Positions 1 through 64,000 of a stretch of 64,000 nucleotides of DNA are shown piece after piece; the first letter of the stretch is position 1; each line of letters starts with the position of its first letter. A model generated the notes under the pieces. It did no database searches and was not told where the DNA came from. It worked only from the letters and a program-made list of their open reading frames with translations. The DNA is taken from IMG/VR virus record IMGVR_UViG_3300046791_000454, positions 1 to 64,000 of that record, one strand, 5' to 3'. The stretch comes from a virus. Both the position numbers and the translations under genes were made by a program.

Positions 1-741
1 GCAGTACAGATCCTCTGGATGTAACGAATGCTCACCAACGCTTTTGGTGGCGAACGGGTTTTTTCGAAGTGGCACTTTCGAGTGCCACCAGCATTCCTTA
101 CAGCGCGGCGCGCACGTCTCGAAACAGGCGCGCAGTCCCGCGAGCTCGGCCGCCCGCTGACGGAGGATCTCTCCGCACGCCTGCGGACCATCGAGCGGGT
201 TGTGCACCAGCGGCGCCACCGCTTGTTGCCAAAATGCGTTCCGAGCGATCCACCATTCCACGGTCTGGCCACGCAGCTCCGCCTGTCGCGTCTCACACAC
301 GGATTGGCACACGAGGCACGAGCGCTCAATTTCGTGGGCCTCGGAGCCGTGACCGCATGAACAGCCAGCGGCGTCCGCGGGGGCGCCGCGCATGATCTTT
401 CGCAGCGCCTCAGTCGGCGGGCGCGCTGGACCTGTCGCCATGTCGTAGGCCGCATCCGACGTGATCACGGTCTCGGGCTCATCTGCCGAGGTAGCGGCGG
501 CGAGCAGGGCACGGAGGCGGTGAACACGAGCATGCGCCTCGGGGGCGGTCATGATCGGCAGGTCCAGCGCCTCCCGCAGCCCCGCCTCCAGCGCCGCCGC
601 GCGCGTCTGCCATTCGAGCGCCGTGGCCATGAACATCTCGGCGCGCTCGTGCTCCTCTTCCCACGCGTCAACGGCATCGAGGGCCATTTCGTAATCATAG
701 TTGGCGCCCTCAATCTGCTCCCGCATCTCGGCGGGCGTCAC
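1..741 (-). CDS. Hypothetical phage protein, C-terminus cut by window edge
   Basis: The reading frame is open from a GTG at 741 to the first base, so at least 247 codons are present and the stop lies outside the window. The GTG overlaps the stop of the upstream gene (GTGA); an in-frame ATG at 726 is the alternative start. The N-terminal half is Glu/Ala-rich and helical. The second half is rich in Cys and Trp, with CSCGH and CLVC near residues 120-140 and CFETCAPRCKECWW near 210-225, which suggests zinc binding. No family is recognised. It is the last visible member of the leftward early chain. Confidence 0.6.
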   Translation of the reverse strand, partial: MTPAEMREQIEGANYDYEMALDAVDAWEEEHERAEMFMATALEWQTRAAALEAGLREALDLPIMTAPEAHARVHRLRALLAAATSADEPETVITSDAAYDMATGPARPPTEALRKIMRGAPADAAGCSCGHGSEAHEIERSCLVCQSVCETRQAELRGQTVEWWIARNAFWQQAVAPLVHNPLDGPQACGEILRQRAAELAGLRACFETCAPRCKECWWHSKVPLRKNPFATKSVGEHSLHPEDLYC

Positions 742-956
742 GGGCGCACCTTCGGGAGCAGGGCGCGCAACCGGGCAGGGACCGTGTGCAGCGGATGGTC
801 GGAGCCTAGTACGACGTGGCCCTCGCACGCGAGCAGGTCCACCGTGTGCTCAATGAGGGCCAGCGCCTCGGCCAGGCCCGCCTCTGCGGCCTCAGCGCGG
901 TCGAGCGCCTGGCGCGCGGCCTTGTTGGCCGCTGCCACTGCTGCCGCCGGCGTCAT
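738..956 (-). CDS. Small Ala-rich hypothetical protein
   Basis: This 72-residue protein is predicted helical, with an Ala/Glu-rich first half (AAAVAAANKAARQALDRAEA) and a C-terminal LRALLPKVRP. Its ATG overlaps the upstream stop (ATGA at 953-956) and its stop overlaps the next GTG, so it is embedded in the translationally coupled chain. Coding status rests on this coupling and on filling the space between neighbours. Function unknown. Confidence 0.55.
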   Translation of the reverse strand: MTPAAAVAAANKAARQALDRAEAAEAGLAEALALIEHTVDLLACEGHVVLGSDHPLHTVPARLRALLPKVRP

Positions 957-1150
957 ACTCCCTCCTCAAGGCGAAAGCTCGCCGCGTACACCCCGACCGG
1001 GCAATCCCAATCATCGCCATCCGCGATGGTGTCGTGTCGCTGGGGCCGGTCGGGCCCGTCGAACCCACCGCAGCATGGGCACTGCCAACCGTCAGTCACG
1101 AGGTCGGACACGTGCTCCGCGACGGCGATAGCGGCTTCGGCGCGCGTCAC
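953..1150 (-). CDS. Small Cys-containing hypothetical protein
   Basis: The GTG at 1150 was chosen as start because it overlaps the upstream stop as GTGA; the frame is open further up, to an ATG at 1186, which would overlap the upstream gene by 40 bases. The product has 65 residues. A CPCCGG motif near residue 24 and a later Cys (DWDCPVG) hint at a small metal-binding fold. The stop overlaps the next ATG (ATGA). No family recognised. Confidence 0.55.
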   Translation of the reverse strand: MTRAEAAIAVAEHVSDLVTDGWQCPCCGGFDGPDRPQRHDTIADGDDWDCPVGVYAASFRLEEGV

Positions 1151-1413
1151 TTCGACACCTTGCGGTAGGCGCGGGCGGCTGCGCACAGCCGATGACTACA
1201 GGGGATCGGGCAATCGGTGCCCGCCCACGCCAGCGCCGCCGCGACCAGGGCGTCCCGCGCCTCGCGCTCGCGGCGGGGGATGACGTGCCCAACACGACAG
1301 GGCTTGCGCGAGCTGTGCAGCATTCGCGCGAAGGCCCACGCCTCCTCAGCCGTCGCAAACCGGCGCTTCCAAAGCTCGCCCGTGTTCGTGCGCACGTAGA
1401 ACTTGCCCATCAC
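1147..1413 (-). CDS. Small hypothetical protein
   Basis: This is an 88-residue basic protein starting GTG-ATG at 1413/1410; the ATG at 1410 overlaps the upstream stop as TGATG and is the likelier start. It begins MGKFYVRTNTGELWKRRFAT, followed by helical sequence containing HSSRKPCRVGHVIPRRERE, and has Cys residues near the end (CPIPCSHRLC). Small basic proteins of this kind are common in phage early operons. No specific function can be assigned. Confidence 0.55.
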   Translation of the reverse strand: MMGKFYVRTNTGELWKRRFATAEEAWAFARMLHSSRKPCRVGHVIPRREREARDALVAAALAWAGTDCPIPCSHRLCAAARAYRKVSK

Positions 1414-1820
1414 CGCACCTCCGGAATCGTCGTCTGCCCGCTCGCCTCGTCCGCCTTGCGCCGTCGCGTCTCAGCCGCGTTCCGCATGTGGTCGGCGAGG
1501 TCATGCCGCAGGTGGTCCCTTTGGCAAAGCGCCGCGAGATTGTCGTCCGCGCAGTTCTCAGGACTCTTGTCGTGCACGTGCGCGATCGTGAGCACGATGC
1601 GGAACGTGCGATGCGCCGGCGGCGCGCAGGACCCCGTGTCCGTGTCGAACGCGTCGAGAGCGCACGGGTGAAACGTCCCGTCCTTGTCGCGGTAGCCAGT
1701 CGCGCCGTTGGCGACGCCGCACCACTCGCACTTGTTCTCGGCCCGCGCGAGGATGCGGGCGCGGATGGCCTTCCACGCCTTCGGGTAGCGGCCTCGGTTG
1801 TCGGCTCGAATCGGCATCAT
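1410..1820 (-). CDS. HNH endonuclease
   Basis: This is a 136-residue protein with the layout of small phage HNH nucleases. CEWC at 31-34 is a metal-binding pair, LTIAHVH at 78-83 supplies the catalytic His region, and NLAALCQRDHLRHD at 94-107 carries the N and second H. The second zinc knuckle is altered: the usual CxxC before the last His reads CQRD, so one ligand is missing or replaced by Asp. HNH enzymes cut DNA with a single metal ion; in phages they act in packaging, homing or recombination. Here it lies far from the terminase, so homing or host-DNA cutting fits better than packaging. ATG at 1820 follows the upstream TAG directly. Confidence 0.8.
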   Translation of the reverse strand: MMPIRADNRGRYPKAWKAIRARILARAENKCEWCGVANGATGYRDKDGTFHPCALDAFDTDTGSCAPPAHRTFRIVLTIAHVHDKSPENCADDNLAALCQRDHLRHDLADHMRNAAETRRRKADEASGQTTIPEVR

Positions 1821-2078
1821 CTACTCCTGGGCCCGGGCCCACTGCCTCCGAAGCCTTGCCGCCTGCCTGCGCGCGATGCGCGGCAGCTCGAAGCGAAGCG
1901 CCTCCTCGACGTCGTGCCGCGTGAGAAACGGGTACAGCCCGACGATCCGCAGGACCGAGAAGCCGTCGACGAAGAGGGCGCCGATCGCGGCCGTCGTCAC
2001 GCGAGTCCCCTTCACCCGCGGCTTGCCGGAGCAGCGGCCGGGGGTGGCGACGATGCGCGGCGGGTAGACGAGCTTCAT
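1821..2078 (-). CDS. DUF433 family protein
   Basis: This 85-residue protein matches the DUF433 pattern: PRIVATPGRCSGKPRVKGTR near the start, then an alternating hydrophobic helix and YPFLTRHDVEEALRFE near residue 50-65. DUF433 proteins are small wHTH-like proteins, many of which are antitoxins beside PIN/DUF5615-type toxins. No such toxin is adjacent. The immediate upstream partner is instead a 28-residue membrane peptide whose stop overlaps this ATG (ATGA). DNA binding or an antitoxin role is inference. Confidence 0.75.
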   Translation of the reverse strand: MKLVYPPRIVATPGRCSGKPRVKGTRVTTAAIGALFVDGFSVLRIVGLYPFLTRHDVEEALRFELPRIARRQAARLRRQWARAQE

Positions 2079-2161
2079 CGCTTGTCCCTCGGCCCGAGCA
2101 GGTCGGCGAACAGGAGCCCGAAAGCGCAGCAGACGGCGAAGATGGCGAGCTCCACTGTCAT
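2075..2161 (-). CDS. 28-residue single-pass membrane peptide
   Basis: A tiny ORF with ATG at 2161 and TGA at 2075-2077. Residues 4-22 (ELAIFAVCCAFGLLFADLL) form one hydrophobic segment, followed by a charged tail GPRDKR. It overlaps both neighbours by four bases: its ATG lies in the stop of the cREC gene and its stop lies in the ATG of the DUF433 gene. This exact double ATGA coupling, filling what would otherwise be an 80-base gap, is the main reason to call it. The role is unknown; a toxin-like or regulatory membrane peptide is possible. Confidence 0.55.
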   Translation of the reverse strand: MTVELAIFAVCCAFGLLFADLLGPRDKR

Positions 2162-2565
2162 GACCACCTCGGCGAGAACGGTTGAATCGAGAACGCGATG
2201 CCGAACCCGCTCAGGATGGCGGCCATGCGCCGAGCCCCCTCAGGGTTCCAGCTGTGAATCACGACGAGGCGCGGTGCCTTCGAAGAAGGAAGCGCGCAGA
2301 TGGCTTCGACAACGTGGGTGCCCGTCTTGCCGGTTCGCTCACCGGGTACGACGAGGTGGGGCGCATGCTCGGCGTCGAGGTCCGCAATCTCGAAGTCCTC
2401 CAGGTCGTGGTCCAGCCACATCTCCTCGAAGCGCTTGCCGCTCAGGGCCTCGACGGCCTCGGCGTAGCTGCGCGCTTCCACGACGTCGTGGCCGAGGCCG
2501 CGGAGCATGGGCCCGATGACCTCGTGCCGCTCCGGCATGTCGTCGAGGACGAGAACGCGGCTCAC
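2158..2565 (-). CDS. cREC domain protein (cyclic-phosphate-processing receiver-like)
   Basis: Start at GTG 2565, which overlaps the upstream stop (GTGA); 135 residues. The sequence carries the hallmarks of the cREC family: an N-terminal strand ending VLVLDDM (4-10) with PERHE following, WLDHDLED (50-57), TGTHVVEAI (81-89) and IHSWNPEGARRM (103-114). The family is a receiver-like fold that lost phosphorelay function and is predicted from comparative genomics to act on cyclic or terminal phosphates of nucleotides or RNA. The genome also encodes an RNA ligase (16978-17955), so an RNA-repair or nucleotide-signal role is a reasonable inference. Confidence 0.8.
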   Translation of the reverse strand: MSRVLVLDDMPERHEVIGPMLRGLGHDVVEARSYAEAVEALSGKRFEEMWLDHDLEDFEIADLDAEHAPHLVVPGERTGKTGTHVVEAICALPSSKAPRLVVIHSWNPEGARRMAAILSGFGIAFSIQPFSPRWS

Positions 2566-3041
2566 GCTTCCCCCACGAAGTTCTCGCCCGCCACCGGCGC
2601 CAGCGCTTCGTAGGCCCGCCGTGCCGCGCAGAGCTCCGGGCACCGGTCGAGCGGCTCCCCGCACGCAGCGCAGAGCCCGCGCTGCCGCACGGCCGCGAGG
2701 AGCACCTTGAGCGCCGCGGCCCTGCCCTCGGCTGCTTCTTTCCAGTCGTCGCGCTCGCCGCAGAGCTCGAGCATGTCCTGCCCGAGCTGGGCCTGGTAGA
2801 CTGCAAGCTCCCGCCGGGCGGCGTCCCGCTGCTCGGTCCTCATGTCAATCAGCACCGTCGCGTTGGCGTAGGAGCGTTCAAGCGCGTCGAGACGGTCCGC
2901 GAGGACCGTGAGTCGCTGGCGGTAGACGGCGGCGCGCGTGGCATGCGCAAGCAGCTTGGCATGCTCGGAGACAGCCAGGACAACGACGCCGTAGACGCAC
3001 TGCACGTTCTTCAGCAACTGCACGAGCCAGTCGGGCATCAC
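2562..3041 (-). CDS. Coiled-coil hypothetical protein with C-terminal Cys cluster
   Basis: The likely start is ATG 3038, overlapping the upstream stop (TGATG); an in-frame GTG lies just before at 3041. The product is about 158 residues. A weakly hydrophobic segment at about 15-35 (VYGVVVLAVSEHAKLLAHA) is followed by a long Arg/Glu/Ala coiled coil. The tail, CAACGEPLDRCPELCAARRA, suggests a small zinc knuckle. No family recognised. Confidence 0.6.
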   Translation of the reverse strand: MMPDWLVQLLKNVQCVYGVVVLAVSEHAKLLAHATRAAVYRQRLTVLADRLDALERSYANATVLIDMRTEQRDAARRELAVYQAQLGQDMLELCGERDDWKEAAEGRAAALKVLLAAVRQRGLCAACGEPLDRCPELCAARRAYEALAPVAGENFVGEA

Positions 3042-3844
3042 ACACCTCCGAGGGCCGTCAAGAGACGGCGGCGGGCGTTGTCGTCCAGGAGAGAGACGAA
3101 GCGGGCTACGTCGACGGGCGCAAAGGCGACGACGGTTCGTGCGAGCTTAGCTACACGGTCCTCTTCGACGCCGAGCGCTTCGCGGACGACGGCGTTAATC
3201 TTCTGCTGGAGCTTCTTCCGCTCCGGCTCCGTCTTGGGCCTGGGCTCGGCCTTGGCGGCTTCGGCGGCGGCGCGTGCGACCTCCGTTACCTTCGCCGCCT
3301 GCTCAGGCGTCGGGTTCTTCGGCCCGAGCTTGGCGGCCTCCTTCTGGCCTAGCAGGCCGGCCTTGTAGAGGTTCACGGCTGGCTCGGGCGCTCGGAGCAC
3401 GGCACGGTCGCGAACCTGCTCCCTGGTCATGGGAGGATTCCGGGCCTTAGACCCTGAATCCTCATCCGGCTTGCTGTGTTGGTTCGCGCCGTTCGCCTCG
3501 CGGCCGTCGCCTTCCGGCGCCGTCACCAGGCGGAGAGCGGGCTTGCCGATCGCGGCTTCGAGGAAGGGCGCGATCTCGGCGTACGGCTTCCCAAGACCCC
3601 ACGGCTGGCGGTGCTCACAGAACTCCTCGAACGTGCGGAAGGTCGAGTCGTCGGGCTTGTTCATGAGCGTCCACGCGCGGTGCTCCCGACAGAGCTCGAC
3701 GTAGCCCTTGAACCGCTCGGGCGCCTTCGGCAGGTCGTGGACAATCGACTGCATCGTCAGGCGCACGTGCTGCGCCCACTCGACAGTGCCAACCGCCGCC
3801 GCCTTCTTGCCTACCCCCGGATCAGCCAGCACGAGCCGCTCCAT
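3038..3844 (-). CDS. Hypothetical early protein, possibly replication- or DNA-associated
   Basis: This 268-residue protein has a conserved-looking N-terminal part with STFRTFEEFCEHRQPWGLGK (about 67-86). A basic Ala/Lys/Glu linker (about 120-210) follows, then a C-terminal helical part (ARFVSLLDDNARRRLLTAL). The FRTFEEFC...GLG pattern recurs in proteins of mobile elements and high-GC bacteria near replication or partition genes, but I cannot assign it firmly. The ATG lies 22 bases inside the end of the helicase gene upstream. Confidence 0.6.
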   Translation of the reverse strand: MERLVLADPGVGKKAAAVGTVEWAQHVRLTMQSIVHDLPKAPERFKGYVELCREHRAWTLMNKPDDSTFRTFEEFCEHRQPWGLGKPYAEIAPFLEAAIGKPALRLVTAPEGDGREANGANQHSKPDEDSGSKARNPPMTREQVRDRAVLRAPEPAVNLYKAGLLGQKEAAKLGPKNPTPEQAAKVTEVARAAAEAAKAEPRPKTEPERKKLQQKINAVVREALGVEEDRVAKLARTVVAFAPVDVARFVSLLDDNARRRLLTALGGV

Positions 3845-5333
3845 TCGTCGGTGGCTTCGGTGCGGGCGCGGCCGCCGGAGCTCCGCGGAAGTGCTCGCCG
3901 AGCTTTAGAATCTCACGCGGGGGGAGATGTCGGAGTGCGGGGAACTTGCCGCGGGCTTCGTCCACGATCTCGTTCTCTTCGGGCGATAGGCGCCCGTGCA
4001 AGTCAGCGTATTCGTCTCCCCCCATCTCGGCCCCGTAGGGCCGGAAGGACGACTTCCAGTGCTTCGGCGCGACACCGCCCTCGCCCTTCTCGCGAAACGT
4101 CTCTTCCTGCTCCTCGAGGATTCGATCGATGAACCCGCGCATCGGAGGATCGTCGGGCACGTAGATGTAGGCGAGCTGCTGTTCCCATGGGCGCCCGCAG
4201 TTCGGGTCGACGCGCGTCGCGCGCGCGAACGCCTGCTCAAGCCACGGCTCCGAACGCTTGTCCGTCAGGCAGACAAGATGCGTGACGTCCGGCACGTCGA
4301 GCCCTTCGTAGGCCATGTTGACCGTCACAAGCACGTGGCATTCACCGTTCTCGCGGAAGCGCCGCAAGGCGCGCTGGGAGCGAGGCGCGTCTGAGACGCA
4401 CAAGGCGACCTGGAAGCTGGTACCGAGTCGCTCCTTGATAGACTTCGCCATCTGCTTCGCAGCGTCCTGCGAATGGCAGATGACGATCATGCGGCTCTGA
4501 TAGACGTTCCGCCGGAAGTCGAGCCAATCGTCCAGCGCCTTGCAAGCGAACTCGGCTCGGAATTCAGGGTCAAGCAACGCCGCCTTGAGCGCGCGCCCGG
4601 TCTCCTTCTTGCTAGCCTCCTTGAGGGCGACGCGATGCGATCGATTGCGGTAGTCGTAGTGCGAGGTCCCATCCGTCAGGCGGAAGAACGCCTGGAGCAC
4701 CGCGTGCTCCTCGAGTGCTTGCCGACGTGTGTACTTGATGGTGGGTTTCGCGCGCTTGGTGTCCTCGTCGTATTCAACGAACGGGATACGCTCCCCGTCG
4801 TGGCGTCGTAACGTCCCACTCATGAGCAGCGTCAGGGTCGCGAACTCCTTCAGTTCGCGGATGGCCTTCGCCCATTGCGCATGTTCTGCATCGGCGAGGT
4901 GGTGAGGCTCGTCCAGCACGAGCAGGTAGCGCTTGCCCATGAAACGCTTGATATGTCGCTTTACCGCACGCACCACGGCCGCGTATGTGGTGACGTAGCC
5001 GCTCGCCGCGAAGATCGCTTGCTGCGTCGACCCGAGCGACTTGTTTCCTTCTGCGTTGATGTGCCGCGGCAGCCCGTGTGCCGGATCGTGGAATGCCAGC
5101 TTCGTCTGATGGCGAAGAGCATCGTTCGGCCCGATGATGCACACGGCATCGACGATGCAGGCGTCCAGGAGCTCGTGCGCGAAGATCGCCGCGAGCCTAT
5201 TCTTGCCACCACCAGGCGTGACGGACGCGACGAACACCTTCTCGGTTCGCCGTCCGTTGATGATGTCTTCGGCGAGGGCCTTCCCCTCCCACTGGTGAGA
5301 CCGAAGAAGCCCGTATCGTTCGTCCTGAATCAT
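3822..5333 (-). CDS. SF2 DExH helicase / ATPase
   Basis: Start at ATG 5333, overlapping the upstream stop (ATGA); a 60-base in-frame extension above it is not supported. The product has 503 residues. Superfamily 2 motifs in order: I TPGGGKN (39-45), II LDEPHH (140-145), III SGT (172-174), then the second RecA-like domain with HVLVTVNMAYEGLDVPDVTH (about 333-352) and motif VI QAFARATR (367-374). Such phage helicases remodel replication forks or recombination intermediates. The P-loop ends in Asn where Thr or Ser normally coordinates Mg2+, an unusual change. Confidence 0.85.
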   Translation of the reverse strand: MIQDERYGLLRSHQWEGKALAEDIINGRRTEKVFVASVTPGGGKNRLAAIFAHELLDACIVDAVCIIGPNDALRHQTKLAFHDPAHGLPRHINAEGNKSLGSTQQAIFAASGYVTTYAAVVRAVKRHIKRFMGKRYLLVLDEPHHLADAEHAQWAKAIRELKEFATLTLLMSGTLRRHDGERIPFVEYDEDTKRAKPTIKYTRRQALEEHAVLQAFFRLTDGTSHYDYRNRSHRVALKEASKKETGRALKAALLDPEFRAEFACKALDDWLDFRRNVYQSRMIVICHSQDAAKQMAKSIKERLGTSFQVALCVSDAPRSQRALRRFRENGECHVLVTVNMAYEGLDVPDVTHLVCLTDKRSEPWLEQAFARATRVDPNCGRPWEQQLAYIYVPDDPPMRGFIDRILEEQEETFREKGEGGVAPKHWKSSFRPYGAEMGGDEYADLHGRLSPEENEIVDEARGKFPALRHLPPREILKLGEHFRGAPAAAPAPKPPTNGAARAG

Positions 5334-5938
5334 CGTCCCTCTCCCGTCCACCCCTGCTCCCGCAACCGCCCAGCCACATCCGGCCCGACCCACGAGGCGC
5401 TCTTCAGCACCTTCCCCCGCTCGTCCACCGTCGTCGGGAACTTGCGCATGTTCGCCGCGTGAATCTCGGCGGCAATCGGCGCCCCGTTGATTCCGAACTC
5501 CAATCGCGTGCCAGCCACCACATAGTCAATGTCTCCGCACGCGTCAGCGAATGCCGGCAAGTCGACGCAGAGCGGATGATTGTCAATCGCGTGCATGAGC
5601 CACGACTTGAGCGACATGTCCGTGCCGGGTGCGGCGAAGTCCAGGCCGCATGCCTCCAGGGCCTCGAAGCACTCCTCGACGATGAGGCGCAACCGAAGCC
5701 GCACGCGGTCGTCGCCAGGCACGCGCGGCGCCTCGAGCACCGGCGCCCCCGCTGCTTCGTGGAACTCGCGGACCATGGCCGGCAGGTCCAGCGCGCGGCG
5801 TTCGAGTACGAGGCGCGTGTTGCTCGCCTGCAACTCGTCACGCTGCCGCCGCAGCTGGTCCCGCTCGCAGAGCACCCGCGCGAGGGCATCGGCCACCGTT
5901 TCGCCAGGCAGCTCGGGTCCGAGGTCGGCGGCGCTCAT
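5330..5938 (-). CDS. MazG-like / PRA-PH nucleotide pyrophosphohydrolase
   Basis: This 202-residue protein has an N-terminal coiled coil (about 20-48) fused to an all-alpha NTP pyrophosphohydrolase-like domain. It contains MVREFHEA (55-62), IVEECFEALEACG (86-98) and DACGDIDYVVAGT (132-144), and ends with HAANMRKFP. The EExxE and DxxD clusters are the expected Mg2+-binding acidic residues. Such phage enzymes hydrolyse (d)NTPs or signal nucleotides to monophosphates. The next gene in the coupled chain is deoxyribosyltransferase-like, which together suggests nucleotide-pool control. Confidence 0.8.
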   Translation of the reverse strand: MSAADLGPELPGETVADALARVLCERDQLRRQRDELQASNTRLVLERRALDLPAMVREFHEAAGAPVLEAPRVPGDDRVRLRLRLIVEECFEALEACGLDFAAPGTDMSLKSWLMHAIDNHPLCVDLPAFADACGDIDYVVAGTRLEFGINGAPIAAEIHAANMRKFPTTVDERGKVLKSASWVGPDVAGRLREQGWTGEGR

Positions 5939-6369
5939 CGGTCCGAGCTCCCCGGCTCGCGCTGCTCGAGAATCCAGCGCAGGGCCGTCTCGTGGTCGGG
6001 AAACGTCTCGTGGCCCTGAGAGAGGAAGATGCTCCGCGCAGCGTCGCCGCTCACGACGAGCTGCGGCTTCTCACCACCAGTTTCGACCGCGCACGCGAGC
6101 GCGTAGCCGAACTCTACCCAGGCGCCGACGGACGGCTCCGTCGGGACTAAGAGCCAGAAGACGTCCGCGTCCTCGATGCCTTGCAAGTCGCCGGCGGAAG
6201 CGTGCAGACGATCCGACCGGGAGAGGTCGCGGTCCGTCTTGCCAGCGGCGCGCACGGCGGCGACTTCGCGGTCCCAGCGGTGGACGCGGTGGCCGGCGGC
6301 TTCGAGGCGATCCATGAAGCCGCCAGCGATGGCGAGGCTTTCTGACGCGGCTGCCAGGTACACGTTCAC
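5935..6369 (-). CDS. Nucleoside 2-deoxyribosyltransferase-like protein
   Basis: This 144-residue protein begins MNVYLAAASE, the nucleotide-binding strand and loop of the family. It then has GHRVHRWDRE (26-35), DLQGIEDADVFWLLVPTEPS (61-80) and GAWVEFGYALA (82-92). Glu86 in the WVEFGYA motif corresponds to the catalytic glutamate. Family members cleave or exchange bases of deoxynucleosides or nucleotides; related folds also act on NAD derivatives. ATGA overlaps join it to both neighbours. Confidence 0.75.
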   Translation of the reverse strand: MNVYLAAASESLAIAGGFMDRLEAAGHRVHRWDREVAAVRAAGKTDRDLSRSDRLHASAGDLQGIEDADVFWLLVPTEPSVGAWVEFGYALACAVETGGEKPQLVVSGDAARSIFLSQGHETFPDHETALRWILEQREPGSSDR

Positions 6370-6641
6370 GCCTTCCTCCCAGCGAGCGCCTCGACGGCGG
6401 CACGGCGGTCGAGCTCGCAGGCGCCCAGCGCCCGCATGATGCGGTCGGTCTCTTCCTTCGACTGCTTGAGCTCCTCGCGAAGCTCGGCAATCTCCGTCTC
6501 GAGACGCATAGCCAACGCTTCCCAGCGCTCGGCGCGACCTTCGAGGTTGGCCAGCTCCTCGGCGTCGGGGAGCGTGGGCGTGGTCGTTCGCGGCCGCCCG
6601 GTCACGTCCACGGGAGAAAGCGCTTCATAGGCGGTACTCAT
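6366..6641 (-). CDS. Coiled-coil hypothetical protein
   Basis: Start at ATG 6641, overlapping the upstream stop; 91 residues. The N-terminus is short and polar (MSTAYEALSPVDVTGRP). Residues about 30-80 form a Glu/Arg/Leu coiled coil with heptad spacing (AMRLETEIAELREELKQSKE). The stop overlaps the next ATG. No domain recognised. Confidence 0.6.
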   Translation of the reverse strand: MSTAYEALSPVDVTGRPRTTTPTLPDAEELANLEGRAERWEALAMRLETEIAELREELKQSKEETDRIMRALGACELDRRAAVEALAGRKA

Positions 6642-7171
6642 CGGCCAAACTCCCCGCCGCGTTGCACCGCGGCCATGACGGCCTGGACGCCGAACACGTC
6701 GACGCACACGGCCAGAAACAGTTCAGCTCCAGTCAGGTCCGCAATGGTCGACAGGTAGCGCCTGAGGAACGCGACCCGCGCCGCGGGCAGCCCGCCGATA
6801 ACCAGGAGCACGCTGCCGGCGCTGAAGAAGCGCTCGCCGATGCGAAGCTGGCGGGCATGCTCGGCGCTCAGGTCGAGAGCCGCGCCGAGGTCCGGATTGC
6901 AGGCCTGCGCCTGAACCAGGGCCTCGTGGAGGATGTGGGCGACTACGGCGTCGGCTGACGCGCGGCGTGGGCTCCGCTTGGTGAACGCAGTTCCAGGGGT
7001 GGCCGGGCACGTTGCGGGAACGCCGAGCGGGGCCACCTTCGTCTCATGAGCAACAGCACGAACCGCCGACCGGATGCCACTGTCGCGAGGCCCGAGCCGC
7101 TTTGGCGCGAGGCGCTCCGCCTCGTCGATGGGCGAGGCGACAGCGGTGACGATGTTCCGGGCGGCCGACAT
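6638..7171 (-). CDS. Hypothetical protein with a hydrophobic helical segment
   Basis: This 177-residue protein starts at ATG 7171, with AGGAGC about 10 bases upstream. Basic N-terminal half; helical middle (HILHEALVQAQACNPDLG); hydrophobic C-terminal part (FFSAGSVLLVIGGLPAARVA and FLAVCVDVFGVQAVMAAVQ) that may be a buried or membrane-associated helix pair. No family recognised. Confidence 0.6.
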   Translation of the reverse strand: MSAARNIVTAVASPIDEAERLAPKRLGPRDSGIRSAVRAVAHETKVAPLGVPATCPATPGTAFTKRSPRRASADAVVAHILHEALVQAQACNPDLGAALDLSAEHARQLRIGERFFSAGSVLLVIGGLPAARVAFLRRYLSTIADLTGAELFLAVCVDVFGVQAVMAAVQRGGEFGR

Positions 7172-7177
7172 GTGGAT

Positions 7178-7366
7178 TCAGCTCCTGAGGAAATCGCGAA
7201 CATCATCGAGAGGGCGAAGCGGGCGCTGCTCTTGCTGCACGCGCAGCGCCTGGATTTGCCGGGCGTAATCGTCAACGACAATGACGCGGGACCGCCACCC
7301 GATAGACCCAGGGGGGCGCACCCTCGCCGCGAGGACGTGCAGAAACCACGGCAGGCGCGGGACCAT
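7178..7366 (-). CDS. Small hypothetical protein
   Basis: 62 residues, starting at ATG 7366 four bases after the upstream TAG. The N-terminus is hydrophobic and basic (MVPRLPWFLHVLAARV); the C-terminal part is hydrophilic (RVIVVDDYARQIQALRVQQE). Its end carries the AGGAGC ribosome-binding site for the next gene. Support comes from position in the chain only. Confidence 0.45.
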   Translation of the reverse strand: MVPRLPWFLHVLAARVRPPGSIGWRSRVIVVDDYARQIQALRVQQEQRPLRPLDDVRDFLRS

Positions 7367-7369
7367 GAG

Positions 7370-7633
7370 CTACACCGTCTCCGCAACGCCGCAGGTCGCC
7401 GTGGCCTGCTGGTCCTCAAACGCCACGCGCGAGATTGCGGCCATTACCCGTTCACCCGCTTGCCGTTCCGAACCCTCGGGAAGCGAATCCACGGCGCGGT
7501 AGCCGGCGCTCAACAGGATAAGCTTGTGCTCGTCGAAGGCGCCGACGATACGGCGAACGACACGAGCGCGAGCACCCTCGACGAACTCGAAGTCGGCGAC
7601 GATCCGCTGGGCACGCTGGGTAGCTGCGTTCAT
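7370..7633 (-). CDS. Small hypothetical protein
   Basis: 87 residues, beginning MNAATQRAQRIVADFEFVEG, with mixed alpha/beta character and no recognisable motif. It starts three bases after the stop of the gene at 7637-8014, in the leftward chain headed by the HTH gene at 8017. Confidence 0.55.
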   Translation of the reverse strand: MNAATQRAQRIVADFEFVEGARARVVRRIVGAFDEHKLILLSAGYRAVDSLPEGSERQAGERVMAAISRVAFEDQQATATCGVAETV

Positions 7634-7636
7634 GGG

Positions 7637-8014
7637 TCAGGTCTCCTCCGTCGGGAGCAGGTCGAGCTGCATCGCGCCGAGCTCGCTGCTGATGGTGTAG
7701 AGCGCCTCGCTGACGCGTTGCTTGCGAGCGGGGTCGCCGCTGCTATCGGCTCGCTCGGCGACCGCGCGCAGGGTCGCTACCGCCTGGCCGAGGGCCGCGA
7801 GGTCGTCTGGCTCGAGCTCAGGGACGGCGTGTGGTGCGTTCCGGTCGAGGTGCTGCGCAATCGCGCTGCGGAGCGCTTCGGCGGCACTCTCTGTCCACGC
7901 GCGGGAGCCAGTGGTCAAGCCGACGCCCGAACCTGCGACAGCCAGGCCGTAGATGTCGCGATCGATGTGGCGGACCACGACGAGCTCGCGGAGGTGGGCG
8001 GGGTAGTGTGGCAC
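7637..8014 (-). CDS. Hypothetical protein
   Basis: 125 residues, second gene after the HTH regulator. The N-terminal part (HLRELVVVRHIDRDIYGLAV) looks strand-rich; the rest is helical and acidic (PELEPDDLAALGQAVATLRA). It begins two bases after the HTH gene's stop, so it probably shares that transcript. No family recognised. Confidence 0.55.
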   Translation of the reverse strand: MPHYPAHLRELVVVRHIDRDIYGLAVAGSGVGLTTGSRAWTESAAEALRSAIAQHLDRNAPHAVPELEPDDLAALGQAVATLRAVAERADSSGDPARKQRVSEALYTISSELGAMQLDLLPTEET

Positions 8015-8016
8015 CG

Positions 8017-8304
8017 TCAGGTCCCCGTCTTCGGCCGAGCCGGCTCGGGCCTAGTCGCCGTGTCGCGCTCTTCCCTCGTCTCCCAGGCCGACGCGGGCAC
8101 CTTGCCGCGCGACCACCGCTCGATGGCACCTCGCAGCGGATGCCGCGGTCTCCCGTGGCCGTTGAGCCACTCAGACATCGTTGCGTTGCTCACGCCGATC
8201 GCCCTGGCGGCATCGAGGGCCGTGAAGTCGAGCTCCTCGATGAACTTCTGGAGCAACTGCCGGCCCAGGTCGGGGTGCGGCACTGGCGATTCGGTCCTCG
8301 GCAT
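8017..8304 (-). CDS. HTH (XRE-like) transcriptional regulator
   Basis: Start at ATG 8304; 95 residues. Residues about 14-65 form a Cro/C1-type helix-turn-helix (LLQKFIEELDFTALDAARAI, then GVSNATMSEWLNGHGRP). The C-terminal tail is short and charged, without a protease or dimerisation domain. It heads the leftward early chain and faces the HTH gene at 8398. The intervening 93 bases hold TTAGG/CCTAA sites, one of which overlaps this gene's ribosome-binding site, so autoregulation is likely (inference). Confidence 0.75.
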   Translation of the reverse strand: MPRTESPVPHPDLGRQLLQKFIEELDFTALDAARAIGVSNATMSEWLNGHGRPRHPLRGAIERWSRGKVPASAWETREERDTATRPEPARPKTGT

Positions 8305-8310
8305 GTCGGT

Positions 8311-8325
8311 GAACCTAACCGAATG
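8311..8325. promoter_or_regulatory. Operator-like site A
   Basis: AACCTAACCGAATG at 8312-8325 lies just upstream of the HTH gene ATG (8304). It matches AACCTATCCGAACG at 10727-10740, before the plus-strand early operon, at 12 of 14 positions. Sharing between two divergent control points suggests one repressor binds both. Confidence 0.5.
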
Positions 8326-8359
8326 CGGCGGGGCGCGCAAGCCTGGACGCAAAAAAAAG

Positions 8360-8372
8360 TTAGGTCGCCTAA
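8360..8372. promoter_or_regulatory. Operator-like inverted repeat B
   Basis: TTAGGTCGCCTAA has perfect 5-base arms TTAGG/CCTAA around TCG. It sits between the divergent HTH genes (8304 and 8398) after an A8 run. The half-site is the same as in sites at 8312 and 10716. Confidence 0.55.
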
Positions 8373-8397
8373 ATTTGTGGGCTTCTACGGTGGTCCC

Positions 8398-8976
8398 ATG
8401 CCGAAGCCGCCGGAGCTGACCATGGGCCGATACCTCCAGTTTTTGGCGGTGGCCTGGATGCGCACGAACCGCGCAACGGCGAAGGAGCTCGCGGCCGCTG
8501 TTGGCGTCACGGGGGCCCAGATCCACGACGTCATCAGCTTCGCGCGGGGCGCTGGGCCCAAGACGGTGCGTGGCTTCGCGGCACTCCGTGGCGTCGAGGA
8601 GTGGGAGCTCCGACGTGATGCGGCCGCATGGGAGGCGGAGAACCCCGTGCCGTTAGACGGCCCGGTCGATCTCGAAAACCTCGGCGCTTCCTTTCGAGAC
8701 GCGGTGGAGCGCAACCCGGGCCGCTGGTCTCATGACGAGATCAAAACAGCTGTGGCGGCGCGTGGGTCCGACGGCTTCGCCAGCATGACGCCCGAGGGCA
8801 TCGTCGACTTCATCGATAGCGTGGCGCAGGCGAATCGACGGGCGAACCGCGAGGCTCAGCTCATCAAGACGAGCCGCCCTCATCGCGTCCTCTCACTGCC
8901 ACCAAAGCCTGAGGAGCGCGACGAAGTTGCCGAGCGCCGAGCGCTACTCGCGAAGAAAAAGCGGAGGACGAGGTAG
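8398..8976 (+). CDS. HTH DNA-binding protein
   Basis: 192 residues from ATG 8398; earlier in-frame starts would run through the control region and are not favoured. Residues about 8-65 contain a helix-turn-helix (ATAKELAAAVGVTGAQIHDV, then ISFARGAGPKTVRGFAALRG). The rest is acidic and helical, ending in a basic tail KKKRRTR that may bind nucleic acid. It is divergent from the HTH gene at 8017-8304 with shared operator-like sites between them, the usual arrangement of a lysis-lysogeny switch; which of the two represses is unclear. Confidence 0.7.
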   Translation: MPKPPELTMGRYLQFLAVAWMRTNRATAKELAAAVGVTGAQIHDVISFARGAGPKTVRGFAALRGVEEWELRRDAAAWEAENPVPLDGPVDLENLGASFRDAVERNPGRWSHDEIKTAVAARGSDGFASMTPEGIVDFIDSVAQANRRANREAQLIKTSRPHRVLSLPPKPEERDEVAERRALLAKKKRRTR

Positions 8977-8981
8977 GAAAT

Positions 8982-9185
8982 ATGGCTCTAACAACATGCG
9001 CGACGTGCGGGATTCAGCTATCCGACGAGGCGCCGACTTGCCCACGCTGCGGCGCACCGCAGAAGACCGTCCTAGAAAAGCAGGCGAACGCATCGGCCTG
9101 GCGATCGCTTGCGAGCCTACTCGTCGGAGTGGTCTTGCTGTGGGGCTTCTACCGGCTGCTTTTCATGGCCGCGTGCGGCAAGTAG
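8982..9185 (+). CDS. Zinc-ribbon membrane protein
   Basis: 67 residues, five bases after the preceding gene with AGG-rich RBS sequence. CATC (6-9) and CPRC (20-23) form a zinc ribbon, followed by a charged linker and one transmembrane helix (SLASLLVGVVLLWGFYRLLF, about 42-61). Its TAG abuts the stop of the convergent lipoprotein gene, the two stops forming TAGCTA. The ribbon-plus-anchor layout is common in bacteria and phages; function unknown. Confidence 0.7.
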   Translation: MALTTCATCGIQLSDEAPTCPRCGAPQKTVLEKQANASAWRSLASLLVGVVLLWGFYRLLFMAACGK

Positions 9186-9869
9186 CTACTGCCAGACGCC
9201 GCCCGTGCCGTTGCAGCCGTACGTGTCGCACGGCGCGATGGTGCACGGCGTCGCGTTCGAGATGAAGAGCGTGAAGACTCCGCCGAGTCCTGGTGCCTGC
9301 TGTTGCAGGACCGCGAACGAGCCTTCGGTGATGGTCTCGCACCCGCCCGTGGGCGAATCGCAAGACAGAGGCTGAGGCGAGCCCAGCGGCGCGATGCTTG
9401 GGATCGCGCCACCGTATGCGAACGTCCCGCCGCACGTCGTGCCAGCGGGGAACGCGACCGGGAGCGCCCAAAGCGTAGCGCTAGACGTGTCGCACGCGCA
9501 GCGCGGGTCGCGGAGCGCCGTCTGCGGCGCCTTGACCTTAGTCGTTCCGAAGCTGAGCATCAGGACCTTCGAATCGTTGCAGACGTCGGCGCACACCGTG
9601 TCGACGGGGCCGCACGTCGGGTCGCAGTTGATGATCGTGTCGGCGTCGCCGGGCTGTAGACACGCGGCATCCGGGCACCCCGTCCCGCCGCCGGTGCTAC
9701 TCGATGACGAGGAGCTCACGCTGGACGTGGCGCCTCCCGTTCCAGCCGCCGACGAGCTCGCGCTGTCCGTCGTGCTCCCGCTACCTCCTGAACCACCGGC
9801 ACCCTCAAGACCCTGCGCCGCCGAGCACGCCACCGCCGACACTGCAACCGCTATCGCAATAATTCTCAC
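9186..9869 (-). CDS. Secreted lipoprotein with Ser/Gly-rich linker (cargo gene)
   Basis: The GTG at 9869 was chosen because it gives a proper signal peptide: MRIIAIAVAVSAVAC with Cys15 as the lipid-modified residue (lipobox-like AVAC). The frame stays open further upstream but without such a signal. Residues about 20-60 are a Gly/Ser/Thr/Ala linker. The rest is a Cys-rich exported domain with many short Cys pairs (CPDAAC, CDPTCGPVDTVCADVC), likely disulfide-bonded. This layout is typical of myxobacterial lipoproteins. It is alone on the minus strand between plus-strand genes, as expected for a lysogenic-conversion cargo gene. Confidence 0.7.
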   Translation of the reverse strand: MRIIAIAVAVSAVACSAAQGLEGAGGSGGSGSTTDSASSSAAGTGGATSSVSSSSSSSTGGGTGCPDAACLQPGDADTIINCDPTCGPVDTVCADVCNDSKVLMLSFGTTKVKAPQTALRDPRCACDTSSATLWALPVAFPAGTTCGGTFAYGGAIPSIAPLGSPQPLSCDSPTGGCETITEGSFAVLQQQAPGLGGVFTLFISNATPCTIAPCDTYGCNGTGGVWQ

Positions 9870-10005
9870 GTCGTCATGGTAAGCCGACGAACGGCATGGC
9901 GCTACGCTGCGCGCGTGAGCAGCGGCGGACTTCGACCTAGCTGTAACGCACCTGGTCCGCCACGATCCATCTTCCGCCGCGGGCAAAGCAGAGCCATCCT
10001 GCGAC

Positions 10006-10638
10006 ATGGATCTGGGGGATCTTGAGGCGCTCGCAGTAGAGGCCATTGAAGCGGTAAACGAGGACCCGGAACGTCCGCCGTCGGCGTTCCGGCTCGCTCG
10101 CGCCCACCTCGGCGCTGGCTCCGTCGACCGGCCGCGCATGATGGTCGGGCCTCCGGCCGTCACGTTCGAAGTGGCGGGGCAACAGCGGATCGCGATCAAG
10201 GCGTCCGTGCCGCTCGAGTACGCGCACTTCTGCTGCGCGCACGAGCTCGGCCACGTGCTCCTCGCGCGCGCCGGCTTCCGCGGCCCGCTCGACGAGGAAG
10301 AGGTCTGCGCCAATTACCTTGGCGCTGCGCTGCTCATGCCGCGGCCCGCCGTGCGCTCGTTCTACCGGGCCGAGGGCCTTTCTCCGCGCCGTCTGGCGAA
10401 GGTCATCGTCTGCACGCAGACGGCGGCAGCGCTCCGCTTCGGCGAGGTGCTCATGTCGCCGCTCGCCGTCGTCGCGCCGGCCAGCGTGCGCGTGCGTGGC
10501 CCCGAGGCGTGGGTCTGGCCTGACGAGCGGACGATCCGCCGCTGGGCATCGGGACGGCCCGGGCCCGGCGTCGCGAAGATCCGGCTGACCGACCAGAAGC
10601 GCGTCGCGCTCGTCGGCAGCGACAACGACGCGGCGTAG
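10006..10638 (+). CDS. ImmA/IrrE family metallopeptidase
   Basis: 210 residues. CAHELGHVLLAR (78-88) carries the zinc-protease HExxH motif (H79, E80, H83). EEEVCANYLGAALLMP (about 96-111) supplies the downstream Glu and the conserved A..LLMP strand of the ImmA/IrrE family. These proteases cleave phage or ICE repressors to trigger induction. The gene lies between the HTH block and the plus-strand early operon, so cleavage of one of the nearby HTH proteins is the natural hypothesis. Confidence 0.85.
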   Translation: MDLGDLEALAVEAIEAVNEDPERPPSAFRLARAHLGAGSVDRPRMMVGPPAVTFEVAGQQRIAIKASVPLEYAHFCCAHELGHVLLARAGFRGPLDEEEVCANYLGAALLMPRPAVRSFYRAEGLSPRRLAKVIVCTQTAAALRFGEVLMSPLAVVAPASVRVRGPEAWVWPDERTIRRWASGRPGPGVAKIRLTDQKRVALVGSDNDAA

Positions 10639-10650
10639 CTTCTTCTCGCC

Positions 10651-10687
10651 GAAGCCGCCGCCTAGGGCTTCGCCGAATTTTTCGGCG
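10651..10687 (+). terminator. Overlapping hairpins, possible terminator/attenuator
   Basis: Two mutually exclusive stems: GAAGCC (10651-10656) with GGCTTC (10666-10671), and CGCCGAA (10671-10677) with TTCGGCG (10681-10687). A T5 run follows at 10697-10701, slightly too far for a classical intrinsic terminator. It lies between the ImmA gene and the early promoter region. Confidence 0.35.
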
Positions 10688-10703
10688 CGTCGTCGATTTT
10701 TAC

Positions 10704-10740
10704 TTGCGCTTCGATTAGGTTCGCTTAACCTATCCGAACG
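10704..10740 (+). promoter_or_regulatory. Early promoter with operator inverted repeat
   Basis: TAGGTTCGCTTAACCTA (10716-10732) is a perfect 6-base inverted repeat (TAGGTT/AACCTA) with a 5-base spacer. It overlaps a plausible promoter, TTGCGC at 10704 and TAACCT at 10726, 16 bases apart. The ATG at 10741 follows within a few bases of the predicted transcription start and has no Shine-Dalgarno sequence, so the first message may be leaderless. The site resembles those at 8312 and 8360. Confidence 0.5.
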
Positions 10741-11082
10741 ATGGCAACGCGAACCGAGACCCTCTTCACCGTCGACCGCGACGGCGAGTCCTTCTCCCTC
10801 CCGCTCTCGGCCCTGACCGACGACGAGCGCGACCAGCACCTCGCCGGTGACTACCGCTGGCTCTCCGACGAGCAGGCCGCCGCGCTCGCTGCGACGGTGA
10901 CGCCCGCCGAGTTCCGCGCGCACTGCGCGTGCTGGGACGAGAACCTGCTCGCCGCCTACTGGGCGCGTCACCCGACGAACGAGACGCTGCGCGTGCTCCG
11001 CGAGCAGATGAACGCGGCCACGAGCAGCGGCGACGCTGGCAACCTCGTCATCAAGCTGTTCTTCAGCACGAGGGCAGCGTGA
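10741..11082 (+). CDS. First gene of the plus-strand early operon, unknown
   Basis: 113 residues, acidic, beginning MATRTETLFTVDRDGESFSL. Contains a helical part (PAEFRAHCACWDENLLAAYW) and ends LVIKLFFSTRAA. It starts immediately after an operator-like inverted repeat without a visible ribosome-binding site. First position after a repressed promoter suggests an early regulator or replication accessory, but no motif supports this. Confidence 0.6.
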   Translation: MATRTETLFTVDRDGESFSLPLSALTDDERDQHLAGDYRWLSDEQAAALAATVTPAEFRAHCACWDENLLAAYWARHPTNETLRVLREQMNAATSSGDAGNLVIKLFFSTRAA

Positions 11083-11366
11083 ACACCTTTTTTCGCAGCC
11101 GCCGCCTCCGCGCCACGCAGGACACCCGCGCCATCTCGCTTGCCGAGTGCCGCCGTGGCCCGTTCGACGTGCGGAGCGACAAGACCGCGCGCCACGCTAT
11201 CGAGACGATCGCGGCGGCGCGCGTCGGCGACAACGCCGCACTGCTCAGGCTGCACCAAGCGGCTGTCCACGAACTGGATCGCTGCGGCAACGCGGACGAC
11301 GTGCGGGCAGCGATTGAGGCGTACCGCCTGGCCGTCGTGGCCTCGCGCGAGAAGGGAGCAGCATAG
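11079..11366 (+). CDS. Small hypothetical early protein
   Basis: The GTG at 11079 overlaps the upstream stop (GTGA); 95 residues. Basic and helical (MNTFFRSRRLRATQDTR at the start, then AAVHELDRCGNADDVRAAIE). No family recognised. Confidence 0.55.
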   Translation: MNTFFRSRRLRATQDTRAISLAECRRGPFDVRSDKTARHAIETIAAARVGDNAALLRLHQAAVHELDRCGNADDVRAAIEAYRLAVVASREKGAA

Positions 11367-11368
11367 TA

Positions 11369-11713
11369 ATGGCCGCGTCACCTCTCTGGAAGGTCTACAT
11401 CGGCCTCGAATACCGCGCAGCCTGCAAGGGCGTGGAGGAGGCCGCGGTCCTCGTGGACTTCCTCGGCAAGGGCGCCACGATTCGGTGCGATCACAGCCTC
11501 GTTGTTTGGCACGAGGGGCACGAAGACCAGGCGGCCGCCGAAAGCTGGGACCACGTTGTTGAGGTCGTTCACGCGCGGCTCGACGCCCATCGCGCTGCGG
11601 TCACAGCGAAGCGCGCGGCGCGCGAGAAGGGCCTCCACGTCGAGGCATGCCCGCACTGCTTGGGCATGCGCGGCGCTGGGCCGTGCCCGGTGCACGAGAA
11701 GGGAGCGGCGTGA
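11369..11713 (+). CDS. Hypothetical early protein with CxxC motif
   Basis: 114 residues, starting at ATG 11369 two bases after the previous stop. An N-terminal mixed domain (WKVYIGLEYRAACKGVEEAA) is followed by a basic helix and a C-terminal CPHCLGMRGAGPCPVH zinc-knuckle-like motif (about residues 93-108). Unknown function. Confidence 0.6.
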   Translation: MAASPLWKVYIGLEYRAACKGVEEAAVLVDFLGKGATIRCDHSLVVWHEGHEDQAAAESWDHVVEVVHARLDAHRAAVTAKRAAREKGLHVEACPHCLGMRGAGPCPVHEKGAA

Positions 11714-11714
11714 C

Positions 11715-11921
11715 ATGAAGGACCTGACCAACTGGGAAATCGATTGGCTTCTGGGCAAGTGCGCCGAACTCGACACGGCCGGCAGGGTCCGCCTTTTTGA
11801 GGCCATGATCGACGCGGACGGGAGTCTGCCCCGCTCGGTTCGCGGGGAAGTCGGCATGCTTGTCCAGCAGATCAAGAAGGTCCTGCGCGACCGCATGTGC
11901 CTTGACTCGAAGGGAGCGTAA
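11715..11921 (+). CDS. Small hypothetical early protein
   Basis: ATG at 11715, one base after the TGA; 68 residues, helical (MKDLTNWEIDWLLGKCAELD, then MLVQQIKKVLRDRM). Sits directly upstream of the LAGLIDADG endonuclease. No motif recognised. Confidence 0.55.
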   Translation: MKDLTNWEIDWLLGKCAELDTAGRVRLFEAMIDADGSLPRSVRGEVGMLVQQIKKVLRDRMCLDSKGA

Positions 11922-11925
11922 CTAA

Positions 11926-12444
11926 GTGACCTGGGAAGAGCGACGAATCGAACTGGCGCCCAATGGGACTGTTCTCCTTCCTGTAGCCGCAATCGCCTAT
12001 AGCGCCGGGATCTTCGATGGTGAGGGGTCTGTAAGTTTGGCGCTGCGCTCTAATCGCAAGACAGTATCCGGACGATTGGCCGTGTCGCCAAAGTTGCTTA
12101 TTCAGATCGCCAACACAGATCGCCCGCTCATCGACTGGCTAATGACAACGTGGTCACTTGGTTCGGCAATCGTGTCACATAGACCCAAGAGGCCGAATCA
12201 TCGGACTGCCTATAGTTGGCGCTTGTGGGCTAGGGAGGCTGGGGCGTTCATCAAGACCATAATGCCGTTCGTGCGCGTGAAGCGAAAACAGTGCGAGCTT
12301 GGGATGATGTACCAAAACATGCTTACGCATGCCAACACCAAGATTGGGGACGACGAGATGATGCGCAGGCTCGCAATGAGAGACGAGATGGTCCGACTGA
12401 ACGGGCGCGTTCGCCTTGATTCGCTGTGGACAGGGCGCCCATGA
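11926..12444 (+). CDS. LAGLIDADG-type homing endonuclease
   Basis: 172 residues from GTG 11926. AYSAGIFDGEGSVSL (24-38) is the LAGLIDADG helix with its catalytic acid (FDGEGS form). It is followed by the beta-rich DNA-binding segment (LLIQIANTDRPLIDWLMTTW; SYSWRLWAREAGAFIKTIMP), as in single-motif homing endonucleases that act as homodimers. The base composition is visibly less GC-rich than that of its neighbours (many A/T third positions), consistent with recent arrival as a free-standing homing gene. The next ATG overlaps its stop. Confidence 0.85.
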   Translation: MTWEERRIELAPNGTVLLPVAAIAYSAGIFDGEGSVSLALRSNRKTVSGRLAVSPKLLIQIANTDRPLIDWLMTTWSLGSAIVSHRPKRPNHRTAYSWRLWAREAGAFIKTIMPFVRVKRKQCELGMMYQNMLTHANTKIGDDEMMRRLAMRDEMVRLNGRVRLDSLWTGRP

Positions 12445-12650
12445 ACGACCTACGCCTCTCCGACCTCGGCGGCTCCGTCGCCTTCGCCGTTCGCGGACGT
12501 CGCCCGCTGCGCATGATGTTCGCCGCGCTCCGTTTCGGGCTCGCCCCGCGCGAGGCTGCCCGGGTGGCGCGCGAGGCCGAATGGCTCGGCGAGGACGCGC
12601 TGGCCGAGGACAGCGACGTGTTCGCTCGGCTCCGCGAGGTGACGTCGTGA
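12441..12650 (+). CDS. Small hypothetical protein
   Basis: The ATG at 12441 overlaps the endonuclease stop (ATGA); 69 residues, basic and Ala-rich (FAVRGRRPLRMMFAALRFGL), possibly DNA-binding. An in-frame upstream ATG at 12426 is less likely. Unknown. Confidence 0.5.
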   Translation: MNDLRLSDLGGSVAFAVRGRRPLRMMFAALRFGLAPREAARVAREAEWLGEDALAEDSDVFARLREVTS

Positions 12651-12835
12651 AGAAGTCGAAGCCGAAGAGTCCGCACCGGTTCGTCTCCTGGGGCGCGACG
12701 CACACCTACCGGTGCCGCCATTGCAACGCCGAGCGCAAGGTCGACCTGTACGGAGGCCCGCAGGGCGGCATGGTGTACCTCTACCGCGCTGCCAGCGAGA
12801 CCAAGTGGAGCAAAGAGGTTCCGCCGTGCAAGTAG
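12647..12835 (+). CDS. Small zinc-finger-like protein
   Basis: GTG at 12647 overlaps the upstream stop (GTGA); 62 residues. Basic N-terminus (KKSKPKSPHRF), then YRCRHCNAERK with a CxxC, and a final Cys (PPCK). Probably metal-binding. Its end overlaps the GTG of the next gene. Confidence 0.55.
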   Translation: MKKSKPKSPHRFVSWGATHTYRCRHCNAERKVDLYGGPQGGMVYLYRAASETKWSKEVPPCK

Positions 12836-13116
12836 AGCGCTGCCACACGTGCGACCGGCCGAAGGCCACGGACGAGGACTGGAAGAAGATTCCCGAGGGC
12901 CAAGGCGAGCACCTCTGCTGGGAGGTCCCGTGCAGGGATACGCCTGTCGACTGGCGGGCTCGGGCGCTCGTGGCGGAAGCGGTGGCCGACGAGGCGACAT
13001 GTTGCGAGAAGTGCATCGTGTGTGAGCGCTGGATCGGCGCTGGCCGCAATCACGACGACGGGTGCCGGGTGCTTACGTATGAGCTCGCGAAAGAGCGAAG
13101 GGAGATGGCGAAGTGA
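12826..13116 (+). CDS. Cys-rich hypothetical protein
   Basis: Start GTG 12826, ten bases inside the preceding gene, with AAAGAGG spaced eight bases before it; 96 residues. CHTC at 5-8, a Cys pair near 31-36, CCEKCIVC near 58-65 and a later Cys suggest two zinc sites. It ends one coupled GTGA before the RecE-like nuclease gene. Unknown function. Confidence 0.55.
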   Translation: MQVERCHTCDRPKATDEDWKKIPEGQGEHLCWEVPCRDTPVDWRARALVAEAVADEATCCEKCIVCERWIGAGRNHDDGCRVLTYELAKERREMAK

Positions 13117-13934
13117 CCGAAGCATTGCGACCAGGCCTGCACAAGAACGTACCGCCGCACATCTACCACACGCGTCGCATCGGCACCGTGTCGAAGTCGG
13201 CGCTCGACCACGTGCGTCGCTCGCCAGCGCACTATCTCCAGTGGGCTCGCGGCGAAGACACGGAGACGACGCCCGCGCTCGCCTTCGGCTCCGCGTTTCA
13301 CTGCGCGCTGCTCGAGCCGGAGCGCTTCGAGCGCGAATACGCGGCCGAGCCCGACTTCGGCGACTGCCGCTACAAGGACAACAAGGCGAAGCGCGACGCG
13401 TGGCGCGAAGCGCATGCCGGCACGACGCCGGTCGCCGTCGATGACGACAAGGCCATTAGAGCCATGCTCGCATCAGTCCGCGCTCACCCGCTTGCCAGGA
13501 ACATGATCCAGGCCGGCGAGCCCGAACTGACGGCCGTCTGGACTGACCTCGAGACGGGCCTCATGTGCAAGTGCCGCGCGGACTACTACGTAGAGCGGCT
13601 CGGCATGGTCGTCGACGTCAAGACGACGCTCGACGCGCGCAGCAACCCGTTCGGGCGCTCCGCGTTCGACCACGCGTATCACGTGCAGGACGCGCTCTAT
13701 CGCGCCGGGTTTCACGACGTGGGAAAGCCGATTCAGTTCTTCGTTTTCATGGCAGTTGAGAAGACGCCGCCTTATGCTATTGCGACGTACGCGCTTGACG
13801 CTCGGGGGATCGGCATCGGGTATTCGACCGCGCGCCGAGACATCGAGCGGTTGGCCGACTGCATCAAACGAGACGAGTGGCCGGCCTACGATGTCGGCAT
13901 TCAAGAGCTAAGCCTCCCTCCCTGGGCGGCATGA
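13113..13934 (+). CDS. RecE-like PDDEXK exonuclease
   Basis: 273 residues from GTG 13113 (GTGA overlap). This matches the phage exonuclease VIII-type family: SKSALDHVRRSPAHYLQW (28-45), ALAFGSAFHCALLEPERF (55-72), then the catalytic core GEPELTAVW (135-143), CRADYYVE (154-161) and VVDVKTT (166-172), giving Asp157, Asp168 and Lys170. The enzyme degrades one strand of duplex DNA to make 3' overhangs for the annealing protein encoded next. Located in the early operon immediately before recT. Confidence 0.85.
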   Translation: MTEALRPGLHKNVPPHIYHTRRIGTVSKSALDHVRRSPAHYLQWARGEDTETTPALAFGSAFHCALLEPERFEREYAAEPDFGDCRYKDNKAKRDAWREAHAGTTPVAVDDDKAIRAMLASVRAHPLARNMIQAGEPELTAVWTDLETGLMCKCRADYYVERLGMVVDVKTTLDARSNPFGRSAFDHAYHVQDALYRAGFHDVGKPIQFFVFMAVEKTPPYAIATYALDARGIGIGYSTARRDIERLADCIKRDEWPAYDVGIQELSLPPWAA

Positions 13935-14740
13935 AGGAGACCAACGTGACCACGAATGCACCGACCGAAACGAAACCGGCCAACGGCAGCGCTACCGGAG
14001 CCGCGAAGCAGACTACCGCCATGGTACCCGCCTCGGCACACGAAGGCGGCGCGATCCACGCCTTCTCGAGCGCCTCCAACTTCGAGAGCGCGCAGCGCAT
14101 GGCGAAGGCGCTCGCCGCGAGTACGCTCGTGCCGAAGGCGTACCAGAACAACCTGCCGAACGTGCTCATCGCAATGGAGCTGGCCAGCCGCATCAGGGCG
14201 AGCGTGTTCGCGGTGATGCAGAATCTCGATATCATCCACGGACGCCCGAGCTGGCGCGCCCTCTTCCTCATCGCAACGGTCAACTCCAGCGGCCGGTTCA
14301 CGCCCATCCGCTACAAGTTCGAAGGCAAGCCCAACACGGACGCGTGGGGCTGCGTTGCCGTGGCCAAGGACCGCGAAAGCGGCGAGGAGCTCGAGGGCCC
14401 GCTCGTCACCATTGCTCTCGCCAAAGCCGAGGGCTGGTACAGCAAGGAGGGCAGCAAGTGGAAGACGATCCCTCAGCTCATGCTGATGTACCGCTCGGCC
14501 GGATGGTGGGCGCGCGTCTACTGCCCGGAGCTCTCTCTCGGCATGCAGACCGACCAGGAGGTCATCGATACGACGGGCGTCGAAGTGAGGGACCTTCCTC
14601 CGCAGCTCGCTCCTGGCAGCGCGAAGGCGCTCGAGGCGCAGCTCATGGGCGAGGAGAAGGCCATGGCCCAGGCGGCCGAGAAGTGGGATGAGACGACCGG
14701 CGAAGTCCTCGCCCAAGAGGAGCCTGGTTCCGACGGATGA
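13931..14740 (+). CDS. recT: RecT family single-strand annealing protein
   Basis: The ATG at 13931 overlaps the upstream stop (ATGA); a GTG at 13946 preceded by AAGGAG is an equally good start. About 264-269 residues. The core matches RecT: AQRMAKALAASTLVPKAYQN, NVLIAMELASRIRASVFAVM with NLDIIHGRPSWRA, and MYRSAGWWARVYCPELSLGM. RecT coats single strands and anneals them; paired with the exonuclease it supports recombination-dependent replication, repair and mosaicism. A poorly conserved Ala/Glu tail follows. Confidence 0.9.
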   Translation: MKETNVTTNAPTETKPANGSATGAAKQTTAMVPASAHEGGAIHAFSSASNFESAQRMAKALAASTLVPKAYQNNLPNVLIAMELASRIRASVFAVMQNLDIIHGRPSWRALFLIATVNSSGRFTPIRYKFEGKPNTDAWGCVAVAKDRESGEELEGPLVTIALAKAEGWYSKEGSKWKTIPQLMLMYRSAGWWARVYCPELSLGMQTDQEVIDTTGVEVRDLPPQLAPGSAKALEAQLMGEEKAMAQAAEKWDETTGEVLAQEEPGSDG

Positions 14741-14979
14741 CCGCCCAGTCCCCTCGCCAGTCGCCCGGGTACACCTTCCCGCTCCGCCGCGTCATCGCCG
14801 AGCGGGAGGTCCCCCGCGAGCACCGCAACGCCGAAGGCGACCTCGTGCGGACTGTCATGGTCATGGTCGACCTACTCGAGTGTGGGCACACGACGGAGCC
14901 GTCGGACAGGCACACGATGCGCGCGAGGAAGAGGCTGTGCGTGAAGTGTCCGAAGAAGTTACCGAGGGATGAGAAATGA
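14737..14979 (+). CDS. Small hypothetical protein with Cys/His motif
   Basis: 80 residues, ATG overlapping the recT stop (ATGA). Contains LLECGHTTEPSDRH near residue 47 and CVKCPKK near 68, a CxH plus CxxC zinc-ribbon pattern found in many small phage proteins. Unknown function. Confidence 0.6.
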   Translation: MTAQSPRQSPGYTFPLRRVIAEREVPREHRNAEGDLVRTVMVMVDLLECGHTTEPSDRHTMRARKRLCVKCPKKLPRDEK

Positions 14980-15995
14980 GTCACTTTACCGTTCTGGTTC
15001 GTGTCTCTGGCGAGCGCCTTGCGCGTCACGGTGGAGCCGTAAACCATGCCGTTGCTGAGATGATGGCGCCGTACAATGAGGAACTCGAGGCCGAGTGGGT
15101 CGACGATGAGCCAGAGATGCGGAAGGATTACGAACAGGAGTCGACTGAGTACGTCCGTCTACCGGGCGGTCGACTCGTTCTTTCTTGGGACGAGGAGTTT
15201 CGCGTTCCTGGCTCGCTTGGATTCGGCGGCGGCAGTCACCACGTGCCAAGCGACTACGAGCGGGTGGGGGTTCCCTTCCGTGAGACCTATGCGACGTTTG
15301 AGGAATACGCCAAGGACTGGTGCGACCAGACGCGCGACGAGCTTGGCCGTCTCGGTCACTGGACGAACGAGCGCGGGTTCTGGGACTGGTGGGTGATTGG
15401 AGGGCGGTGGTCGGGCCACTTCCCCCTGAAGCCCGGAGCCGAGCAGAGGCTTGGCAAGCCTGGGACCTTCGACAACAAGGCGCCCCCGAACTGCGGCGAC
15501 GTGGTTTCCACCGACGATATAGACTTGGAGGCCGTCGCGGCGAGCACGCTCCGCAACGCGACGAAGTTCGTCGACGAATACCAAGCGATGCTCGACGGCA
15601 CGCGCTTCGACTCGTTCGAGGGGCCGCGCGATATGGCCATGCGGCTTGGACTTCTCCGCGTTGAGCGCGGGCCAGCGACGGCAGCGGCGGGCGAGGTGTT
15701 GCAATCTTGGCGCGAGGTGGTGCGCGGCGGCGATAGCCGTGTCGACTGGAACGACGTCGCGAAGATCATCGAACGCGAGGCGTTCATCGCCGAATATCTC
15801 GAGTGCTTCAACACGCTCGTCACGTTCGCGGCGCTAGACGACGACGGGTGGCATGCCCCGGGCAAGATGGGGTGGTGGGCGAGCAGCACTGAGGGCCCCG
15901 ACGAATTCATCCGGTGGCGGCGCGGGTTCATGGGCCGCTTCGTCAGGGAAGCGAAGCGCTCGGATCGGCTCGTGCTGGTGGACGCGCACGTATGA
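14976..15995 (+). CDS. Conserved phage protein, MSHFTVLV family, unknown function
   Basis: 339 residues, coupled to its neighbour (ATGA). It starts MSHFTVLVRV and has APYNEELEAEWVDDEPE at 31-47 and FWDWWVIGGRWSGHFPL near 134-150. I recognise this N-terminus plus the WW.IGGRW motif from proteins in many phages and prophages, always of unknown function. No catalytic motif is evident. Confidence 0.7.
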   Translation: MSHFTVLVRVSGERLARHGGAVNHAVAEMMAPYNEELEAEWVDDEPEMRKDYEQESTEYVRLPGGRLVLSWDEEFRVPGSLGFGGGSHHVPSDYERVGVPFRETYATFEEYAKDWCDQTRDELGRLGHWTNERGFWDWWVIGGRWSGHFPLKPGAEQRLGKPGTFDNKAPPNCGDVVSTDDIDLEAVAASTLRNATKFVDEYQAMLDGTRFDSFEGPRDMAMRLGLLRVERGPATAAAGEVLQSWREVVRGGDSRVDWNDVAKIIEREAFIAEYLECFNTLVTFAALDDDGWHAPGKMGWWASSTEGPDEFIRWRRGFMGRFVREAKRSDRLVLVDAHV

Positions 15996-16114
15996 ACCCG
16001 ATCGATCGATTCCACTGGCTCCTGCTCTCCTATCGCCTCCACCGGGCCGCCGGCGCCTCTCCTCGCCAGGCCGCTCGGATGGCCTGGCGCGCATGGTGGA
16101 GGGGCGGCCGATGA
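15992..16114 (+). CDS. 40-residue basic mini-protein
   Basis: ATG at 15992 overlaps the upstream stop (ATGA), and the TGA at 16112-16114 overlaps the next ATG. The sequence MNPIDRFHWLLLSYRLHRAA continues with Arg/Trp-rich helix (ARMAWRAWWRGGR): an amphipathic, strongly basic peptide. Called for the double coupling and gap filling. Confidence 0.5.
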   Translation: MNPIDRFHWLLLSYRLHRAAGASPRQAARMAWRAWWRGGR

Positions 16115-16962
16115 GCGCGGCCGTCAACGTCGCCTGCGGCGACAAGACCTACGGGCCCGGCGGCCCCTACGTCTGCCAGCGCGAACGGGACCATTGCGAC
16201 TACCACCGACACGAGGACGCGGAGACTGTCGCAACTTGGGGCGGCAGGCATCTCGTCATCAAGCATAAGCCTGCGTCTGTCTCCCGCGCCGACGTCGACG
16301 CCATGGTGGACCGTCTCGCCGCGCTCGCTCGAGCTGAGCTCGACGCCTTGACGGACCGTGTGGCGGCGCTGGAAGCCGCCCGGCCTGCCGTCGTTGAACT
16401 GCCGAGCCTCGGAGACCTCGCCGAGACCATCAACGACCTGCGCGCCGACTACTACGACCTCGTGGCGCAGAATGAGGAACTAACGCGCCAGCGCGACGAC
16501 GCCCGGCGTGAGCGCGACCGGTACCGAGCGCACTACGAGGCCGTCTCGCCGACGGGCAACGCGGAGCTTCGGGGCCGTGTCGCCGGCCTCCAAGACGCGC
16601 TTGACGGTGCCCGGCTCGCTCTCATCGAGCGGGACGCCCGCATCGCTCAACTGGAGGGGCTTGTCGACGGGCTCGGGCGGGCCCGGCGGATGTTCGACGA
16701 CGGTGTACTGAAGGTGAGCGCGATCGACACGGAGAGCGGGCCACGCCCCGTGCAGGTCGGAGACATCTGGCAGCACCGAAACAACGCGGAGCCTTCGGTC
16801 ATCGAGGGCTTCACAAGCTCGGCGCTCAATCGGCAGCCGATGGCCATCGGTCATGACAAGCAGCCCATGTATCTAGCGCCCGACGGGACGCCGGAGAGCG
16901 CGGCGGACTGGACCCTCGTGCGCGCTGCCCAGACGATCGACACGGAGAGCGGCAAGCCGTAG
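16111..16962 (+). CDS. Coiled-coil hypothetical protein
   Basis: ATG at 16111 (ATGA overlap); 283 residues. A short N-terminal part with CGDKTYGPGGPYVCQRERDH (9-28) could bind metal and resembles the Cys/His start of small actinophage-type proteins. A long coiled coil (about 60-205) follows, then a C-terminal beta-rich part containing RPVQVGDIWQHRNN (about 210-223). The phrase IDTESG occurs twice (about 202 and 276). Unknown. Confidence 0.6.
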   Translation: MSAAVNVACGDKTYGPGGPYVCQRERDHCDYHRHEDAETVATWGGRHLVIKHKPASVSRADVDAMVDRLAALARAELDALTDRVAALEAARPAVVELPSLGDLAETINDLRADYYDLVAQNEELTRQRDDARRERDRYRAHYEAVSPTGNAELRGRVAGLQDALDGARLALIERDARIAQLEGLVDGLGRARRMFDDGVLKVSAIDTESGPRPVQVGDIWQHRNNAEPSVIEGFTSSALNRQPMAIGHDKQPMYLAPDGTPESAADWTLVRAAQTIDTESGKP

Positions 16963-16977
16963 CCGACAGGAGAGCCC

Positions 16978-17955
16978 ATGTCAGAGTTTCACATTCGCGT
17001 TGTCTCGATTGGCCCCATCGTCAAGCACCCGAACGCCGACGCACTGAGCATCGTCGACGTCGAAGGCTACCCGGTCATCATGCGCACCGGCGACTTCGCC
17101 GAGGGCGACAAGGCCGTCTACGTGCCGGTCGACGCCATCGTCCCGGCGGACGATCCGCGCTGGGCCTTCCTCGCCGGGCACTGGCGCATCAAGGCCAAGA
17201 AGCTTCGCGGAACGTTCAGCATGGGGCTTCTCACCGCGTCGGACCCCGCTTGGGAAGTTGGCCAGAACGTGCAGGCCGAGCTCCGCATCGAGAAGTACGA
17301 CCCGGAGATCGCGGAGCAGAACAGCAAGGGCCCGTGCCCCGACGATGAGCCCGACCCCGGCCTCATTCCCGTCTACACCGACATCGAGGGCCTTCGAAAG
17401 TACAGCCGCATTCTCGAGACGGGCGAGCAGGTCGTCCTGACGGAGAAGATCCACGGCGAGAACTTCCGCGCCGTCTTCGCCGATGGTCGCCTCTGGGTCG
17501 GCTCACGCACGCGCTTCAAGCGGCCTGATGCGGGCACGAAGTGGTGGGCTGCGGCGCGCTCCGCTGGCTTGGAAGAGAAGCTGGCCCGCTTCCCCGGCGT
17601 GGCCGTCTACGGCGAGTCGCACGGCTACACCGGCGGATTCCCGTACGGGCAGCCGCCAGGCAAGCCCGCGGTGCGCCTGTTCGACGCGCTTGACAGCAAG
17701 ACGCGGCGCTACTTCCACGACGCGGACTTTCAAGCGTTCGCCGAGGAGATCGGCGTCGATACGGCGCCGGTGCTCTATCGGGGTTCGTGGTCCGAGGACC
17801 TGCGTTCGCACGCCGAAGGGCGGAGCACCCTGGATGCGAGCCACGTGCGCGAAGGGTTCGTGGTTCGCCCGGTCGTCGAGCGGCACGACCATCGCGTCGG
17901 GCGTGTCATTCTCAAGATGGTGGGAGAAGGTTATTTGCTCCGCAAGGGCGCGTGA
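16978..17955 (+). CDS. RNA ligase, Rnl5 (DraRnl)-like
   Basis: 325 residues, with GACAGGAG upstream. The N-terminal domain (1-100) is OB-like and resembles tRNA-binding folds: IVKHPNADALSIVDVEGYPV (14-33) and YVPVDAIVP (48-56). The nucleotidyltransferase domain has motif I LTEKIHGENFRAVF with Lys157 as the adenylation site, GVAVYGESHGYTG (motif III region), EGFVVRP (motif IV) and GRVILKMVGEGYLLRKG (motif V) at the end. This domain order matches the Deinococcus-type RNA ligase. It seals 3'-OH/5'-phosphate RNA nicks and may undo host tRNA or rRNA cleavage. Confidence 0.85.
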   Translation: MSEFHIRVVSIGPIVKHPNADALSIVDVEGYPVIMRTGDFAEGDKAVYVPVDAIVPADDPRWAFLAGHWRIKAKKLRGTFSMGLLTASDPAWEVGQNVQAELRIEKYDPEIAEQNSKGPCPDDEPDPGLIPVYTDIEGLRKYSRILETGEQVVLTEKIHGENFRAVFADGRLWVGSRTRFKRPDAGTKWWAAARSAGLEEKLARFPGVAVYGESHGYTGGFPYGQPPGKPAVRLFDALDSKTRRYFHDADFQAFAEEIGVDTAPVLYRGSWSEDLRSHAEGRSTLDASHVREGFVVRPVVERHDHRVGRVILKMVGEGYLLRKGA

Positions 17956-17956
17956 C

Positions 17957-18211
17957 ATGAACGCAGACTCGGACCTAGGCCGCATCCTCGCCCTGGCCCT
18001 CCAGCGGGCCGAGGAGCGCCTCGCCGCCGACCGCGACGTCGAGGTCGCCGCTCGGTTGCTTGAGGCCTACGCGGCTGTCCTGGCGGCGCAGCGGGCAGAA
18101 GGCGAAGCGCCATCCGCCTACCGCCAGGAGCTCACGTACGCGTGCGAGCTCATCCAGGACCTTCGGGCGAGGCTTGCGGCGGCGGGGCCGTGCAAGAGGG
18201 AGCCGACGTGA
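17957..18211 (+). CDS. Small helical hypothetical protein
   Basis: ATG at 17957, one base after the ligase TGA; 84 residues, Ala/Arg/Glu-rich and helical (LGRILALALQRAEERLAADR). Ends in CKREPT. Its stop overlaps the GTG of the next gene. Unknown. Confidence 0.55.
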   Translation: MNADSDLGRILALALQRAEERLAADRDVEVAARLLEAYAAVLAAQRAEGEAPSAYRQELTYACELIQDLRARLAAAGPCKREPT

Positions 18212-18636
18212 CGCTCATCGTCCGCACCGCCCGCGTTTCGTTCGGAGGCCCCGACCGCTTCGACGTGACCCGCAAGTCGGGCGGCGAGGCTGGCGCTCCG
18301 TTCGCCCCGTCGTGGAAGCTTCTCGGGCCTGCTCTCGAGGCGCGTAAGCATGCCGATCGAATGCGTCGGTTCGGCTGTCACTCGCTGGCGAACGCCTACG
18401 AGCGAGGCTCGTGGGAGGAGTACGAACGCAAGTACCTCGACGAGATGCGGGCGAGCTACGCGGCGAACCGAGCGGCCTGGAGCGCGCTTCTCGCGCGCGA
18501 AACGATCGTGATCGTCTGCTACTGCGTCGACGCGGAGCACTGCCACCGGCGGCTCTTGCGGGCCGTCATCCTGCCAAAGCTCGGCGCGGTGGACGGCGGG
18601 GAAGTTTCCGAAACGGCAAAGGAGAGCATGCGATGA
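18208..18636 (+). CDS. DUF488-like protein
   Basis: The GTG at 18208 overlaps the previous stop; 142 residues. The C-terminal half has IVIVCYCVDAEHCHRRLLRA (about 104-123), the VCYC...CHR signature of DUF488 family proteins, and the middle has LDEMRASYAANRAAW. The Cys and CHR residues probably form a metal or nucleotide site. Biochemical function of the family is unsettled. Confidence 0.6.
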   Translation: MTLIVRTARVSFGGPDRFDVTRKSGGEAGAPFAPSWKLLGPALEARKHADRMRRFGCHSLANAYERGSWEEYERKYLDEMRASYAANRAAWSALLARETIVIVCYCVDAEHCHRRLLRAVILPKLGAVDGGEVSETAKESMR

Positions 18637-20273
18637 TGGCCACGACGATGATGGATCCGGCAGACGACGAACAATACCAGGCCTACGAGCGCGCGCTCGT
18701 CGACCACTTCTCGCTCGAGATGAACGACGACGCCCCGCTCTTCACGACCGACGTCGAAGACATCTTCGCGGTCTTCCTCGCCGCGCTGCCCGAGGGGCGC
18801 CGCCAGCACTACAACTGCCACGCCTGCCGCCGGTTCCTGAACCGGTACGGTGCACTCGTCCGCATCAACCACAAGGGCCAGAAGCGGACGCCGATCTGGA
18901 ATCTTGAGGCGCCGTCGTTCTTCGCCCCCGCGGCTACGGCATGCGCCCACGCCGTCGCGCGCGCGAAGGTGACTGGCATCTTCCTCACGTCCGAAACGAC
19001 CTGGGGCCTCCGAGAGAACGCGACCCCGAAGCCGCCTGGCATCTGGCGGCACTTGCACGTCGTCCCGCCGCGTACGCTCGTCTTCGCCAAGACGCCGCTC
19101 CAGACGGCCGAGCAGCGCGCGGCCGAGCGTCGCGAGGAGCACCACATGCTCTGCCGTGGACTCGCCGAGTTCCCGCTCGAGCACGTTCGGGAGGCGCACA
19201 CGCTGCTCACGAGCGGCAACCTCTACCGGTCGGAGAAGTGCATCGGCGTGGCCAAGTGGCTGCTCGACCTGCACACGGCGCGCGAGGCCGCGAAGGGCGA
19301 GGCGCGCGACAACGTGGTCTGGCTCGCGGTCGCGACGGCGCCGGCCGGCTTCTGCCACATCCGGACCGGCATGATCGGGACGCTGCTCGAAGACATCCAG
19401 CTCGGGCTCGCGTTTGCCGACATCAAGGCGAAGTTCGACGCGAAGATGCACCCGCTCCAGTATCAGCGCCCGCAGGCGGCGCCGAGCGCGGGCCAGATCG
19501 CCCAGGCGGAGAAGGTCGTTGCGGCTCTCGCCTCTGCCGGCTCGCTTGCGCGTCGCTTCGCGCGGCTCGAAGACCTCGAGACCATCTGGACGCCGAAGAT
19601 GGTAGAGCCGTCAGCGCCGAAGGGTGGCGTCTTCGGGCACCTCAAGCCGAAGGGGGAGTTGCCGCGCGGCGGCAACGTCGAGCAGCCGGCGGTGACGATG
19701 ACGTGGGAGAAGTTCGCGCGGACCGTCCTGCCCGATGCCGAGACCATCGAGCTCCACGTGACGCCGACCCCGCGCCCGTACGCGGCCCTCGTGACTGCGG
19801 CGAATGCCGACGCCCCGCCGATCATCCAATGGGACCGCCTTGAGAAGCGGAACCCCGTGACATGGTACCTCTACGCCGGCGGCTCGACGCCTGGGGGGTG
19901 GGGCCTTGAGGTCGGATGGTGCCGCGTCACGGCAATCACCCTTCAGCCGTCGATGTGGAGTGGTGCGCCGCCGTCCACGCATCAAGGCGCTTCGCTCTTC
20001 ATGATCCTCGAAGGCGCGAAGGATACGCGCAAGGCAAGCGTGGTTGTCGAACGCGGCGGAGGTTTCTTCCCGGAGCACCTGCGCAGCGAATATCATCCGG
20101 TGCGCGCGACGATGGAGGCGTTCGCGCACGCAGCGGAGATCGCCGGCTGGAACGAGGCGACCGCGTGCGGCCTCAAGGTCGAGAAGGGCGCTCCCGGCGC
20201 GTGGAACTATGTCGTGCGCGTCACGTCGAAAGACGGGACTCGGCTCGCGTACAACCTCGACCGCTGGGACTGA
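18633..20273 (+). CDS. Large conserved early protein, unknown function
   Basis: ATG at 18633 overlaps the upstream stop; 546 residues, the largest early product after the helicase class. YNCHACRRFLNRYGALVRIN (about 59-78) resembles a motif seen in a family of large phage proteins. Other features: APAATACAHAVARAKVTGIF, a conserved-looking LLTSGNLYRSEKCIGVAKWL, and a C-terminal beta-rich part with TWYLYAGGSTPGGWGL. No nucleotide-binding or nuclease motif is evident. Last gene of the main plus-strand early block. Confidence 0.6.
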   Translation: MMATTMMDPADDEQYQAYERALVDHFSLEMNDDAPLFTTDVEDIFAVFLAALPEGRRQHYNCHACRRFLNRYGALVRINHKGQKRTPIWNLEAPSFFAPAATACAHAVARAKVTGIFLTSETTWGLRENATPKPPGIWRHLHVVPPRTLVFAKTPLQTAEQRAAERREEHHMLCRGLAEFPLEHVREAHTLLTSGNLYRSEKCIGVAKWLLDLHTAREAAKGEARDNVVWLAVATAPAGFCHIRTGMIGTLLEDIQLGLAFADIKAKFDAKMHPLQYQRPQAAPSAGQIAQAEKVVAALASAGSLARRFARLEDLETIWTPKMVEPSAPKGGVFGHLKPKGELPRGGNVEQPAVTMTWEKFARTVLPDAETIELHVTPTPRPYAALVTAANADAPPIIQWDRLEKRNPVTWYLYAGGSTPGGWGLEVGWCRVTAITLQPSMWSGAPPSTHQGASLFMILEGAKDTRKASVVVERGGGFFPEHLRSEYHPVRATMEAFAHAAEIAGWNEATACGLKVEKGAPGAWNYVVRVTSKDGTRLAYNLDRWD

Positions 20274-20405
20274 AGACGAACTGACAAGAACGGCAGCAGT
20301 TGGGCCGGCCCACTACGGGCAGCGCGAGCCTCGGCGGAAGAGAGGCGACCTGTTGCCCCACGCCCGTGTTAGGCGCCGGGGGGAAGGGCCCCAGCGGCGC
20401 AGGAC

Positions 20406-21239
20406 TCAGACAGTGGCGAGACCGTCGCGCCGGCCTTCAGCGCCCCCGTTCGTCGGCTTGATGTTCTTGCCGCCCGCAACCTCGTTCAGCGTGCGGAGCA
20501 GGTCGAGCCGCAGGAACTGCAAGTGCAGGTTGCCGTTCCGGAAGCACTTGAATCGGAAGTAGCGCGTCTCTCCGCGGCCCTTGTCGCCGCTGGCCTTGAT
20601 CGCGTCGGAAAGCTCGCCATGATAGCTCTTGGCCACCGTGCCGCGACCGTCGAGCATGCTGAACACGTTGTCGAGCGCCACAAACTCAGCCTCGCGCCCG
20701 TAGCGGACGTGGTAGCCGGGCGACCACGCGCGCTCGACGCGGTGCTCCAGCACGACCTTCGGCCCGATCTCGGTTCGGCTGTTGGTCTTGTACGTGTCGC
20801 GCCATGGGCGCAGGAAGCCGAAGACTTCACGCACGGCCTCGGCCATCATGACCGGCGCCGCCTCGAGGTAGAACTCCGCGAAGTCCGCCACGTTCTCGAC
20901 CGTGAGCGGCGGCAGGTCTCCGCGCTCCAGCCGCTCGTCCAGTTCCTTCGCGCGCTTGACGGACAGCATGCGGCGAATTTCGAGGCGCTCGGCAACCGCG
21001 CCCCACGCGTTACGGGCCATGCGCTCGACGGCCGCATCGGCGTCCCAGTCGCAACCGGTCCGGTGCCTGCTCGCCTCGACGGAGATGTGCCCTCGGCGCG
21101 AGCTGTCGCCGTAGAGCGCGCCGAGACGCTCCTCGACGGCGAGGACGATGGCGAACGCGCGGCGGACGTCGCGCTCTGCTTCCTGGAAGGCCGCCACAAG
21201 CTCGTGGACGGCGGCGTGACGGGCGAGGTCGGTGCTCAC
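20406..21239 (-). CDS. DUF4942 domain protein
   Basis: GTG at 21239 overlaps the upstream stop (GTGA); 277 residues. The C-terminal half carries the DUF4942 pattern: a conserved core, then RYFRFKCFRNGNLHLQFLR (about 230-248) and DLLRTLNEVAGG. The N-terminal part is helical. DUF4942 occurs in phages, plasmids and genomic islands, alone or fused to methyltransferases, with no established activity. The 132 bases between its stop and the plus-strand gene ending at 20273 contain the palindrome TGGGCCGGCCCA and no gene. Confidence 0.75.
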   Translation of the reverse strand: MSTDLARHAAVHELVAAFQEAERDVRRAFAIVLAVEERLGALYGDSSRRGHISVEASRHRTGCDWDADAAVERMARNAWGAVAERLEIRRMLSVKRAKELDERLERGDLPPLTVENVADFAEFYLEAAPVMMAEAVREVFGFLRPWRDTYKTNSRTEIGPKVVLEHRVERAWSPGYHVRYGREAEFVALDNVFSMLDGRGTVAKSYHGELSDAIKASGDKGRGETRYFRFKCFRNGNLHLQFLRLDLLRTLNEVAGGKNIKPTNGGAEGRRDGLATV

Positions 21240-21445
21240 GAGTGCACCCGCTCCGCTTCCTCGGCCAACGCGGCCGCTTGGCGCAGAATCGACGCCACCT
21301 CGCGCCACGCGTTGTATCGACGAGGCATGTCGCTATCCAAGTCCGCCTGGACCTCGACGGACGCGAGCGCGGTGTCAATGAGCAGTTGCGGGCCCACCTC
21401 GGTCGCCAGGTTCAGGAACGCGGTCAGCTTCTCGTCGGGCAGCAT
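21236..21445 (-). CDS. Small acidic hypothetical protein
   Basis: 69 residues, helical and acidic (MLPDEKLTAFLNLATEVGPQ; REVASILRQAAALAEEAERV). GGAGG lies six bases before the ATG. It is cotranslated with the DUF4942 gene (GTGA) and separated from the gene upstream by a strong hairpin. Confidence 0.6.
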   Translation of the reverse strand: MLPDEKLTAFLNLATEVGPQLLIDTALASVEVQADLDSDMPRRYNAWREVASILRQAAALAEEAERVHS

Positions 21446-21466
21446 GGGGAACCTCCAACGCCCAAA

Positions 21467-21493
21467 GCCCCGGCCCCTTTCGGGGTGCGGGGC
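21467..21493 (-). terminator. GC-rich hairpin between minus-strand genes
   Basis: GCCCCG-G-CCCC, loop TTTC, GGGG-TG-CGGGGC folds into a 10-pair stem with a small internal loop, followed in the minus direction by TTT. It lies between the stop at 21512 and the ATG at 21445, so it may end or attenuate transcription reading into the DUF4942 pair. Confidence 0.45.
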
Positions 21494-21511
21494 CGAGCGA
21501 TCCGGCTGCGT

Positions 21512-22042
21512 TCAGGCAATCGCCTTGCGGACCGTGGCGAGCGCCTTGGCACGGCCCTTCGCCCCGGCGTTCTTCGCGGACCACTCGGCCCAACCGAGGA
21601 GCGTCTCACCCTTCTGCGCCATGAAGGCGTTCGGGTGGGGCTGCGTGGCAAGCTTTGCGCGCGCCGTCTCGTCGGCAAGAAGCGCGGCGAGGTCGGCGAG
21701 CTTCGCGGACGCGCGGGCCATGGTGGCCACCTTGCGGCGCTTGGCGAGGTCGCGGTCCACGCGGGCGACGAGGGCGGCGTCGACCTTGCGGATGCAGTCG
21801 GAGCCGACGTGGAAGCGCTTGCCGTCCGCGCTCTCGACGTTGCAGAGGACGATGATGGCCATGCCGCAGTATTCGCAGGTGCCGCCGGGCTGCGTGACGA
21901 CGCAGAGGCCGCCGGGAAGGCGCTCCGTCACGACCATGCCGTACTCGCGGTCCTGCTGACCGAGGCCGATGTAGCGGAAGGGGGCCTTGCCGAGGCCGGC
22001 GAGTTCGAAGGGGTGGACTGCGGAGGGGGTCGTCGTGTTCAT
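21512..22042 (-). CDS. Conserved phage protein with zinc-binding motif, unknown
   Basis: 176 residues. PFELAGLGKAPFRYIGLG (11-28), a CEYCGMAI motif (about 55-62), LCNVESADGKRFHVGSDC (about 66-83) and a basic Ala/Lys helical tail. I recognise the pattern PF...GLGKAPF, CxYCG, F.VGSDC from proteins found in many phages, without assigned function; the four Cys probably form one zinc site. It is the first gene of the minus-strand group and is divergent from the XRE regulator at 22122. Confidence 0.65.
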   Translation of the reverse strand: MNTTTPSAVHPFELAGLGKAPFRYIGLGQQDREYGMVVTERLPGGLCVVTQPGGTCEYCGMAIIVLCNVESADGKRFHVGSDCIRKVDAALVARVDRDLAKRRKVATMARASAKLADLAALLADETARAKLATQPHPNAFMAQKGETLLGWAEWSAKNAGAKGRAKALATVRKAIA

Positions 22043-22063
22043 GCCTTCCCTCTAGCGAGGACC

Positions 22064-22089
22064 ATGCCACGATATGACGCACGTGGCAT
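22064..22089. promoter_or_regulatory. Divergent-promoter operator inverted repeat
   Basis: ATGCCACG (22064-22071) and CGTGGCAT (22082-22089) are perfect 8-base arms with a 10-base spacer, centred between the divergent genes at 22042 and 22122. A further half-site-like CCATGCTACG lies at 22101. A dimeric HTH protein, probably the XRE product encoded at 22122, is the likely binder. Confidence 0.55.
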
Positions 22090-22121
22090 CGCGGCGCGCC
22101 CCATGCTACGGAGCGGAACCC

Positions 22122-22328
22122 ATGACCAAGAGCCGCCCGCCGCCCATTCCCGACCAGATTCGCACCGCACGCACCGCTGCGCACCTTTCCCAGGCTCAGC
22201 TTGCAGAAAGCACGGGCCTTCAGCAGTCGGCCATTGCCCGCTATGAGACCGGCGAACGCGATCCGAACCTGCGAACGCTCCGGATTCTGGCCGGAGCACT
22301 GAACACGGTGTGGCTCGTTTACCCGTAG
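22122..22328 (+). CDS. XRE-family HTH regulator
   Basis: Start at ATG 22122; 68 residues, a stand-alone Cro/C1 helix-turn-helix: IRTARTAAHLSQAQLAESTG, LQQSAIARYETGERDPNLRT, LRILAGAL. It has no effector domain. Divergent from 21512-22042 with a perfect inverted repeat between them. Independent of the HTH pair at 8017-8976, so the genome has at least three HTH regulators. Confidence 0.8.
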   Translation: MTKSRPPPIPDQIRTARTAAHLSQAQLAESTGLQQSAIARYETGERDPNLRTLRILAGALNTVWLVYP

Positions 22329-22561
22329 ATTTCGCGCGCTACGCATCCAAGTCATAGCCCATGACGCCGGTGTCATCGTGGCCCATGCGTCGGTAAACAT
22401 AGACTAATATGCGCTTTCTGAGGCACGCTGTATCAACTCCGATGCCGCCGGTGTCATACTGAACGGTCCTCCACACGGCGGCGGCGGGGCCTCTAATGCC
22501 GGTAATCAGCCAATGTCTCCAGCGGCATTGGCTGGCACACCCCGTGCAATGCCTCTCTGAC
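22329..22561. other. Non-coding interval with repeats
   Basis: No convincing gene. It has noticeably lower GC and contains GCCGGTGTCAT twice (near 22363 and 22447), the near-palindrome ATGACGCCGGTGTCAT, and CCAATG/CATTGG (about 22510-22531). It looks like a regulatory region for the small plus-strand genes that follow. A minus-strand ORF covering it lacks coding character. Confidence 0.4.
22532..22549 (+). promoter_or_regulatory. Possible sigma-54 (-24/-12) promoter
   Basis: CTGGCACACCCCGTGCAA fits TGGCAC-N5-TTGCA with one deviation; the GG and GC dinucleotides are exactly 10 bases apart as required. Start of transcription would be near 22559, just before the ATG at 22562, giving an almost leaderless message. 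Sigma-54 promoters are abundant in myxobacteria but rarely described in phages. Confidence 0.35.
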
Positions 22562-22732
22562 ATGAAGACGCTGACGAAGCAGATGAGCCTGGTGGGGATG
22601 ACGGTTCGCTCGACGACCTGCGACATCGCTGGCACCATCGAGTACGTGACCAAGGACGGCTGGGCCGGCATCCGGGACGCCTCGGGCCGCCTGGACGAGG
22701 AGAAGCTCAGCCGACTGGAGCAGGTGACCTGA
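22562..22732 (+). CDS. Small hypothetical protein
   Basis: ATG at 22562; 56 residues: MKTLTKQMSLVGMTVRSTTC, then a strand-rich AGTIEYVTKDGWAGIRDASG and an acidic end. It looks like a small beta-barrel or SH3-like fold. Followed at once by an intrinsic terminator, so it may be a monocistronic unit. Confidence 0.6.
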   Translation: MKTLTKQMSLVGMTVRSTTCDIAGTIEYVTKDGWAGIRDASGRLDEEKLSRLEQVT

Positions 22733-22740
22733 GGGCCCCC

Positions 22741-22773
22741 GGCCCGGTTCCCGAAAAGGGGGCCGGGCCTTTC
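22741..22773 (+). terminator. Intrinsic terminator-like hairpin
   Basis: GGCCCGG (22741-22747) pairs with CCGGGCC (22763-22769), with inner CCC/GGG pairing around GAAAAG, followed by TTTC. It sits eight bases after the TGA of the gene at 22562. Confidence 0.65.
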
Positions 22774-22789
22774 GAGTCAGGAGACCAAG

Positions 22790-22981
22790 ATGACCTTACC
22801 GAAGCTCCACCACCTCTTCCGCCGCCCCGAGCAGTGCCTCCCGGCTAACAGCAATTCGGTGCCGGCGTTCTGCTCGGTCGAGTCGATCCCCGGCTGGCTC
22901 TACACCCAGGCGGCTGCCCGCGTCAGCGCGCGCCGCGCCCGCTTCTCGTCCGTGGCCTTCAACGCGAAGGTGTCATCGTGA
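22790..22981 (+). CDS. Small basic hypothetical protein
   Basis: 63 residues with AGGAG seven bases before the ATG. Sequence MTLPKLHHLFRRPEQCLPAN, then Arg/Ala-rich helix (AAARVSARRARFSS). Unknown. Its stop overlaps the next GTG. Confidence 0.5.
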   Translation: MTLPKLHHLFRRPEQCLPANSNSVPAFCSVESIPGWLYTQAAARVSARRARFSSVAFNAKVSS

Positions 22982-23124
22982 GCCGCGCGGCCCGCATCGC
23001 CGTGGTCGTGCTGATTGAGGCCGAGCTTGCGGCGGCAGACGACATGCCGGAAGAAGACTACGCCGCGGCACGGGCGTTGCTAAAGGAATTGGAAGAGACG
23101 AGCGAGACGGAGGAAGAGCGGTGA
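22978..23124 (+). CDS. 48-residue acidic hypothetical protein
   Basis: GTG at 22978 overlaps the upstream stop and TGA at 23122-23124 overlaps the next GTG. Sequence MSRAARIAVVVLIEAELAAA, then a very acidic helix ending LEETSETEEER. Called for the coupling on both sides. Confidence 0.5.
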   Translation: MSRAARIAVVVLIEAELAAADDMPEEDYAAARALLKELEETSETEEER

Positions 23125-23303
23125 ACCCCGACACAATGCTACGGATGACCGATGACGGCGACACGTTCGAGTGCACGTGGGCGAGCTTCGCGGAAGCGAA
23201 CGCGGATACGCCGAGCGTGGTTGCCGAGGTTGCAGCGCTGGCAGTCGGTGAGCGCGTGACGCTGGCCGGAGGCGGACTTGTGGAAGTGGAGCGCGTGTCG
23301 TGA
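23121..23303 (+). CDS. Small hypothetical protein
   Basis: GTG start at 23121 (GTGA); 60 residues, acidic, beta-rich towards the end (VGERVTLAGGGLVEVERVS). Coupled to both neighbours. No family recognised. Confidence 0.5.
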   Translation: MNPDTMLRMTDDGDTFECTWASFAEANADTPSVVAEVAALAVGERVTLAGGGLVEVERVS

Positions 23304-23752
23304 GCTACTGGAACGGTTTTAAGAACGCGCGTGTGAAGACGCCGGTCGCGACCTGGACTCGCTGGGACGTCTCTTGGTCCCCCTGGGGCCGCAACCCCGT
23401 CCGAGGCACGAACTACGTCCAGCTTGAGACGCTAGACGCGGTTGTCATCGGCCTCTACGACGTGAACGCGGATGGCGTACGCGTCGGGCGTCGACCTCGG
23501 CAGGTCGAGGTCTACGCCAAGACCAAGCGGAGTCCGAAGTGGCTCGGCTATGACACCAGCGCGCGACTCGCGGCGCTTTTCTACAACGTGCTTGCGCGTG
23601 AGGCAGGCTCGGACGACTACGGGCGGGTCGTCCGCTGGGGCGTCGGCATTGCCCCGAAGCACTACGACGACAGCAAGGCCATTCTCGCCTTCATCGCCAA
23701 GTTGGACGCCGCCGAGCGAGCGGCCAAGGAGCAGACCCGTGAAGCCGCTTAG
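23300..23752 (+). CDS. Hypothetical protein
   Basis: GTG at 23300 (GTGA); 150 residues, rich in Trp/Tyr/Arg (MSYWNGFKNARVKTPVATWT; RWDVSWSPWGRNPVRG), with a C-terminal helix. Longest product of this small-gene cluster. No family recognised. Confidence 0.6.
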   Translation: MSYWNGFKNARVKTPVATWTRWDVSWSPWGRNPVRGTNYVQLETLDAVVIGLYDVNADGVRVGRRPRQVEVYAKTKRSPKWLGYDTSARLAALFYNVLAREAGSDDYGRVVRWGVGIAPKHYDDSKAILAFIAKLDAAERAAKEQTREAA

Positions 23753-23939
23753 CATCGAGTACACCTTCCACGGCGGCCCCAACGAGGACGTGCTCGTGGA
23801 CCGCAAGCGGTGCCGCTCGGACGCCGCTGCCCGCCAGCACGCCGCGAAGCTGGCCGACCGCCTTGGCGGCTACATCTGCGTCAGTCGCAACGGGCGCCGC
23901 ATCGTGAGCGTGAACGAGAACTGGAGCGAGCCGTCATGA
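23739..23939 (+). CDS. Small basic hypothetical protein
   Basis: The GTG at 23739 overlaps the preceding gene by 14 bases but has a good AAGGAG eight bases upstream; 66 residues, starting MKPLSIEYTFHGGPNEDVLV, basic and mixed alpha/beta. Its end overlaps the next ATG. Confidence 0.5.
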   Translation: MKPLSIEYTFHGGPNEDVLVDRKRCRSDAAARQHAAKLADRLGGYICVSRNGRRIVSVNENWSEPS

Positions 23940-24280
23940 CCAAGACCAACCGAATCCCCGCCCGCCTCGACGCGGACCGCGCCGCGACGCCGAGGGCGCG
24001 CCTCATCCAGCGCCAACAGGTCCGCGACGGAGACACCATCTCGGCGACGAACGCGACGCACTACGAGGCGGAGGACGGGAGCCGGGTAGCGCTGGCGGAT
24101 GCTCTCGAGGCGGCCCGCTCAAGGCTCGCCTACGCCGACGACGCCTGGCCTGGGTCTCCGAGGGAGGTGCGCGCGGCACAGGCAGACGTGGACCGGCTGG
24201 AGGCCGAAGTGGAGGCGTTGCGCAAAGCGGCGCTGCCCGAGCCCCGCGACGGCGTGGACGACGAGCCCGGAGACGTCTGA
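23936..24280 (+). CDS. Hypothetical protein, end of plus-strand block
   Basis: ATG at 23936 (ATGA); 114 residues. Basic N-terminus, then an Ala/Glu/Arg coiled coil (RAAQADVDRLEAEVEALRKA) and an acidic tail. It ends 20 bases before a perfect bidirectional-looking hairpin that separates it from the convergent late operon. Confidence 0.6.
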   Translation: MTKTNRIPARLDADRAATPRARLIQRQQVRDGDTISATNATHYEAEDGSRVALADALEAARSRLAYADDAWPGSPREVRAAQADVDRLEAEVEALRKAALPEPRDGVDDEPGDV

Positions 24281-24300
24281 GCCAAGGCGCGAAAAGAGAA

Positions 24301-24330
24301 GAGCCCGTCTCCGGGCGTGGAGACGGGCTC
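24301..24330. terminator. Terminator between convergent early and late operons
   Basis: GAGCCCGTCTCC and GGAGACGGGCTC are perfect 12-base arms around GGGCGT. On the minus strand the stem is followed by TTCTCTTTT, so it mainly ends the late transcript; its position between convergent operons suggests use in both directions. Confidence 0.8.
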
Positions 24331-24352
24331 GAAGGTGAGACGGCGGGCGCGG

Positions 24353-24640
24353 CTAGAACGACGTTGCAGTCACCTGAAACGTGGCCTCGTCGACGGCAAC
24401 AACGGTGCCCGACGCGACCCACTTGACGCGCCACGTTCCCGCCGCACTCGGTGTGAGGTCGTAGTGGTACGCACCGGTGCTGTCCTTGACCATGGCGCTG
24501 GACCCGTAGGCCCACGTCGAGACGATCCCGTTGGGCGCCTTGGCTTGGAGCTCGACCGTCGTCGGGTCCGCTACGCCAACCGAGTCCGCGAACGTGCACG
24601 AGGAGCGGACACGCGATCCGAGCTTGACGCTTAGGGACAT
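24353..24640 (-). CDS. Small Ig-like hypothetical virion protein
   Basis: 95 residues, all-beta (MSLSVKLGSRVRSSCTFADS; GAYHYDLTPSAAGTWRVKWV) with the Y..D......GTW.V.W pattern of Ig-like or FixG-type beta-sandwich domains common in phage structural proteins. Last gene of the late transcript. Start 24640 lies one base before the end of the repeat-protein gene. Confidence 0.65.
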   Translation of the reverse strand: MSLSVKLGSRVRSSCTFADSVGVADPTTVELQAKAPNGIVSTWAYGSSAMVKDSTGAYHYDLTPSAAGTWRVKWVASGTVVAVDEATFQVTATSF

Positions 24641-24641
24641 A

Positions 24642-25799
24642 TCAACTCACGGCGGACAGGTGCGAGGTTGCGCGGCCGACTTGGGAGAGCGACGAGCGGG
24701 CGTTGCCGAGGGCGGAGAGGGAAGCGGCGGCGGAGCCGACGAGGGAGAACGAGAGCCGCGCGGTCGCGATGCGCGGCTCGAGCACGAGCAATCCGACTGC
24801 CGAGCTGGCGACCGCGAAGGTCGTCCCGATGCACGGGAGCATATGCGCTGCGCGGAGCGATGTCGCGTTCCCGGTCAGCTGGACGCTTCCCGTTGCGGTC
24901 GCCACACGGAGCTCGCGGGCAAGCGCTACGGCTTGGCCCGTGAGCGCGAACGTCCCGGTGCTTGCCTGAAGTGTTGCCCCGGTCTGGAGCGTCAGCGCAG
25001 CCGGTTCGCCAGTGAGTGCGAAGCTTCCAGCGCTGGCCGTGAGCCGGTGGGCCGCATCGAGCGAGGCCGGTTCGCCAGTGAGCGTTAAGGAGCCCGGGGT
25101 GGCCGTCAGGAGCCGGCTCGCGACGAGCCCGGCCGCCTGGCCTGTCATGGCGAAGGAGCCGGTTGCAGCGGCCTCCTGAACGCGGAGCGCGGCGTCCTGA
25201 CCCGTGAGCGCCAGGCTGCCCTGCGCAGCGCTCAGAAGGCGCGATGCCTTTGGAGCGGCAGCCACCCCTGTCAGGGCGAAGCTGGCCTGCGCGGCCGGCA
25301 TGGTGACCGCGAACGTCGCGGTCGAGCCCGTGAGCGCGAAGCTGCCTTGCGAGGCAGGCAGCGCGACCTGGAGCGCCGCCGCAACGCCCGTAAGCGTGAA
25401 GCTCGCTTGCGTCGTCGTGAGCAGGCGCGACGCCACCAGCGAAGCGGCGTTGCCCGTCAGTACGAACGAGCCGACCGCGGCAGATAGAGTGACGGCGTGC
25501 GAGAGGCTGGCGTTCTGCGCAGTGAGGGAGAACGTTGTAGCCGCTAGTGCAAGCGCATGCGCAGCCGCGAGCGTCGCGGGTTCGCCGGTCAACGCGAAGG
25601 CGCCGAGCGTGGTCGCGAGTGAGTACGCGGAAGCCGTCGGCGGCAGTGCGCCCGAGAACGAGCGCCACGCCACGACGTCAGGCCCCGCAACGAGCGGGGG
25701 GAAGGCGAATAGGCTGGCCTCGCGCGCGTCGTTGTAGGCTGCGACGTCGGGCGCGACGACCAGCGACGGGCGCGCTACGACGTCGGCCGCGGTCGCCAT
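24642..25799 (-). CDS. Tandem-repeat protein (about 14 x GSFALTG-type repeats)
   Basis: 385 residues. Apart from the first 60, the sequence consists of about 13-14 tandem units of roughly 21 residues built on GSFALTGxxAxL (GAFALTGEPATL, GSFVLTGNAASL, ASFTLTGVAAAL, GSLTLTGEPASL, GTFALTGQAVAL and so on), degenerating at both ends. The alternating polar/hydrophobic pattern with periodic Gly suggests a beta-solenoid or stacked beta-hairpins exposed on the particle. Short FxLTG-type repeats occur in other phage and bacterial surface proteins; the function is not known. It lies downstream of the lysis genes, with other small virion-like genes. Confidence 0.7.
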   Translation of the reverse strand: MATAADVVARPSLVVAPDVAAYNDAREASLFAFPPLVAGPDVVAWRSFSGALPPTASAYSLATTLGAFALTGEPATLAAAHALALAATTFSLTAQNASLSHAVTLSAAVGSFVLTGNAASLVASRLLTTTQASFTLTGVAAALQVALPASQGSFALTGSTATFAVTMPAAQASFALTGVAAAPKASRLLSAAQGSLALTGQDAALRVQEAAATGSFAMTGQAAGLVASRLLTATPGSLTLTGEPASLDAAHRLTASAGSFALTGEPAALTLQTGATLQASTGTFALTGQAVALARELRVATATGSVQLTGNATSLRAAHMLPCIGTTFAVASSAVGLLVLEPRIATARLSFSLVGSAAASLSALGNARSSLSQVGRATSHLSAVS

Positions 25800-25800
25800 C

Positions 25801-26304
25801 TTACGCCGGAACTAGCGTGTCCACACTCGCGCCGGCGATGTCAGGCGGACCCGTTCGGTGGACCGTCAGGAAGTGGGCCTCCGAGTAGGGTGACGTCGCG
25901 ATGAACGTGCCGCTGATGTCGCTCGTCACCTGAGAGACGAGCTCACCGGTGCTCACGCGGTAGCAGCGGACCGTGCAGTTCGCGGCTGCGCTCCCGTACT
26001 GGTCGCGCGTGACGCCGGCGAACGAGAGCCGCCCATTGCAGCCTGAGTTTGGCCAGACGCGTTGATAGTACGCCGCAGCCTTCACGTCTGAGACGCCTCC
26101 GGTGTCGAGCGTATAGCCCTGACCGGGCCACCAGTCGGTGCTCCAATCGTCGACGCCTAGAAAGTCGCTGTTAGCGAAGATGAGCCCGATAATAGGCGCC
26201 GGCTGAAACTCGTCCGCGCGGTCCCATTCGTCGTCAACGGCGCGGGAGTCGGACGCGAGAAGAAGTGGGACGCCGGTCGCAACCGACGAGACGAACCCGC
26301 TCAC
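25801..26304 (-). CDS. Hypothetical virion-associated protein
   Basis: 167 residues. A hydrophobic N-terminus (MSGFVSSVATGVPLLLASDS) is followed by Trp/Asp-rich sequence (FLGVDDWSTDWWPGQGYTLD). The C-terminal half reads like an Ig/CNA-B-type domain (YRVSTGELVSQVTSDISGTF). Coupled by ATGA to its neighbour upstream. Exact role unknown. Confidence 0.6.
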   Translation of the reverse strand: MSGFVSSVATGVPLLLASDSRAVDDEWDRADEFQPAPIIGLIFANSDFLGVDDWSTDWWPGQGYTLDTGGVSDVKAAAYYQRVWPNSGCNGRLSFAGVTRDQYGSAAANCTVRCYRVSTGELVSQVTSDISGTFIATSPYSEAHFLTVHRTGPPDIAGASVDTLVPA

Positions 26305-26564
26305 GGATCGCCCCGCTCGTGGCGCGCCAGATCGCCGAGCTCGCGGAGCCCGGCGCGCGGAACTACGTCGACGTCCCGAGATGGGACGACGATACCGGCG
26401 TCCGGAACCTGGCGCGTGATGGCGTCCTTTGCGTGATCAAGCATGCGCTTGGCCATCACCGCATCGCCGATGGTTCCGCCCACGGAGAGCATGCCGTTCG
26501 CGTGAAGGCGGACCGTGATCCAGGCCACGGCATCTTCGGGCTGCGGAGGAACTAGGCTACTCAT
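26301..26564 (-). CDS. Small hypothetical protein
   Basis: 87 residues: ITVRLHANGMLSVGGTIGDA suggests a beta-hairpin, followed by a helix (MAKRMLDHAKDAI) and a polar tail. It overlaps the upstream gene by eight bases. Unknown. Confidence 0.55.
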   Translation of the reverse strand: MSSLVPPQPEDAVAWITVRLHANGMLSVGGTIGDAVMAKRMLDHAKDAITRQVPDAGIVVPSRDVDVVPRAGLRELGDLARHERGDP

Positions 26565-26985
26565 CGATCGCGCAATTCAAATCGAGCGCGACGCTCGCGG
26601 TCACGTTGAACACGACCAGGCTCGCCGAAACGGGGACGACGAGACCGCGGGGGAACGTGAAGATCATGCCGACGCCGACCGTCGCCGCGCTGTTCCAGCG
26701 ACGATGGTAGTTCGTGGGCGCAGTGGGGGACGTACCCCACGTGAGCGACGCGGTTGTCACGCACGCCGGGTCGCCTGAGTTGTCGCGCTGAAACGTCGAC
26801 GTCGTACCTGGAGTGACCCCTTGCGCGGCAGGCCGACCGATCCCGAACGAGCTCGCCGTGCCAGTGACCTGCACGAGGGACAGTTCCAGGACGCGAGCGA
26901 CGACGCCGGCCGTCGTTCGAAGTTCCCAGTTGGCATTGCTGATCGTGACGTTCGACGTGCGGAGTGCGATAGATGCGAGGCTCAT
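26557..26985 (-). CDS. Putative virion protein
   Basis: 142 residues, beta-rich (MSLASIALRTSNVTISNANW; IFTFPRGLVVPVSASLVVFN). The size and pattern resemble small decoration or fibre-associated proteins paired with the protein encoded immediately upstream (26995-27408). No family assigned. Confidence 0.6.
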   Translation of the reverse strand: MSLASIALRTSNVTISNANWELRTTAGVVARVLELSLVQVTGTASSFGIGRPAAQGVTPGTTSTFQRDNSGDPACVTTASLTWGTSPTAPTNYHRRWNSAATVGVGMIFTFPRGLVVPVSASLVVFNVTASVALDLNCAIDE

Positions 26986-26994
26986 GGTGTTCCT

Positions 26995-27408
26995 TTAGGC
27001 CAGCTGGAGCACGCCGTTGGCGGCGTCGAAGTCGATGAGGATAGACTCTCCGTTGTTCAGCGTGAGATCGGAGCCGTAATCGTACCAGCCGATGAGCTCC
27101 TTGTTCGTCGCCGTATCGTTGTAGATCACGATGTACCGAAACGCGGCAACGGTGCCCGAGGCCGTGAGTGTGAGGTCTTGAAGCACCAGCTTGTAGGTGC
27201 CGCTCGTCTGCGACGAGCTCGTGGTCGTGATGGCGCGCGCGCTGAGATTCGTGTACGCAATCTCGGTCAGATTCGAGAGCTGCGTATTCGACGCAACGGG
27301 CGCGTTCGCCGCAGCCGTGAGCGCCACCTTGAGCGCGTCGCTTCCGAGGTTGTGGACCTTCTCGGCGACGGCCTCGACGAAGCTGTTGAATTTATTAAAC
27401 GATGCCAT
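26995..27408 (-). CDS. Putative virion protein (widespread phage family)
   Basis: 137 residues, with AAGGAAG eight bases before the ATG. It begins MASFNKFNSFVEAVAEKVHN, followed by LGSDALKVALTAAANAPVAS. I recognise this opening from small phage proteins encoded near tail or head genes, generally beta-rich and of unknown role. It is the first gene after the terminator at 27475-27507, so it probably has its own promoter in the 66-base gap. Confidence 0.65.
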   Translation of the reverse strand: MASFNKFNSFVEAVAEKVHNLGSDALKVALTAAANAPVASNTQLSNLTEIAYTNLSARAITTTSSSQTSGTYKLVLQDLTLTASGTVAAFRYIVIYNDTATNKELIGWYDYGSDLTLNNGESILIDFDAANGVLQLA

Positions 27409-27474
27409 TGGGCGCTTCCTTACACGGCAAAACGGACCGCCTTTTGAGGCGCCGCCCTACAGGTTGATCTGGGC

Positions 27475-27507
27475 AAAAAAAGGCGCCGCTCAATGCGGCG
27501 GGCGCCT
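27475..27507 (-). terminator. Intrinsic terminator after lysis genes
   Basis: In the minus direction AGGCGCC and GGCGCCT flank a GC-rich inner stem (27481-27507) and are followed by a T7 tract (complement of 27475-27481). It begins at the TGA of the gene ending at 27507. A textbook rho-independent terminator dividing the late operon from the last minor genes. Confidence 0.85.
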
Positions 27508-27785
27508 CAGAGGGGCATCGTTGGCGTGCGCTCCAGGATGGCCATCAGCGCCTCCGCCTCATCGGGCCGCTCAGCCCAGGCGCGCTTGGCGATTCTGGAG
27601 ACCAGCGCCGCCCGAGCGGGCAGCGGGTGATGCGTCGTCGCGGCGTAGGCGACCGAGACCTCGAGGGGCAGCGCGTCGACGTCCACCGCGTTCAGCGCGG
27701 CGGCGAGGTCGTCCAGGCGGCCGTCCCGCTGGAGCGCGTCGGTCAGCTCGAGAGCCTCCTGAACGAGCGCCAGAACGTCGGTCAA
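27507..27785 (-). CDS. Small helical hypothetical protein
   Basis: 92 residues from TTG 27785, chosen because it overlaps the transglycosylase stop (TTGA) and no better start is in frame. Leu/Ala/Asp-rich helices (TDVLALVQEALELTDALQRD; LDDLAAALNAVDVDALPLEV). Last gene before the terminator. Could be an accessory of the lysis group; no motif. Confidence 0.5.
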   Translation of the reverse strand: MTDVLALVQEALELTDALQRDGRLDDLAAALNAVDVDALPLEVSVAYAATTHHPLPARAALVSRIAKRAWAERPDEAEALMAILERTPTMPL

Positions 27786-28351
27786 GGGGCGCCCCGACGC
27801 ATCTTGCCTGCGCGGTCGAGCCACTTGCGCACCTCGGCGAGGCGGACGCGCGACGCTTCGAGCGCCTCGGGGTCGTCGCACCCGGCGCCATGCCACAACG
27901 CGAACGGCGCCTCGGGGCAGGTGACCATCGAGCCCCGCAGCCGGCGCAGCCCGGTGCGGAAGACTTCGGCCCTCGAGCCGACGAGCCGCTCCCGTTCCTC
28001 GGGGCTCTGCGCGTGCAGCTGAATCAATCCGATAGCCAGCCCGTTGTCGCACCGCCACGGCTCAAGCCTCTTGGCTGCGTCGAGGCACGCGAAGCTGTCC
28101 ACGTCGAGCGAGTAGTCCGACTCGACGCGACTCAGCGCCAGTAGGACCAACGCACTGCCGGCGGTCGTGTAGCCTGGCAGTCGCGCTGCGTCGGGTTCGT
28201 GGGCGACGAACCAGGCCGTACGCGCGATGTCCTTGAGACGGGTCCGGCGTTCGTCGACCGACTCGACGGCGTTGCCCGGCTGCGGGCGCAGCGCGAGCTC
28301 GGGCGGGGCGGCCGCGAGCACGAGGGCGATGAGCGCTTCGAGCATCGTCAC
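27782..28351 (-). CDS. Exported lysozyme-like transglycosylase
   Basis: 189 residues from GTG 28351 (GTGA overlap; ATG at 28345 possible). An N-terminal signal-like hydrophobic stretch (MLEALIALVLAAAPPELA) is followed by a lysozyme-like fold: LVLLALSRVESDYSLDV with Glu77 as catalytic acid, and CDNGLAIGLIQLH, the G..G..Q segment of SLT-type lytic transglycosylases. It would cut glycan strands in the periplasm. A second muralytic gene besides the GH25 endolysin at 30010. Confidence 0.7.
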   Translation of the reverse strand: MTMLEALIALVLAAAPPELALRPQPGNAVESVDERRTRLKDIARTAWFVAHEPDAARLPGYTTAGSALVLLALSRVESDYSLDVDSFACLDAAKRLEPWRCDNGLAIGLIQLHAQSPEERERLVGSRAEVFRTGLRRLRGSMVTCPEAPFALWHGAGCDDPEALEASRVRLAEVRKWLDRAGKMRRGAP

Positions 28352-29703
28352 AGCGGCCTCTGGAACTGCACGGCGTACAGGCTGGAGCACTCTTCCGCAC
28401 CCGTGTTCGACCCGCACAAGTACGCCGTCGCCGGCAGCGAGATGGCCGCCGCAGCCGCTGCCGACGCAACGCCGTTGCCCGCCGTCGCTCCCAGGACCTC
28501 GAGGACCTGCTCGCGCGGCGTGTGCCGCGCCCGGATGCAGAGCGGCGTCTCACGGCTCCAGGTGAGCGCCGAGCTCACGGTGTTGTTGGCGCCGCCGAGT
28601 CGGAGCACGAGCTTCGAGTCGGCCTGCCTCAGGAAGAGGCGGTTGTTGGCGTCGAAGTAGAGCAGGTTGTGGTCCGAGCCCTGCTCGGCCGTCGCGTAGT
28701 GCGGAGCGAACACCTTCAACATGTCGAAATAGCCGCCGGGGGCGATGATCGACGGCGAGGAGAGGGAGAGGACGTCGGCTGCGCGCGAGGCGGCCGCGCC
28801 CGTCGTGGGGATGGCGCTGGTCGGGTACTTGCCATCTTCGATCTGCACCCACGCCGCGTCGACCTTGCCCTGCGCAGTGGCGAAGGCATCGCAGGGAATG
28901 ACGCTCACGTTCGCACCAGTGGCCGTGTAATTCGCAACGTTGTCTCCGCGGTGCCACAGGCTCAGGTAGACGATGCCGCCCGTGTTCATGGTGCCCGTGC
29001 CGCCCGAGCATCCCGTGAATGTCGTGCTCGTCTTGCCCGTGTAGGCAACCGTCTGCACGCCCGCCCCAGTCGTGACGTTCAGCGTGCCCGAGGCCGGGAA
29101 GGCCGCCGTGTCCGCGACGCTGATGGTCGTTTGCGGCAGGTTCAGGCCGTCCGACGCGGCCGCGATGGTCGTCTGCACGTCGGTGTCGGCGATCCTCTGC
29201 CCGCTGTTCGAGTTGACCGAGCTCTGCGTCGCTGCACCCGACGTGATGACGCCGTTCGTGAGCCACGCCGACATACACCCAGGCTGCCCAATCGTGGCGC
29301 CGGTCCAAGCCGTGAAGACGAACCCCAGGTTCACGGCGTCGGCGTCCGCAACCCTTGTGGCCTCGGTGGCGCCACTCGGCCCCGCGACATGTGTGACGGT
29401 AGCGTTTGAGGTTGTCCACGTGAACGCGTCGCTAAGCGGATTGCGGTTCGTCGCAGCACGCTCGACGGATAGACCCCAGACGGCGCCGTTCACGCTCCGA
29501 GCTCGAGCAGCGTTCGCGCCGAAGCCGGTGCGCAGCGTCTGGGCCGAGGTCTGCGACGTGCGGCCCGTCGTCGCGCAGGTGATGGCCACGCCGCTCGGCA
29601 AGTTGAACCCGTCGGCGCCAGGGTCGCCCGCGAAGAACGCGGACATGAGAACCCGGCGACGCCGCTGGGCGAAGAACCGCGCGGTTTCCTCGTCGACGCG
29701 CAC
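28348..29703 (-). CDS. Putative tail/fibre protein with lectin-like region
   Basis: 451 residues from GTG 29703 (TAGTG overlap). A basic start, then SVNGAVWGLSVERAATNRNP (about 71-90), the Y/W-G...ER..TN pattern common in phage tail proteins with a carbohydrate-binding-like beta-sandwich. Middle: beta-rich IgG-like sequence (LPQTTISVADTAAFPASGTL). C-terminus: LYAVQFQRPL. A surface-recognition protein is the best guess. Confidence 0.65.
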   Translation of the reverse strand: MRVDEETARFFAQRRRRVLMSAFFAGDPGADGFNLPSGVAITCATTGRTSQTSAQTLRTGFGANAARARSVNGAVWGLSVERAATNRNPLSDAFTWTTSNATVTHVAGPSGATEATRVADADAVNLGFVFTAWTGATIGQPGCMSAWLTNGVITSGAATQSSVNSNSGQRIADTDVQTTIAAASDGLNLPQTTISVADTAAFPASGTLNVTTGAGVQTVAYTGKTSTTFTGCSGGTGTMNTGGIVYLSLWHRGDNVANYTATGANVSVIPCDAFATAQGKVDAAWVQIEDGKYPTSAIPTTGAAASRAADVLSLSSPSIIAPGGYFDMLKVFAPHYATAEQGSDHNLLYFDANNRLFLRQADSKLVLRLGGANNTVSSALTWSRETPLCIRARHTPREQVLEVLGATAGNGVASAAAAAAISLPATAYLCGSNTGAEECSSLYAVQFQRPL

Positions 29704-29999
29704 TAGCTCTGCTCACTCCACCCAACGCCCACGCAGGTGATAGCCCCCGAACCGGCCACGGTTCGATTCACCCGGAGCAGCTGCGTGTTGTTGGGAACCT
29801 CGACCTGTTGGTCTGCGGTAAGCGAGCCGGTGCACGCATTGAAGTTCGTCTTGTCGATCGAAGATTCGATTACGACGGTCGCGCTCGCCGCGCCGATGCC
29901 GATGAACTGGAACCACATGCCTACGTAGGTGCTGCAATCGACTGCCGCGCCGGTAGCGGCGCCGGCAGGCACTAGAAGCGTGATGGTGTCTTTTCTCAA
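29703..29999 (-). CDS. Small hypothetical virion-like protein
   Basis: 98 residues starting at TTG 29999, preceded by GAGGAG at a good distance. Beta-rich (RKDTITLLVPAGAATGAAVD; MWFQFIGIGAASATVVIESS), resembling small fibre or decoration proteins. No family assigned. Confidence 0.55.
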   Translation of the reverse strand: MRKDTITLLVPAGAATGAAVDCSTYVGMWFQFIGIGAASATVVIESSIDKTNFNACTGSLTADQQVEVPNNTQLLRVNRTVAGSGAITCVGVGWSEQS

Positions 30000-30009
30000 T
30001 GTGGTCTCC

Positions 30010-31170
30010 TCAGGCCGCCGCAGGCGACGGGTCAGTGTCCGGTTCGAGACTGGTAAGCGCCGCCCGAATGGCGGCTCGCGTTTTGGGACCGACCACCGCG
30101 TCCGGCGTGAGCCCATGACGCTTCTGGAACGCGACAACGGCGGCCGTGGTTGCAGGCCCAGGAAGCCCGTCCTCGGCAAGCGGCGGGCGTGCGCCGATGA
30201 TGTTGAGCGCTCGTTGGCACCCGAGCAGCGTCGAGAGGTCGACGTGTGTCCGCGCGTGTGGCAGCGCCGCACCTGAGCACCAGGCGAGGAGGTCGACCGC
30301 AGAGCCAGCGAAGCGGTTGGCGTCGGCGTGGCCCGGGTAGCCGGAGACCGAGGCCGAGTCGGTCCACTGCCAGAAGGCCCAGCTGGGCCAATCGCTCGGC
30401 GTGAGCGGTGAGCCAGTAGTGTAATGGGCAAGCCACAAGTCGCAGCGTCGGGCCGCCTCCGCACGCTCCGCGCGAGGCAATAGGGACCAGAACCCTGGCG
30501 CCGTGTAGAGCAGCGGCCGGCGGGGCATCAAGAGCTCGCCGAGCTCCTCGACGGCCGTGAGCACGAGATCGCCGAACGCTCCGGCATCGAGGCCGCCGAG
30601 CGCCGACGTGGACGACTGCCATTCGACGTCGACCGCGAGGGGGAGGTCGACAGTGCCCGCGCGGTCAACGACCTCGACGAATCGCCGCATCTGCGCGCGA
30701 GGATCGGTCGTGCGTAGGAAGTGGTAGGCGCCGGTGAGGAGCGCCGCGTCCTTCGCACGCGCAATGTGCTCGCCGAAGGCGGAGTCCGTGAGCGTCATCC
30801 CCTCACTCGCTTTGGCGATGACGAACGTGTTGCCCGCCGCGGCGATGCGTTCGAGGTCGGCACCGCGCTGGTAGCTCGAGAGATCGACGCCCTTGGCCTG
30901 AGGTCGAGCTGGGCTGTAGTCCGCGTCGAACGGAGCAACCGGCGGCAGGCTCGTCGCGACGTAGAGGTTCGTGCCGAGGATGTGGACGCCAGTCTGCCCG
31001 GTGCGGCCGATGGTGTCGTGCCAGGTCACGCGCGCGGTCACGTATAGCGGCCCGAACTGCCGGTGCTCCTCGTAGCCGACGTGACGCTTACTCTTGTCGT
31101 ATTCGATCGACTCGGCCCACGCGGTCATCGCGGGCGTCACCTCGGAGTCGCGCATCGGGCGGTCGCTCAT
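30010..31170 (-). CDS. Endolysin: GH25 muramidase with peptidoglycan-binding domain
   Basis: 386 residues. Residues 1-90 are an unassigned extension (VTARVTWHDTIGRTGQTGVH). The GH25 domain runs from about 93 to 290: KGVDLSSYQ with Asp96, FVIAKASEG, GAYHFLRT, and LAVDVEW with Asp181 and Glu183 as the catalytic pair. A PG_binding_1 repeat follows (about 315-375: DGLPGPATTAAVVAFQKRHG). The enzyme cleaves beta-1,4 bonds between MurNAc and GlcNAc. There is no signal peptide, so release through a holin is expected; a holin-like gene lies at 32107. Confidence 0.9.
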   Translation of the reverse strand: MSDRPMRDSEVTPAMTAWAESIEYDKSKRHVGYEEHRQFGPLYVTARVTWHDTIGRTGQTGVHILGTNLYVATSLPPVAPFDADYSPARPQAKGVDLSSYQRGADLERIAAAGNTFVIAKASEGMTLTDSAFGEHIARAKDAALLTGAYHFLRTTDPRAQMRRFVEVVDRAGTVDLPLAVDVEWQSSTSALGGLDAGAFGDLVLTAVEELGELLMPRRPLLYTAPGFWSLLPRAERAEAARRCDLWLAHYTTGSPLTPSDWPSWAFWQWTDSASVSGYPGHADANRFAGSAVDLLAWCSGAALPHARTHVDLSTLLGCQRALNIIGARPPLAEDGLPGPATTAAVVAFQKRHGLTPDAVVGPKTRAAIRAALTSLEPDTDPSPAAA

Positions 31171-31457
31171 GCATCCTCAAACTTGCTTCGCCAGATTAGG
31201 AGGTCGCGAATGGCCTGGGTGCGGTCGCCGTACAGAAGCTCGGACCGAACGCGGTCGCCCTCGCGGCGATGCTCCATGGGGCAGCGCGCGAGGCTCTCAT
31301 CGACAAGGCCTAAGATGGCGTCGTCGGACATCTTCCTGACGGTGGAAGACGATCCCGGTCGCATCGTTGGAGTCTTGCGGCACGCGCACGGCTCCGCAAT
31401 CGAGTATGGTGAGCCGCAGCGATTACAATACACCGTTTGAGCTCCCCGCTGTGTCAC
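31167..31457 (-). CDS. Small zinc-ribbon-like protein
   Basis: 96 residues from GTG 31457 (GTGA overlap); a second GTG at 31433 with GGGGAG eight bases before it is an alternative. YCNRCGSPYSIAEPCAC (9-25) gives a four-Cys zinc knuckle; the rest is charged and helical (LLYGDRTQAIRDLLIWRSKF). It sits between the peptidase and endolysin genes. Confidence 0.55.
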   Translation of the reverse strand: MTQRGAQTVYCNRCGSPYSIAEPCACRKTPTMRPGSSSTVRKMSDDAILGLVDESLARCPMEHRREGDRVRSELLYGDRTQAIRDLLIWRSKFEDA

Positions 31458-32110
31458 GCAACGGGAAACGTCGCGTCGCCGTGGTCGGCCAGTGCAAGCG
31501 CGAAGTCGTCGTAGCTCATGGCGAAGTAGCCGTCCTTGCCCCACGAGGTGCCCCAGCTATTACAAAACCAGACGAGCCGTGCGCCCGCGTCGTAGCCGAC
31601 GAGCTCCACCTCGTGGCCGCCGCGAACGGTGCCGCGATAGCGAACCACGCCGTGCGCATCGGGCTCGTCGCAACCTGTCAACCACGTGAGCCCCGAGATC
31701 CCAGGCCCGAGCATGAGCGCGCCGATGGCGTGCGACGGCGAGAAGGCGTGCTTGTACCCAGAGATCCAGCCACGCGTCTTCATGACCCGCATCACGGCGA
31801 GGCCGCTTGAGCCGGTGTCGAAAGGCGGGTAGACGCCGAGGATGTGGTCGTGGTGCGTCGCCTGGGCGTAGACGCTCACGGCGTCCGCCTCGGTCATGTG
31901 CCTACCGAAGGGCGCCGTAGAGACGCAGCCAACGGCCGCATTGCCTGTGCAGGACCCAAGCTGACCCTGGTCGAAGGGAGCCACGTTGCGCTCCCAGCGA
32001 ATCGTCCGGTGCTCCGCCTGCTCGGCGGGGAACGCGAGGGACCGGTCGTCGTGTGCAACGTGGCGGCCGAGGCGCGGGTCGTGAGGGAGGAAGCGCGACC
32101 GGAGAATCAC
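31454..32110 (-). CDS. Papain-like (C1) cysteine peptidase
   Basis: 218 residues from GTG 32110, which overlaps the upstream stop (GTGA). FDQGQLGSCTGNAA (46-59) gives Cys54 and the preceding oxyanion Gln; GGHEVELVGYD (164-174) gives His166; CNSWGTSWGKDGYF (183-196) gives Asn184. This is the full Cys-His-Asn triad of C1A peptidases. There is no signal peptide or propeptide. It lies inside the lysis cluster, so cleavage of cell-wall peptides, envelope proteins or a virion protein is conceivable. Confidence 0.8.
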   Translation of the reverse strand: MILRSRFLPHDPRLGRHVAHDDRSLAFPAEQAEHRTIRWERNVAPFDQGQLGSCTGNAAVGCVSTAPFGRHMTEADAVSVYAQATHHDHILGVYPPFDTGSSGLAVMRVMKTRGWISGYKHAFSPSHAIGALMLGPGISGLTWLTGCDEPDAHGVVRYRGTVRGGHEVELVGYDAGARLVWFCNSWGTSWGKDGYFAMSYDDFALALADHGDATFPVA

Positions 32111-32787
32111 TTGCCGGCGTCCTTCGCGCGCTTCGCCGCGAGCCTGCGGTGCACGTCTGCCATGCTCGGGCGCCATGGCGCTGCCGTGCGCATGCCCCCG
32201 TCGCCGACGACCGTGCTGCCGAGCTTGCTGCTGTGCTCCGAGACGAGCTCGGCGATGATTGACTCCAACTCTGTGACGCCGACGCAAAGACCCGCGAGCT
32301 CTGGAGCCGCCAAGAGCCGCAAGCCCTCCTCGCAGACCGGCTCTGCCGCGTTGGCGATGTCCGCGGCCGTCTTGCGCTCGCCGGCAGTGCACGCAGCCCA
32401 CGTGAGCCCAAGCCCGCCCCATACGGCGAGCAGGCCCGTTGCCCACGCGATGCGCGCCACATCGCTCGGCGGCGGGGCCCTCGGCGACTTCGGGGTCGGA
32501 GGCCCGTCGCCCGCGGGGGCGCTTGGCGGCGCCTTGGCGGCCTTCACGTTCTCATGCATGCCCGAGCCAGCCAGGCCTGCGACGAGGCCCGTCAGGGTCG
32601 ACATGAGCGCCGCCTTCGGGCCCTCGCCCATGCCGAGGCCGTGAGCGACACCGATGGCGATGCCGCCCGCCGTCGAAAGGACCGGAAGCAGGCGATCGGA
32701 GACCTTGCCCTTGAGGCTACGGCAGACGAGGTAGAGGGCCACGCAGGCCACAAGCAGAACGGAGGGATCTTTCAGAATATCGAGCAT
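32107..32787 (-). CDS. Holin-like membrane protein with lipoprotein-like C-terminal half
   Basis: 226 residues from ATG 32787 (GAGGAC upstream). Residues 9-22 and 36-52 are transmembrane helices, with another hydrophobic stretch near 62-75: a holin-like N-terminal part. A Pro/Ala-rich linker (86-108) follows, then WATGLLAVWGGLGLTWAAC (115-133), which looks like a lipoprotein signal ending at Cys133, and a periplasmic-type helical tail. An internal GTG at 32460 could start a separate lipoprotein, reminiscent of nested holin/spanin arrangements. Confidence 0.55.
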   Translation of the reverse strand: MLDILKDPSVLLVACVALYLVCRSLKGKVSDRLLPVLSTAGGIAIGVAHGLGMGEGPKAALMSTLTGLVAGLAGSGMHENVKAAKAPPSAPAGDGPPTPKSPRAPPPSDVARIAWATGLLAVWGGLGLTWAACTAGERKTAADIANAAEPVCEEGLRLLAAPELAGLCVGVTELESIIAELVSEHSSKLGSTVVGDGGMRTAAPWRPSMADVHRRLAAKRAKDAGK

Positions 32788-32794
32788 GGGGTCC

Positions 32795-33589
32795 TCAGTG
32801 GGGAGCAGCGGCCGGAGCCGCTGGAGCAGTGGGCAGCGGCTGAGCAGACACCCCGAGCCGGGCGGCAACGTAGCCAACGGCCAGCGTGACGACCGCGACG
32901 ACGACGAGCCGCACGAGGTCGCGCCGCCAGGTCGACGCCGATTCCTTCGAGCCGTGGCTGAGCGTGAGCTCCGTCTTCTTGAGTTCGACGTCCGCAATCG
33001 ATGCGCGCGTTGCAACGTCGACAGTGAGCTTGCGGTTCTCGGCGGCCAGCACTTCGACGGCGTGCTCCGCCGACATGATCTCGCGCTGCTTCGTGTCAAC
33101 CACGTCGTGCCGAATCAGTCCGACCTCGCGCTCGGTCTGCTTCTGCCGCTCGTCCAGTGTGGCCATGAGGACGGTCATATCGTTCCAAGACTTCCGAACG
33201 GCGTCGACGTCGGCGAGCGTGACGGAGCGCTCGCCATCCATCCGCCTCACGCGCGCGGCCACGTCCTGGAGCGCAATGCGCTGATCGCGAAACTCCTTCG
33301 CGATCTTGAGACTCAGCTCGGCGTGCTTCGAGTCCCAGAGCTCAAGTACGGCCTTGATGGCCGATAACTCGTTCGCGATGGTCAGTCCAAAGCTACCAAG
33401 CTCGCCCTCGATTGCGCTCAGCTTGCGGCCGTTGTCGACACCACGCTGCAGGCCCTCGATGAGGCCGTGGCCGATGACGAGCAGCGCCTCGGCCGTCTTC
33501 TCGTCCGCGAAGTCCTCGGCCTTCCACGCGAGGACTGTTGCGCGGAGCGAGTCCGCCTCGTAGCCGTTGCCGTTATCGTTAGCGGACAT
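32795..33589 (-). CDS. Coiled-coil protein with C-terminal membrane anchor
   Basis: 264 residues. Long helical/coiled-coil body (SAIKAVLELWDSKHAELSLK; DERQKQTEREVGLIRHDVVD), one transmembrane helix near the C-terminus (DLVRLVVVAVVTLAVGYVAA, about 225-244) and a Pro/Ala tail. It lies between the tailspike and the holin-like gene, so it may be a lysis accessory or membrane protein; the orientation is opposite to a classical inner-membrane spanin. Confidence 0.6.
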   Translation of the reverse strand: MSANDNGNGYEADSLRATVLAWKAEDFADEKTAEALLVIGHGLIEGLQRGVDNGRKLSAIEGELGSFGLTIANELSAIKAVLELWDSKHAELSLKIAKEFRDQRIALQDVAARVRRMDGERSVTLADVDAVRKSWNDMTVLMATLDERQKQTEREVGLIRHDVVDTKQREIMSAEHAVEVLAAENRKLTVDVATRASIADVELKKTELTLSHGSKESASTWRRDLVRLVVVAVVTLAVGYVAARLGVSAQPLPTAPAAPAAAPH

Positions 33590-33592
33590 GCG

Positions 33593-35908
33593 CTACCCAG
33601 CTTTCCAGTCGTAGGTGGACGTGTCTCCAGACGTACCCTTCACAGAGAACGAGTTGGCGGCCTTCGCGGTGAGCACCGGTTGCGCGCCCTGCGTCCCGCC
33701 GAGCGTACGGAACGATAGCGCGACGGGATCGTCGGCGAGGAAGTATCCAGCGACGGCGACGGGGGTGGAGCCCGTGAGCGCGACTTGGCCGAAGTTCGCT
33801 CTACTCGCAGCGTCGATGCTCCACGGAGTCAGGCACGACGACAGGTCAACATCATCGCCACGACGGATGAGGCACGCTACGGCAGCCGTACCCACACCGA
33901 TATCGATCGCGCCAATCGTGCGCACGCGTCGCAGAGAAAGCGTCGCGACACCCGAGACGCCGACCAACACTTTCACCCCCGTGTGGCTTCCGACTTTTTC
34001 GCCCACGTACTCGTCTAGGCTCACCTTGCCGGCGGTCAGTACGGCGCTCCAGAAGTTGTCTGTTGTGGTCGCGGTATACGCCTGAGCGATCGACAAGCTC
34101 GAGTCGGCAGTGATGGCCCAAGGTCCCGCACCGTCGCGCGACTCGTACCCAACCACGTGGACGTTGGCGCCTGCGCCATTTACGTTGATGCCGTACTGCG
34201 CGCAGCGGTCGGCGGTGAGTCCGTGGGCGATCAGGTGACCTCCCGCCTCGACCCCAAGGCCCGCGTTACCACAGTCGCTTACGGTGATGTCGGTGAGCTT
34301 CGCTCCAACACACGCAACGCCGTCCCATACGACGAAGGCCGCGCCGGTGCCGCCAGATCGGGAGCCATTGAATCGCTCAATGTCGATCCCGGCGCCGCCG
34401 TAGACGATGAGCCCGCTCGTAGTGGAATCAAGCGCGGAGCAGTCGACGACTGCGCCATTACGGCATGCTTCCGTGTCATCCACCGAACTAGGGCCCAACG
34501 AGATGCCGAGATAGCTTGCCGTCGCGTCAACATGGGCGACATGAAATTGACGCGACGCCGATACAAGAACCCCACCCCCCTGACCATTGCTTCCAACGCG
34601 CCGGACGCGCGAACGAAAGATGCCCGACCTCACCTGGTTCTCTAGCGCAAGGCCGCCGAATGCGATGCCGTCTCCGTCTACCTCCATGTCATCGAAGATG
34701 TTGTCGCGTCCGGCGATGTCGAACGAGCATACAATAGAGGTGAAAAAGCCGGACTCATTCGTCACCCGCCACCCAGTGACGCGGCAACGTTGCGCGGCCG
34801 AAATTTCGAACGCCCGATCGCCAGTGCCAGTGATGACCGCACCATTGCCAAACAGTCGGATGTCATGCGGCGTTTGAACGGCCGTGACCGTTTTCCCTAC
34901 GGCGAAGGTGAACTCAACAACATCGTCGAGGGTCAATGTGGCTCCTGTCTTGGACAGGATCCGAAAGGTTTGCCCTACGCTGGTCGCCCCAACTACACGA
35001 ATCCAGTCACCGACTGAGAACACGTCATCGACACATACCAGCGTGCGCGTTCCCAATGCTGGCTGAGTTGCGATGGTAGTCGCCGGACCAAGCGCAATGG
35101 CTATCGCGTAGAACACACATTGCGAAGCACCTGGACCTGGCGGCAGCGACGACACGATCCGAGTGCCAGGCCCCTGCGCTTCGATGGTCACGCCGCTAGC
35201 GTTGGACAGGTCGCAGACCGTATCCCACTGCCACGTGCCGGACAGCATGACGACCTTGCCCGCGTAACCGGCCGCGATTGCAGCGGCCTGCACACGAGGA
35301 GCGTTGTCCGTGCTCGAGAGCGGCGCGAGGTACGCGATCGTGACTGGCACGACGATGGCTGTGCCGCCTAGCGACAGGTCGAAGGCCTCGACGCCTGGTG
35401 GCGTGTCGACGATGCAGTTGACCGTTAGCGTCACACCCGCTGCCGGCCGCAGCGCGCTGCCAGACGTCACCCGGAGCGTGTCGCCCATGGTGCCGAGGCT
35501 GGTGTTCGTTGAGATGGTGGCGCCGCCAGGTTGAGACACGACAACGCCATGTGCGTAGAGCGCGGCGAAGGCCTTGGAGAGGCCCGCCTCTCCGCTTCCG
35601 AACCACGCCGCCTGGACGACGCGAGGGGCATTCGGCCCGAAGCGGACGGTGCCGATGCCGTCGAAGATTTGCCACGGGCCGGCGTCGATGTCGCCGTCGA
35701 TGGTCGTCGTCGCGCCCGTCGACGTGGTGATGGTTGCGCCGCGCTGGAAGCGCAGGCGCGTACTCGCACTGCCGATGCTCGCCGAGCTGAGGAACAGGAA
35801 TGGCCCGCCCTCGAGCATCAGCTCGCTCGTGGAGCGCAGCGCGTTGGTCACCCGTGCAACGTCGGAGTTGCCCGACGGTTGGAGCGTGCGCGGGAGCGGG
35901 ATGGTCAT
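33593..35908 (-). CDS. Tailspike, pectate-lyase-like beta-helix
   Basis: 771 residues. After an N-terminal head-binding-type segment, residues about 195-560 show right-handed parallel beta-helix character: repeated short strands with V/I-x-G/D-N turns (GVTIEAQGPGTRIVSS; IRLFGNGAVITGTGDRAFEI; AGIDIERFNGSRSGG). The C-terminal part is beta-rich and would form a receptor-binding or capping domain. Such tailspikes bind and often cleave surface polysaccharide. Codon and base composition is slightly less GC-rich than in the surrounding genes, consistent with exchange of host-range genes. Confidence 0.8.
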   Translation of the reverse strand: MTIPLPRTLQPSGNSDVARVTNALRSTSELMLEGGPFLFLSSASIGSASTRLRFQRGATITTSTGATTTIDGDIDAGPWQIFDGIGTVRFGPNAPRVVQAAWFGSGEAGLSKAFAALYAHGVVVSQPGGATISTNTSLGTMGDTLRVTSGSALRPAAGVTLTVNCIVDTPPGVEAFDLSLGGTAIVVPVTIAYLAPLSSTDNAPRVQAAAIAAGYAGKVVMLSGTWQWDTVCDLSNASGVTIEAQGPGTRIVSSLPPGPGASQCVFYAIAIALGPATTIATQPALGTRTLVCVDDVFSVGDWIRVVGATSVGQTFRILSKTGATLTLDDVVEFTFAVGKTVTAVQTPHDIRLFGNGAVITGTGDRAFEISAAQRCRVTGWRVTNESGFFTSIVCSFDIAGRDNIFDDMEVDGDGIAFGGLALENQVRSGIFRSRVRRVGSNGQGGGVLVSASRQFHVAHVDATASYLGISLGPSSVDDTEACRNGAVVDCSALDSTTSGLIVYGGAGIDIERFNGSRSGGTGAAFVVWDGVACVGAKLTDITVSDCGNAGLGVEAGGHLIAHGLTADRCAQYGINVNGAGANVHVVGYESRDGAGPWAITADSSLSIAQAYTATTTDNFWSAVLTAGKVSLDEYVGEKVGSHTGVKVLVGVSGVATLSLRRVRTIGAIDIGVGTAAVACLIRRGDDVDLSSCLTPWSIDAASRANFGQVALTGSTPVAVAGYFLADDPVALSFRTLGGTQGAQPVLTAKAANSFSVKGTSGDTSTYDWKAG

Positions 35909-35909
35909 G

Positions 35910-36578
35910 TCACCACGTGGCGTATCGACGACGCATATAGTTCTCTAAGCGGACGCGGCCAGTGCCTGAGAGCGCCTGCCTCGTAAAGCCAACGTCGGCG
36001 ATGTCGCCGTCCCAAGGATTTGACCCGAGCAGATAGGCCGCCGCCCCGATAGCAAACTGCGACAGTCCTTCGACTGTAGTACCTGATGCGATTTGCGATC
36101 CGTTGGCACGCAATGCAGACGACGCACCGTTGAAAACGCACACGAAGGACGTAAACGCAGCCGTCATGTCGAACGTTGCGGCGAATGTGCCGCCATTCGT
36201 GAACATGGCTACTTGTGTTGCTGACGGGGCGTATACGATGGCTTCGCCTGACAAACCACCCAATGCAACCGGGACTCCGCCCTGGCTTGCTGCTTTGCAA
36301 ACGAACCAGATGGTGAACGGTTGCGGAATGGCTGTGAAAGACGCCGATACGAGATGTTGGAGCGACGCGCCGACGAACCGGACAACGTGGCGCCCGTTGA
36401 CAACGCTCGCCACCTGCGTCGGCCGGTTGCCCGCAGTCCCCTGCGTGACGTCGCGCCCCGCGCCGCCGATGTCCTGCCACGTGGACACCTTGCCGCTCGT
36501 GAGCGTCACGTTGTCCGCGCGCCACCAGCCGCCCGGGCTGCCGAGGTGTTTCGGGGTCCAAAGCGCCGGGTACGTCAC
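35910..36578 (-). CDS. LamG/concanavalin-like tail protein
   Basis: 222 residues: WTPKHLGSPGGWWRADNVTL, then STWQDIGGAGRDVTQGTAGN and RHVVRFVGASLQHLVSASFT, matching laminin-G/pentraxin-like beta-sandwich proteins of phage tails. Ends QALSGTGRVRLENYMRRRYA, the typical L..YM..RY end of such domains. Probable carbohydrate-binding tail component next to the tailspike. Confidence 0.75.
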   Translation of the reverse strand: MTYPALWTPKHLGSPGGWWRADNVTLTSGKVSTWQDIGGAGRDVTQGTAGNRPTQVASVVNGRHVVRFVGASLQHLVSASFTAIPQPFTIWFVCKAASQGGVPVALGGLSGEAIVYAPSATQVAMFTNGGTFAATFDMTAAFTSFVCVFNGASSALRANGSQIASGTTVEGLSQFAIGAAAYLLGSNPWDGDIADVGFTRQALSGTGRVRLENYMRRRYATW

Positions 36579-37645
36579 GTCTTGCGAGCCGTTGCCAGGA
36601 ACCAGTCGCCGCTCATTGAGTCGTACACGAAGCGCAGCGTCATCTTCGTAGAGTTGGCCACCGTGATGAGCGTGCCGCCCGAGGTTCCGCCGTTGACGAA
36701 CGCCATCGTGTGCGCCGCCGAGTTGATGACGTAGGCGACGAGCTCCGCCGTGTCGTAGACGCCGGTGAGGCCGAGCGTCTTCGTGCGGTCTCCCGTGAGC
36801 GCGCCATCGAAAACCCAGTCGACCGCAGTGCCGACGTTGATGGTCTCGTTCCCATCGGTGAGCGTGCCGCCCGCCTGCACGAAGCGGCCGGTGAGCTTGA
36901 TGTTCTTGGTCGCGCTGCCCGCCGTGAGGTTGATGGCATCAGCCGACGTGATATCGATCGCGCCCGCCGTGTCAGCCGCAATCCGGTCCACTCCGTCCAC
37001 TTGCAGAACGATGCGAGACACGGCGTTGACGATGAGAGCCGACTCGACGGAGTAGGACGTGTCAAGCGTCGCAACGTCATCCCCAGCCAGGGCGAGGAGA
37101 TGCACCGTGTCATACTTGATCTTGAGTTCGCCGGTCCCCGTAAGGCCGATGTCGCCGCTGGCCAGCGACTGCGGCGTCGCGCCTCCAGCAACGATCTGGT
37201 AGAAGTCGGCGATCGGCTCCACAGAGAGGCCGTGGATGGTGGCGTTCAGGTCTACCGTCCAGTCGGCACCAAACTGGTTGGTCTCTCCCGAGCCCACCTC
37301 GCGCTCGCCGTTCAAGCCGTGGAGGCTCAGCCACGTGTACTCGTCCGTGGGGAGCCCGTAGACGGTCAGCGTGAAGTTCCACTTGCCGAACGTCGTACCC
37401 GCAGAGAACGAGGGCGGCGGCGTCCCGCTGAAGTCGTAGTAGTACCCGTTGGCGTCGCTTGACCAACCAGCGGGCAGCGCGAAGCTCGGCGGGAACTTGC
37501 GAATGCGGTACCGCGGAGCCGGCACCATGGGCCAGCCGACAGTCGACGTCGCGCCGAGCTGGATGGTGTCCGAGGCTGCACACGTGATGCCGCCGCTAGC
37601 AGGCGTTCCGCCGTTCTTGGCGACGGTGAGAACTGCGGTCGTCAT
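36575..37645 (-). CDS. Tail fibre-like protein
   Basis: 356 residues, coupled by ATGA to the LamG gene. The N-terminal part is Ig-like (ITCAASDTIQLGATSTVGWP). Regularly spaced strands follow (about 200-290: AINLTAGSATKNIKLTGRFV), and the C-terminus is GDWFLATARKT, a common fibre ending. Precise role in receptor binding is inferred from position. Confidence 0.65.
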   Translation of the reverse strand: MTTAVLTVAKNGGTPASGGITCAASDTIQLGATSTVGWPMVPAPRYRIRKFPPSFALPAGWSSDANGYYYDFSGTPPPSFSAGTTFGKWNFTLTVYGLPTDEYTWLSLHGLNGEREVGSGETNQFGADWTVDLNATIHGLSVEPIADFYQIVAGGATPQSLASGDIGLTGTGELKIKYDTVHLLALAGDDVATLDTSYSVESALIVNAVSRIVLQVDGVDRIAADTAGAIDITSADAINLTAGSATKNIKLTGRFVQAGGTLTDGNETINVGTAVDWVFDGALTGDRTKTLGLTGVYDTAELVAYVINSAAHTMAFVNGGTSGGTLITVANSTKMTLRFVYDSMSGDWFLATARKT

Positions 37646-37648
37646 CTG

Positions 37649-38491
37649 TCAGCCACCCGTTCCGTAGCGAAGCACAACCCAGTTGGTCCCATTGAAGTAG
37701 AGCTCGAGCCACGGGTCGCCAGTGCCGGTGTTATCCATCACGTGCAGCACGGCGCTGTTCCAGTTCAGGATCGTCGCAAGCTTCGCGTTGGCGAGTGGGC
37801 GCGAGATGCGGACCATGCACTTGATGCTGTTCGGCGGAACCGAAAACAGGAAGTTGGAATCGTTCGTCAACGCGCCCAGAATGACCACGACGTCGAAGGC
37901 GCCGCCCGCGACTGTCTGGCTTGCGTCGCTGAGCGTCGTAAGGCGATAGCCGATGCTTGCCGAGCCGCCGCTCAGGATGGTCTGCCCGCTGCGCGTCAGA
38001 ATGCCGCTCGAGGTCTGTCCGCCGTAGGCCACCGTCGTGGCCGCGTTGTAGCTGACGACGGCGGTCGCACCGAAGGTCGTCGCGCCGTTGAGCTGGACCG
38101 TTGTGCCGTTGGCTGCCGACAGGAGCGCGGTGCTCGTCAGGAGCAGCGCCGCGGTGCCTGAGAACGTCAGCGTCGCGTTGCCGTTCCAGGTGCCGATGGC
38201 CCCGTTCAGCATGTCGAGTGTCGCGCCCGCCACGAAGTAGAGAAAGCCTCCGTTGGCCACGGTGAGCGTTCCGTTGATGGTGCCGCTCGTCAGGTTCGCG
38301 AAGGCGAACGCGCCCGTGACCGACATGCCTGAGCCGCCGAGGATGATTTGCGCTGCGGGAGCCCAGCTGCCCCCGTCGTCACCGTTGACCTGCTTGAACA
38401 GCGAGGTGTCGAACGAGGCCATCTCCGTGGAGAGCAGCGTGGACCCATTGGTCCAGGTGCCACCTGCGCGGATGCGTACGTTGTGAGCCAT
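37649..38491 (-). CDS. Fibre-like protein, paralogue of the next upstream gene
   Basis: 280 residues. Its N-terminus (LFKQVNGDDGGSWAPAAQII) and middle (LTRSGQTILSGGSASIGYRL) align clearly with the gene at 38495-39367, showing duplication. The body is repetitive beta (GTINGTLTVANGGFLYFVAG), as in trimeric fibre shafts, ending WVVLRYGTGG. Confidence 0.7.
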   Translation of the reverse strand: MAHNVRIRAGGTWTNGSTLLSTEMASFDTSLFKQVNGDDGGSWAPAAQIILGGSGMSVTGAFAFANLTSGTINGTLTVANGGFLYFVAGATLDMLNGAIGTWNGNATLTFSGTAALLLTSTALLSAANGTTVQLNGATTFGATAVVSYNAATTVAYGGQTSSGILTRSGQTILSGGSASIGYRLTTLSDASQTVAGGAFDVVVILGALTNDSNFLFSVPPNSIKCMVRISRPLANAKLATILNWNSAVLHVMDNTGTGDPWLELYFNGTNWVVLRYGTGG

Positions 38492-38494
38492 TGT

Positions 38495-39367
38495 CTATCC
38501 GCCGAACCCGTATCCAGTGCAGATCCAGTCCACCGCCACCGTGTCGAATTGGAGCTCCACCCAGGAGACGAGCGAGGAGAGCAGCGTCGGCGTGATGTCC
38601 ACGCCCGCGTTGTTCTTGATCTTGAAGGTGAACCCGGTGCCCGCCTCACGCGAGATGGTGCACTGGCACGGTGCGTTGTTCGCCGGCAGGTTGCAGGTGT
38701 AGGTGCGAGCGGCAACCATGTGAGGCGGCAAGAAGATGACGTCATAGACGCCCGGGTCGATGTTCTGGTTCGCGTCGCTGTACGTGTGGTCGCGAAGGCC
38801 AACGCTTGCCAGAGGCCCGTCGAGCACCGTCTGCCCCGTGCGGGTCTCAGTCCCGCTCGCCGTCTCGCCATTGTGGATAACACGAGAGCCCGCTACGTAG
38901 GTCGTGGCGTTCGTCGCCGTGAACGCGCACGTCCCGTTGATGAGCACCGTCGACGTGCTGCTCGCCTGCAAGGAGCTTGTGCCCGTGAGCGCCAGCGTCG
39001 CGGTGTCCGTGAACGTCCACGAGGAGCCGCCGTCGATGATGCTTGCCGAGCCGTTCTGTGCTTCGAGGTGGCCGCCGCTGTTCACGGTGACGCTGTGCCC
39101 GTAGGTCAGGACCACGTTGCCGAAGACGGCGCCAAGGGTGACGTTCGAGAGGCTCAGCGGGCCGTCTACGCGGAGCCCGGCGCCGTTGATGATGACGGCC
39201 GCGGCAGGCGCCCAGGTGCCGCCCTCGTCGCCGTTGACTGCCTTGTAGAGATTGGCGTCGAGGGTCTCGAGCTCCGTGTGAAACGTCGAGAGCGCCGGGT
39301 CGGTTGTGCCGCCGTCGACGGTGAGCGTTGCCCAGCCGCCGGGGCGAATCAGTGAGAAGTGCGCCAC
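38495..39367 (-). CDS. Fibre-like protein, paralogue of 37649-38491
   Basis: 290 residues from GTG 39367; this start gives MAHFSLIRPGG, matching the MAHNVRIRAGG start of its paralogue. Shared blocks: LYKAVNGDEGGTWAPAAAVI near residue 40 and TRTGQTVLDGPLASVGLRDH near 180, and a common tail (WICTGYGFGG). Beta-rich throughout. Probably adjacent or alternative parts of the same fibre. Confidence 0.7.
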   Translation of the reverse strand: MAHFSLIRPGGWATLTVDGGTTDPALSTFHTELETLDANLYKAVNGDEGGTWAPAAAVIINGAGLRVDGPLSLSNVTLGAVFGNVVLTYGHSVTVNSGGHLEAQNGSASIIDGGSSWTFTDTATLALTGTSSLQASSTSTVLINGTCAFTATNATTYVAGSRVIHNGETASGTETRTGQTVLDGPLASVGLRDHTYSDANQNIDPGVYDVIFLPPHMVAARTYTCNLPANNAPCQCTISREAGTGFTFKIKNNAGVDITPTLLSSLVSWVELQFDTVAVDWICTGYGFGG

Positions 39368-39368
39368 G

Positions 39369-40541
39369 TCAGTAGGTGATGTCGCCGAGCGTGTGTCCGC
39401 CAAGCGTCGACGTGCCGATGATGAAGGCGCCCGTGTGCCCCGGCGTGGATTCGACGACGATCTCCCATGTGCTCACCTCGCGGGCGATGCGCTTCATGAG
39501 CGCGTGGACCTTGCGGCGGACGTCGAGCGAAGCGGCCGCTGCGGCCGTGAGAACAATCAGGCTGTGTCGCTTCGTGGAGCTCCAGTACGGATATGGCATG
39601 GTCGTCCCAATGCATCCGACGCCGTGTGCGTTCGCGAAGGTCGCCACGAGGGCATTCCCGGGCCATGTGCTCACTGGGATGCCTGTCGGAGTGAGGAACG
39701 TGTGCAGCTTTGAGAACGTGGCCGTCAACGTGGTTGCCGTGATCGCGTCGATGCGCACGTACTCGGTCGGCAGGATGAAGCCGAGGACGTCGCCCTCAGC
39801 GAGCGGCGTGGCGCCGAGCGCCTGCGTATAGTTGACCGTGTGTGCGCCAGTCGTCGTCACGGCCGTCGTAACCGTTGCGAACTTCAGGACGGTCGACGAG
39901 TAGCCGTGCGTGACGGCGACGGTCTCCGTGATACCGCGCGTCTCCGGCTCGACTACGAGCGCGTCCGCATCCGTGAGCGCAACACCCTCGGCGAGGCTGT
40001 ACCTGATGACGACGGGGAGCGCCGTCGTCGTTACAGGATCGATGAAGGTGACGCGCTTGCGCGTGACGTCGGTGCGCTGAAGGTTCATCGGCTGGCCGCC
40101 GATGGCCGGCGGAGAGAGCACGGCCTCACTGGTCGTCGTCGTGCGGTACGCGATGAAGTCCGGGCCGAGCAGGCTCGTGAGCGCGTTCTCAACGTTGTTC
40201 TTGTTGCACCCGAGCGGGAGCAGGTAGCGCGCCTCAAGCGTCGCTCGGCGCTGCGTAACCGTGTCGCCTGGCGACGGGACAACTTGAAACTCCGCCTCGC
40301 GTTTCTCGAGACAGTCGACGAGCCTGGACGGATACTGCTGGTTGACGGCGCGGTCGAGCTTGCGGCGCATGCGCGCCTCGCCCATGGCCTGCGCGTAGCA
40401 GAGGGCATCCATGCGGCTGCCTTCGGTCACGTTGAACTGGTCGCCGAGGCCGGCGATCTTCGACGTGTAGAGCAGCTCGGCGTCGCTCGGCTTCGAGGTC
40501 AGCCGGAGATGGCCACATTTAGCGAACACGGAAAAGCGCAT
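39369..40541 (-). CDS. Baseplate/tail protein of unknown family
   Basis: 390 residues from ATG 40541 (TGATG overlap). N-terminal helical part with ARMRRKLDRAVNQQYPSRLV (about 56-75), beta-rich middle, and a C-terminal part RKVHALMKRIAREVSTWEIV followed by TPGHTGAFIIGTSTLGGHTL. The position after the gp47-type protein matches Mu gp48, but I cannot confirm homology. Start by coupling to the preceding gene. Confidence 0.6.
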   Translation of the reverse strand: MRFSVFAKCGHLRLTSKPSDAELLYTSKIAGLGDQFNVTEGSRMDALCYAQAMGEARMRRKLDRAVNQQYPSRLVDCLEKREAEFQVVPSPGDTVTQRRATLEARYLLPLGCNKNNVENALTSLLGPDFIAYRTTTTSEAVLSPPAIGGQPMNLQRTDVTRKRVTFIDPVTTTALPVVIRYSLAEGVALTDADALVVEPETRGITETVAVTHGYSSTVLKFATVTTAVTTTGAHTVNYTQALGATPLAEGDVLGFILPTEYVRIDAITATTLTATFSKLHTFLTPTGIPVSTWPGNALVATFANAHGVGCIGTTMPYPYWSSTKRHSLIVLTAAAAASLDVRRKVHALMKRIAREVSTWEIVVESTPGHTGAFIIGTSTLGGHTLGDITY

Positions 40542-41044
40542 CAGAAGATGTAGAGCGCGAAGTTCGTATCCGTCGCCGTGCCCGCCGAGTTCCACGTGCG
40601 CACGCGAACGCCGTTCGTCGCGGCCGTTGTCGTGATGATGCGCGCCGAAGTGGACGCTGCCGTAGCGATTGAATTGGCCACGGGCAGCGGCACAGTCGGC
40701 GGCGACGACTGCGCTGGCCACGTAATCGTGGTGTCGCCGTTGCCGTTGTCGGTCACCGTGAACGTGCCAAAGTTCACGAGCGATCCGGCGGCACTGAGCT
40801 GCGTCAGCGCCGGCGCACCGGCCGTGAACTCCACGAACAGAACAGCTGCGTGGATGACCTTGGCGATTGCGCTCGCCTGCAAGGTCATCTGGTTGAGCGG
40901 AGCCGCGCTCGGCTCCGACGGGTTCGGGTTCGGGTCGTCGTCCTCGAGCTGGGCGCCGCCGAGGTCGTCGAGCGACGGGCGCCGAGGGCCGCCGTCTCCG
41001 GCGTCGAGGTCCCAGGAGAGCGTGTCGAGTGCGTCGGTAGCCAT
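40541..41044 (-). CDS. Baseplate-region hypothetical protein
   Basis: 167 residues. Acidic Asp/Pro-rich N-terminal half (LDAGDGGPRRPSLDDLGGAQ), then beta-rich sequence (VNFGTFTVTDNGNGDTTITW) similar in style to the gene at 41048-41620, ending NFALYIF. Probably a small fibre or baseplate decoration. Confidence 0.6.
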   Translation of the reverse strand: MATDALDTLSWDLDAGDGGPRRPSLDDLGGAQLEDDDPNPNPSEPSAAPLNQMTLQASAIAKVIHAAVLFVEFTAGAPALTQLSAAGSLVNFGTFTVTDNGNGDTTITWPAQSSPPTVPLPVANSIATAASTSARIITTTAATNGVRVRTWNSAGTATDTNFALYIF

Positions 41045-41047
41045 GGG

Positions 41048-41620
41048 TCAGAGCGCGAATGCGAACGTGAATGGGACGCGGATGCCCGCCGGCGCGGTCG
41101 AGAACGTCAGCACGCGGACACCGATCGTTCCCGGGCCAACGTTGATCGCGCCCCCGTAGGTGATGCTCGCCGCGGTCGCGCCGTGGACGCCGAGCATGGG
41201 CGGGATCGCGAGGCCCGCGCCAGACGGCAGTGCAGCACTGGGCCACGCGACCGCCACGTCGCCGGCAGCGTTCTCGACCACCGTGAAGGGCGCGTCAGAG
41301 CCGACGACGGGGGACGAACCGGGGACCCGTGGATTGAGGGCGTCGAGCCAGGCGCCGGGCGTCATAGCGCGCGCTACGTATGGCGTTGTGCCGTCGTACT
41401 CGACGTCAACGACGAGTGAGAAACAGACGCGGCCGAAGGCTGCCCACTGGCCCGCGACTTGGTTGGCCCAGTTGGCAGTGCAGAACTTGCCGGTGCCTGG
41501 GTTCGTGGGGTCGGTCGGGGGCGGATAGCGCGTATCATTCTGATAGTCGACGCCATTGATGAAGTCGGCGAGAACCGGGCGCCGCGGTGGCACTTCGTCC
41601 CAAGTGACGACGGTGCTCAT
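41048..41620 (-). CDS. Baseplate-region hypothetical protein
   Basis: 190 residues. MSTVVTWDEVPPRRPVLADF at the start; the C-terminal half (APFTVVENAAGDVAVAWPSA) resembles the same region of the product of 40541-41044, and both end in a short aromatic tail (FTFAFAL). Overlaps the gp47-type gene by four bases. Unknown. Confidence 0.6.
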   Translation of the reverse strand: MSTVVTWDEVPPRRPVLADFINGVDYQNDTRYPPPTDPTNPGTGKFCTANWANQVAGQWAAFGRVCFSLVVDVEYDGTTPYVARAMTPGAWLDALNPRVPGSSPVVGSDAPFTVVENAAGDVAVAWPSAALPSGAGLAIPPMLGVHGATAASITYGGAINVGPGTIGVRVLTFSTAPAGIRVPFTFAFAL

Positions 41621-43119
41621 TCCGGGTACGCCGCCACGTCGCCCACGGTCAAAAGATAGGACAGGACGCCGGGCGTTCCCGTCGGCGCATCATATGGCAC
41701 AACCGGAAGCGCTAGCTGCGCGTCGAGCACCGATTGCGTGTTGAAGAGTCCTTCCACGATTCGGTTCGTGAGCGCGCTCGGCCATTGCGCCGGCGCCTCT
41801 GGCTGCCGCCTCTGCCGCAAGCCCGGGTCAGGCAGTGGAGAGACCTGCTCGCCAGGCCCGAGCTTCGCGAAGTGCGCGAGCGTCGGCTGTACGATGGTCG
41901 GCAGCGAGTCGCTCCAGGGCGAGGCAATCTGAAGGTTGACAGGCACGTAGCTCGTGTCGCTCACGGCGTTCGACGTGCTGCACGTGATGTCCCACGTCTT
42001 GTTTGCCACGATGACAGCCACGGCACCGATGCGCTTGCGCACGAAGGTCTTGCCCGCTGCGTTGTAGAAGCCGATGGTCTGCCCGACGACCGGGGTTGCC
42101 AGCGTGCTCGTCGTCGTGAGCCTGAAGAACGTCGCGGTCGGCGTGACGGCCGTGGTCACGTGTACGGGACTCGACGCGTCGTACGGCGGCCAGGTGGTGG
42201 TATCCATCCAGTCGGATGCTGTATCGTTCCAGTCGATCTTGTAGACGACGGCGACCGGCGACTCCGTGAGGTCCGCGGCGAAGATCCCGTCGTCGCCAGG
42301 CTCCTTCGCCGTTAGTGCGGCGAGGGCCGTGGCAATCTGCGCCGCGTTCGGCACGCGCGAGTCGCCAACGGCGTCGGTCCTCATGGTGAAGACGAAGCTC
42401 ATTGAGCCCGGCCCGTTGATGGCCGGATACGTCCACGCCTTCTCGACGGCGAGGCCTGGAATGTTCTCGACCGTCTCCTGGTACTCGGCGTCGTTGCCGC
42501 TCGCCGGCGGGTTCGCGCGAATCTCGAGGAGCGCAGCAGCGTACTCGTCGTCGCTTTCCTCGGGGTGGCCGCCCGTTAGGCCGCTCCCGTCGCTCTCGGC
42601 GAAGACGACGGCCGTGGGGCCGATGCCTGGCCGCGGAGCCGTCCACTGGAGCACAGTGCCAGCGGCGAGGTTCGTCTGCGTGCCGGTGTCGATCGCTTCG
42701 ATCGGCACCTCTTGGCCGTTCGTGTAGACAGCGGTGGCGCTGCACTTGAACCGGAGGCCGCTGTTCGGCTCCTTGGCCTCGTCGCCCTGCTGGATGAGGC
42801 CGCCACCGCCGGCAGCCGTCGCGATGACGAAGCCGCGGGAGCCAGTCGCTGCTGCGCGTGCTCGGCCCAGGGTCTCGCCCCAAAGGTCGAGCCGCTTGCC
42901 ACGCGCGTCCGAGATATTCGTCGCGTCGGCGACCGTGCTGGCGTCGTTGTAGAGGACCTGCCCGGTGTCAGCGTGCACCGACGCGTCCAGGAACGGCTGC
43001 GTGCCGTCCGACACGTCTGCGGCCGGCTGGCGGACCTTGTAGGAGCGCGTGTACCGGTCGCGCTCCTGGTCGCGCGTGTAGACGACGAGCTGGCTGTTGA
43101 TGTCCGAGATCGTGCCCAT
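41617..43119 (-). CDS. Baseplate wedge protein, Mu gp47 / P2 J-like
   Basis: 500 residues. The family signature is present: RGFVIATAAGGGGLIQQGDE, followed by FKCSATAVYTNGQEVPIEAI, GTQTNLAAGTVLQW, and GGHPEESDDEYAAALLEIRA then GNDAEYQETVENIPGLAVEKAW. This is the beta-strand order of baseplate J proteins that form the wedge joining fibres to the tail hub. Follows the gp46/W-like gene as in Mu. Confidence 0.85.
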   Translation of the reverse strand: MGTISDINSQLVVYTRDQERDRYTRSYKVRQPAADVSDGTQPFLDASVHADTGQVLYNDASTVADATNISDARGKRLDLWGETLGRARAAATGSRGFVIATAAGGGGLIQQGDEAKEPNSGLRFKCSATAVYTNGQEVPIEAIDTGTQTNLAAGTVLQWTAPRPGIGPTAVVFAESDGSGLTGGHPEESDDEYAAALLEIRANPPASGNDAEYQETVENIPGLAVEKAWTYPAINGPGSMSFVFTMRTDAVGDSRVPNAAQIATALAALTAKEPGDDGIFAADLTESPVAVVYKIDWNDTASDWMDTTTWPPYDASSPVHVTTAVTPTATFFRLTTTSTLATPVVGQTIGFYNAAGKTFVRKRIGAVAVIVANKTWDITCSTSNAVSDTSYVPVNLQIASPWSDSLPTIVQPTLAHFAKLGPGEQVSPLPDPGLRQRRQPEAPAQWPSALTNRIVEGLFNTQSVLDAQLALPVVPYDAPTGTPGVLSYLLTVGDVAAYPE

Positions 43120-43122
43120 GGG

Positions 43123-43578
43123 TCAGGTGAGCGGGAGGCGCTTGGTCTGCTGCTGGCTCGAGAGCACGCGGAGGTTGCGGTACGGGATAGCCACCAAGAA
43201 GCCGCCGAGCGGGATGGTCTCGACGACGATGGTCCCGAGCTCGATGTCGCTCGCGTCGAGCAGCGCCTTCAGCGCCGTGCGGATGCGTGTCTCGACGTTG
43301 TTCTGGAGCGTCGGGCCGCCGGCCTTGATGATGGCCTTGAGCGAGTTGCCGAGGGTGGGGTCGCCTGCGACCTTCCCGAGTTGGATGCCGAGAGCGAGGC
43401 TGACCGCCTGGTCGACGGGATGCGTCGCGCGGTACTCGCCGAACGAGTCCAGCGGGAAGTCCTTCGACTGAAGGTCGTAGAGCGGCACCGGGAACCGCTT
43501 GTCGACGGCTGGCCCGGTCGAGACGATGGGGTCGCTGCCGGCTGGGCCTGCGCCTGCGGGGTAGTCTCCGGCGCCCAT
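43123..43578 (-). CDS. Baseplate wedge subunit, Mu gp46 / W (gp25)-like
   Basis: 151 residues. PVPLYDLQSKDFPLDSFGEY and HPVDQAVSLALGIQLGKVAG, then ETRIRTALKALLDASDI and IPLGGFLVAIPYRNLR, match the short gp25/W-type wedge proteins (RI..aL......E). Position immediately before the J-like gene supports this. ATG overlaps the stop of the 36-residue ORF (TGATG). Confidence 0.75.
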   Translation of the reverse strand: MGAGDYPAGAGPAGSDPIVSTGPAVDKRFPVPLYDLQSKDFPLDSFGEYRATHPVDQAVSLALGIQLGKVAGDPTLGNSLKAIIKAGGPTLQNNVETRIRTALKALLDASDIELGTIVVETIPLGGFLVAIPYRNLRVLSSQQQTKRLPLT

Positions 43579-43688
43579 CAGGCGGACTCACCAAACAGCC
43601 ACCCGACGAAGCGCTCCCACGCCGTCGGTTCATAAGGGAACGTCGGCCGTGGGCCGGGCTTGATCCAAGGAGCGAAGCCGGGGCGCAT
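43578..43688 (-). CDS. 36-residue Pro/Trp-rich mini-protein
   Basis: ATG at 43688 overlaps the preceding stop (TGATG), and the TGA at 43578-43580 overlaps the next ATG in the same way. Sequence starts MRPGFAPWIKPGPRPTFPYE and ends WERFVGWLFGESA: Pro/aromatic-rich with an amphipathic end. The double TGATG coupling and the otherwise empty 110 bases within the baseplate cluster support expression. Confidence 0.55.
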   Translation of the reverse strand: MRPGFAPWIKPGPRPTFPYEPTAWERFVGWLFGESA

Positions 43689-44029
43689 CAGTTAGGGATC
43701 AGGTCCAGAGGGCAGGGCGGGATCGCGAACGTCGGGAGCGACGGCAGCGTCGGGAGTGAGAAGCTCGGCAGCGCGAACCCGAACGTCGGCAGGGTCGGCA
43801 GTTTCAAGTCGATCCCGAGGTCCAGGCTGAACGAGAGCGTCGGCAGCGTCGGGAGGCTCGGCAGGCTGAACGACGGGAGCGCGAACGCGAACGTCGGCAG
43901 GGTCGGCAGCTGGAGGTTGATGCCCAGGTCCAGGCTGAACGAGATCGACGGTAGCGAGGGCAGCGCAGGCAGCGAGAACGATGGCAGCGCGAAGCCGAAG
44001 ATGATGATCGGAAACGCGCACAGGCTCAT
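43688..44029 (-). CDS. Low-complexity Pro/Leu/Phe repeat protein in the baseplate cluster
   Basis: 113 residues made of three tandem 36-residue units (11-46, 47-82, and a partial 83-113). Each opens F(A/G)FALPSFSLP, continues with LPxLP steps, and the first two close with SFSLDLGIxLxLPTLPT. There are almost no charges. The spacing of Pro and hydrophobics suggests an extended fibrous or beta-structured trimer. Between the spike-like gene (44031) and the gp46-like wedge gene it could be a tail-tip or membrane-contacting element. No known family recognised. Confidence 0.65.
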   Translation of the reverse strand: MSLCAFPIIIFGFALPSFSLPALPSLPSISFSLDLGINLQLPTLPTFAFALPSFSLPSLPTLPTLSFSLDLGIDLKLPTLPTFGFALPSFSLPTLPSLPTFAIPPCPLDLIPN

Positions 44030-44030
44030 C

Positions 44031-44810
44031 TCACGCAGCCTTGAACTTCGTGCTTGTGCCGAGGACGATGGGCGGCACGACGAGCGGCGTTGGAGACAGC
44101 GCCAACCCGGCAGCCGTCAGAGCGGCGAGCCACACCGTGAAGGGTGTTCCGAGCACAACAGCGTCGGGAGGGACCGGTGGAGGCACAACCTCGAGCGGGC
44201 TCGGGATGCCAACGTTGAAGTTGCCGACGTGGTTGATCTTGCCGTTGAGCGTGATGCCGTTGTCGCCGATCTCGATGTAGGCGTCGCCCGCCTTGTTGCT
44301 CAAGATGATTGAGTTGTTGCCGCCGGCCTGCATCGAGATGACCATGCCGGAGCCGTGGACGATCTGGATGTTCTCCGTGCCAGGAGTCGACACCTTGACC
44401 GAGATGGCCATTGCCGTCTCGGCGTAGGGCACGTAGAGCGTCGTGTCTCCGTTCGTGCCGTCGAGGTTGAGAAACGTAACCTTGCTGTCGTCGCGGTTCG
44501 CGTAGAGCTGCACGCCACCCTTGTTGAGTGGCGGGAGTTGCGCGACCACGCGCGGGTCCGGACCAAGGGGCAATGCGTGCCCGCGAGAGCCCTCCCAGAA
44601 GGTGAGGGAGGGAGCGCCGGCCGTGGGCGTGCCGTTCTTGCTGTCCGGGTCGCGCGGCCGCCCAGCGAGCCCGCACGGGTAGTAGGCCGTCATCGGCGGC
44701 ATCGTCGCGTTGTTGCCGAGTCCGATGTGCGTCACGGTCTGAAAGCCGTTCACGTACTCGGAGAACCCCACGACAGAGAGCTCAGCTTGAAGGTGCGGGT
44801 CTTCTGCCAC
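44031..44810 (-). CDS. Baseplate spike, Mu gp45 / V-like
   Basis: 259 residues. N-terminal OB-like part with YVNGFQTVTHIGLG and RDPDSKNG. Then a beta-helix-like stretch NIQIVHGSGMVISMQAGGNN, SIILSNKAGDAYIEIGDNGI, TLNGKINHVGNFNVG (about 145-200), the repeating pattern of central-spike proteins. C-terminal hydrophobic Pro-rich tail. In Mu-like phages the trimeric spike sits under the hub and contacts the outer membrane. Confidence 0.7.
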   Translation of the reverse strand: MAEDPHLQAELSVVGFSEYVNGFQTVTHIGLGNNATMPPMTAYYPCGLAGRPRDPDSKNGTPTAGAPSLTFWEGSRGHALPLGPDPRVVAQLPPLNKGGVQLYANRDDSKVTFLNLDGTNGDTTLYVPYAETAMAISVKVSTPGTENIQIVHGSGMVISMQAGGNNSIILSNKAGDAYIEIGDNGITLNGKINHVGNFNVGIPSPLEVVPPPVPPDAVVLGTPFTVWLAALTAAGLALSPTPLVVPPIVLGTSTKFKAA

Positions 44811-44811
44811 G

Positions 44812-46041
44812 TCAATCCTCGAGTCCGAAGATCAGGTAATCGGGTTTCAGCAGCTTGACCTCGGTCATCGTGCCGCCGCCCATGTCGCGGCGCCGCGTCA
44901 CGGACTCGACCCACATGGGCCCTGCGATGCCCAGCTCGTCGTCTCGCACGTCAACGATGGTGTCGACGGACCAGACCATGCGGCCGCCCGCGAGCGCCGG
45001 GATCGTGTGTCCCGAAACCTTGTAGGTGAGCTCGAACTGATGTCTAGCGGCCTGCGCGCCCATCTTGCGAGCGAGGTACTCCGCCTGCTTGCTGCTCGTG
45101 ACGTGCTTGTCGCGCTTCACCCAGACGTTGGTGAACCCGAGCTCGACCATCTCGGGGTCGACGTACTCGCCGCGAATGCCTACACGTGAGCCGACCGGAG
45201 CGCCGAGGTCCGCGAGCTCATCGGGCAGCGGGTCGCCCGAGCTCGTGGGAGCGCCGCCGCCGCGGCCAACGACAACGTACCGGGCCGAGCGCCCCACGGT
45301 GTCGAACCGGAAGCGGTAGTCGATGACGTTGACGAGGTTCGGCGAGGCGCCGCGCTGCCGAGCGATGCGGCAAGCCGGCGCTTGGTTACGAGCCGGCGCG
45401 GAGAGGTAGTATTGACCGTTGACGCCGCAGTAGAGAAACAGTCCGGCGCGGTCGAGCTCACGCTTCAGGTAGTGATAGACCGTCTCGCCTGCCTTGCCCT
45501 GCACCTGCGGCTTCTGCGGCAGGGCCGTCGAGAGGATGTCGGCGAGGTCCGGCGGGATCTCGGTGACCTGCACCGGAACACCGGCGGCCTTCTTCCGGTT
45601 GTCGCCCACCTGGTTCTGGTCCGTCACGAGCACGAACGAGATGCCCAGGAACGTCAGGATGTCCTGAATGAGGCCCGAGTAGGTAGCGTTGCTGAAGGCC
45701 TTGTCAGCTTCTAGCTTGTTCTCGATGAGCGCCGACATGCCGTCGCGCCCGTGAATGGTGACCGTCGTGGCGCTCGCGTTGCCGTTCGCCTCGATGGCCG
45801 TCGTCATGCCGACGAACTGGACGATATTGCCGATGCGCAGTTCGAACGGGATGTTCGGTCCGTACGTCTGGAGGAAGTACTTGGCGACGTCGCCGCTGCC
45901 GAGCGTGATGCTAAACGTGCTCGGCTGCTCGAAGTAGCTCTGCCTGACTTCGTAGCTCTCGGCGATGAGGACGTCGCTGCCGTTCAGGCGAAGCGTCACC
46001 TGGTCGGACAGGCCGCCGATGTCGTCGGATGACGAGGCCAT
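44812..46041 (-). CDS. Baseplate hub protein, Mu gp44 (P)-like
   Basis: 409 residues. DQVTLRLNGSDVLIAESYEV with PSTFSITLGSGD at the start; FVGMTTAIEANGNASATTVT with IHGRDGMSALIEN (about 75-107), the typical HGRD sentence of the family; later RYVVVGRGGG and KHVTSSKQAEYLARKMGAQA. These proteins form the trimeric hub between tail tube and spike. Directly upstream of the spike gene as in Mu. Confidence 0.85.
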   Translation of the reverse strand: MASSSDDIGGLSDQVTLRLNGSDVLIAESYEVRQSYFEQPSTFSITLGSGDVAKYFLQTYGPNIPFELRIGNIVQFVGMTTAIEANGNASATTVTIHGRDGMSALIENKLEADKAFSNATYSGLIQDILTFLGISFVLVTDQNQVGDNRKKAAGVPVQVTEIPPDLADILSTALPQKPQVQGKAGETVYHYLKRELDRAGLFLYCGVNGQYYLSAPARNQAPACRIARQRGASPNLVNVIDYRFRFDTVGRSARYVVVGRGGGAPTSSGDPLPDELADLGAPVGSRVGIRGEYVDPEMVELGFTNVWVKRDKHVTSSKQAEYLARKMGAQAARHQFELTYKVSGHTIPALAGGRMVWSVDTIVDVRDDELGIAGPMWVESVTRRRDMGGGTMTEVKLLKPDYLIFGLED

Positions 46042-46044
46042 GGG

Positions 46045-46929
46045 CTACGCTGCGAGCACGAGGAGCGTGCGGCCCTGCGGGATGTTGAGCGGGTCTTCGA
46101 GCGCGTTCAACTTGAGGAGCGCGGTCGTCTTGGCGCTGGAGTTGTAGAGCGCGCGCGACACGTCGGAGATCGACATGATCTTCGGCGTCGTGAACGGCAT
46201 CAGCTTCGCGCTGTTGCGCTGCGAGTCAGCCTGGAGCTTCTGCGCGCTATCGCGGAGGAGCATGAACCGCTCGAGCAGGTCGGCGTTCGTGGCGAGGTTC
46301 AGGGCCGAGACGGTGGTGTCGAGGAACGACAAGAGGCCCATGAGCGCGTTCAGCTTGTTCATGAGCAGGTTGCCGTAGAGCTGCACCGTGTTGATGAGCC
46401 CAATCACGGAGTTGACCAGGGCTTGGAGCTGGTCAAAGATGTTGGGCGTCTTGACGCTGGCCAGGATGAAGAAGTCGTTCGCCGTGGCGCTCAGGCTCGA
46501 CGTCGTGACGTTGACGATGCCCGTGATGAGGAAGTCGTTGGTCTGGTCTTCCTCGAAGGTGAACGATGCGCGCTCGCCGTTCAGCAGCTTCTCGAAGTCG
46601 GTCGTCTGCTCCCAGGTGCGCAGCTTCGCCGGGATGTCGCCGATCGTCGGGACGTGGAGTGTGGCCGTGTCGCCGGCCTCTCCTCGTGCGCGAATCTCGG
46701 AGAGGCTGTTCGGCCATAGGGTCGGCGGGTAGCCAGCGGCGCCCTGCACGAAGAACGCGTCTACCTGGAATGTGTAGTTTTTCCGGCCCAGGATCTCGGG
46801 GCTGCCGCCGGGCGTCTTCGGATATTCGTGCGTGTGAATGCGATGCTCGCCGCGCGTGACGCACTTGGAGATCGGAAACGCAATCCCGTCGAAGCTCATC
46901 TTGGTGAGCTGGTCGAATGCGGTGGCCAC
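46045..46929 (-). CDS. DNA circularisation / tail protein, Mu N-like
   Basis: 294 residues from GTG 46929, chosen because the family motif starts right after it and the longer open frame upstream is antisense to nothing real but overlaps the tape-measure gene. FDQLTKMSFDGIAFPI, then GEHRIHTHEYPKTPGGSPEI, LGRKNYTFQVDAFFVQGAAG matches the N-terminal domain of the DNA-circularisation protein family. The C-terminal half is helical (NADLLERFMLLRDSAQKLQA). In Mu the N protein is a tail component near the hub. Confidence 0.85.
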   Translation of the reverse strand: MATAFDQLTKMSFDGIAFPISKCVTRGEHRIHTHEYPKTPGGSPEILGRKNYTFQVDAFFVQGAAGYPPTLWPNSLSEIRARGEAGDTATLHVPTIGDIPAKLRTWEQTTDFEKLLNGERASFTFEEDQTNDFLITGIVNVTTSSLSATANDFFILASVKTPNIFDQLQALVNSVIGLINTVQLYGNLLMNKLNALMGLLSFLDTTVSALNLATNADLLERFMLLRDSAQKLQADSQRNSAKLMPFTTPKIMSISDVSRALYNSSAKTTALLKLNALEDPLNIPQGRTLLVLAA

Positions 46930-46934
46930 GGGGG

Positions 46935-49205
46935 CTACTTGATGTCGCCGGAGTCGACGTTCTGCCCGGCGCTGCCACCGACAACCTTGACGGTGAGCGT
47001 GCCCTTCATCGCCTCGACGAGGCGCTCCTGAACGGCCTTGCTCTGCGCAAGCTGCTCCTTGAGCTCGTCCAGGTTGCCGGCGTCCGCTCTGGTGCCCGAG
47101 TCGGCGCTCGTGCCCAGTAGACCGAATGTGCTCTTGCTGAACATGTCGCTTGCGACGCCCACGAGGCTCGACGCGTTCTCCGCATCCATCACCTTCGTCT
47201 GGAGCTGCTGCTTCTCGTTCGTGGCCTGAAGGAGAGCCAACTGGTCTTCCTTCGTCATCGTGCCAGCCGCGACCGAGCCGCGCGCCTGCTTCAGCGCTTC
47301 GGTGTCCGCCTCGACGGACTTCATGTTGTCGGTGGTGCGCGTGAGCTCCTCGGACGCCGACGACAGGATGGCCGACCCGATTGCGACACCGCCGCCGATG
47401 CCAAGCATGGCCGCGCCGGCCTTGCTGCCGAGGCCCGCGGGGCCGCCACCAGGACCGCCCGTGCCCTGGACCATCTTCTGGAGGGCGCCGGCAATCACCT
47501 GCCCGATTGCGGCCTTCGCGATGCTCGCCACGATGGCGCCGACGATGACCTTGCCCGGATTGTCGGCGGCCCACGCGACGGCCTTTGCCATCGACTCGGC
47601 GAACTGGAGCAGTGACGGCGCCGCTTTCTCGAGAACGGGCAGGACCCTCTCGGCGAGGGCTCCGGCGCTACGCTCGAGCGCGTTGTTGAAGAGCTGCGCG
47701 CGCGCGGTGCTCTCCTTCAAACGCTCGGCGTTGTCCTTCTCGACCTGAGCCTGAGAAAGGACGGCGCCGCCGAGCTCCTTGAACTCCTTATTGATGGCGT
47801 CGAGGCCCTTCTGCCCGCCGCCGGCCGAGACGAACGTCTGCCGCAGACCCTCGACACCCTTCAGGGCTTGCTGCGAGCCGAACAGCTGGGCCAGTTGGGC
47901 CTGGTTGCCGCCCGTCTTGAAGAGGGCGGCCTTGATGATCTGCATCGGGTCTTTGAGCGTCGTCTTGGTCTTAGGGTCGTCCCAGACGTTGATGCCCTCT
48001 TTCTCGAAGGCCTGAAGGCGCGCCTTCTTCCCGAACGTGGCCGCGATGGCCGACACGGCGGTCACAGCCTGCGCGGCGCTGCCGCTGCCGCCTGCCTTCG
48101 CGGACTCCTGAGCGAGGAAGCCGACCGTCTTCATGAGGTTCGCTCGGTCACCTCCGAACCGGCCTGCGACCGCAAGCAGCTTCGGAAGCTGAGCGGCGAG
48201 GTCGGCCATGTCGATGGCACCGAGCTTTCCCTGCGCGGACAGGGACCGCATGATGTCGTTGATGGCGAGCATCTTGCCGCGCTTGTCGGCGCCGAAGCTG
48301 TCGTCGAGCTTCAGGCTGAGGACGCCAGCGTCGGCGGCGAGTTTCTTGAAGTCGGCGCCCGTCGAGTTGGCGAGCATGCCGATGCCGCCAATCATCTCGC
48401 GCGCGCCTTGCAGGTCGCCGCTCTTGTTGACGAATTCCATCATGGCGTCGCCAACGTCTTTGGTGCTGTGCGCGGTGGCGTCGGCCGCCGTCTGCATGTC
48501 CTTGAGGATGGCGGCGGGGTCTTGCTTCTGGCCTGGGATCCCGGCCTGGCCCTCCTGAAAGCCTTTGCGGCTCAGGAGCGAGGCCGTCTCTTGGGCACCC
48601 ATCGCCGCGCTCGCCTGCGCACCGATGTCGAGCTTGACGCCGGCCGCGCCGGCGAGCTCCATGCCGAGGCGGCCGGCGCCTCGCGCCATGCCGCCGAACG
48701 TGCCTACGGCGTTCCTGGCGCCGGCGGCGAGACCGCCACGGCCCTGCTGGCCGGCGAATGCAGCTGCCTTCTCCTCGGCCTTCATCTTGGCCGCGGCAAC
48801 GCGCTGGATGTCGCGCTCCTCGGCGTCGTAGGCCTTCTGCGAAGCGCGGACCTTCGCGTCGAACGCCTTCATGTCGGCGCGCTCTCGCTGTTGGGCGGAG
48901 CGCTGCGCCGCGGTGGCCTCTTGCTGCGCCGCCTTCTCGAACGACGCCGCGATCTTCGCGTTCGCCTTCTCGGCGTTCGCGAGCGCCTTAGCGTACTCCT
49001 TCTCCTGAGCCGCGCTCGACTTCGCAGCCGCCTTCTCCGCCGCGGTGGCCGCCTTCATGGCAGCGGCCTCCTGCGAGGTCCCCATGGCAGCGGCGTCGGC
49101 GGAGACTTTCGCGCGCGCCTTCGCGCTGATGCCTTCGATCTGACCGAAGACGGCGGCAAACGAGCCGTCGATGGCGGCACTTACGCCGATGCGGATGTCG
49201 CCCAC
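46935..49205 (-). CDS. Tail tape measure protein
   Basis: 756 residues. A long Ala/Lys/Glu coiled coil fills about 30-150 (KAATAAEKAAAKSSAAQEKE). The central helical region has tape-measure sentences (TVGFLAQESAKAGGSGSAAQ; LAQLFGSQQALKGVEGLRQT). A hydrophobic segment follows (GKVIVGAIVASIAKAAIGQV, about 575-595), then a Gly-rich hinge. At about 0.15 nm per residue the tail would be near 110 nm (inference). Located after the chaperone-like genes. Confidence 0.9.
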   Translation of the reverse strand: MGDIRIGVSAAIDGSFAAVFGQIEGISAKARAKVSADAAAMGTSQEAAAMKAATAAEKAAAKSSAAQEKEYAKALANAEKANAKIAASFEKAAQQEATAAQRSAQQRERADMKAFDAKVRASQKAYDAEERDIQRVAAAKMKAEEKAAAFAGQQGRGGLAAGARNAVGTFGGMARGAGRLGMELAGAAGVKLDIGAQASAAMGAQETASLLSRKGFQEGQAGIPGQKQDPAAILKDMQTAADATAHSTKDVGDAMMEFVNKSGDLQGAREMIGGIGMLANSTGADFKKLAADAGVLSLKLDDSFGADKRGKMLAINDIMRSLSAQGKLGAIDMADLAAQLPKLLAVAGRFGGDRANLMKTVGFLAQESAKAGGSGSAAQAVTAVSAIAATFGKKARLQAFEKEGINVWDDPKTKTTLKDPMQIIKAALFKTGGNQAQLAQLFGSQQALKGVEGLRQTFVSAGGGQKGLDAINKEFKELGGAVLSQAQVEKDNAERLKESTARAQLFNNALERSAGALAERVLPVLEKAAPSLLQFAESMAKAVAWAADNPGKVIVGAIVASIAKAAIGQVIAGALQKMVQGTGGPGGGPAGLGSKAGAAMLGIGGGVAIGSAILSSASEELTRTTDNMKSVEADTEALKQARGSVAAGTMTKEDQLALLQATNEKQQLQTKVMDAENASSLVGVASDMFSKSTFGLLGTSADSGTRADAGNLDELKEQLAQSKAVQERLVEAMKGTLTVKVVGGSAGQNVDSGDIK

Positions 49206-49206
49206 G

Positions 49207-49782
49207 CTACCCGCCTTCGATCATGGTGAGCGCACGTCCAAGGAGCCGGCGCACCTTGCGGGCCTGCTCGAACGGCATGGCGGACCACGCGTCGCCGGCC
49301 GCAATGAGCTCGCCGAGCGCGTGGAGCCGAGCATCGTCGACCTCCTCGCCGAGCGGGTCGGTCGCCGCCTTCAGGACCTCGTACTCCTCGCACAGCGTCC
49401 GCACGCCTGCGGGCGTGAGCGCCACGAACACGGCGTCGGCCTGCACGTCCCAAAAGGGCAGCGAGGCGTCGTCAGGCTGGCACAGCGCGCGCCCCAGCGC
49501 CTCGCGGCAGAAGGCATCGTGGAACGCCTCGATGCGGCGCTCCTCGTCGTCCGGGAAGGCCCGGGCGGCGCGCTTGCTGGCCTCGGTTCGGAAGTATTGC
49601 AGGTCCGCCGAGCTCGTGAGCCTGAGGCCGACCTTGACCGTCTTGCCGAGCTTCGGGCGGTTGCCCCAGGTGTCCGCGAACGCGGTGCCGGGGAGCTCCA
49701 CGACGCGAGGCGCCGCGCGCGTCTCGACCTTCTCCGTCGTGCCAGCGAGGGCCCGGAAGAGCTCGTTCTTGAAGGCGCCCAT
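49207..49782 (-). CDS. Tail assembly protein (chaperone region), unknown family
   Basis: 191 residues between the chaperone-like gene and the tape measure. MGAFKNELFRALAGTTEKVE, then LGKTVKVGLRLTSSADLQYF and a helical, acidic body (DDEERRIEAFHDAFCREALG). Position is that of tail assembly chaperones or their partners; sequence alone does not settle it. Confidence 0.6.
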   Translation of the reverse strand: MGAFKNELFRALAGTTEKVETRAAPRVVELPGTAFADTWGNRPKLGKTVKVGLRLTSSADLQYFRTEASKRAARAFPDDEERRIEAFHDAFCREALGRALCQPDDASLPFWDVQADAVFVALTPAGVRTLCEEYEVLKAATDPLGEEVDDARLHALGELIAAGDAWSAMPFEQARKVRRLLGRALTMIEGG

Positions 49783-49785
49783 GCG

Positions 49786-50388
49786 TCAGCTATCAAGCTT
49801 GGGACTTGGGTCGGAGCTGCTCGGCTTCTCGGCGGAGTCCGATCCAGTAGGCGACTTGCGCTCGAGTAAGCTCACAAGCAGGTTGGCCGAAAAAAGAAAC
49901 GAGCTCTCGAGCCTGGACCGCGGCCACAAGGCGAAAGGGAGGTCCTCGCCCTCGGCGGCGGACGCGATCTTGTAGATGTCGGCGATGTACTCCTCGGCGG
50001 AGCTCGACGACGGGCGCGGCGAGACCGACTCTTGGTGCCGCGCCTGCCACTCGGACAGGAGGAAGATGCGCTCACGGTCAAGGCCTGCCTGGATCTGCTC
50101 GGCGCTTTCGAAGTACGGATCCGGGTTCTTGGGATCGCTCTCCGAGTCCACGCACGCGTGGAGACAGACAGCAATGGCCTTGCCGAATTCGTAGAGCGGG
50201 TTGCCGTCCTTCGGGTCGGCTACCTTGTGAGAAATGGCAAAAGCCCGCGCCTCGTCCAGAACGATTGCATCGTCTGAACCGAGGAGCGGGCGCAAAGAGC
50301 ACGTCGCTTGGGTCTCGCCGTCCAGCAGCGGGAAAGTGACTTGCTTTAGCGCTCGGGTGCCTTTCGCGATCTGGGAGAACTTGGCCAC
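49786..50388 (-). CDS. Putative tail assembly chaperone
   Basis: 200 residues from GTG 50388, preceded by GGAGG. It starts MAKFSQIAKGTRALKQVTFP, with LDGETQATCSLRPLLGSDDA near 22-41 in the style of phage tail-tube-associated chaperones, then helical sequence to ALWPRSRLESS. After a T6 run at 49891-49896 the zero frame continues as a low-complexity Ser/Lys/Pro tail. The -1 frame instead encodes FFGQPACELTRAQVAYWIGL and RREAEQLRPKSQA, ending at 49793, which looks more protein-like. A programmed frameshift is possible. Confidence 0.65.
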   Translation of the reverse strand: MAKFSQIAKGTRALKQVTFPLLDGETQATCSLRPLLGSDDAIVLDEARAFAISHKVADPKDGNPLYEFGKAIAVCLHACVDSESDPKNPDPYFESAEQIQAGLDRERIFLLSEWQARHQESVSPRPSSSSAEEYIADIYKIASAAEGEDLPFALWPRSRLESSFLFSANLLVSLLERKSPTGSDSAEKPSSSDPSPKLDS

Positions 50389-50407
50389 TTGGCCTCCAGG
50401 TTGGACT

Positions 50408-50785
50408 TCATCCGACGAGCTTCGGCTCCTCGGTGTTGATGAGCGTGAGCGCCATGGTCGTCTCGCCGGATTTCGACGTCGACTTGACCGACGCCTTCGT
50501 GGCCTGCACGCCGCACGAGAAGAGCTTGGTGCCAAACAGGAAGGAGACCGTTGCGGTCTTGCGGTTCATCACGTCGGAGGTCATGCCTGCCGCGTCGGTA
50601 TCGTCGTTCGCGAACACGAAGTCGCCCGTGATCTGGACGGTCGCGACACCCTGCGCGATAGAGATGACCTTGCCGTCGCCGATCATCTGCGTCGCGTTGT
50701 TGTCGATGTCGACGTTGGAGTTCTGGGCGGCTTCGATGCGCTTCGAGTTGTAGTAGAACGACATGAAGGTCGTCGTGCTTGCCAT
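50408..50785 (-). CDS. Tail tube protein, Mu M-like
   Basis: 125 residues. MASTTTFMSFYYNSKRIEAA, then VISIAQGVATVQITGDFVFA and FLFGTKLFSCGVQATKASVK: small beta-barrel tube protein following the sheath gene, as in Mu and P2 (FII/M). It assembles the inner tube as stacked hexamers. Well-spaced AAAGG before the ATG. Confidence 0.75.
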   Translation of the reverse strand: MASTTTFMSFYYNSKRIEAAQNSNVDIDNNATQMIGDGKVISIAQGVATVQITGDFVFANDDTDAAGMTSDVMNRKTATVSFLFGTKLFSCGVQATKASVKSTSKSGETTMALTLINTEEPKLVG

Positions 50786-50848
50786 GACTGTGCCTTTCGG
50801 AGCCGAGGGCTTCCGTCGTTCTTGAGCGAATCCGTGTCAGCGAGCGCG

Positions 50849-52354
50849 TTACGCGTTCAGAGCGGAGACCTGCACGCCGATCTGGTGCTGGATGGGAGTA
50901 GCGATGACCGCGACTGCCGTGAGGATGTGCGGAGTCGGCCCGCTGTCGTCGAAGGCGGAGACGGGCGGATTGAGCGCCGTCTCCGTGAGGATAGTTTGGT
51001 CCTCGAGTTGCGACAGGATGACCGCCACGCGGTCATTCCAGGACTTGGGCGTGGCAACGCCTGCGGGGCGCGGCTTCTCGCCGGCTGCCGTGTCGGGGTT
51101 GTCTGCGACCTTCGGGTTCGCGATGACGAAGCTGGTCGTCCACTCGAGGTTCAGCACGTCGCGCACGTAGTCGGGCACGACAGCTTGCGACACGTCGAGC
51201 GTGCGGTAGTCCGGCGTGGAGCCGTTGAGGCTGTGCGTCGTGACAGCGCGCACGACCGAGACCGTGCCGTCGCTATTCGTCACGAGCGGCGTCACGCCTT
51301 CGCCGAGCGCCGTCTCCTGAGTCGTGCTGGAAGCCCAGTCGCTCGGCGCCGCCTGCGGTGCGATGCCAGCGAGGACCGTGCCGTCATAGCCGCTGTCAGG
51401 GTCCGTCTGTTCCTTGAACGTGCGGAGCGCCGCCATGTAGGCGCTGATTTCGCTCGAGTGACTCTCAGAGTTGAGGAGCCAGCACGCCTGGAAGCGCTCG
51501 TTGTTGAGCGTGGTCGTCGCGATGGTCGCGAGGGACGCGAGCGCGATGTTCGTCGACACGACGGCGTGTTCCATCCGGCCCTCGGTCGATGCCGCCTTGT
51601 TGTTGAGCTGCGTCTTCCAGGCCGCCAGCGACGTCGCGTCGTTCTGCGCGATCGCGATGCGGTGGTAACGCCCCGGGAAGAGCGTCGCGAGCATCGTGGT
51701 CATGGTCTCGGAGACCGTGCCGTTGTGGAACAGAACGCCGCCGCCCGTGACCGACGCGCCGCCCGCGAGCGTGACCGTGAGGCCTGTCGGCGCCGCGGTG
51801 AGGTCCTTGAAGACGATGTATTCGTTGCCGCGGATGCCGACCTGCTTGACCGTGAGCGTGACGACGCTCGTGAGGTCAGCGGCCGTCACCGGCGCAGTGG
51901 TGTCGGCGTTGATCGACGCGGCGAGCGCGACACCAACCTGGTCGGTCGTGTCGCCGGCGCCCACCGCGGCCGTGTAGAGCTTGCCACCGACGCGAACGCC
52001 GACAGTGCCGCCAACCGTCCAGGTGCCGCCGATTGTCACCGTGGCGACCGCGGCGACGCCGCCGCCGCTCGTGGGCGAAGCGATCTTGAGCTGGACTCCC
52101 GGGACCCTGAGGGCAGCGTAGCCCATGCGCGCGAGCTCGCTGCCCGCTCCGGCGTACGTGTTGAGCGTCGTCTGGTCCGAGACGCTGAGCACGTCCGTGT
52201 CCGCCGTCATGGTGCCCGCCGAGCTCTTGAGACCGCAGAGCAGGCAGATGAGCGGGATCGACCCGATGCTGATGGGGCCGGCGCCGAATACGGTTTGGCC
52301 GAAGAAGCCGGGGCGCTTCGTGCTTGCCGAGAAGCCGGCGATGATGATGGGCAT
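50849..52354 (-). CDS. Tail sheath protein, Mu L-like
   Basis: 501 residues from ATG 52354. N-terminus MPIIIAGFSASTKRPGFFGQ, then SIGSIPLICLLCGLKSSAGT and RMGYAALRVPGVQLKIASPT, followed by a variable beta-rich domain, FPGRYHRIAIAQNDATSLAA (a Rossmann-like core), and the C-terminal sheath core with DVLNLEWTTSFVIANPKVAD, KSWNDRVAVILSQLEDQTIL and PIQHQIGVQVSALNA. It forms the contractile sheath. Confidence 0.9.
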   Translation of the reverse strand: MPIIIAGFSASTKRPGFFGQTVFGAGPISIGSIPLICLLCGLKSSAGTMTADTDVLSVSDQTTLNTYAGAGSELARMGYAALRVPGVQLKIASPTSGGGVAAVATVTIGGTWTVGGTVGVRVGGKLYTAAVGAGDTTDQVGVALAASINADTTAPVTAADLTSVVTLTVKQVGIRGNEYIVFKDLTAAPTGLTVTLAGGASVTGGGVLFHNGTVSETMTTMLATLFPGRYHRIAIAQNDATSLAAWKTQLNNKAASTEGRMEHAVVSTNIALASLATIATTTLNNERFQACWLLNSESHSSEISAYMAALRTFKEQTDPDSGYDGTVLAGIAPQAAPSDWASSTTQETALGEGVTPLVTNSDGTVSVVRAVTTHSLNGSTPDYRTLDVSQAVVPDYVRDVLNLEWTTSFVIANPKVADNPDTAAGEKPRPAGVATPKSWNDRVAVILSQLEDQTILTETALNPPVSAFDDSGPTPHILTAVAVIATPIQHQIGVQVSALNA

Positions 52355-52355
52355 G

Positions 52356-52916
52356 TCAGGTCCCCTTGGCCGGCGCGACCCGCGCGCTCGACGGAGGTGC
52401 CGCGGCCTGCGCGACTGCTTTCGGTTCGGGCTTGGGTTCCGCCTTCGCCGGCGGAGGCGCGTGGAGCGAGCCGTTCTCGGCTTCGTGGGCGAGGAACGCG
52501 GGCTCCTCGCCGTAGGCGGCCTGCCACTTGGCAACGGCCTCTTTGCGGGCCGAGTCGAGGGCCTGCTCCAGCGGGAGCACTTCGAGCTTCTGCTCCCCGT
52601 AGCTCCCGCGACGAGCGGTGTGCGGATTGGCCGGAAAGAGGTGCCCGGCGCGAAGAGCCGCGCGGTGGTCGCGCGTATCGTCGATCTCGACCTGAGTGCC
52701 CGAGAACTCGAACCAGTTATCCTGGTCCGAGACCTCTTCGACGCCCTTGACCATCTGCGATGCGTTCACGCGCACGCAGAGCTTCGCGCCGACCCAGCGG
52801 CGGATGCGGCGGTCCGTATCCTCGCGAACGGCGCCGCATGGCATGCCGTTGTGGTCCAGGGCGAAGTAGGGATTGGCAAACACCACGAGTCGACGCGGCG
52901 GGCGAGGTGCGGGCAT
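52356..52916 (-). CDS. Hypothetical protein upstream of the sheath gene
   Basis: 186 residues. RRLVVFANPYFALDHNGMPC near the start, a middle with NWFEFSGTQVEIDDTRDHRA, a helical part and a Pro/Ala/Lys-rich disordered tail. Similar genes of unknown function precede the sheath in Mu-like phages (position of gp38). No motif. Confidence 0.55.
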   Translation of the reverse strand: MPAPRPPRRLVVFANPYFALDHNGMPCGAVREDTDRRIRRWVGAKLCVRVNASQMVKGVEEVSDQDNWFEFSGTQVEIDDTRDHRAALRAGHLFPANPHTARRGSYGEQKLEVLPLEQALDSARKEAVAKWQAAYGEEPAFLAHEAENGSLHAPPPAKAEPKPEPKAVAQAAAPPSSARVAPAKGT

Positions 52917-52936
52917 GTTGACCTGTGGGGTTGGAG

Positions 52937-54013
52937 CTACGGAGTAAACGACTCGATGACCGAGCCGTCGGAGCGCAGAAGCGAGGCCGTCAGAGAGGCG
53001 TCTGCGAGGTCGTCGGTGTCGCGAACGCGCTGCTCACGCACGACGTACGAGAACTCGACGGCCGGGTATGCGAGCGGCTTGCCGTTGTCGCGTTGAATCT
53101 TGAGGTAGCGCCAGGCCGCTTGCTTGAGCGCCCAGACCTTCATGGCGCCGAGCGCAGGAAGGAGCAGCGTGCCACGACCGGCGAAGGCGCCTGTGCCAAC
53201 GGTGATGGTGCCGGCAGTGCCGGTCTGCGCGTCGACTGCGACGCTCACGACGGCAGTGTAGCCGTTGGCCGAAGCGAACGTCTCCGCGCCCGTCAGGATG
53301 ACGAAGACCTCGCTCTGCGCGAAGCCGAGGACGTCGAGGCCCGAGAGCGTGATGGTCGAGCCGAGCGTGAAACTGCCAGCCGTGCCGCCGAGTGCGATGG
53401 TCACGCCGCGCGGAGGCGTGATGACGGCAGGGCCGATGCTGCCGTCGAGGCCAGCGCCGGCGTACGTGTGCTGCGACGTGAGCGTCGCCTTCGTGAGCAG
53501 GATGCTGCTCGGCAGCGCGGCGACGTTGAGCGCCTTCGAGTCTTGGTCCAGAGGATTCTGGTAGGCCGGGTGGCGCGTCTTCCAGATGGCGTCCGAGATG
53601 ACCTTGGAGAGGCCGGAGATGATGGGCTTGTAGGGCCCGGAGCGCGCTTGCGGCTGCTCGGGCGGGACCCAGAGAAACGTCCAGGCGTCCTCTGCGACGA
53701 GCCACTCGCCTGTGTAGTCGTAGGGGGCGACGTTGGGCTTGCGGTAGCCGTAGAGAGCGCCGCCCTTGGCGTCGTTGAAGAACCCGCCGCCCGCCTCTTC
53801 CGGGTTGTACGGGAAGACGAAGCGGATGGGGTCTTGGCCCGGAGCGCGCTTGCGCCACGCGTCGCCCATCTCGGCGTTCACGACTGCCTTGATGAAGGCG
53901 AGCATGACGTCGAGGCCCGGGTCGGAGACCGCGGAGAGCGACGCTACGTTGGGGTCAGGGCCGTCGGTCGGCGCCAGAACCGGCAGCTCGGTCGCGCCGT
54001 ACGTGTCGGCCAT
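52937..54013 (-). CDS. Structural protein, neck/tail region, unknown
   Basis: 358 residues. N-terminal helical part with LDVMLAFIKAVVNAEMGDAW (about 34-53) and IRFVFPYNPEEAGGGFFNDA; beta-rich middle with repeated hydrophobic strands (GVTIALGGTAGSFTLGSTIT; LSGLDVLGFAQSEVFVILTG); C-terminus FSYVVREQRVRDTDDLADAS. Position between the neck and sheath genes suggests a tail-terminator-like or head-tail joining role (inference). Confidence 0.6.
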   Translation of the reverse strand: MADTYGATELPVLAPTDGPDPNVASLSAVSDPGLDVMLAFIKAVVNAEMGDAWRKRAPGQDPIRFVFPYNPEEAGGGFFNDAKGGALYGYRKPNVAPYDYTGEWLVAEDAWTFLWVPPEQPQARSGPYKPIISGLSKVISDAIWKTRHPAYQNPLDQDSKALNVAALPSSILLTKATLTSQHTYAGAGLDGSIGPAVITPPRGVTIALGGTAGSFTLGSTITLSGLDVLGFAQSEVFVILTGAETFASANGYTAVVSVAVDAQTGTAGTITVGTGAFAGRGTLLLPALGAMKVWALKQAAWRYLKIQRDNGKPLAYPAVEFSYVVREQRVRDTDDLADASLTASLLRSDGSVIESFTP

Positions 54014-54016
54014 GGC

Positions 54017-54463
54017 TCAGCCCTTCAGGCGCGCTTGGATGTCTCCGACGACCTTGCCCTCAATCGTCGCCTTCGCGATCTCGGCTGCGTGCTCCGCCGC
54101 CGGCTGCATAAACGGCTGCGCCGAGGTCCCAGGGTGCTGAACACGCTGAGCGAAGCGGTGGCCGCCGTCGCGACCAATCCAGTGGAGCGCCCGCGCGTTC
54201 TTGACTTCGATCTCGTGCGGAGAGGTGGCCTCTTCCACGAAGCTCGCGTAGTCGGCCTTCGCGACCAGGGCGTCGCCCTCGTGGCCGATGCTGGCCGTGA
54301 GGTTGGCCGTCTGGTCCTTGTAGGTGTGGTTCGCCTTGGCGAAGGCCACGCCGGCGTCTAGGCCCGTCTGGATGGCGTCCGACACGCCCGTGTCGAGCAT
54401 GCCGTCGGCGTCCGCCATGGCGGCCTGGAGCTCGGATAGGTCCCAGTCGACGGAGAAGGACAT
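54017..54463 (-). CDS. Neck / tail-completion protein (HK97 gp10-like)
   Basis: 148 residues. MLDTGVSDAIQTGLDAGVAF, HTYKDQTANLTASIG, ADYASFVEEATSPHEIE and AQPFMQPAAEHAAEIAKATI follow the HK97 gp10 / Mu gp37-type order (TG.L..SI, YA.fvE.GT, fm.PA). Such proteins join the head-tail connector to the tail. ATG directly follows the upstream stop. Confidence 0.7.
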   Translation of the reverse strand: MSFSVDWDLSELQAAMADADGMLDTGVSDAIQTGLDAGVAFAKANHTYKDQTANLTASIGHEGDALVAKADYASFVEEATSPHEIEVKNARALHWIGRDGGHRFAQRVQHPGTSAQPFMQPAAEHAAEIAKATIEGKVVGDIQARLKG

Positions 54464-54925
54464 CTAGAAGTCGCCTCCGATGTACCTTCCGTCGGACGTG
54501 TCGAGGAAGGCCCGAGGACCGTTCGACACGACCACGCCGCCGACGTTGGCTGGCTTCGCGGTGGTATCAGGGAGCCGCTGCGTGGCTGCCTGCACGCGTA
54601 GCGCGAAGGTGTCCGCGCGCTTGCGCATCTCGGCGGCCTGCCCGCTGCGCACGAGCTCGGGGTGGCGCTCGAACGCGTAGGAGCGGAAAAACTCGAGAGC
54701 GAGGATTCGCACGAGGCGGTCCGTCGCTTCGATGACGCCGATGGCGTACTCGGGCAGGAGGTACGACGCCGTTTGCCCCTCGGCAGCGTCAATGTCGAGC
54801 AGCACCGCCGCCGAGGTCGCCGGGTCGAAGACGCCCGGACCCAGGTTGGTGTCGTCGTAGATTTCGCGAAGCACCGCGGGCGACAGGAAGGCCTCTACGT
54901 CGGCAGAGGAGATCCAAACGCTCAT
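54464..54925 (-). CDS. Head-tail connector, Mu gp36-like (DUF1320)
   Basis: 153 residues. WISSADVEAFLSPAVLREIY opens the protein, then LLDIDAAEGQTASYLLPEYA, RLVRILALEFFRSYAFERHP with MRKRADTFALRVQAAT: the helical fold of DUF1320/gp36 adaptor proteins. Occupies the expected position two genes after the capsid. Confidence 0.8.
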   Translation of the reverse strand: MSVWISSADVEAFLSPAVLREIYDDTNLGPGVFDPATSAAVLLDIDAAEGQTASYLLPEYAIGVIEATDRLVRILALEFFRSYAFERHPELVRSGQAAEMRKRADTFALRVQAATQRLPDTTAKPANVGGVVVSNGPRAFLDTSDGRYIGGDF

Positions 54926-54934
54926 GGTGAGACC

Positions 54935-55108
54935 TCAGAGCGGTGCGAGGACTCCGCTGGCCACGAGGCGCGCAGCCTCGTCTTCGGGTACTTCGATCGG
55001 GTCCCCAGTCGGCACGCTGAGTCCGCCGCCGATGATGACGGACCCGAACGTGACCTTGTAGGTTCCCAGCTTGGGGCTGGGGTCCTTCTTCGGCTCTTCC
55101 TTCGCCAT
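54935..55108 (-). CDS. Small head-region protein
   Basis: 57 residues from ATG 55108. Lys/Pro-rich N-terminus (MAKEEPKKDPSPKLGTYKVT), then VIIGGGLSVPTGDPIEVPED and ARLVASGVLAPL. Short proteins with a GD.IEV....A..L...G..  ending are common just after the capsid gene of Mu-like phages; role unknown. Confidence 0.65.
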   Translation of the reverse strand: MAKEEPKKDPSPKLGTYKVTFGSVIIGGGLSVPTGDPIEVPEDEAARLVASGVLAPL

Positions 55109-55116
55109 CGCCTGAC

Positions 55117-56337
55117 TCACTGGTAGGCGGCGGCGATCAGGCCACCGACGAACTTGGAGGTCATGACCTCCGCGTCCTGGTGAACGATGACGACCTTGTT
55201 GCCGCCCATGGGGCCGCGGTCCTGCACGAAATATTCGCGCACCATGAAGCCGCCGCTTGCCACGCCGTCCGTGACCGTTGCGCCGTCCCAGCGGAACGTG
55301 ATGCTCGTGGCCACGTCGTCCTGGTTCATCGGCGGCATCTGGTCGGGCTGGCGAACCAGCACGACGTCGCCGCCCCAGGTGTAGACGAGGGTGCCAGCCG
55401 CGTTGATGTGGCGGAACTTGGCCACGTAGATCGGCGGCAGCTGGAGCAGGGCGCTCACCTCCGCCGGCTTCGGGATGGGCGCCGTGCTGTCCTTGTAGGC
55501 GTAGTAGCCCTTGACCGCAGGGTTGCGGACGAAGGCATTGTACGTGGGGTAGGCCATGATGATGCCGGTCGCCGTGCCCCACGACGCTTCGAGGCGAGCG
55601 TGCAGGTCTGCGATCGGATCGCTCGTGGCGCCGCCGTTCCACTTCGCGCCCGAGAGCACCGAAGCGTAGACGCTCGCATCCCAGTTGCCCTGCGTGCGGG
55701 CCAGGCTTGCGACGCGAATCTCGCGCTCGATGTTGAGCGCGTTCATCACGCGCTTTGCCGCCGCCTGACGAATGCGGAGCGGCGCGTCTGCGGCCGCTTC
55801 GATCTCCGTACCGACGAAGGCACCGACGGCGCGCTCGACGGTCGTGAAGCCCGTGTTCGCGAGACGGGGGGCGATCTCGTCCACGCCGCTTGCCGCGCTT
55901 GCGCCGACAGGCAGCGCGCGCTGGAAGGCGTCGTTCTTGTCGAACGTGTAGAACTTGCCGGCCGGCTTGGGCTGCCGCAGCGGAGGCGAGAACATATCCG
56001 CCATCGGCATCTCGTTCCGGTACCCAGCCGCGTAGTTCGGAATGGGCGCCGACTGCTGGATGTCGGACACGCCGAGATCCATGGCGACGATTCCGGACTC
56101 TTCGGCGAACGATTGCGCCATGGCATGAGCCCGGTCCGGGTCAGCGCCCTTCATGGCGGCAATCATGGTCGCCTGGCTGTAGCTCAGGGCGTAGTCCGCG
56201 AGCGGCTGACGGAAGTCGTCGACCGGATCCCACTTCGCGACCTGATTGCCGGACAGGTCGTAGACGTGGCCCGTGTCGATGTCGAGCTTGAGATCGCGGT
56301 TCGAGTTCTCGTCGCGATAGGAGATGACGTTGCTCAT
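55117..56337 (-). CDS. Major capsid protein
   Basis: 406 residues from ATG 56337, with GAGGAACC just before it. The N-terminal about 95 residues are charged and helical. Then MDLGVSDIQQSAPIPNYAAG (86-105), and a capsid-like body: FTTVERAVGAFVGTEIEAAA, RQAAAKRVMNALNIEREIRV, ASWGTATGIIMAYPTYNAFV, and a C-terminal VREYFVQDRGPMGGNKVVIV. The motif near residue 86 recurs in the protease, suggesting a delta-domain that is cut off at maturation. Length and place (after the protease and decoration genes) fit the Mu T protein. Confidence 0.85.
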   Translation of the reverse strand: MSNVISYRDENSNRDLKLDIDTGHVYDLSGNQVAKWDPVDDFRQPLADYALSYSQATMIAAMKGADPDRAHAMAQSFAEESGIVAMDLGVSDIQQSAPIPNYAAGYRNEMPMADMFSPPLRQPKPAGKFYTFDKNDAFQRALPVGASAASGVDEIAPRLANTGFTTVERAVGAFVGTEIEAAADAPLRIRQAAAKRVMNALNIEREIRVASLARTQGNWDASVYASVLSGAKWNGGATSDPIADLHARLEASWGTATGIIMAYPTYNAFVRNPAVKGYYAYKDSTAPIPKPAEVSALLQLPPIYVAKFRHINAAGTLVYTWGGDVVLVRQPDQMPPMNQDDVATSITFRWDGATVTDGVASGGFMVREYFVQDRGPMGGNKVVIVHQDAEVMTSKFVGGLIAAAYQ

Positions 56338-56344
56338 TGGTTCC

Positions 56345-56794
56345 TCAGGCGTTCTTCGCGATGGCGACGAGAACGAGAACAGGCTCGCTGTCCGCGCTGG
56401 TGGTGTTGAGGGCGTAGCCAATCTGCGCGAGCGCAGCGGTTTGGGCCTTGGCGAAGCCGACCTTGAGAGAGGTCGAACTGGCCATGACGGCCACGCCAGC
56501 AGTGATGGCGCCGTCCGCGAGCATCGGAGCGATGCCTGCCGTGCGCACGCGGCACGTCTGGCCGGCCTTTGCCGTCTCCATCGTGACGCCGACGACGAGC
56601 TGCCCGTCACCCGTCACCGGGATGATCCCGGGGGTGTCGACGGTGCCCCACGTGGCGTTGTCCGCGCCGCCGAGCACGTTGGTCGTGTCGATCTTGACTG
56701 CGACGTTCGCCGCGATGTCCGTCGACGCGGAGTAGTTCTTGAACGTGAAATCCGAATACGAGGGCGCACCGGCCCCCTGGAAGTTGATGGCCAT
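56345..56794 (-). CDS. Head decoration / capsid-stabilising protein (DUF2190-like)
   Basis: 149 residues. Beta-rich with DIAANVAVKIDTTN and IPVTGDGQLVVGVTMETAKA, CRVRTAGIAPMLADGAITAG, VGFAKAQTAALAQIGYALN: the DUF2190/decoration-like pattern (G.a...v..G.....a....I..G..v). Lies between protease and capsid genes, as usual. Confidence 0.75.
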   Translation of the reverse strand: MAINFQGAGAPSYSDFTFKNYSASTDIAANVAVKIDTTNVLGGADNATWGTVDTPGIIPVTGDGQLVVGVTMETAKAGQTCRVRTAGIAPMLADGAITAGVAVMASSTSLKVGFAKAQTAALAQIGYALNTTSADSEPVLVLVAIAKNA

Positions 56795-56828
56795 GCTGCC
56801 CTCTTCGTGTGTTGGAGTGGTTGTGTGC

Positions 56829-58649
56829 TCAGCCGGCCTTCTTCAGGATCCGGTACGCTTCGCGCTGCGCTGCTTCGAGCGAGATGTGCTTCGTGCGCGC
56901 AATCTGCCGAGACAGGTCGCGGAACGAGAGCTGCACGGTGTCAGTCGAGCCGGACGCCGGCGGACGCTGGGCAGGCGCGCCAACGCTCAAGCCCGTCAGG
57001 TTCGAGAGCAGGTGGCGCTTGTCTGCCGAGACGCGCGGATAGAGCTTCTCGAACAGCTCAGGGTTCGCGCGGAGCGTGAGGCCCATGGCCTCGCGGTCCT
57101 CCGCGCAGAGCGCCTTCTTGTCCTTGTAGGTGTCGAAGGCCTCGGCCACGCGGTCCGTCTGGGCCAGCTGGACGCGCGCCGTCTCGGCATCGCGCAGCGA
57201 CTTGACCTCGACCTCGAGTGCGCCCGCGCGCGACTCGGCGTCCTTGAGCTTCAGGGAGAGCTCGGCCTTCTCGGTCTTCTGGGTCTCGACCTGCGCCGTG
57301 AGCGCGACGAGTTTCTCTTCGTGGTCCTTCAACTGTGCAGTGAACTCGACCGACATGGCGGTATCTCCTTCAGGAATCGCCACGTCGGTGGCGGTCAACA
57401 AACCTTCGTCTTCCATCTCGGAGACGTCGGCGGCGGCGTCCGGATGCAAGATGGCCTCGTGCTGCGCGATGGCCGCATCGATCATCTCTTGGACTGCATT
57501 GAGCAGCTGCTCGACGGTGCAGCTCCCGCCCATGCCCATGAGCGAGGACAGGGCGTCGGTGTACCCGCCGAGGTCGACGCCCTGATGAGTGGCGTACGCG
57601 TGCGGCGCGGTCTCGTAGAGGTCGCGCAGCCGACCCACTTGGTCCGAGCATTCGCGCATTGAGGCGAGCTCATTCATCTTGAGAGCGGCGCGGACCTTGG
57701 GCGCGAATGCGTCGAGGTTGCTGGCCACCATGGCTCCGGCGCGGCTCGAGAACACAACCGAGCTCCAGTCGCCTGCGTTGTCGGACACCGAGCCGAGGGA
57801 CATCTGGCCGCTCGCGGCAAGCGGGGCCATGCCGGCGAGATAGGGTGAATTCGTCATGGCTCCAGACGACATTCGGGCGCCGATGATCTCACCAGTGACC
57901 CTATCCTTCGCTCGGAAGTTGATCGCGGGGCTGAAGTAGCGGTACTCGTTCGCGCGAATCTGATTGCGTGCCTTCGGATTCCACTCGACCAGGCCGTAGA
58001 GGTTCCCCGCCTCGATCTTCATGTCGCGAATCCAGCCCTGTGCCGGTGCGCCTTCGGGCCCGAGGTCGCCGGGCGGGAGCTCGCTTTGGTGTTCGTGGTC
58101 GATCGGGATGGGCTGGCCGTCGCGCTTGAAGTTCGAGACGATCTGCCCGAAGACGTCGCCGTTGAGCTCGAACGGGCCGGCTCGGTGACCGCGGAACGTG
58201 CCGGGCTTGGCGAGCTGAATCCACTTCGCCGGCTCGGCCGCGGACATCTCGACCGTTGTGACGGGGGCGATGAGCTCGAACCCAGGGAACGAGTACACGT
58301 CGTCGTGCAGGTGCCGAATCTCGACCTTGTGCCCGTCCGGGTGCGTGACCGTCATCTCGAGCGGGCGGCGCCGGCGTGCAGCAACCGGAGCCGCTTGGCT
58401 CACGTCCGACACGCCAAGATCCATGTTGTATTGACTCTTGATGCCGAAGCGCTTGGCGGCGGCCGCAATGGCCTTCTTCGCCTTCGCGTAGTCGGACGGC
58501 GAGACGTCGCCGGACTTCTTTGCCGCCTCCAAGCGCGCAGCCGCATTCCGAACGTGGCTTGCGTTCTCCAGGGGGTACTTGCGTTGCTCGGGCAGCGCGA
58601 ACGTCCCCGCCGGCAACGCCTTGCGTGCCTTCGTGCTGATCTCGGCCAT
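56829..58649 (-). CDS. Prohead protease with scaffold domain, Mu protein I-like
   Basis: 606 residues. Residues about 15-70 match DUF6582-type sequence (FALPEQRKYPLENASHVRNA). MDLGVSDVSQAAP sits at 76-88. The protease core (about 140-300) includes PIDHEHQSELPPGDLGPEGA, PAQGWIRDMKIEAGNLYGLV, EWNPKARNQIRANEYRYFSP: the Mu I family. From about 450 a coiled coil (FTAQLKDHEEKLVALTAQVE) forms a scaffold-like part; an internal ATG (MSVEFTAQL) could make scaffold alone, as Z in Mu. It processes the prohead before packaging. Confidence 0.85.
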   Translation of the reverse strand: MAEISTKARKALPAGTFALPEQRKYPLENASHVRNAAARLEAAKKSGDVSPSDYAKAKKAIAAAAKRFGIKSQYNMDLGVSDVSQAAPVAARRRRPLEMTVTHPDGHKVEIRHLHDDVYSFPGFELIAPVTTVEMSAAEPAKWIQLAKPGTFRGHRAGPFELNGDVFGQIVSNFKRDGQPIPIDHEHQSELPPGDLGPEGAPAQGWIRDMKIEAGNLYGLVEWNPKARNQIRANEYRYFSPAINFRAKDRVTGEIIGARMSSGAMTNSPYLAGMAPLAASGQMSLGSVSDNAGDWSSVVFSSRAGAMVASNLDAFAPKVRAALKMNELASMRECSDQVGRLRDLYETAPHAYATHQGVDLGGYTDALSSLMGMGGSCTVEQLLNAVQEMIDAAIAQHEAILHPDAAADVSEMEDEGLLTATDVAIPEGDTAMSVEFTAQLKDHEEKLVALTAQVETQKTEKAELSLKLKDAESRAGALEVEVKSLRDAETARVQLAQTDRVAEAFDTYKDKKALCAEDREAMGLTLRANPELFEKLYPRVSADKRHLLSNLTGLSVGAPAQRPPASGSTDTVQLSFRDLSRQIARTKHISLEAAQREAYRILKKAG

Positions 58650-58680
58650 GGCTGTCTCCGTCAGGTGTCCGCAGGAGACG

Positions 58681-60342
58681 TCACGACAGTGCGAGCTGGC
58701 CCTGTGCCGTGTATTCGAGCCAGGACCCGCAGAGCAGCAGGTCGTCGGTACCCAGGAAGCTGTCCGTGGGCTTCAGGCTGATCGACAGGCGCCCATTGGT
58801 CGCAGTGAACGTGTTGCCGGGAATCGTCAGCGTCAGACGCGAGACGGTCTTGGCCGTTGCCGTGGGCGACGCGATTGCCGTGGTAAGGCCGCTGAACGTC
58901 GGGCCCGCGGACTCGAGCGAACCTGCGAGCTGCTGCCAGATGGCCACCGTGAACGGAGCGGTGTCCGCAGCCGTGGCGCCCGACTTGCTGACGAGCAGCG
59001 CGAGCGTCATCGGCTGCGTGAAGTCGAGGTTCAGCGGGAGGTCCGTCTCGGAGAAGATCGCCGTCTGCGTGGCGAAGTTGTTCCAGCGAATCCCCATCGC
59101 CTTCGAGTTGTTGAGCCGAACGCCGGGGGCCGAAGCGCCCGAGTTGTCGGCCCACGCAGCCATCGGCGTACCCGCTGCGAGCACCGACGCCTTGAAGTCG
59201 ATCGGAATGATCGGCGTCGCGACCTTCTTGGTGTACTCGAACCAGAAGCCGTTACACATCGCGTCGTCGGTGCCGAGCGTGCCGTCCGTGGGCTTGATGC
59301 TCACGGTCACGCGGTGCGGACCTGCCGTGAAGATGTTGGCCGCGATGCCGAGCGTGACCTTTCCGACCGTCTTCGCGGTCGCGGTGCCGACGAGCGCGCT
59401 CGTCGTGCCACCGAAGCTCGTAGTCGCGTCCTCCGCTGCGCCTGCAACCTGCTCGAACACGGCAACGTCGAACGTCGTGGCGTCACCGCCGGTCGCGCCG
59501 CTCTTGCTGGCGAGGACCACGAAGACCGAAGGCTTCGTGACATCCATGTCGGCGGGCAGCTCGAAGTAGCTGAAGATGGCCGTCTGGCCCGCCTGATTGT
59601 TCCACCGAATCCCGACCGCTTTGGCGTTGTCGAGGGTAACGCCTGGAGCCGAGGCGCCTGCGTTGTTGACCCACGCCGCCATGGGCGTGCCGGCGGAGAG
59701 GATTGCTGCCTTGAGATCGATGACCACGCGCGGACACGCCGGGCGACGCGTGTACGAGAGGTAGGCGCTGTTGAGCATCAGGTCGTCGGTCACGAGCGTG
59801 CCGCTCGGCGTGAGCGAGACCGACAGACGCGCCGGCACCGTGGGAGGCAGGTAGATTTGCGCCTGGAGCTGCGTGACGGTCTGCGCCGTGAGAGATGCCT
59901 GAGCGGTCGTGAGCGCGGTCGAGACGGAGCCGATGTTCGAAGGCGCGTCCTCGAGAGCGCCGACCGTTTGCGCATACGCGGCAACCGTGATCGATGCGAC
60001 ATCCGTGGCCGTCGCACCGCTCTTGGAGACCAGGAAGACGGCAGTGACCGGATACGTCGGATCGAGGTCGAGCGGCAGGTCGACGTACGTCCAAATCGTC
60101 GTGAGCGTACCGCCCTTCCAGCGGACACCGACGGCCTTGGAGTTGTCGAGCGTGATGCCGGGCGTCGAACCTGCGTACGCAGCGAGGGGCGTGCCGGCCG
60201 CGAGGATGGCGCCCTTCGTGTCGATCACGGCCATGGGCGTCGTCGTCGCCTGAAGCGCGGCGGCCAGGCTGACCGCGTAGTCGCCAATGGCGTAGGCGTC
60301 GCCGCCGAGGTGCTCTCGCGTGGGGGTCGAATACGTGGGCAT
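58681..60342 (-). CDS. Three-module repeat virion protein
   Basis: 553 residues composed of three modules of about 160-175 residues. Each starts with a form of IDxKAxxLAAGTPMAAW...APGVxLDNSKAVGIRWN, continues with P..LD...P......VSKSGATA.D...F.VA, and ends with LSVSLKP(T/S).(G)LxTDDLML....LEYT. The first module is the most divergent. All-beta and Ala/Thr-rich, it resembles stacked head-fibre or decoration domains. It occupies the slot between portal and protease where Mu encodes the minor head protein F, which is not found here. Confidence 0.7.
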   Translation of the reverse strand: MPTYSTPTREHLGGDAYAIGDYAVSLAAALQATTTPMAVIDTKGAILAAGTPLAAYAGSTPGITLDNSKAVGVRWKGGTLTTIWTYVDLPLDLDPTYPVTAVFLVSKSGATATDVASITVAAYAQTVGALEDAPSNIGSVSTALTTAQASLTAQTVTQLQAQIYLPPTVPARLSVSLTPSGTLVTDDLMLNSAYLSYTRRPACPRVVIDLKAAILSAGTPMAAWVNNAGASAPGVTLDNAKAVGIRWNNQAGQTAIFSYFELPADMDVTKPSVFVVLASKSGATGGDATTFDVAVFEQVAGAAEDATTSFGGTTSALVGTATAKTVGKVTLGIAANIFTAGPHRVTVSIKPTDGTLGTDDAMCNGFWFEYTKKVATPIIPIDFKASVLAAGTPMAAWADNSGASAPGVRLNNSKAMGIRWNNFATQTAIFSETDLPLNLDFTQPMTLALLVSKSGATAADTAPFTVAIWQQLAGSLESAGPTFSGLTTAIASPTATAKTVSRLTLTIPGNTFTATNGRLSISLKPTDSFLGTDDLLLCGSWLEYTAQGQLALS

Positions 60343-60351
60343 AGTGAGTCC

Positions 60352-61773
60352 TCAGGTCGGCGGCTCGGCCGCCTGGTCGTGGGTATCGACGGGTTCGGTG
60401 CCGTCAGCCTCGGGGGCGACGACGGATTCGTTTGGGTCGGGAGGCGCGGCCGTTCTCCCCGGCATGAGCATCCGAGTGCGGTCGTCGTCGGGGTCCTCGG
60501 GGTCGGCCATCGGCAAACCCGTCAGCTCGGCGAGCCCCTTGATGCTGATGGGCATGTCAATTGACGTGCCCTGCGCGGCGAGCTCCATGATCCGCTTCGG
60601 GTCCGGCTTCTCGTCGGTAACGACGCGAATCGTGGGAGCGAGATGCACCTTGTCCGGCCAGTTGAGCCGGACGATGGCGCCGAAGAGGTCCTCTTGAAGG
60701 GTGTCGGCCAGGCACGCGCCGTCGTAGCGAGTGATGACCTGCGTGCCGTTCTCTCCGACCTGCGCCGTGGAGCGCGAGCCGAACTTGCCGGCTTCAGTCG
60801 TGAAGGTCTGACCGAGCAGCGACTTGCTAATCTGCGCGTCGATCCATTCGAGGAACTGCTGAGCGTCCAGCGAGCTCGCGGCCTTCAGGATATCGATGCG
60901 CACCGTGTCGGGCAGCGTGGCCGCGTTCAGCGACCCAGCGCCTAGTGCTTTCACCGCGTCGTCCGCCGACGCAATGTCCTCGTCCGATGCAATGGCCTTG
61001 CCATCGCCTTCGGCGCGCCGGTTGAAGTACGCGACGACCCAGGGCCGGATCGTGCGCTCGAAGTCCTGTGCGCTCGCGCGGAGGATGATCCGCTTGATGA
61101 GCAGGAGAAACGCGATGTACCGCCCCTCGCCGTCGCGGGTCGGATAGTCGCCGTTCAACTGCGGCGCGTGGATGACGAATTTGTTGGGGTAGTCTTTGAC
61201 CCGAAGGCCGTAGAGTCCGGCCGAGGTGAGCGGACCACCGACCAGCGCGCCCTGGTCCCAAATATAGACGTCCCACGCGGACGAATTCGGGAAGCTCAGG
61301 CGCCGCGAGTGGAGGAATCGCAGCCCCCTGGCGCACCAGAGTTCGCTGCGGTCCCAATCAATCTCAAGGCCCGAGAGGCCGTAGATGATGCCCCAGCACA
61401 ACGATGCGATGCGCTGCGACCGATAGGGAATGCGGTCCCACTGGTAGCGGCACTCGTCCGCAATGGTCTTGGCGAGCTCCTCGTCGGGGTCGTCTGGCTC
61501 GAGCTTCGCGGGGTCGAGCTCAACGCGGGCGCCAGCGACGGCGAGCACACGCTGCCGGGTGACACCGCGCGCGTGGCCGTCGTGCTCGAGCAGCTCATTC
61601 AGCGCGTCGACGAACTGGTGCCGATAGCCGCTCGTGCAGAGCCGAAAGGCCGCCGAGAGGTAGGCACCAGTGAGGTTTTGGCCGATGACGATCGGCCATC
61701 GGTCGATCGTTGGCGGCGGCGCCAGCTGTGTACCAAGGGCCGCGGTGCGCGTCGGCTTTTCGTCCAACGCCAT
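60352..61773 (-). CDS. Portal protein, Mu gp29-like (DUF935)
   Basis: 473 residues. Family blocks: LTGAYLSAAFRLCTSGYRHQ, AECRYQWDRIPYRSQRIASL-type helix (about 107-126), GIIYGLSGLEIDWDRS, RTIRPWVVAYFNRRAEGDG, and LDAQQFLEWIDAQISKSLLG with QTFTTEAGKFGSRSTAQVGE, the typical S..LLGQT..T stretch. The portal forms the dodecameric DNA channel at the unique vertex. An acidic, Pro-rich tail ends the protein. It follows an intrinsic terminator-like hairpin, so it may have its own promoter. Confidence 0.9.
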   Translation of the reverse strand: MALDEKPTRTAALGTQLAPPPTIDRWPIVIGQNLTGAYLSAAFRLCTSGYRHQFVDALNELLEHDGHARGVTRQRVLAVAGARVELDPAKLEPDDPDEELAKTIADECRYQWDRIPYRSQRIASLCWGIIYGLSGLEIDWDRSELWCARGLRFLHSRRLSFPNSSAWDVYIWDQGALVGGPLTSAGLYGLRVKDYPNKFVIHAPQLNGDYPTRDGEGRYIAFLLLIKRIILRASAQDFERTIRPWVVAYFNRRAEGDGKAIASDEDIASADDAVKALGAGSLNAATLPDTVRIDILKAASSLDAQQFLEWIDAQISKSLLGQTFTTEAGKFGSRSTAQVGENGTQVITRYDGACLADTLQEDLFGAIVRLNWPDKVHLAPTIRVVTDEKPDPKRIMELAAQGTSIDMPISIKGLAELTGLPMADPEDPDDDRTRMLMPGRTAAPPDPNESVVAPEADGTEPVDTHDQAAEPPT

Positions 61774-61898
61774 CGTGCGGTGCTCCGTGGGTTAGGGTTG
61801 CTGCCCACCGGAACGCACGAAGGAGGGAAACGCGCGGCGGCTCTCGGCCCGGGCAGCGGGGCCGGCTACTCGTGGGGAGGTTCGAGGTGCTGAAACGC

Positions 61899-61925
61899 GA
61901 AAGCCCACCGGGCGGGTGAGCTTTC
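61899..61925 (-). terminator. Hairpin between terminase-side genes and portal
   Basis: AAAGCCCACC (61900-61909) pairs with GGTGAGCTTT (61915-61924), one G-U pair, loop of five. It lies in the 248-base gap between the HTH gene and the portal gene. In the minus direction it is followed by CGCGTTT, a weak T-tract, so partial termination or mRNA processing is likely. Confidence 0.5.
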
Positions 61926-61932
61926 TAGTGCG

Positions 61933-62025
61933 CTAGACGGCGGGGGCTCGTCTGGACGCGCGTTGGACAATAGCCGGACTGCGGCGGGCATCAACGCCCG
62001 CGTTCGGGCATTGCCAACGATTCAT
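61933..62025 (-). CDS. 30-residue ORF, doubtful
   Basis: ATG at 62025 overlaps the stop of the HTH gene (ATGA) and the TAG lies eight bases before the hairpin. Sequence starts MNRWQCPNAGVDARRSPAIV and is Arg/Ala-rich. Only the coupling and the fit before the hairpin support it. Confidence 0.3.
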   Translation of the reverse strand: MNRWQCPNAGVDARRSPAIVQRASRRAPAV

Positions 62026-62354
62026 GCTCTACGTTTTGCGGGCTTATCGATCGCGGTGCGGTCACTCGGCGGAAGCTCGGGAAGACGCCGGGAAGTTCTC
62101 AGGTGCTCCACGAGGGTTCGCAGGCGTTCGAGCTCTGTGACGTCCTGCGTCGACCGGTCATGCCGCTGGACCCAGGCCACCAGGGCCGCCTTGTGAATGT
62201 ACACGATGCCGCGGTGGTCCACGCGCGTCGGGAGTGGGTCGACCTCTCGGGCCGCATAGCGACGCGCCGTCTTCTCGTCGACGGCGAGCGCCGCAGCGAT
62301 GCCTTTCCAGCCCTCGACGACCTCGAGGCCGGTGGCGGACGACTGTGCGGCCAT
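62022..62354 (-). CDS. HTH DNA-binding protein, candidate small terminase or packaging accessory
   Basis: 110 residues from ATG 62354 (TGATG overlap; a GTG three bases earlier is possible). Residues about 15-60 form an excisionase/MerR-like winged HTH: GWKGIAAALAVDEKTARRYA, PLPTRVDHRGIVYIHKAALV. A helical C-terminal part follows (ELERLRTLVEHLRTSRRLPE). HTH plus coiled helix between terminase and portal resembles lambda Nu1-type small terminases, but the order (after TerL) is unusual, so a transcription factor is also possible. Confidence 0.65.
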   Translation of the reverse strand: MAAQSSATGLEVVEGWKGIAAALAVDEKTARRYAAREVDPLPTRVDHRGIVYIHKAALVAWVQRHDRSTQDVTELERLRTLVEHLRTSRRLPELPPSDRTAIDKPAKRRA

Positions 62355-63115
62355 CACGCCCACCGTCCTCCGGGCGCCCTCACCCGCTCGACGTGGCCGA
62401 TGGGAATGCGCTCGCGCGTGCCATTGACTCGCGCTTCCGAGCTCATGAACGGGTCCACGCCCACGGAGTCCGCGAATGCCGACAGAGCTCCCCGTGCCAT
62501 CTGCGCCGCCTCGTCGCGCACAACATCCAGGCTCTTGCCCACTTGGTCTCGCTGCATGCAGCACGCGACCAGCCACCCGCCGGGCGTGTCCCACGGGCGG
62601 GCGTTGGTGGCCCGCTTGGGGCTCTCACCTGGCCGCCACGCGTCGAGGCGGCCGGTGCGGAGGAACACTGTGGCCGGCACCTCGAACGTCGCCGCCTTGC
62701 GGTCCCTGTCGCGCTCGTAGCCCTTGCGCACAGCCTCGGTCAGGAGGGCCACGCCAACGAGCTCACCGAGCGCCTTAACGACCTTGATGCCCATGCCCTT
62801 GCCGAACGCATGGTCGACCGTGTGCGGCCAGTCGTTCATGCCGAACATGGCGTCGAGCACCGTCTCGTGCTGCGAACCGATAGCGAGGAGCATGGTCCGC
62901 ACCTCTCGCGCCCGAGAGACCGGGGACGTGGCATGCGGGCCGAGGCGGTGCCTCCGGTCAAGGGCCCGCTCGCGGTCGCTGCTCGACGACCAGCCGCCCA
63001 ACGCTGCGTCTACGAGAACGCCGAAGCTCGACCGCATACCGAGCTCGCTCTCCGCGCTCAGGAAGTACTCCGTGAGCATTGCCCGAATCCCGGGTGCGAC
63101 TTGAAACGTTGCCAT
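62354..63115 (-). CDS. Hypothetical protein between terminase and portal
   Basis: 253 residues. Blocks: VAPGIRAMLTEYFLSAESEL, REVRTMLLAIGSQHETVLDA with MFGMNDW, ALGELVGVALLTEAVRKGYE, and a C-terminal part with FADSVGVDPFMSSEAR. No enzyme motif. A packaging-associated or head-completion role is suggested only by position. Confidence 0.55.
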   Translation of the reverse strand: MATFQVAPGIRAMLTEYFLSAESELGMRSSFGVLVDAALGGWSSSSDRERALDRRHRLGPHATSPVSRAREVRTMLLAIGSQHETVLDAMFGMNDWPHTVDHAFGKGMGIKVVKALGELVGVALLTEAVRKGYERDRDRKAATFEVPATVFLRTGRLDAWRPGESPKRATNARPWDTPGGWLVACCMQRDQVGKSLDVVRDEAAQMARGALSAFADSVGVDPFMSSEARVNGTRERIPIGHVERVRAPGGRWA

Positions 63116-63149
63116 GCTTTCCTCCGCACCGGCGCCTGTCCGGTGTGCC

Positions 63150-64000
63150 TCAGTCCGTCTGCGATCTGTACGTCTGCAACTTGGGCGGTGCTCCAGGGGC
63201 CCGATTGAGCTTCTTCGCCGCTCTAGCGATTGCGAGCACCGCCGCCATCAGAATGTCGCCGTGCGCCTGGCCCGCCTTGGGGAGCTGAATCTGAATGACA
63301 CCGCCGGGACCGGCCCGGCTCTTGGCGCCGCGAAACTGGTTCAAGAGGCGCGGGTCGTCGGGGAGCTCCAGAAGTCCCTCGGCCGCGAGCCGCCGCACGA
63401 TCGTGAACTCCTCAGCCTTGAACGCCGCCGTCGGCTGCACCTCGTCGTAGACCACCTCGTAGCTGTGGGCCTTGCGCCACTTCGCGAGCTCGTCGTGGGC
63501 CATGTCGACGTAGTGCATGTCGCCACGCATCGCCCGAGCGCGGAAGCTCCTGCACGTCGAGGCGAACTGCCCAATCACCGCGCTCGGCACCAGCGGCTTG
63601 CCGGGCAGCGGCACAAGCTCCTCGTAGTGGGCGAGCTGCACCTTGCCGCCCTCGACGCGCGCAAGGGCCAGCGCCGAGGAGTTCTTGCGAAAGCCGAGAT
63701 CGACGCCCGCCGCGTGCTCCGCACCGTTCGGGGGTAAGAGCTGACGACCTCGAACCACGGCGATGTCGAGCGCGGTCTCCGGGAAGAATGCCGACGAGTT
63801 GATGTCGAGCGGGATGGCGTCGTATTCGCGCTCGGCCGTGTGCGGGTCCTTGGCGCGCTCGGCCTCGACGGTCGCCGCCATCTCGGGCGACGTGTTCATG
63901 CTGCACGTGTCGGAGTGGAACGAGAACTCGCGGCCCGGCTTGCCGAACGCGGCCTCGAAGTTGATGTAGAAGTAGCCCTCGCGCGACCAGGGCGAGCTCG
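63150..64000 (-). CDS. Terminase large subunit, C-terminal part (N-terminus beyond window)
   Basis: The frame is open to the right edge, so only the last 283 codons are visible. The visible part starts SPWSREGYFYINFEAAFG and FSFHSDTCSMNTSPEMAATV, then ERAKDPHTAEREYDAIPLDI, the region after the ATPase motor. The nuclease domain contains GVDLGFRKNSSALALARVEG (first Asp), VVYDEVQPTAAFKAEEFTIV, LDDPRLLNQFRGAKSR-type LPDDPRLLNQF, and QAHGDILMAAVLAIARAA with the last catalytic Asp. This RNase H-like fold cuts concatemers during headful or cos packaging. Confidence 0.85.
   Translation of the reverse strand, partial: SSPWSREGYFYINFEAAFGKPGREFSFHSDTCSMNTSPEMAATVEAERAKDPHTAEREYDAIPLDINSSAFFPETALDIAVVRGRQLLPPNGAEHAAGVDLGFRKNSSALALARVEGGKVQLAHYEELVPLPGKPLVPSAVIGQFASTCRSFRARAMRGDMHYVDMAHDELAKWRKAHSYEVVYDEVQPTAAFKAEEFTIVRRLAAEGLLELPDDPRLLNQFRGAKSRAGPGGVIQIQLPKAGQAHGDILMAAVLAIARAAKKLNRAPGAPPKLQTYRSQTD

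Follow-up and report, generated by a model that had tools for sequence, protein, structure and literature searches.

A probable lambda-like immunity region with related operator-like sites at both early promoters of a temperate-type phage

The 64,000-nucleotide stretch analysed here (the window; positions 1–64,000 of IMG/VR record IMGVR_UViG_3300046791_000454, which is linear and 81.5 kb in full) probably contains a lambda-like immunity region, the lysogeny-control region of a temperate-type phage, in which a repressor bound at both of two related sites would silence both early operons. The matching sites are at the starts of both sets of early genes and flank the repressor block, and are thus probably the sites of a dormancy switch. 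The lysogeny-type switch proposed in an earlier note is supported at the sequence level by the promoter position of the sites, by a sister phage in which they are conserved and have changed in parallel, by six further loci of similar layout, and by half-sites common to both flanks in one distant element and perhaps a second. Remote relatives suggest that the host is probably a member of the Myxococcota.

The HTH–ImmA block is flanked by two promoter-like strings, alike in build, that both face outward (Table 1). Downstream of the left string come a Cro-like XRE gene and an extended run of genes with a helicase, and downstream of the right string a run with RecE and RecT; the two HTH genes are divergent, and one of them heads the early run with DNA-metabolism genes, which has a single 198-base gap. 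The four sequences picked out in the earlier note (8312–8325, 8360–8372, 10716–10732 and 10727–10740) are all present, and a location directly before a start codon, claimed for one site, is true of both, at 8304 (minus strand) and 10741 (plus strand), with related operator-like sites (sites 1 and 3) on both early promoters and outside the repressor block. Both HTH genes and ImmA had been placed between the sites; ImmA and one HTH gene are indeed there, but the 8312 site separates the two HTH genes, leaving only the HTH gene at 8398 (HTH2) and ImmA within the block and the small XRE gene (8304–8017, minus strand) outside it. Nor is there a single site type, the palindrome at 8360–8372 being a separate site, and since 10716–10732 overlaps 10727–10740 these are not two independent sites. 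The left promoter region has one dyad of the site 1 type, and the right has one together with an overlapping weaker minus-strand copy (10710–10726; dyad centres 10 bp apart); neither has three operators. Site 3 is a poor dyad, with four of six pairs in the window phage and sister alike.

Table 1. Features of the candidate immunity region and the adjoining early operons, in window coordinates.
Feature	Coordinates	Strand	Remarks
DNA helicase	3822..5393	-	In the XRE-headed gene run; ResIII E 1.3e-11, phrog_16 E 1.1e-22
Small XRE/Cro-like gene	8017..8304	-	95 aa; first gene of minus-strand early operon
XRE promoter-like string	8302..8340	-	TTGCGC 8340-8335, 17-nt spacer, TAGGTT 8317-8312, 7 nt, ATG 8304-8302
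Candidate operator site 1	8307..8321		Dyad CGGTGA-ACC-TAACCG, 5/6 pairs; covers XRE -10 box
Site 2	8352..8378	+	A-tract and palindrome AAAGTTAGG-TCG-CCTAAATTT; overlaps putative -35 of HTH gene
HTH2, divergent HTH gene	8398..8976	+	192 aa; candidate CI/ImmR-like repressor, weak family matches
Zinc-ribbon protein gene	8982..9185	+	Block cargo; Zn_Ribbon_1 E 3.6e-6, above cut-off
ORF with signal-like start (by eye)	9186..9869	-	Possible secreted/lipoprotein cargo in block; no PHROG match
ImmA-like Peptidase_M78	10006..10638	+	HELGH motif; PF06114 E 4.8e-9, above cut-off
Right early operon promoter-like string	10704..10740	+	TTGCGC 10704-10709, 16-nt spacer, TAACCT 10726-10731, 9 nt, ATG 10741
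Candidate operator site 3	within 10710..10738		CGCTTA-ACC-TATCCGAA, 10722-10738; right early promoter
First gene, plus-strand early operon	10741..11082	+	No Pfam or PHROG matches
RecE-like exonuclease	13113..13934	+	Plus-strand operon; phrog_412 E 1.1e-83
RecT-like annealing protein	up to 14740	+	Plus-strand operon; phrog_561 E 4.1e-66

The small XRE protein matches HTH_3 (E 7.9e-4, below the Pfam cut-off) and the phrog_2328 repressor family (E 1.2e-5), and its homologue in the distant element L060 matches YdaS (E 6.3e-6) and P22_Cro (E 6.9e-6), both below cut-off. The XRE model has HTH helices and no PDB match at E≤0.001, and the HTH2 model has HTH-like helices in its N-terminal half; Foldseek searches with the HTH models returned HTH proteins, none at E≤0.001, the best for HTH2 being Stl repressors (E 0.045), which were set aside. 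ImmA is an M78-type metallopeptidase with the HExxH motif of an ImmR/ImmA pair. Two genes lie between HTH2 and immA in the window, and the corresponding pair is adjacent in elements L018 and L051.

Sites 1 and 3 each span the -10 element in a TTGN3-N16/17-TAN4 string situated 7–9 nt before an ATG. Such strings are found upstream of 7 of the 1786 ATGs in the record, 8304 and 10741 included, and among 124 predicted gene starts at 10741 only, 8304 being missing from this count because the gene caller picked 8283. Both strings have identical spacing in the sister phage, and the XRE string itself is also the same there. A general promoter scan requiring stricter hexamers listed neither promoter. 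We infer from the sequence that the XRE mRNA is leaderless, and no Shine-Dalgarno sequence is seen by eye in the right-operon string.

The similarity of the two sites does not by itself identify them. The 12 of 14 match between 8312–8325 and 10727–10740 reported earlier is present, and no 14-base stretch of one gap matches the other gap better, but by itself it is at chance level: at least 12 is reached by 88 of 1000 dinucleotide-shuffled pairs, and by 74 of 406 real gap pairs in the record. Compared over 17 bases, the sites agree at 14, a level that 251 of the 4520 intergenic 17-mers reach or exceed against another gap. Random motif density elsewhere had been named as grounds for refutation, and the scan gave a divided answer. 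Loose forms are at chance density, with 10 copies of AACCTAWCCGAAYG at up to three mismatches (7.8 expected; 23 of 100 shuffles had as many) and five of TTAGGN4CCTAA at up to two (4.2 expected); TTAGGN3CCTAA at up to two mismatches is rarer than its reversed control (6 vs 11 per strand). Because both the loose forms and the 12 of 14 match are at chance level, similarity alone is no proof and was rejected as evidence of operators. The exact forms, the site matrix and the half-site are, in contrast, concentrated. Exact forms occur nowhere outside the two regions, and the TTAGG/CCTAA half-site is common to both, as had been noted: 4 of the 19 copies in the 81.5-kb record fall in these 195 bases, where a uniform density would give 0.05, none of 1000 region shuffles reaches four (mean 0.37), and these four are among only seven copies in 38 gaps. 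Scanning the record with site 1 alone ranks site 3 second, after site 1 itself, and the overlapping copy third. Promoter position, sister conservation, TTAGG concentration and the half-sites of distant elements together make the 12 of 14 match credible.

The sister phage (L036) has both sites at corresponding places, and the two have one base change in common. Its site 1 reads CAGTTA-AGC-TAACTG (six of six pairs), with a compensatory change within the dyad, and the same C-to-T change is present at its site 3; retention of the first dyad in this way has a chance of ~0.005 in a simple simulation, the covariation resting on two sequences since one sister phage was found. A matrix built from the sister's two sites ranks those of the window first and second in 81.5 kb, and the reverse matrix ranks the sister's sites first and third in 25 kb, the second overlapping its right site; homology favours both rankings. 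In either phage, taken separately, a scan with site 1 alone gives site 3 as the strongest further match. The sister's right-hand TTAGG reads TTCGG, and TTAGG is not significantly enriched there (80 of 1000 shuffles). At site 2, 24 of 27 bases are kept, as against 13 of 30 in spacer, and each phage record has one exact copy of TTAGGN3CCTAA. Protein identities are 66% for HTH2, 51% for XRE and 92% for ImmA.

Searches of viral_contigs with ImmA, the HTH2 alignment, the alignment of the first early protein and the right-hand site pattern recovered only this sister, and neither HTH2 nor the first early protein found a match there as a single-sequence query. The 16-base site 2 pattern matched 23 stretches. 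By tblastn, the four proteins have relatives on the sister alone; the remaining 22 stretches, AT-rich in composition (GC 0.34–0.47), resemble chance matches and were rejected, and an XRE match of 11 residues in L005 was discarded. The phage collection yielded one weak ImmA relative (MW202476.1, 35%) and nothing with HTH2, XRE or DNA queries, and there were no matches to ImmA among plasmids or to the HTH2 alignment in genome_contigs. The same alignment found nothing at E≤1e-8 when run against 377 genomes from G002's phylum, a search blind to remote forms because the alignment missed the known remote copy in G002.

An XRE gene opposite a divergent HTH gene is present at six further loci. At seven of the eight XRE loci arranged like this, one and only one in-frame start fits TTGN3-N17-TAN4-N7/8-ATG; over six of these sequences, 23 of 3208 ATGs fit it, those promoters counted in. 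L061 (G284) was left out by eye, having other neighbours and a GTG start. One distant element, and perhaps a second, has its own half-sites on both flanks of the block. All five GTTAGG copies in 14 kb of G193 are within two control regions around HTH–ImmA, the region limits in G193 and G058 having been set after the motif was seen, and the far-side region of G193 lacks a start codon at leaderless distance. No convincing second copy of the XRE-promoter dyad was found in L060, L053, L018 or L051 (7–13 kb stretches), nor convincing shared 16-mers within L053 and L018. The HTH profile matched no HTH gene of the other elements, so that kinship to HTH2 is by position, judged by eye, and for L018 by a 23% alignment. 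We tentatively suggest, as a reading that may well not hold, a switch common among Myxococcota elements, with a leaderless Cro-like gene, a fixed TTGN3-N17-TAN4-N7/8-ATG promoter, an element-specific -10 palindrome, a divergent HTH gene (often with ImmA) and, in some elements, half-sites repeated at a second control region beyond the block, so that immunity type would change as both flanks co-evolve.

In the prophage, the block repressor, most likely HTH2, would occupy sites 1 and 3 and shut both early operons, and ImmA would inactivate it by proteolysis on signal. XRE would play the role of Cro, and binding of XRE or HTH2 to the palindrome at 8352–8378 would regulate HTH2's own promoter. Alternatively, the small XRE protein could repress its own promoter and the right operon through sites 1 and 3, leaving HTH2 to bind 8352–8378 only, for self-control. 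The more diverged protein (XRE) does pair with the changed sites and the more conserved one (HTH2) with the conserved palindrome, and the putative XRE-promoter dyad is also present in L060 and L059, stretches in which tblastn with the window ImmA finds nothing. However, XRE heads a lytic-type run, and in L060 its gene precedes same-strand genes for primase and terminase, which is the place of Cro and not of a prophage repressor; we regard this arrangement as unlikely, though the best of the alternatives. A decayed or lytic phage, with the block as a defence or superinfection-immunity module and no working lysogeny switch, is less probable still. Integrase/recombinase domains (PF00589, PF00239) were not found in the 81.5-kb record, which is linear and possibly incomplete, and a similar trio in L018 is apparently among ordinary chromosomal genes (ORFs judged by eye), but neither the promoter strings nor the sites are damaged, and they are kept in the sister, which encodes a large serine recombinase (PF00239). 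That the resemblance is simply a shared -10 sequence of two early promoters, with no operator, fits the location of both sites on -10 boxes and the chance level of the match, but is very improbable given that the matching strings are oppositely oriented relative to their promoters, that dyad 1 is kept by compensatory change, and that one change is common to both sister sites.

A repressor acting from the block on both flanks is the preferred reading, and for the lysogeny switches of Myxococcota phages it provides named candidate operators, a repressor/Cro pair open to testing and perhaps a promoter rule. It is also an example of weighing a weak sequence match by means of a sister phage and distant elements of like layout. 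Few Myxococcota phages are reported to have been characterised (PMC10720576).

The kind of switch is well known, and the present one looks like a new example. As around cI with OL and OR, two early operons run outward from the repressor block, both early promoters carry related sites, and a Cro-like gene is first on one side with recombination genes on the other. Lambda CI shuts both early operons at OR and OL, with three operators each, whereas here there is one main dyad per promoter region; ImmA and cargo lie inside the block, unlike in lambda, and a CI-type C-terminal domain is not recognised in HTH2. The telomere phages PY54 and N15 are similar, by description rather than by sequence, in having a palindrome upstream of the repressor gene and divergent repressor and cro genes; the portion of the PY54 account available describes Cro binding to one palindrome upstream of cI and leaderless mRNAs that were measured there and are inferred here, and in that portion only one operator is reported and a metallopeptidase is not mentioned (PMC4488713). 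ICEBs1 likewise has an HTH repressor (ImmR) and an ImmA metallopeptidase together and divergent from the controlled genes, with ImmR binding six sites, at both promoters; HTH2 is longer than ImmR (192 vs 127 aa), two genes lie between HTH2 and immA, and, unlike in ICEBs1, a Cro-like gene is present (PMC8960796).

The two motifs that the earlier note read as operators of a lysogeny switch are present at 8312-8372 and 10716-10740, within a virus record of 81,496 bases (GC 0.64-0.70 in 2-kb steps). Their match by itself is weak: 12/14 identical bases were reached by 88/1000 shuffled pairs and by 74/406 pairs of real intergenic gaps in the record; among 4520 intergenic 17-mers, 251 have a counterpart with at least 14/17 identical bases in a different gap. 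On similarity alone the resemblance is chance, and loose mismatch forms of both motifs occur in the record at chance density. The TTAGG half-site is concentrated: 4 of the record's 19 copies fall in the 195 bases that make up the two gaps, where uniform density would give 0.05, and 0/1000 shuffles of these gaps reached that count. The observation is real but weak taken alone; the operator interpretation is supported, with corrections.

Both motifs sit on the -10 boxes of putative promoters. The string TTGN3-N16..18-TAN4-N6..9-ATG is found at 7/1786 ATGs (both strands) and, among 124 predicted gene starts, only at 10741. ATG 8304 is the second start; a simple gene caller had set the start of XRE, a small Cro-like gene, at 8283, and the conserved protein start in a sister phage backs 8304. 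By eye, no Shine-Dalgarno sequence is visible ahead of either ATG, which suggests that both mRNAs are leaderless. The motifs are oppositely oriented relative to their respective promoters, so a -10 sequence common to both promoters is not enough to account for the match.

Features of the putative immunity region and associated genes in the window
Feature	Position	Strand	Description
XRE	8017..8304	-	small Cro-like gene
XRE promoter string	upstream of ATG 8304	-	TTGCGC, 17 nt, TAGGTT, 7 nt, ATG
Site 1	8307..8321		operator candidate
Site 2	8352..8378		A-tract and palindrome
HTH2	8398..8976	+	candidate repressor
Zinc-ribbon gene	8982..9185	+	
ORF	9186..9869	-	signal-like start
ImmA	10006..10638	+	Peptidase_M78
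Block between operators			HTH2, zinc-ribbon gene, ORF with signal-like start on other strand, ImmA
Site 3	10722-10738		operator candidate
Right early promoter string	upstream of ATG 10741	+	TTGCGC, 16 nt, TAACCT, 9 nt, ATG
First early gene	10741..11082	+	
RNA ligase-like gene	16978-17955	+	phrog_968, E 4.9e-37; in plus-strand run
Third HTH regulator gene	22122-22328	+	phrog_1373, E 8e-11

XRE is the first gene of a minus-strand run that is packed save for one 198-base gap and includes pyrophosphohydrolase and helicase genes; if the record is circularly permuted, this run would continue via helicase genes, one DnaB-like, to a portal gene. The plus-strand run starting at 10741 contains RecE-like and RecT-like genes. 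PF00589 and PF00239 have no match in the window's own record, and the sister phage encodes a large serine recombinase. Blastn between the two phages gives no match at the ORF with a signal-like start.

This sister, IMGVR_UViG_3300046559_000883 (58.5 kb), is the one relative found by an ImmA search of viral_contigs and has its two control regions in the same places. In the window site 1 reads CGGTGA-ACC-TAACCG, where the sister has CAGTTA-AGC-TAACTG. Between the phages one arm of the dyad differs by G/A and the opposite arm by a matching C/T, while the window's single unpaired position is paired in the sister (6/6 pairs), a pattern with a chance of 0.005 under a simple substitution model. Site 3 (CGCTTA-ACC-TATCCG vs CGGTTA-ACC-TATCTG) has the same C/T difference as site 1, and its dyad remains at 4/6 pairs. 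When a matrix built from the sister's pair of sites is run over the window's record, the window's own pair comes first and second (20.5 and 19.7 bits), followed by 14.0 bits (overlapping site 3) and 12.1; the reciprocal matrix finds the sister's right site first (23.3), an overlapping copy second (19.6), the left site third (17.6) and then an unrelated place (15.1). Both tests are aided by homology. Scans with site 1 only are free of such help. Apart from site 1 itself, site 3 comes out on top in both phages: it scores 16.6 bits against 13.0 for the best unrelated place over the window's record, and 18.1 against 12.5 over 25 kb of the sister. Zero-mismatch copies of the degenerate pattern lie in each phage record only at the two control places. 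A weak site-1 match (12.5 bits, rank 5) occurs at 22391, downstream of the third HTH gene.

In the left region 24/27 bases of site 2 are kept between the phages, 11/15 of site 1, 13/30 of the spacer and 14/19 of the remainder; the exact palindrome TTAGGN3CCTAA has one copy per phage record. Helix 3 differs between the phages in both XRE and HTH2. ImmA (sister locus 6001-6633) is 92% identical while HTH2 (66%), the first early protein (61%) and XRE (51%) are far less so, an excess that suggests recent exchange or strong constraint.

An ImmA alignment searched against genome_contigs recovered a Polyangiaceae MAG locus, L018 (38%). Among 377 genomes of its phylum, ImmA occurs in 3 (E<=1e-12) and XRE in 4 (E<=1e-5), that MAG being counted in both. 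The comparison took in eight loci in which an HTH gene lies divergent to XRE: those of the window and the sister, L018, L051, L052, L053, L059 and L060. A ninth XRE match, L061, was left out by eye. Gene position and visual inspection served to identify the HTH genes of the distant elements; a profile search with HTH2 recovered none of them, and the L018 protein aligns with HTH2 at 23%. Exactly one start carries the promoter string (spacer 17, 7-8 nt to ATG) in 7/8 loci (28 in-frame candidate starts), the miss being L059; the background is 23/3208 ATGs in six of these sequences, including the promoters under question. An element-specific dyad of 5-7 pairs lies at or near the -10 box in 7/7 loci scored, counted without a chance control. 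L060 XRE has sub-threshold matches to YdaS and P22_Cro, with primase and terminase genes downstream on the same strand, which fits a Cro role. The ImmA relatives of L018 (6001-6624) and L051 (2236-2796) have HELAE or HEIAE instead of HExxH and thus lack the second zinc-binding histidine.

Sites on both flanks recur in one distant element and perhaps a second. L052, with an ImmA that shares 44% identity with that of the window (tblastn), has all 5 GTTAGG copies of 14 kb in two places (0/1000 shuffles, with region limits drawn afterwards), three before XRE and two past HTH and ImmA, upstream of leftward reading frames. Its XRE side reads TTGCCT-N17-TATCGT-N7-ATG; on the far side TTGCCT-N17-TAATGT is readable by eye, and a script found no start codon there at leaderless distance. 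L059 carries CGTTAGCTAAWGG twice, once either side of the HTH gene (8-base core expected 0.02 times in the locus). L060, L053, L018 and L051 gave no convincing second copy in the stretches examined. Between the XRE and HTH genes of L018 (5297-5345) the palindrome GGTAGCAAGTRCTACC occurs twice in tandem, at a distance of 31 bp. TTAGG is present in control regions of 4/8 elements and absent from 4/8; its count is not significant in the sister, where 80/1000 shuffles attain it, and is attained by 8/1000 shuffles in L051. The most interesting extension, a rule for the promoters and operators of elements in Myxococcota, is conceivable though we lean against it; its odds are lowered because HTH gene kinship was judged by position and eye and the L052 far-side promoter is not of the leaderless type.

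The window's putative switch is a further example of a well-known kind; a literature search at the level of titles and abstract beginnings returned no description of this one, and an earlier description may exist. In lambda, a central repressor block is flanked by operators on two outward early promoters, and the window's layout is alike, with operator candidates in these places. PY54 has a single palindrome before cI that is bound by Cro, and leaderless cI and cro mRNAs (PMC4488713), a precedent for both the single palindrome ahead of the window's candidate repressor gene and the predicted leaderless mRNAs. The pairing of an HTH repressor candidate with ImmA likewise has a precedent in ICEBs1, where the HTH repressor is inactivated by ImmA (PMC8960796).
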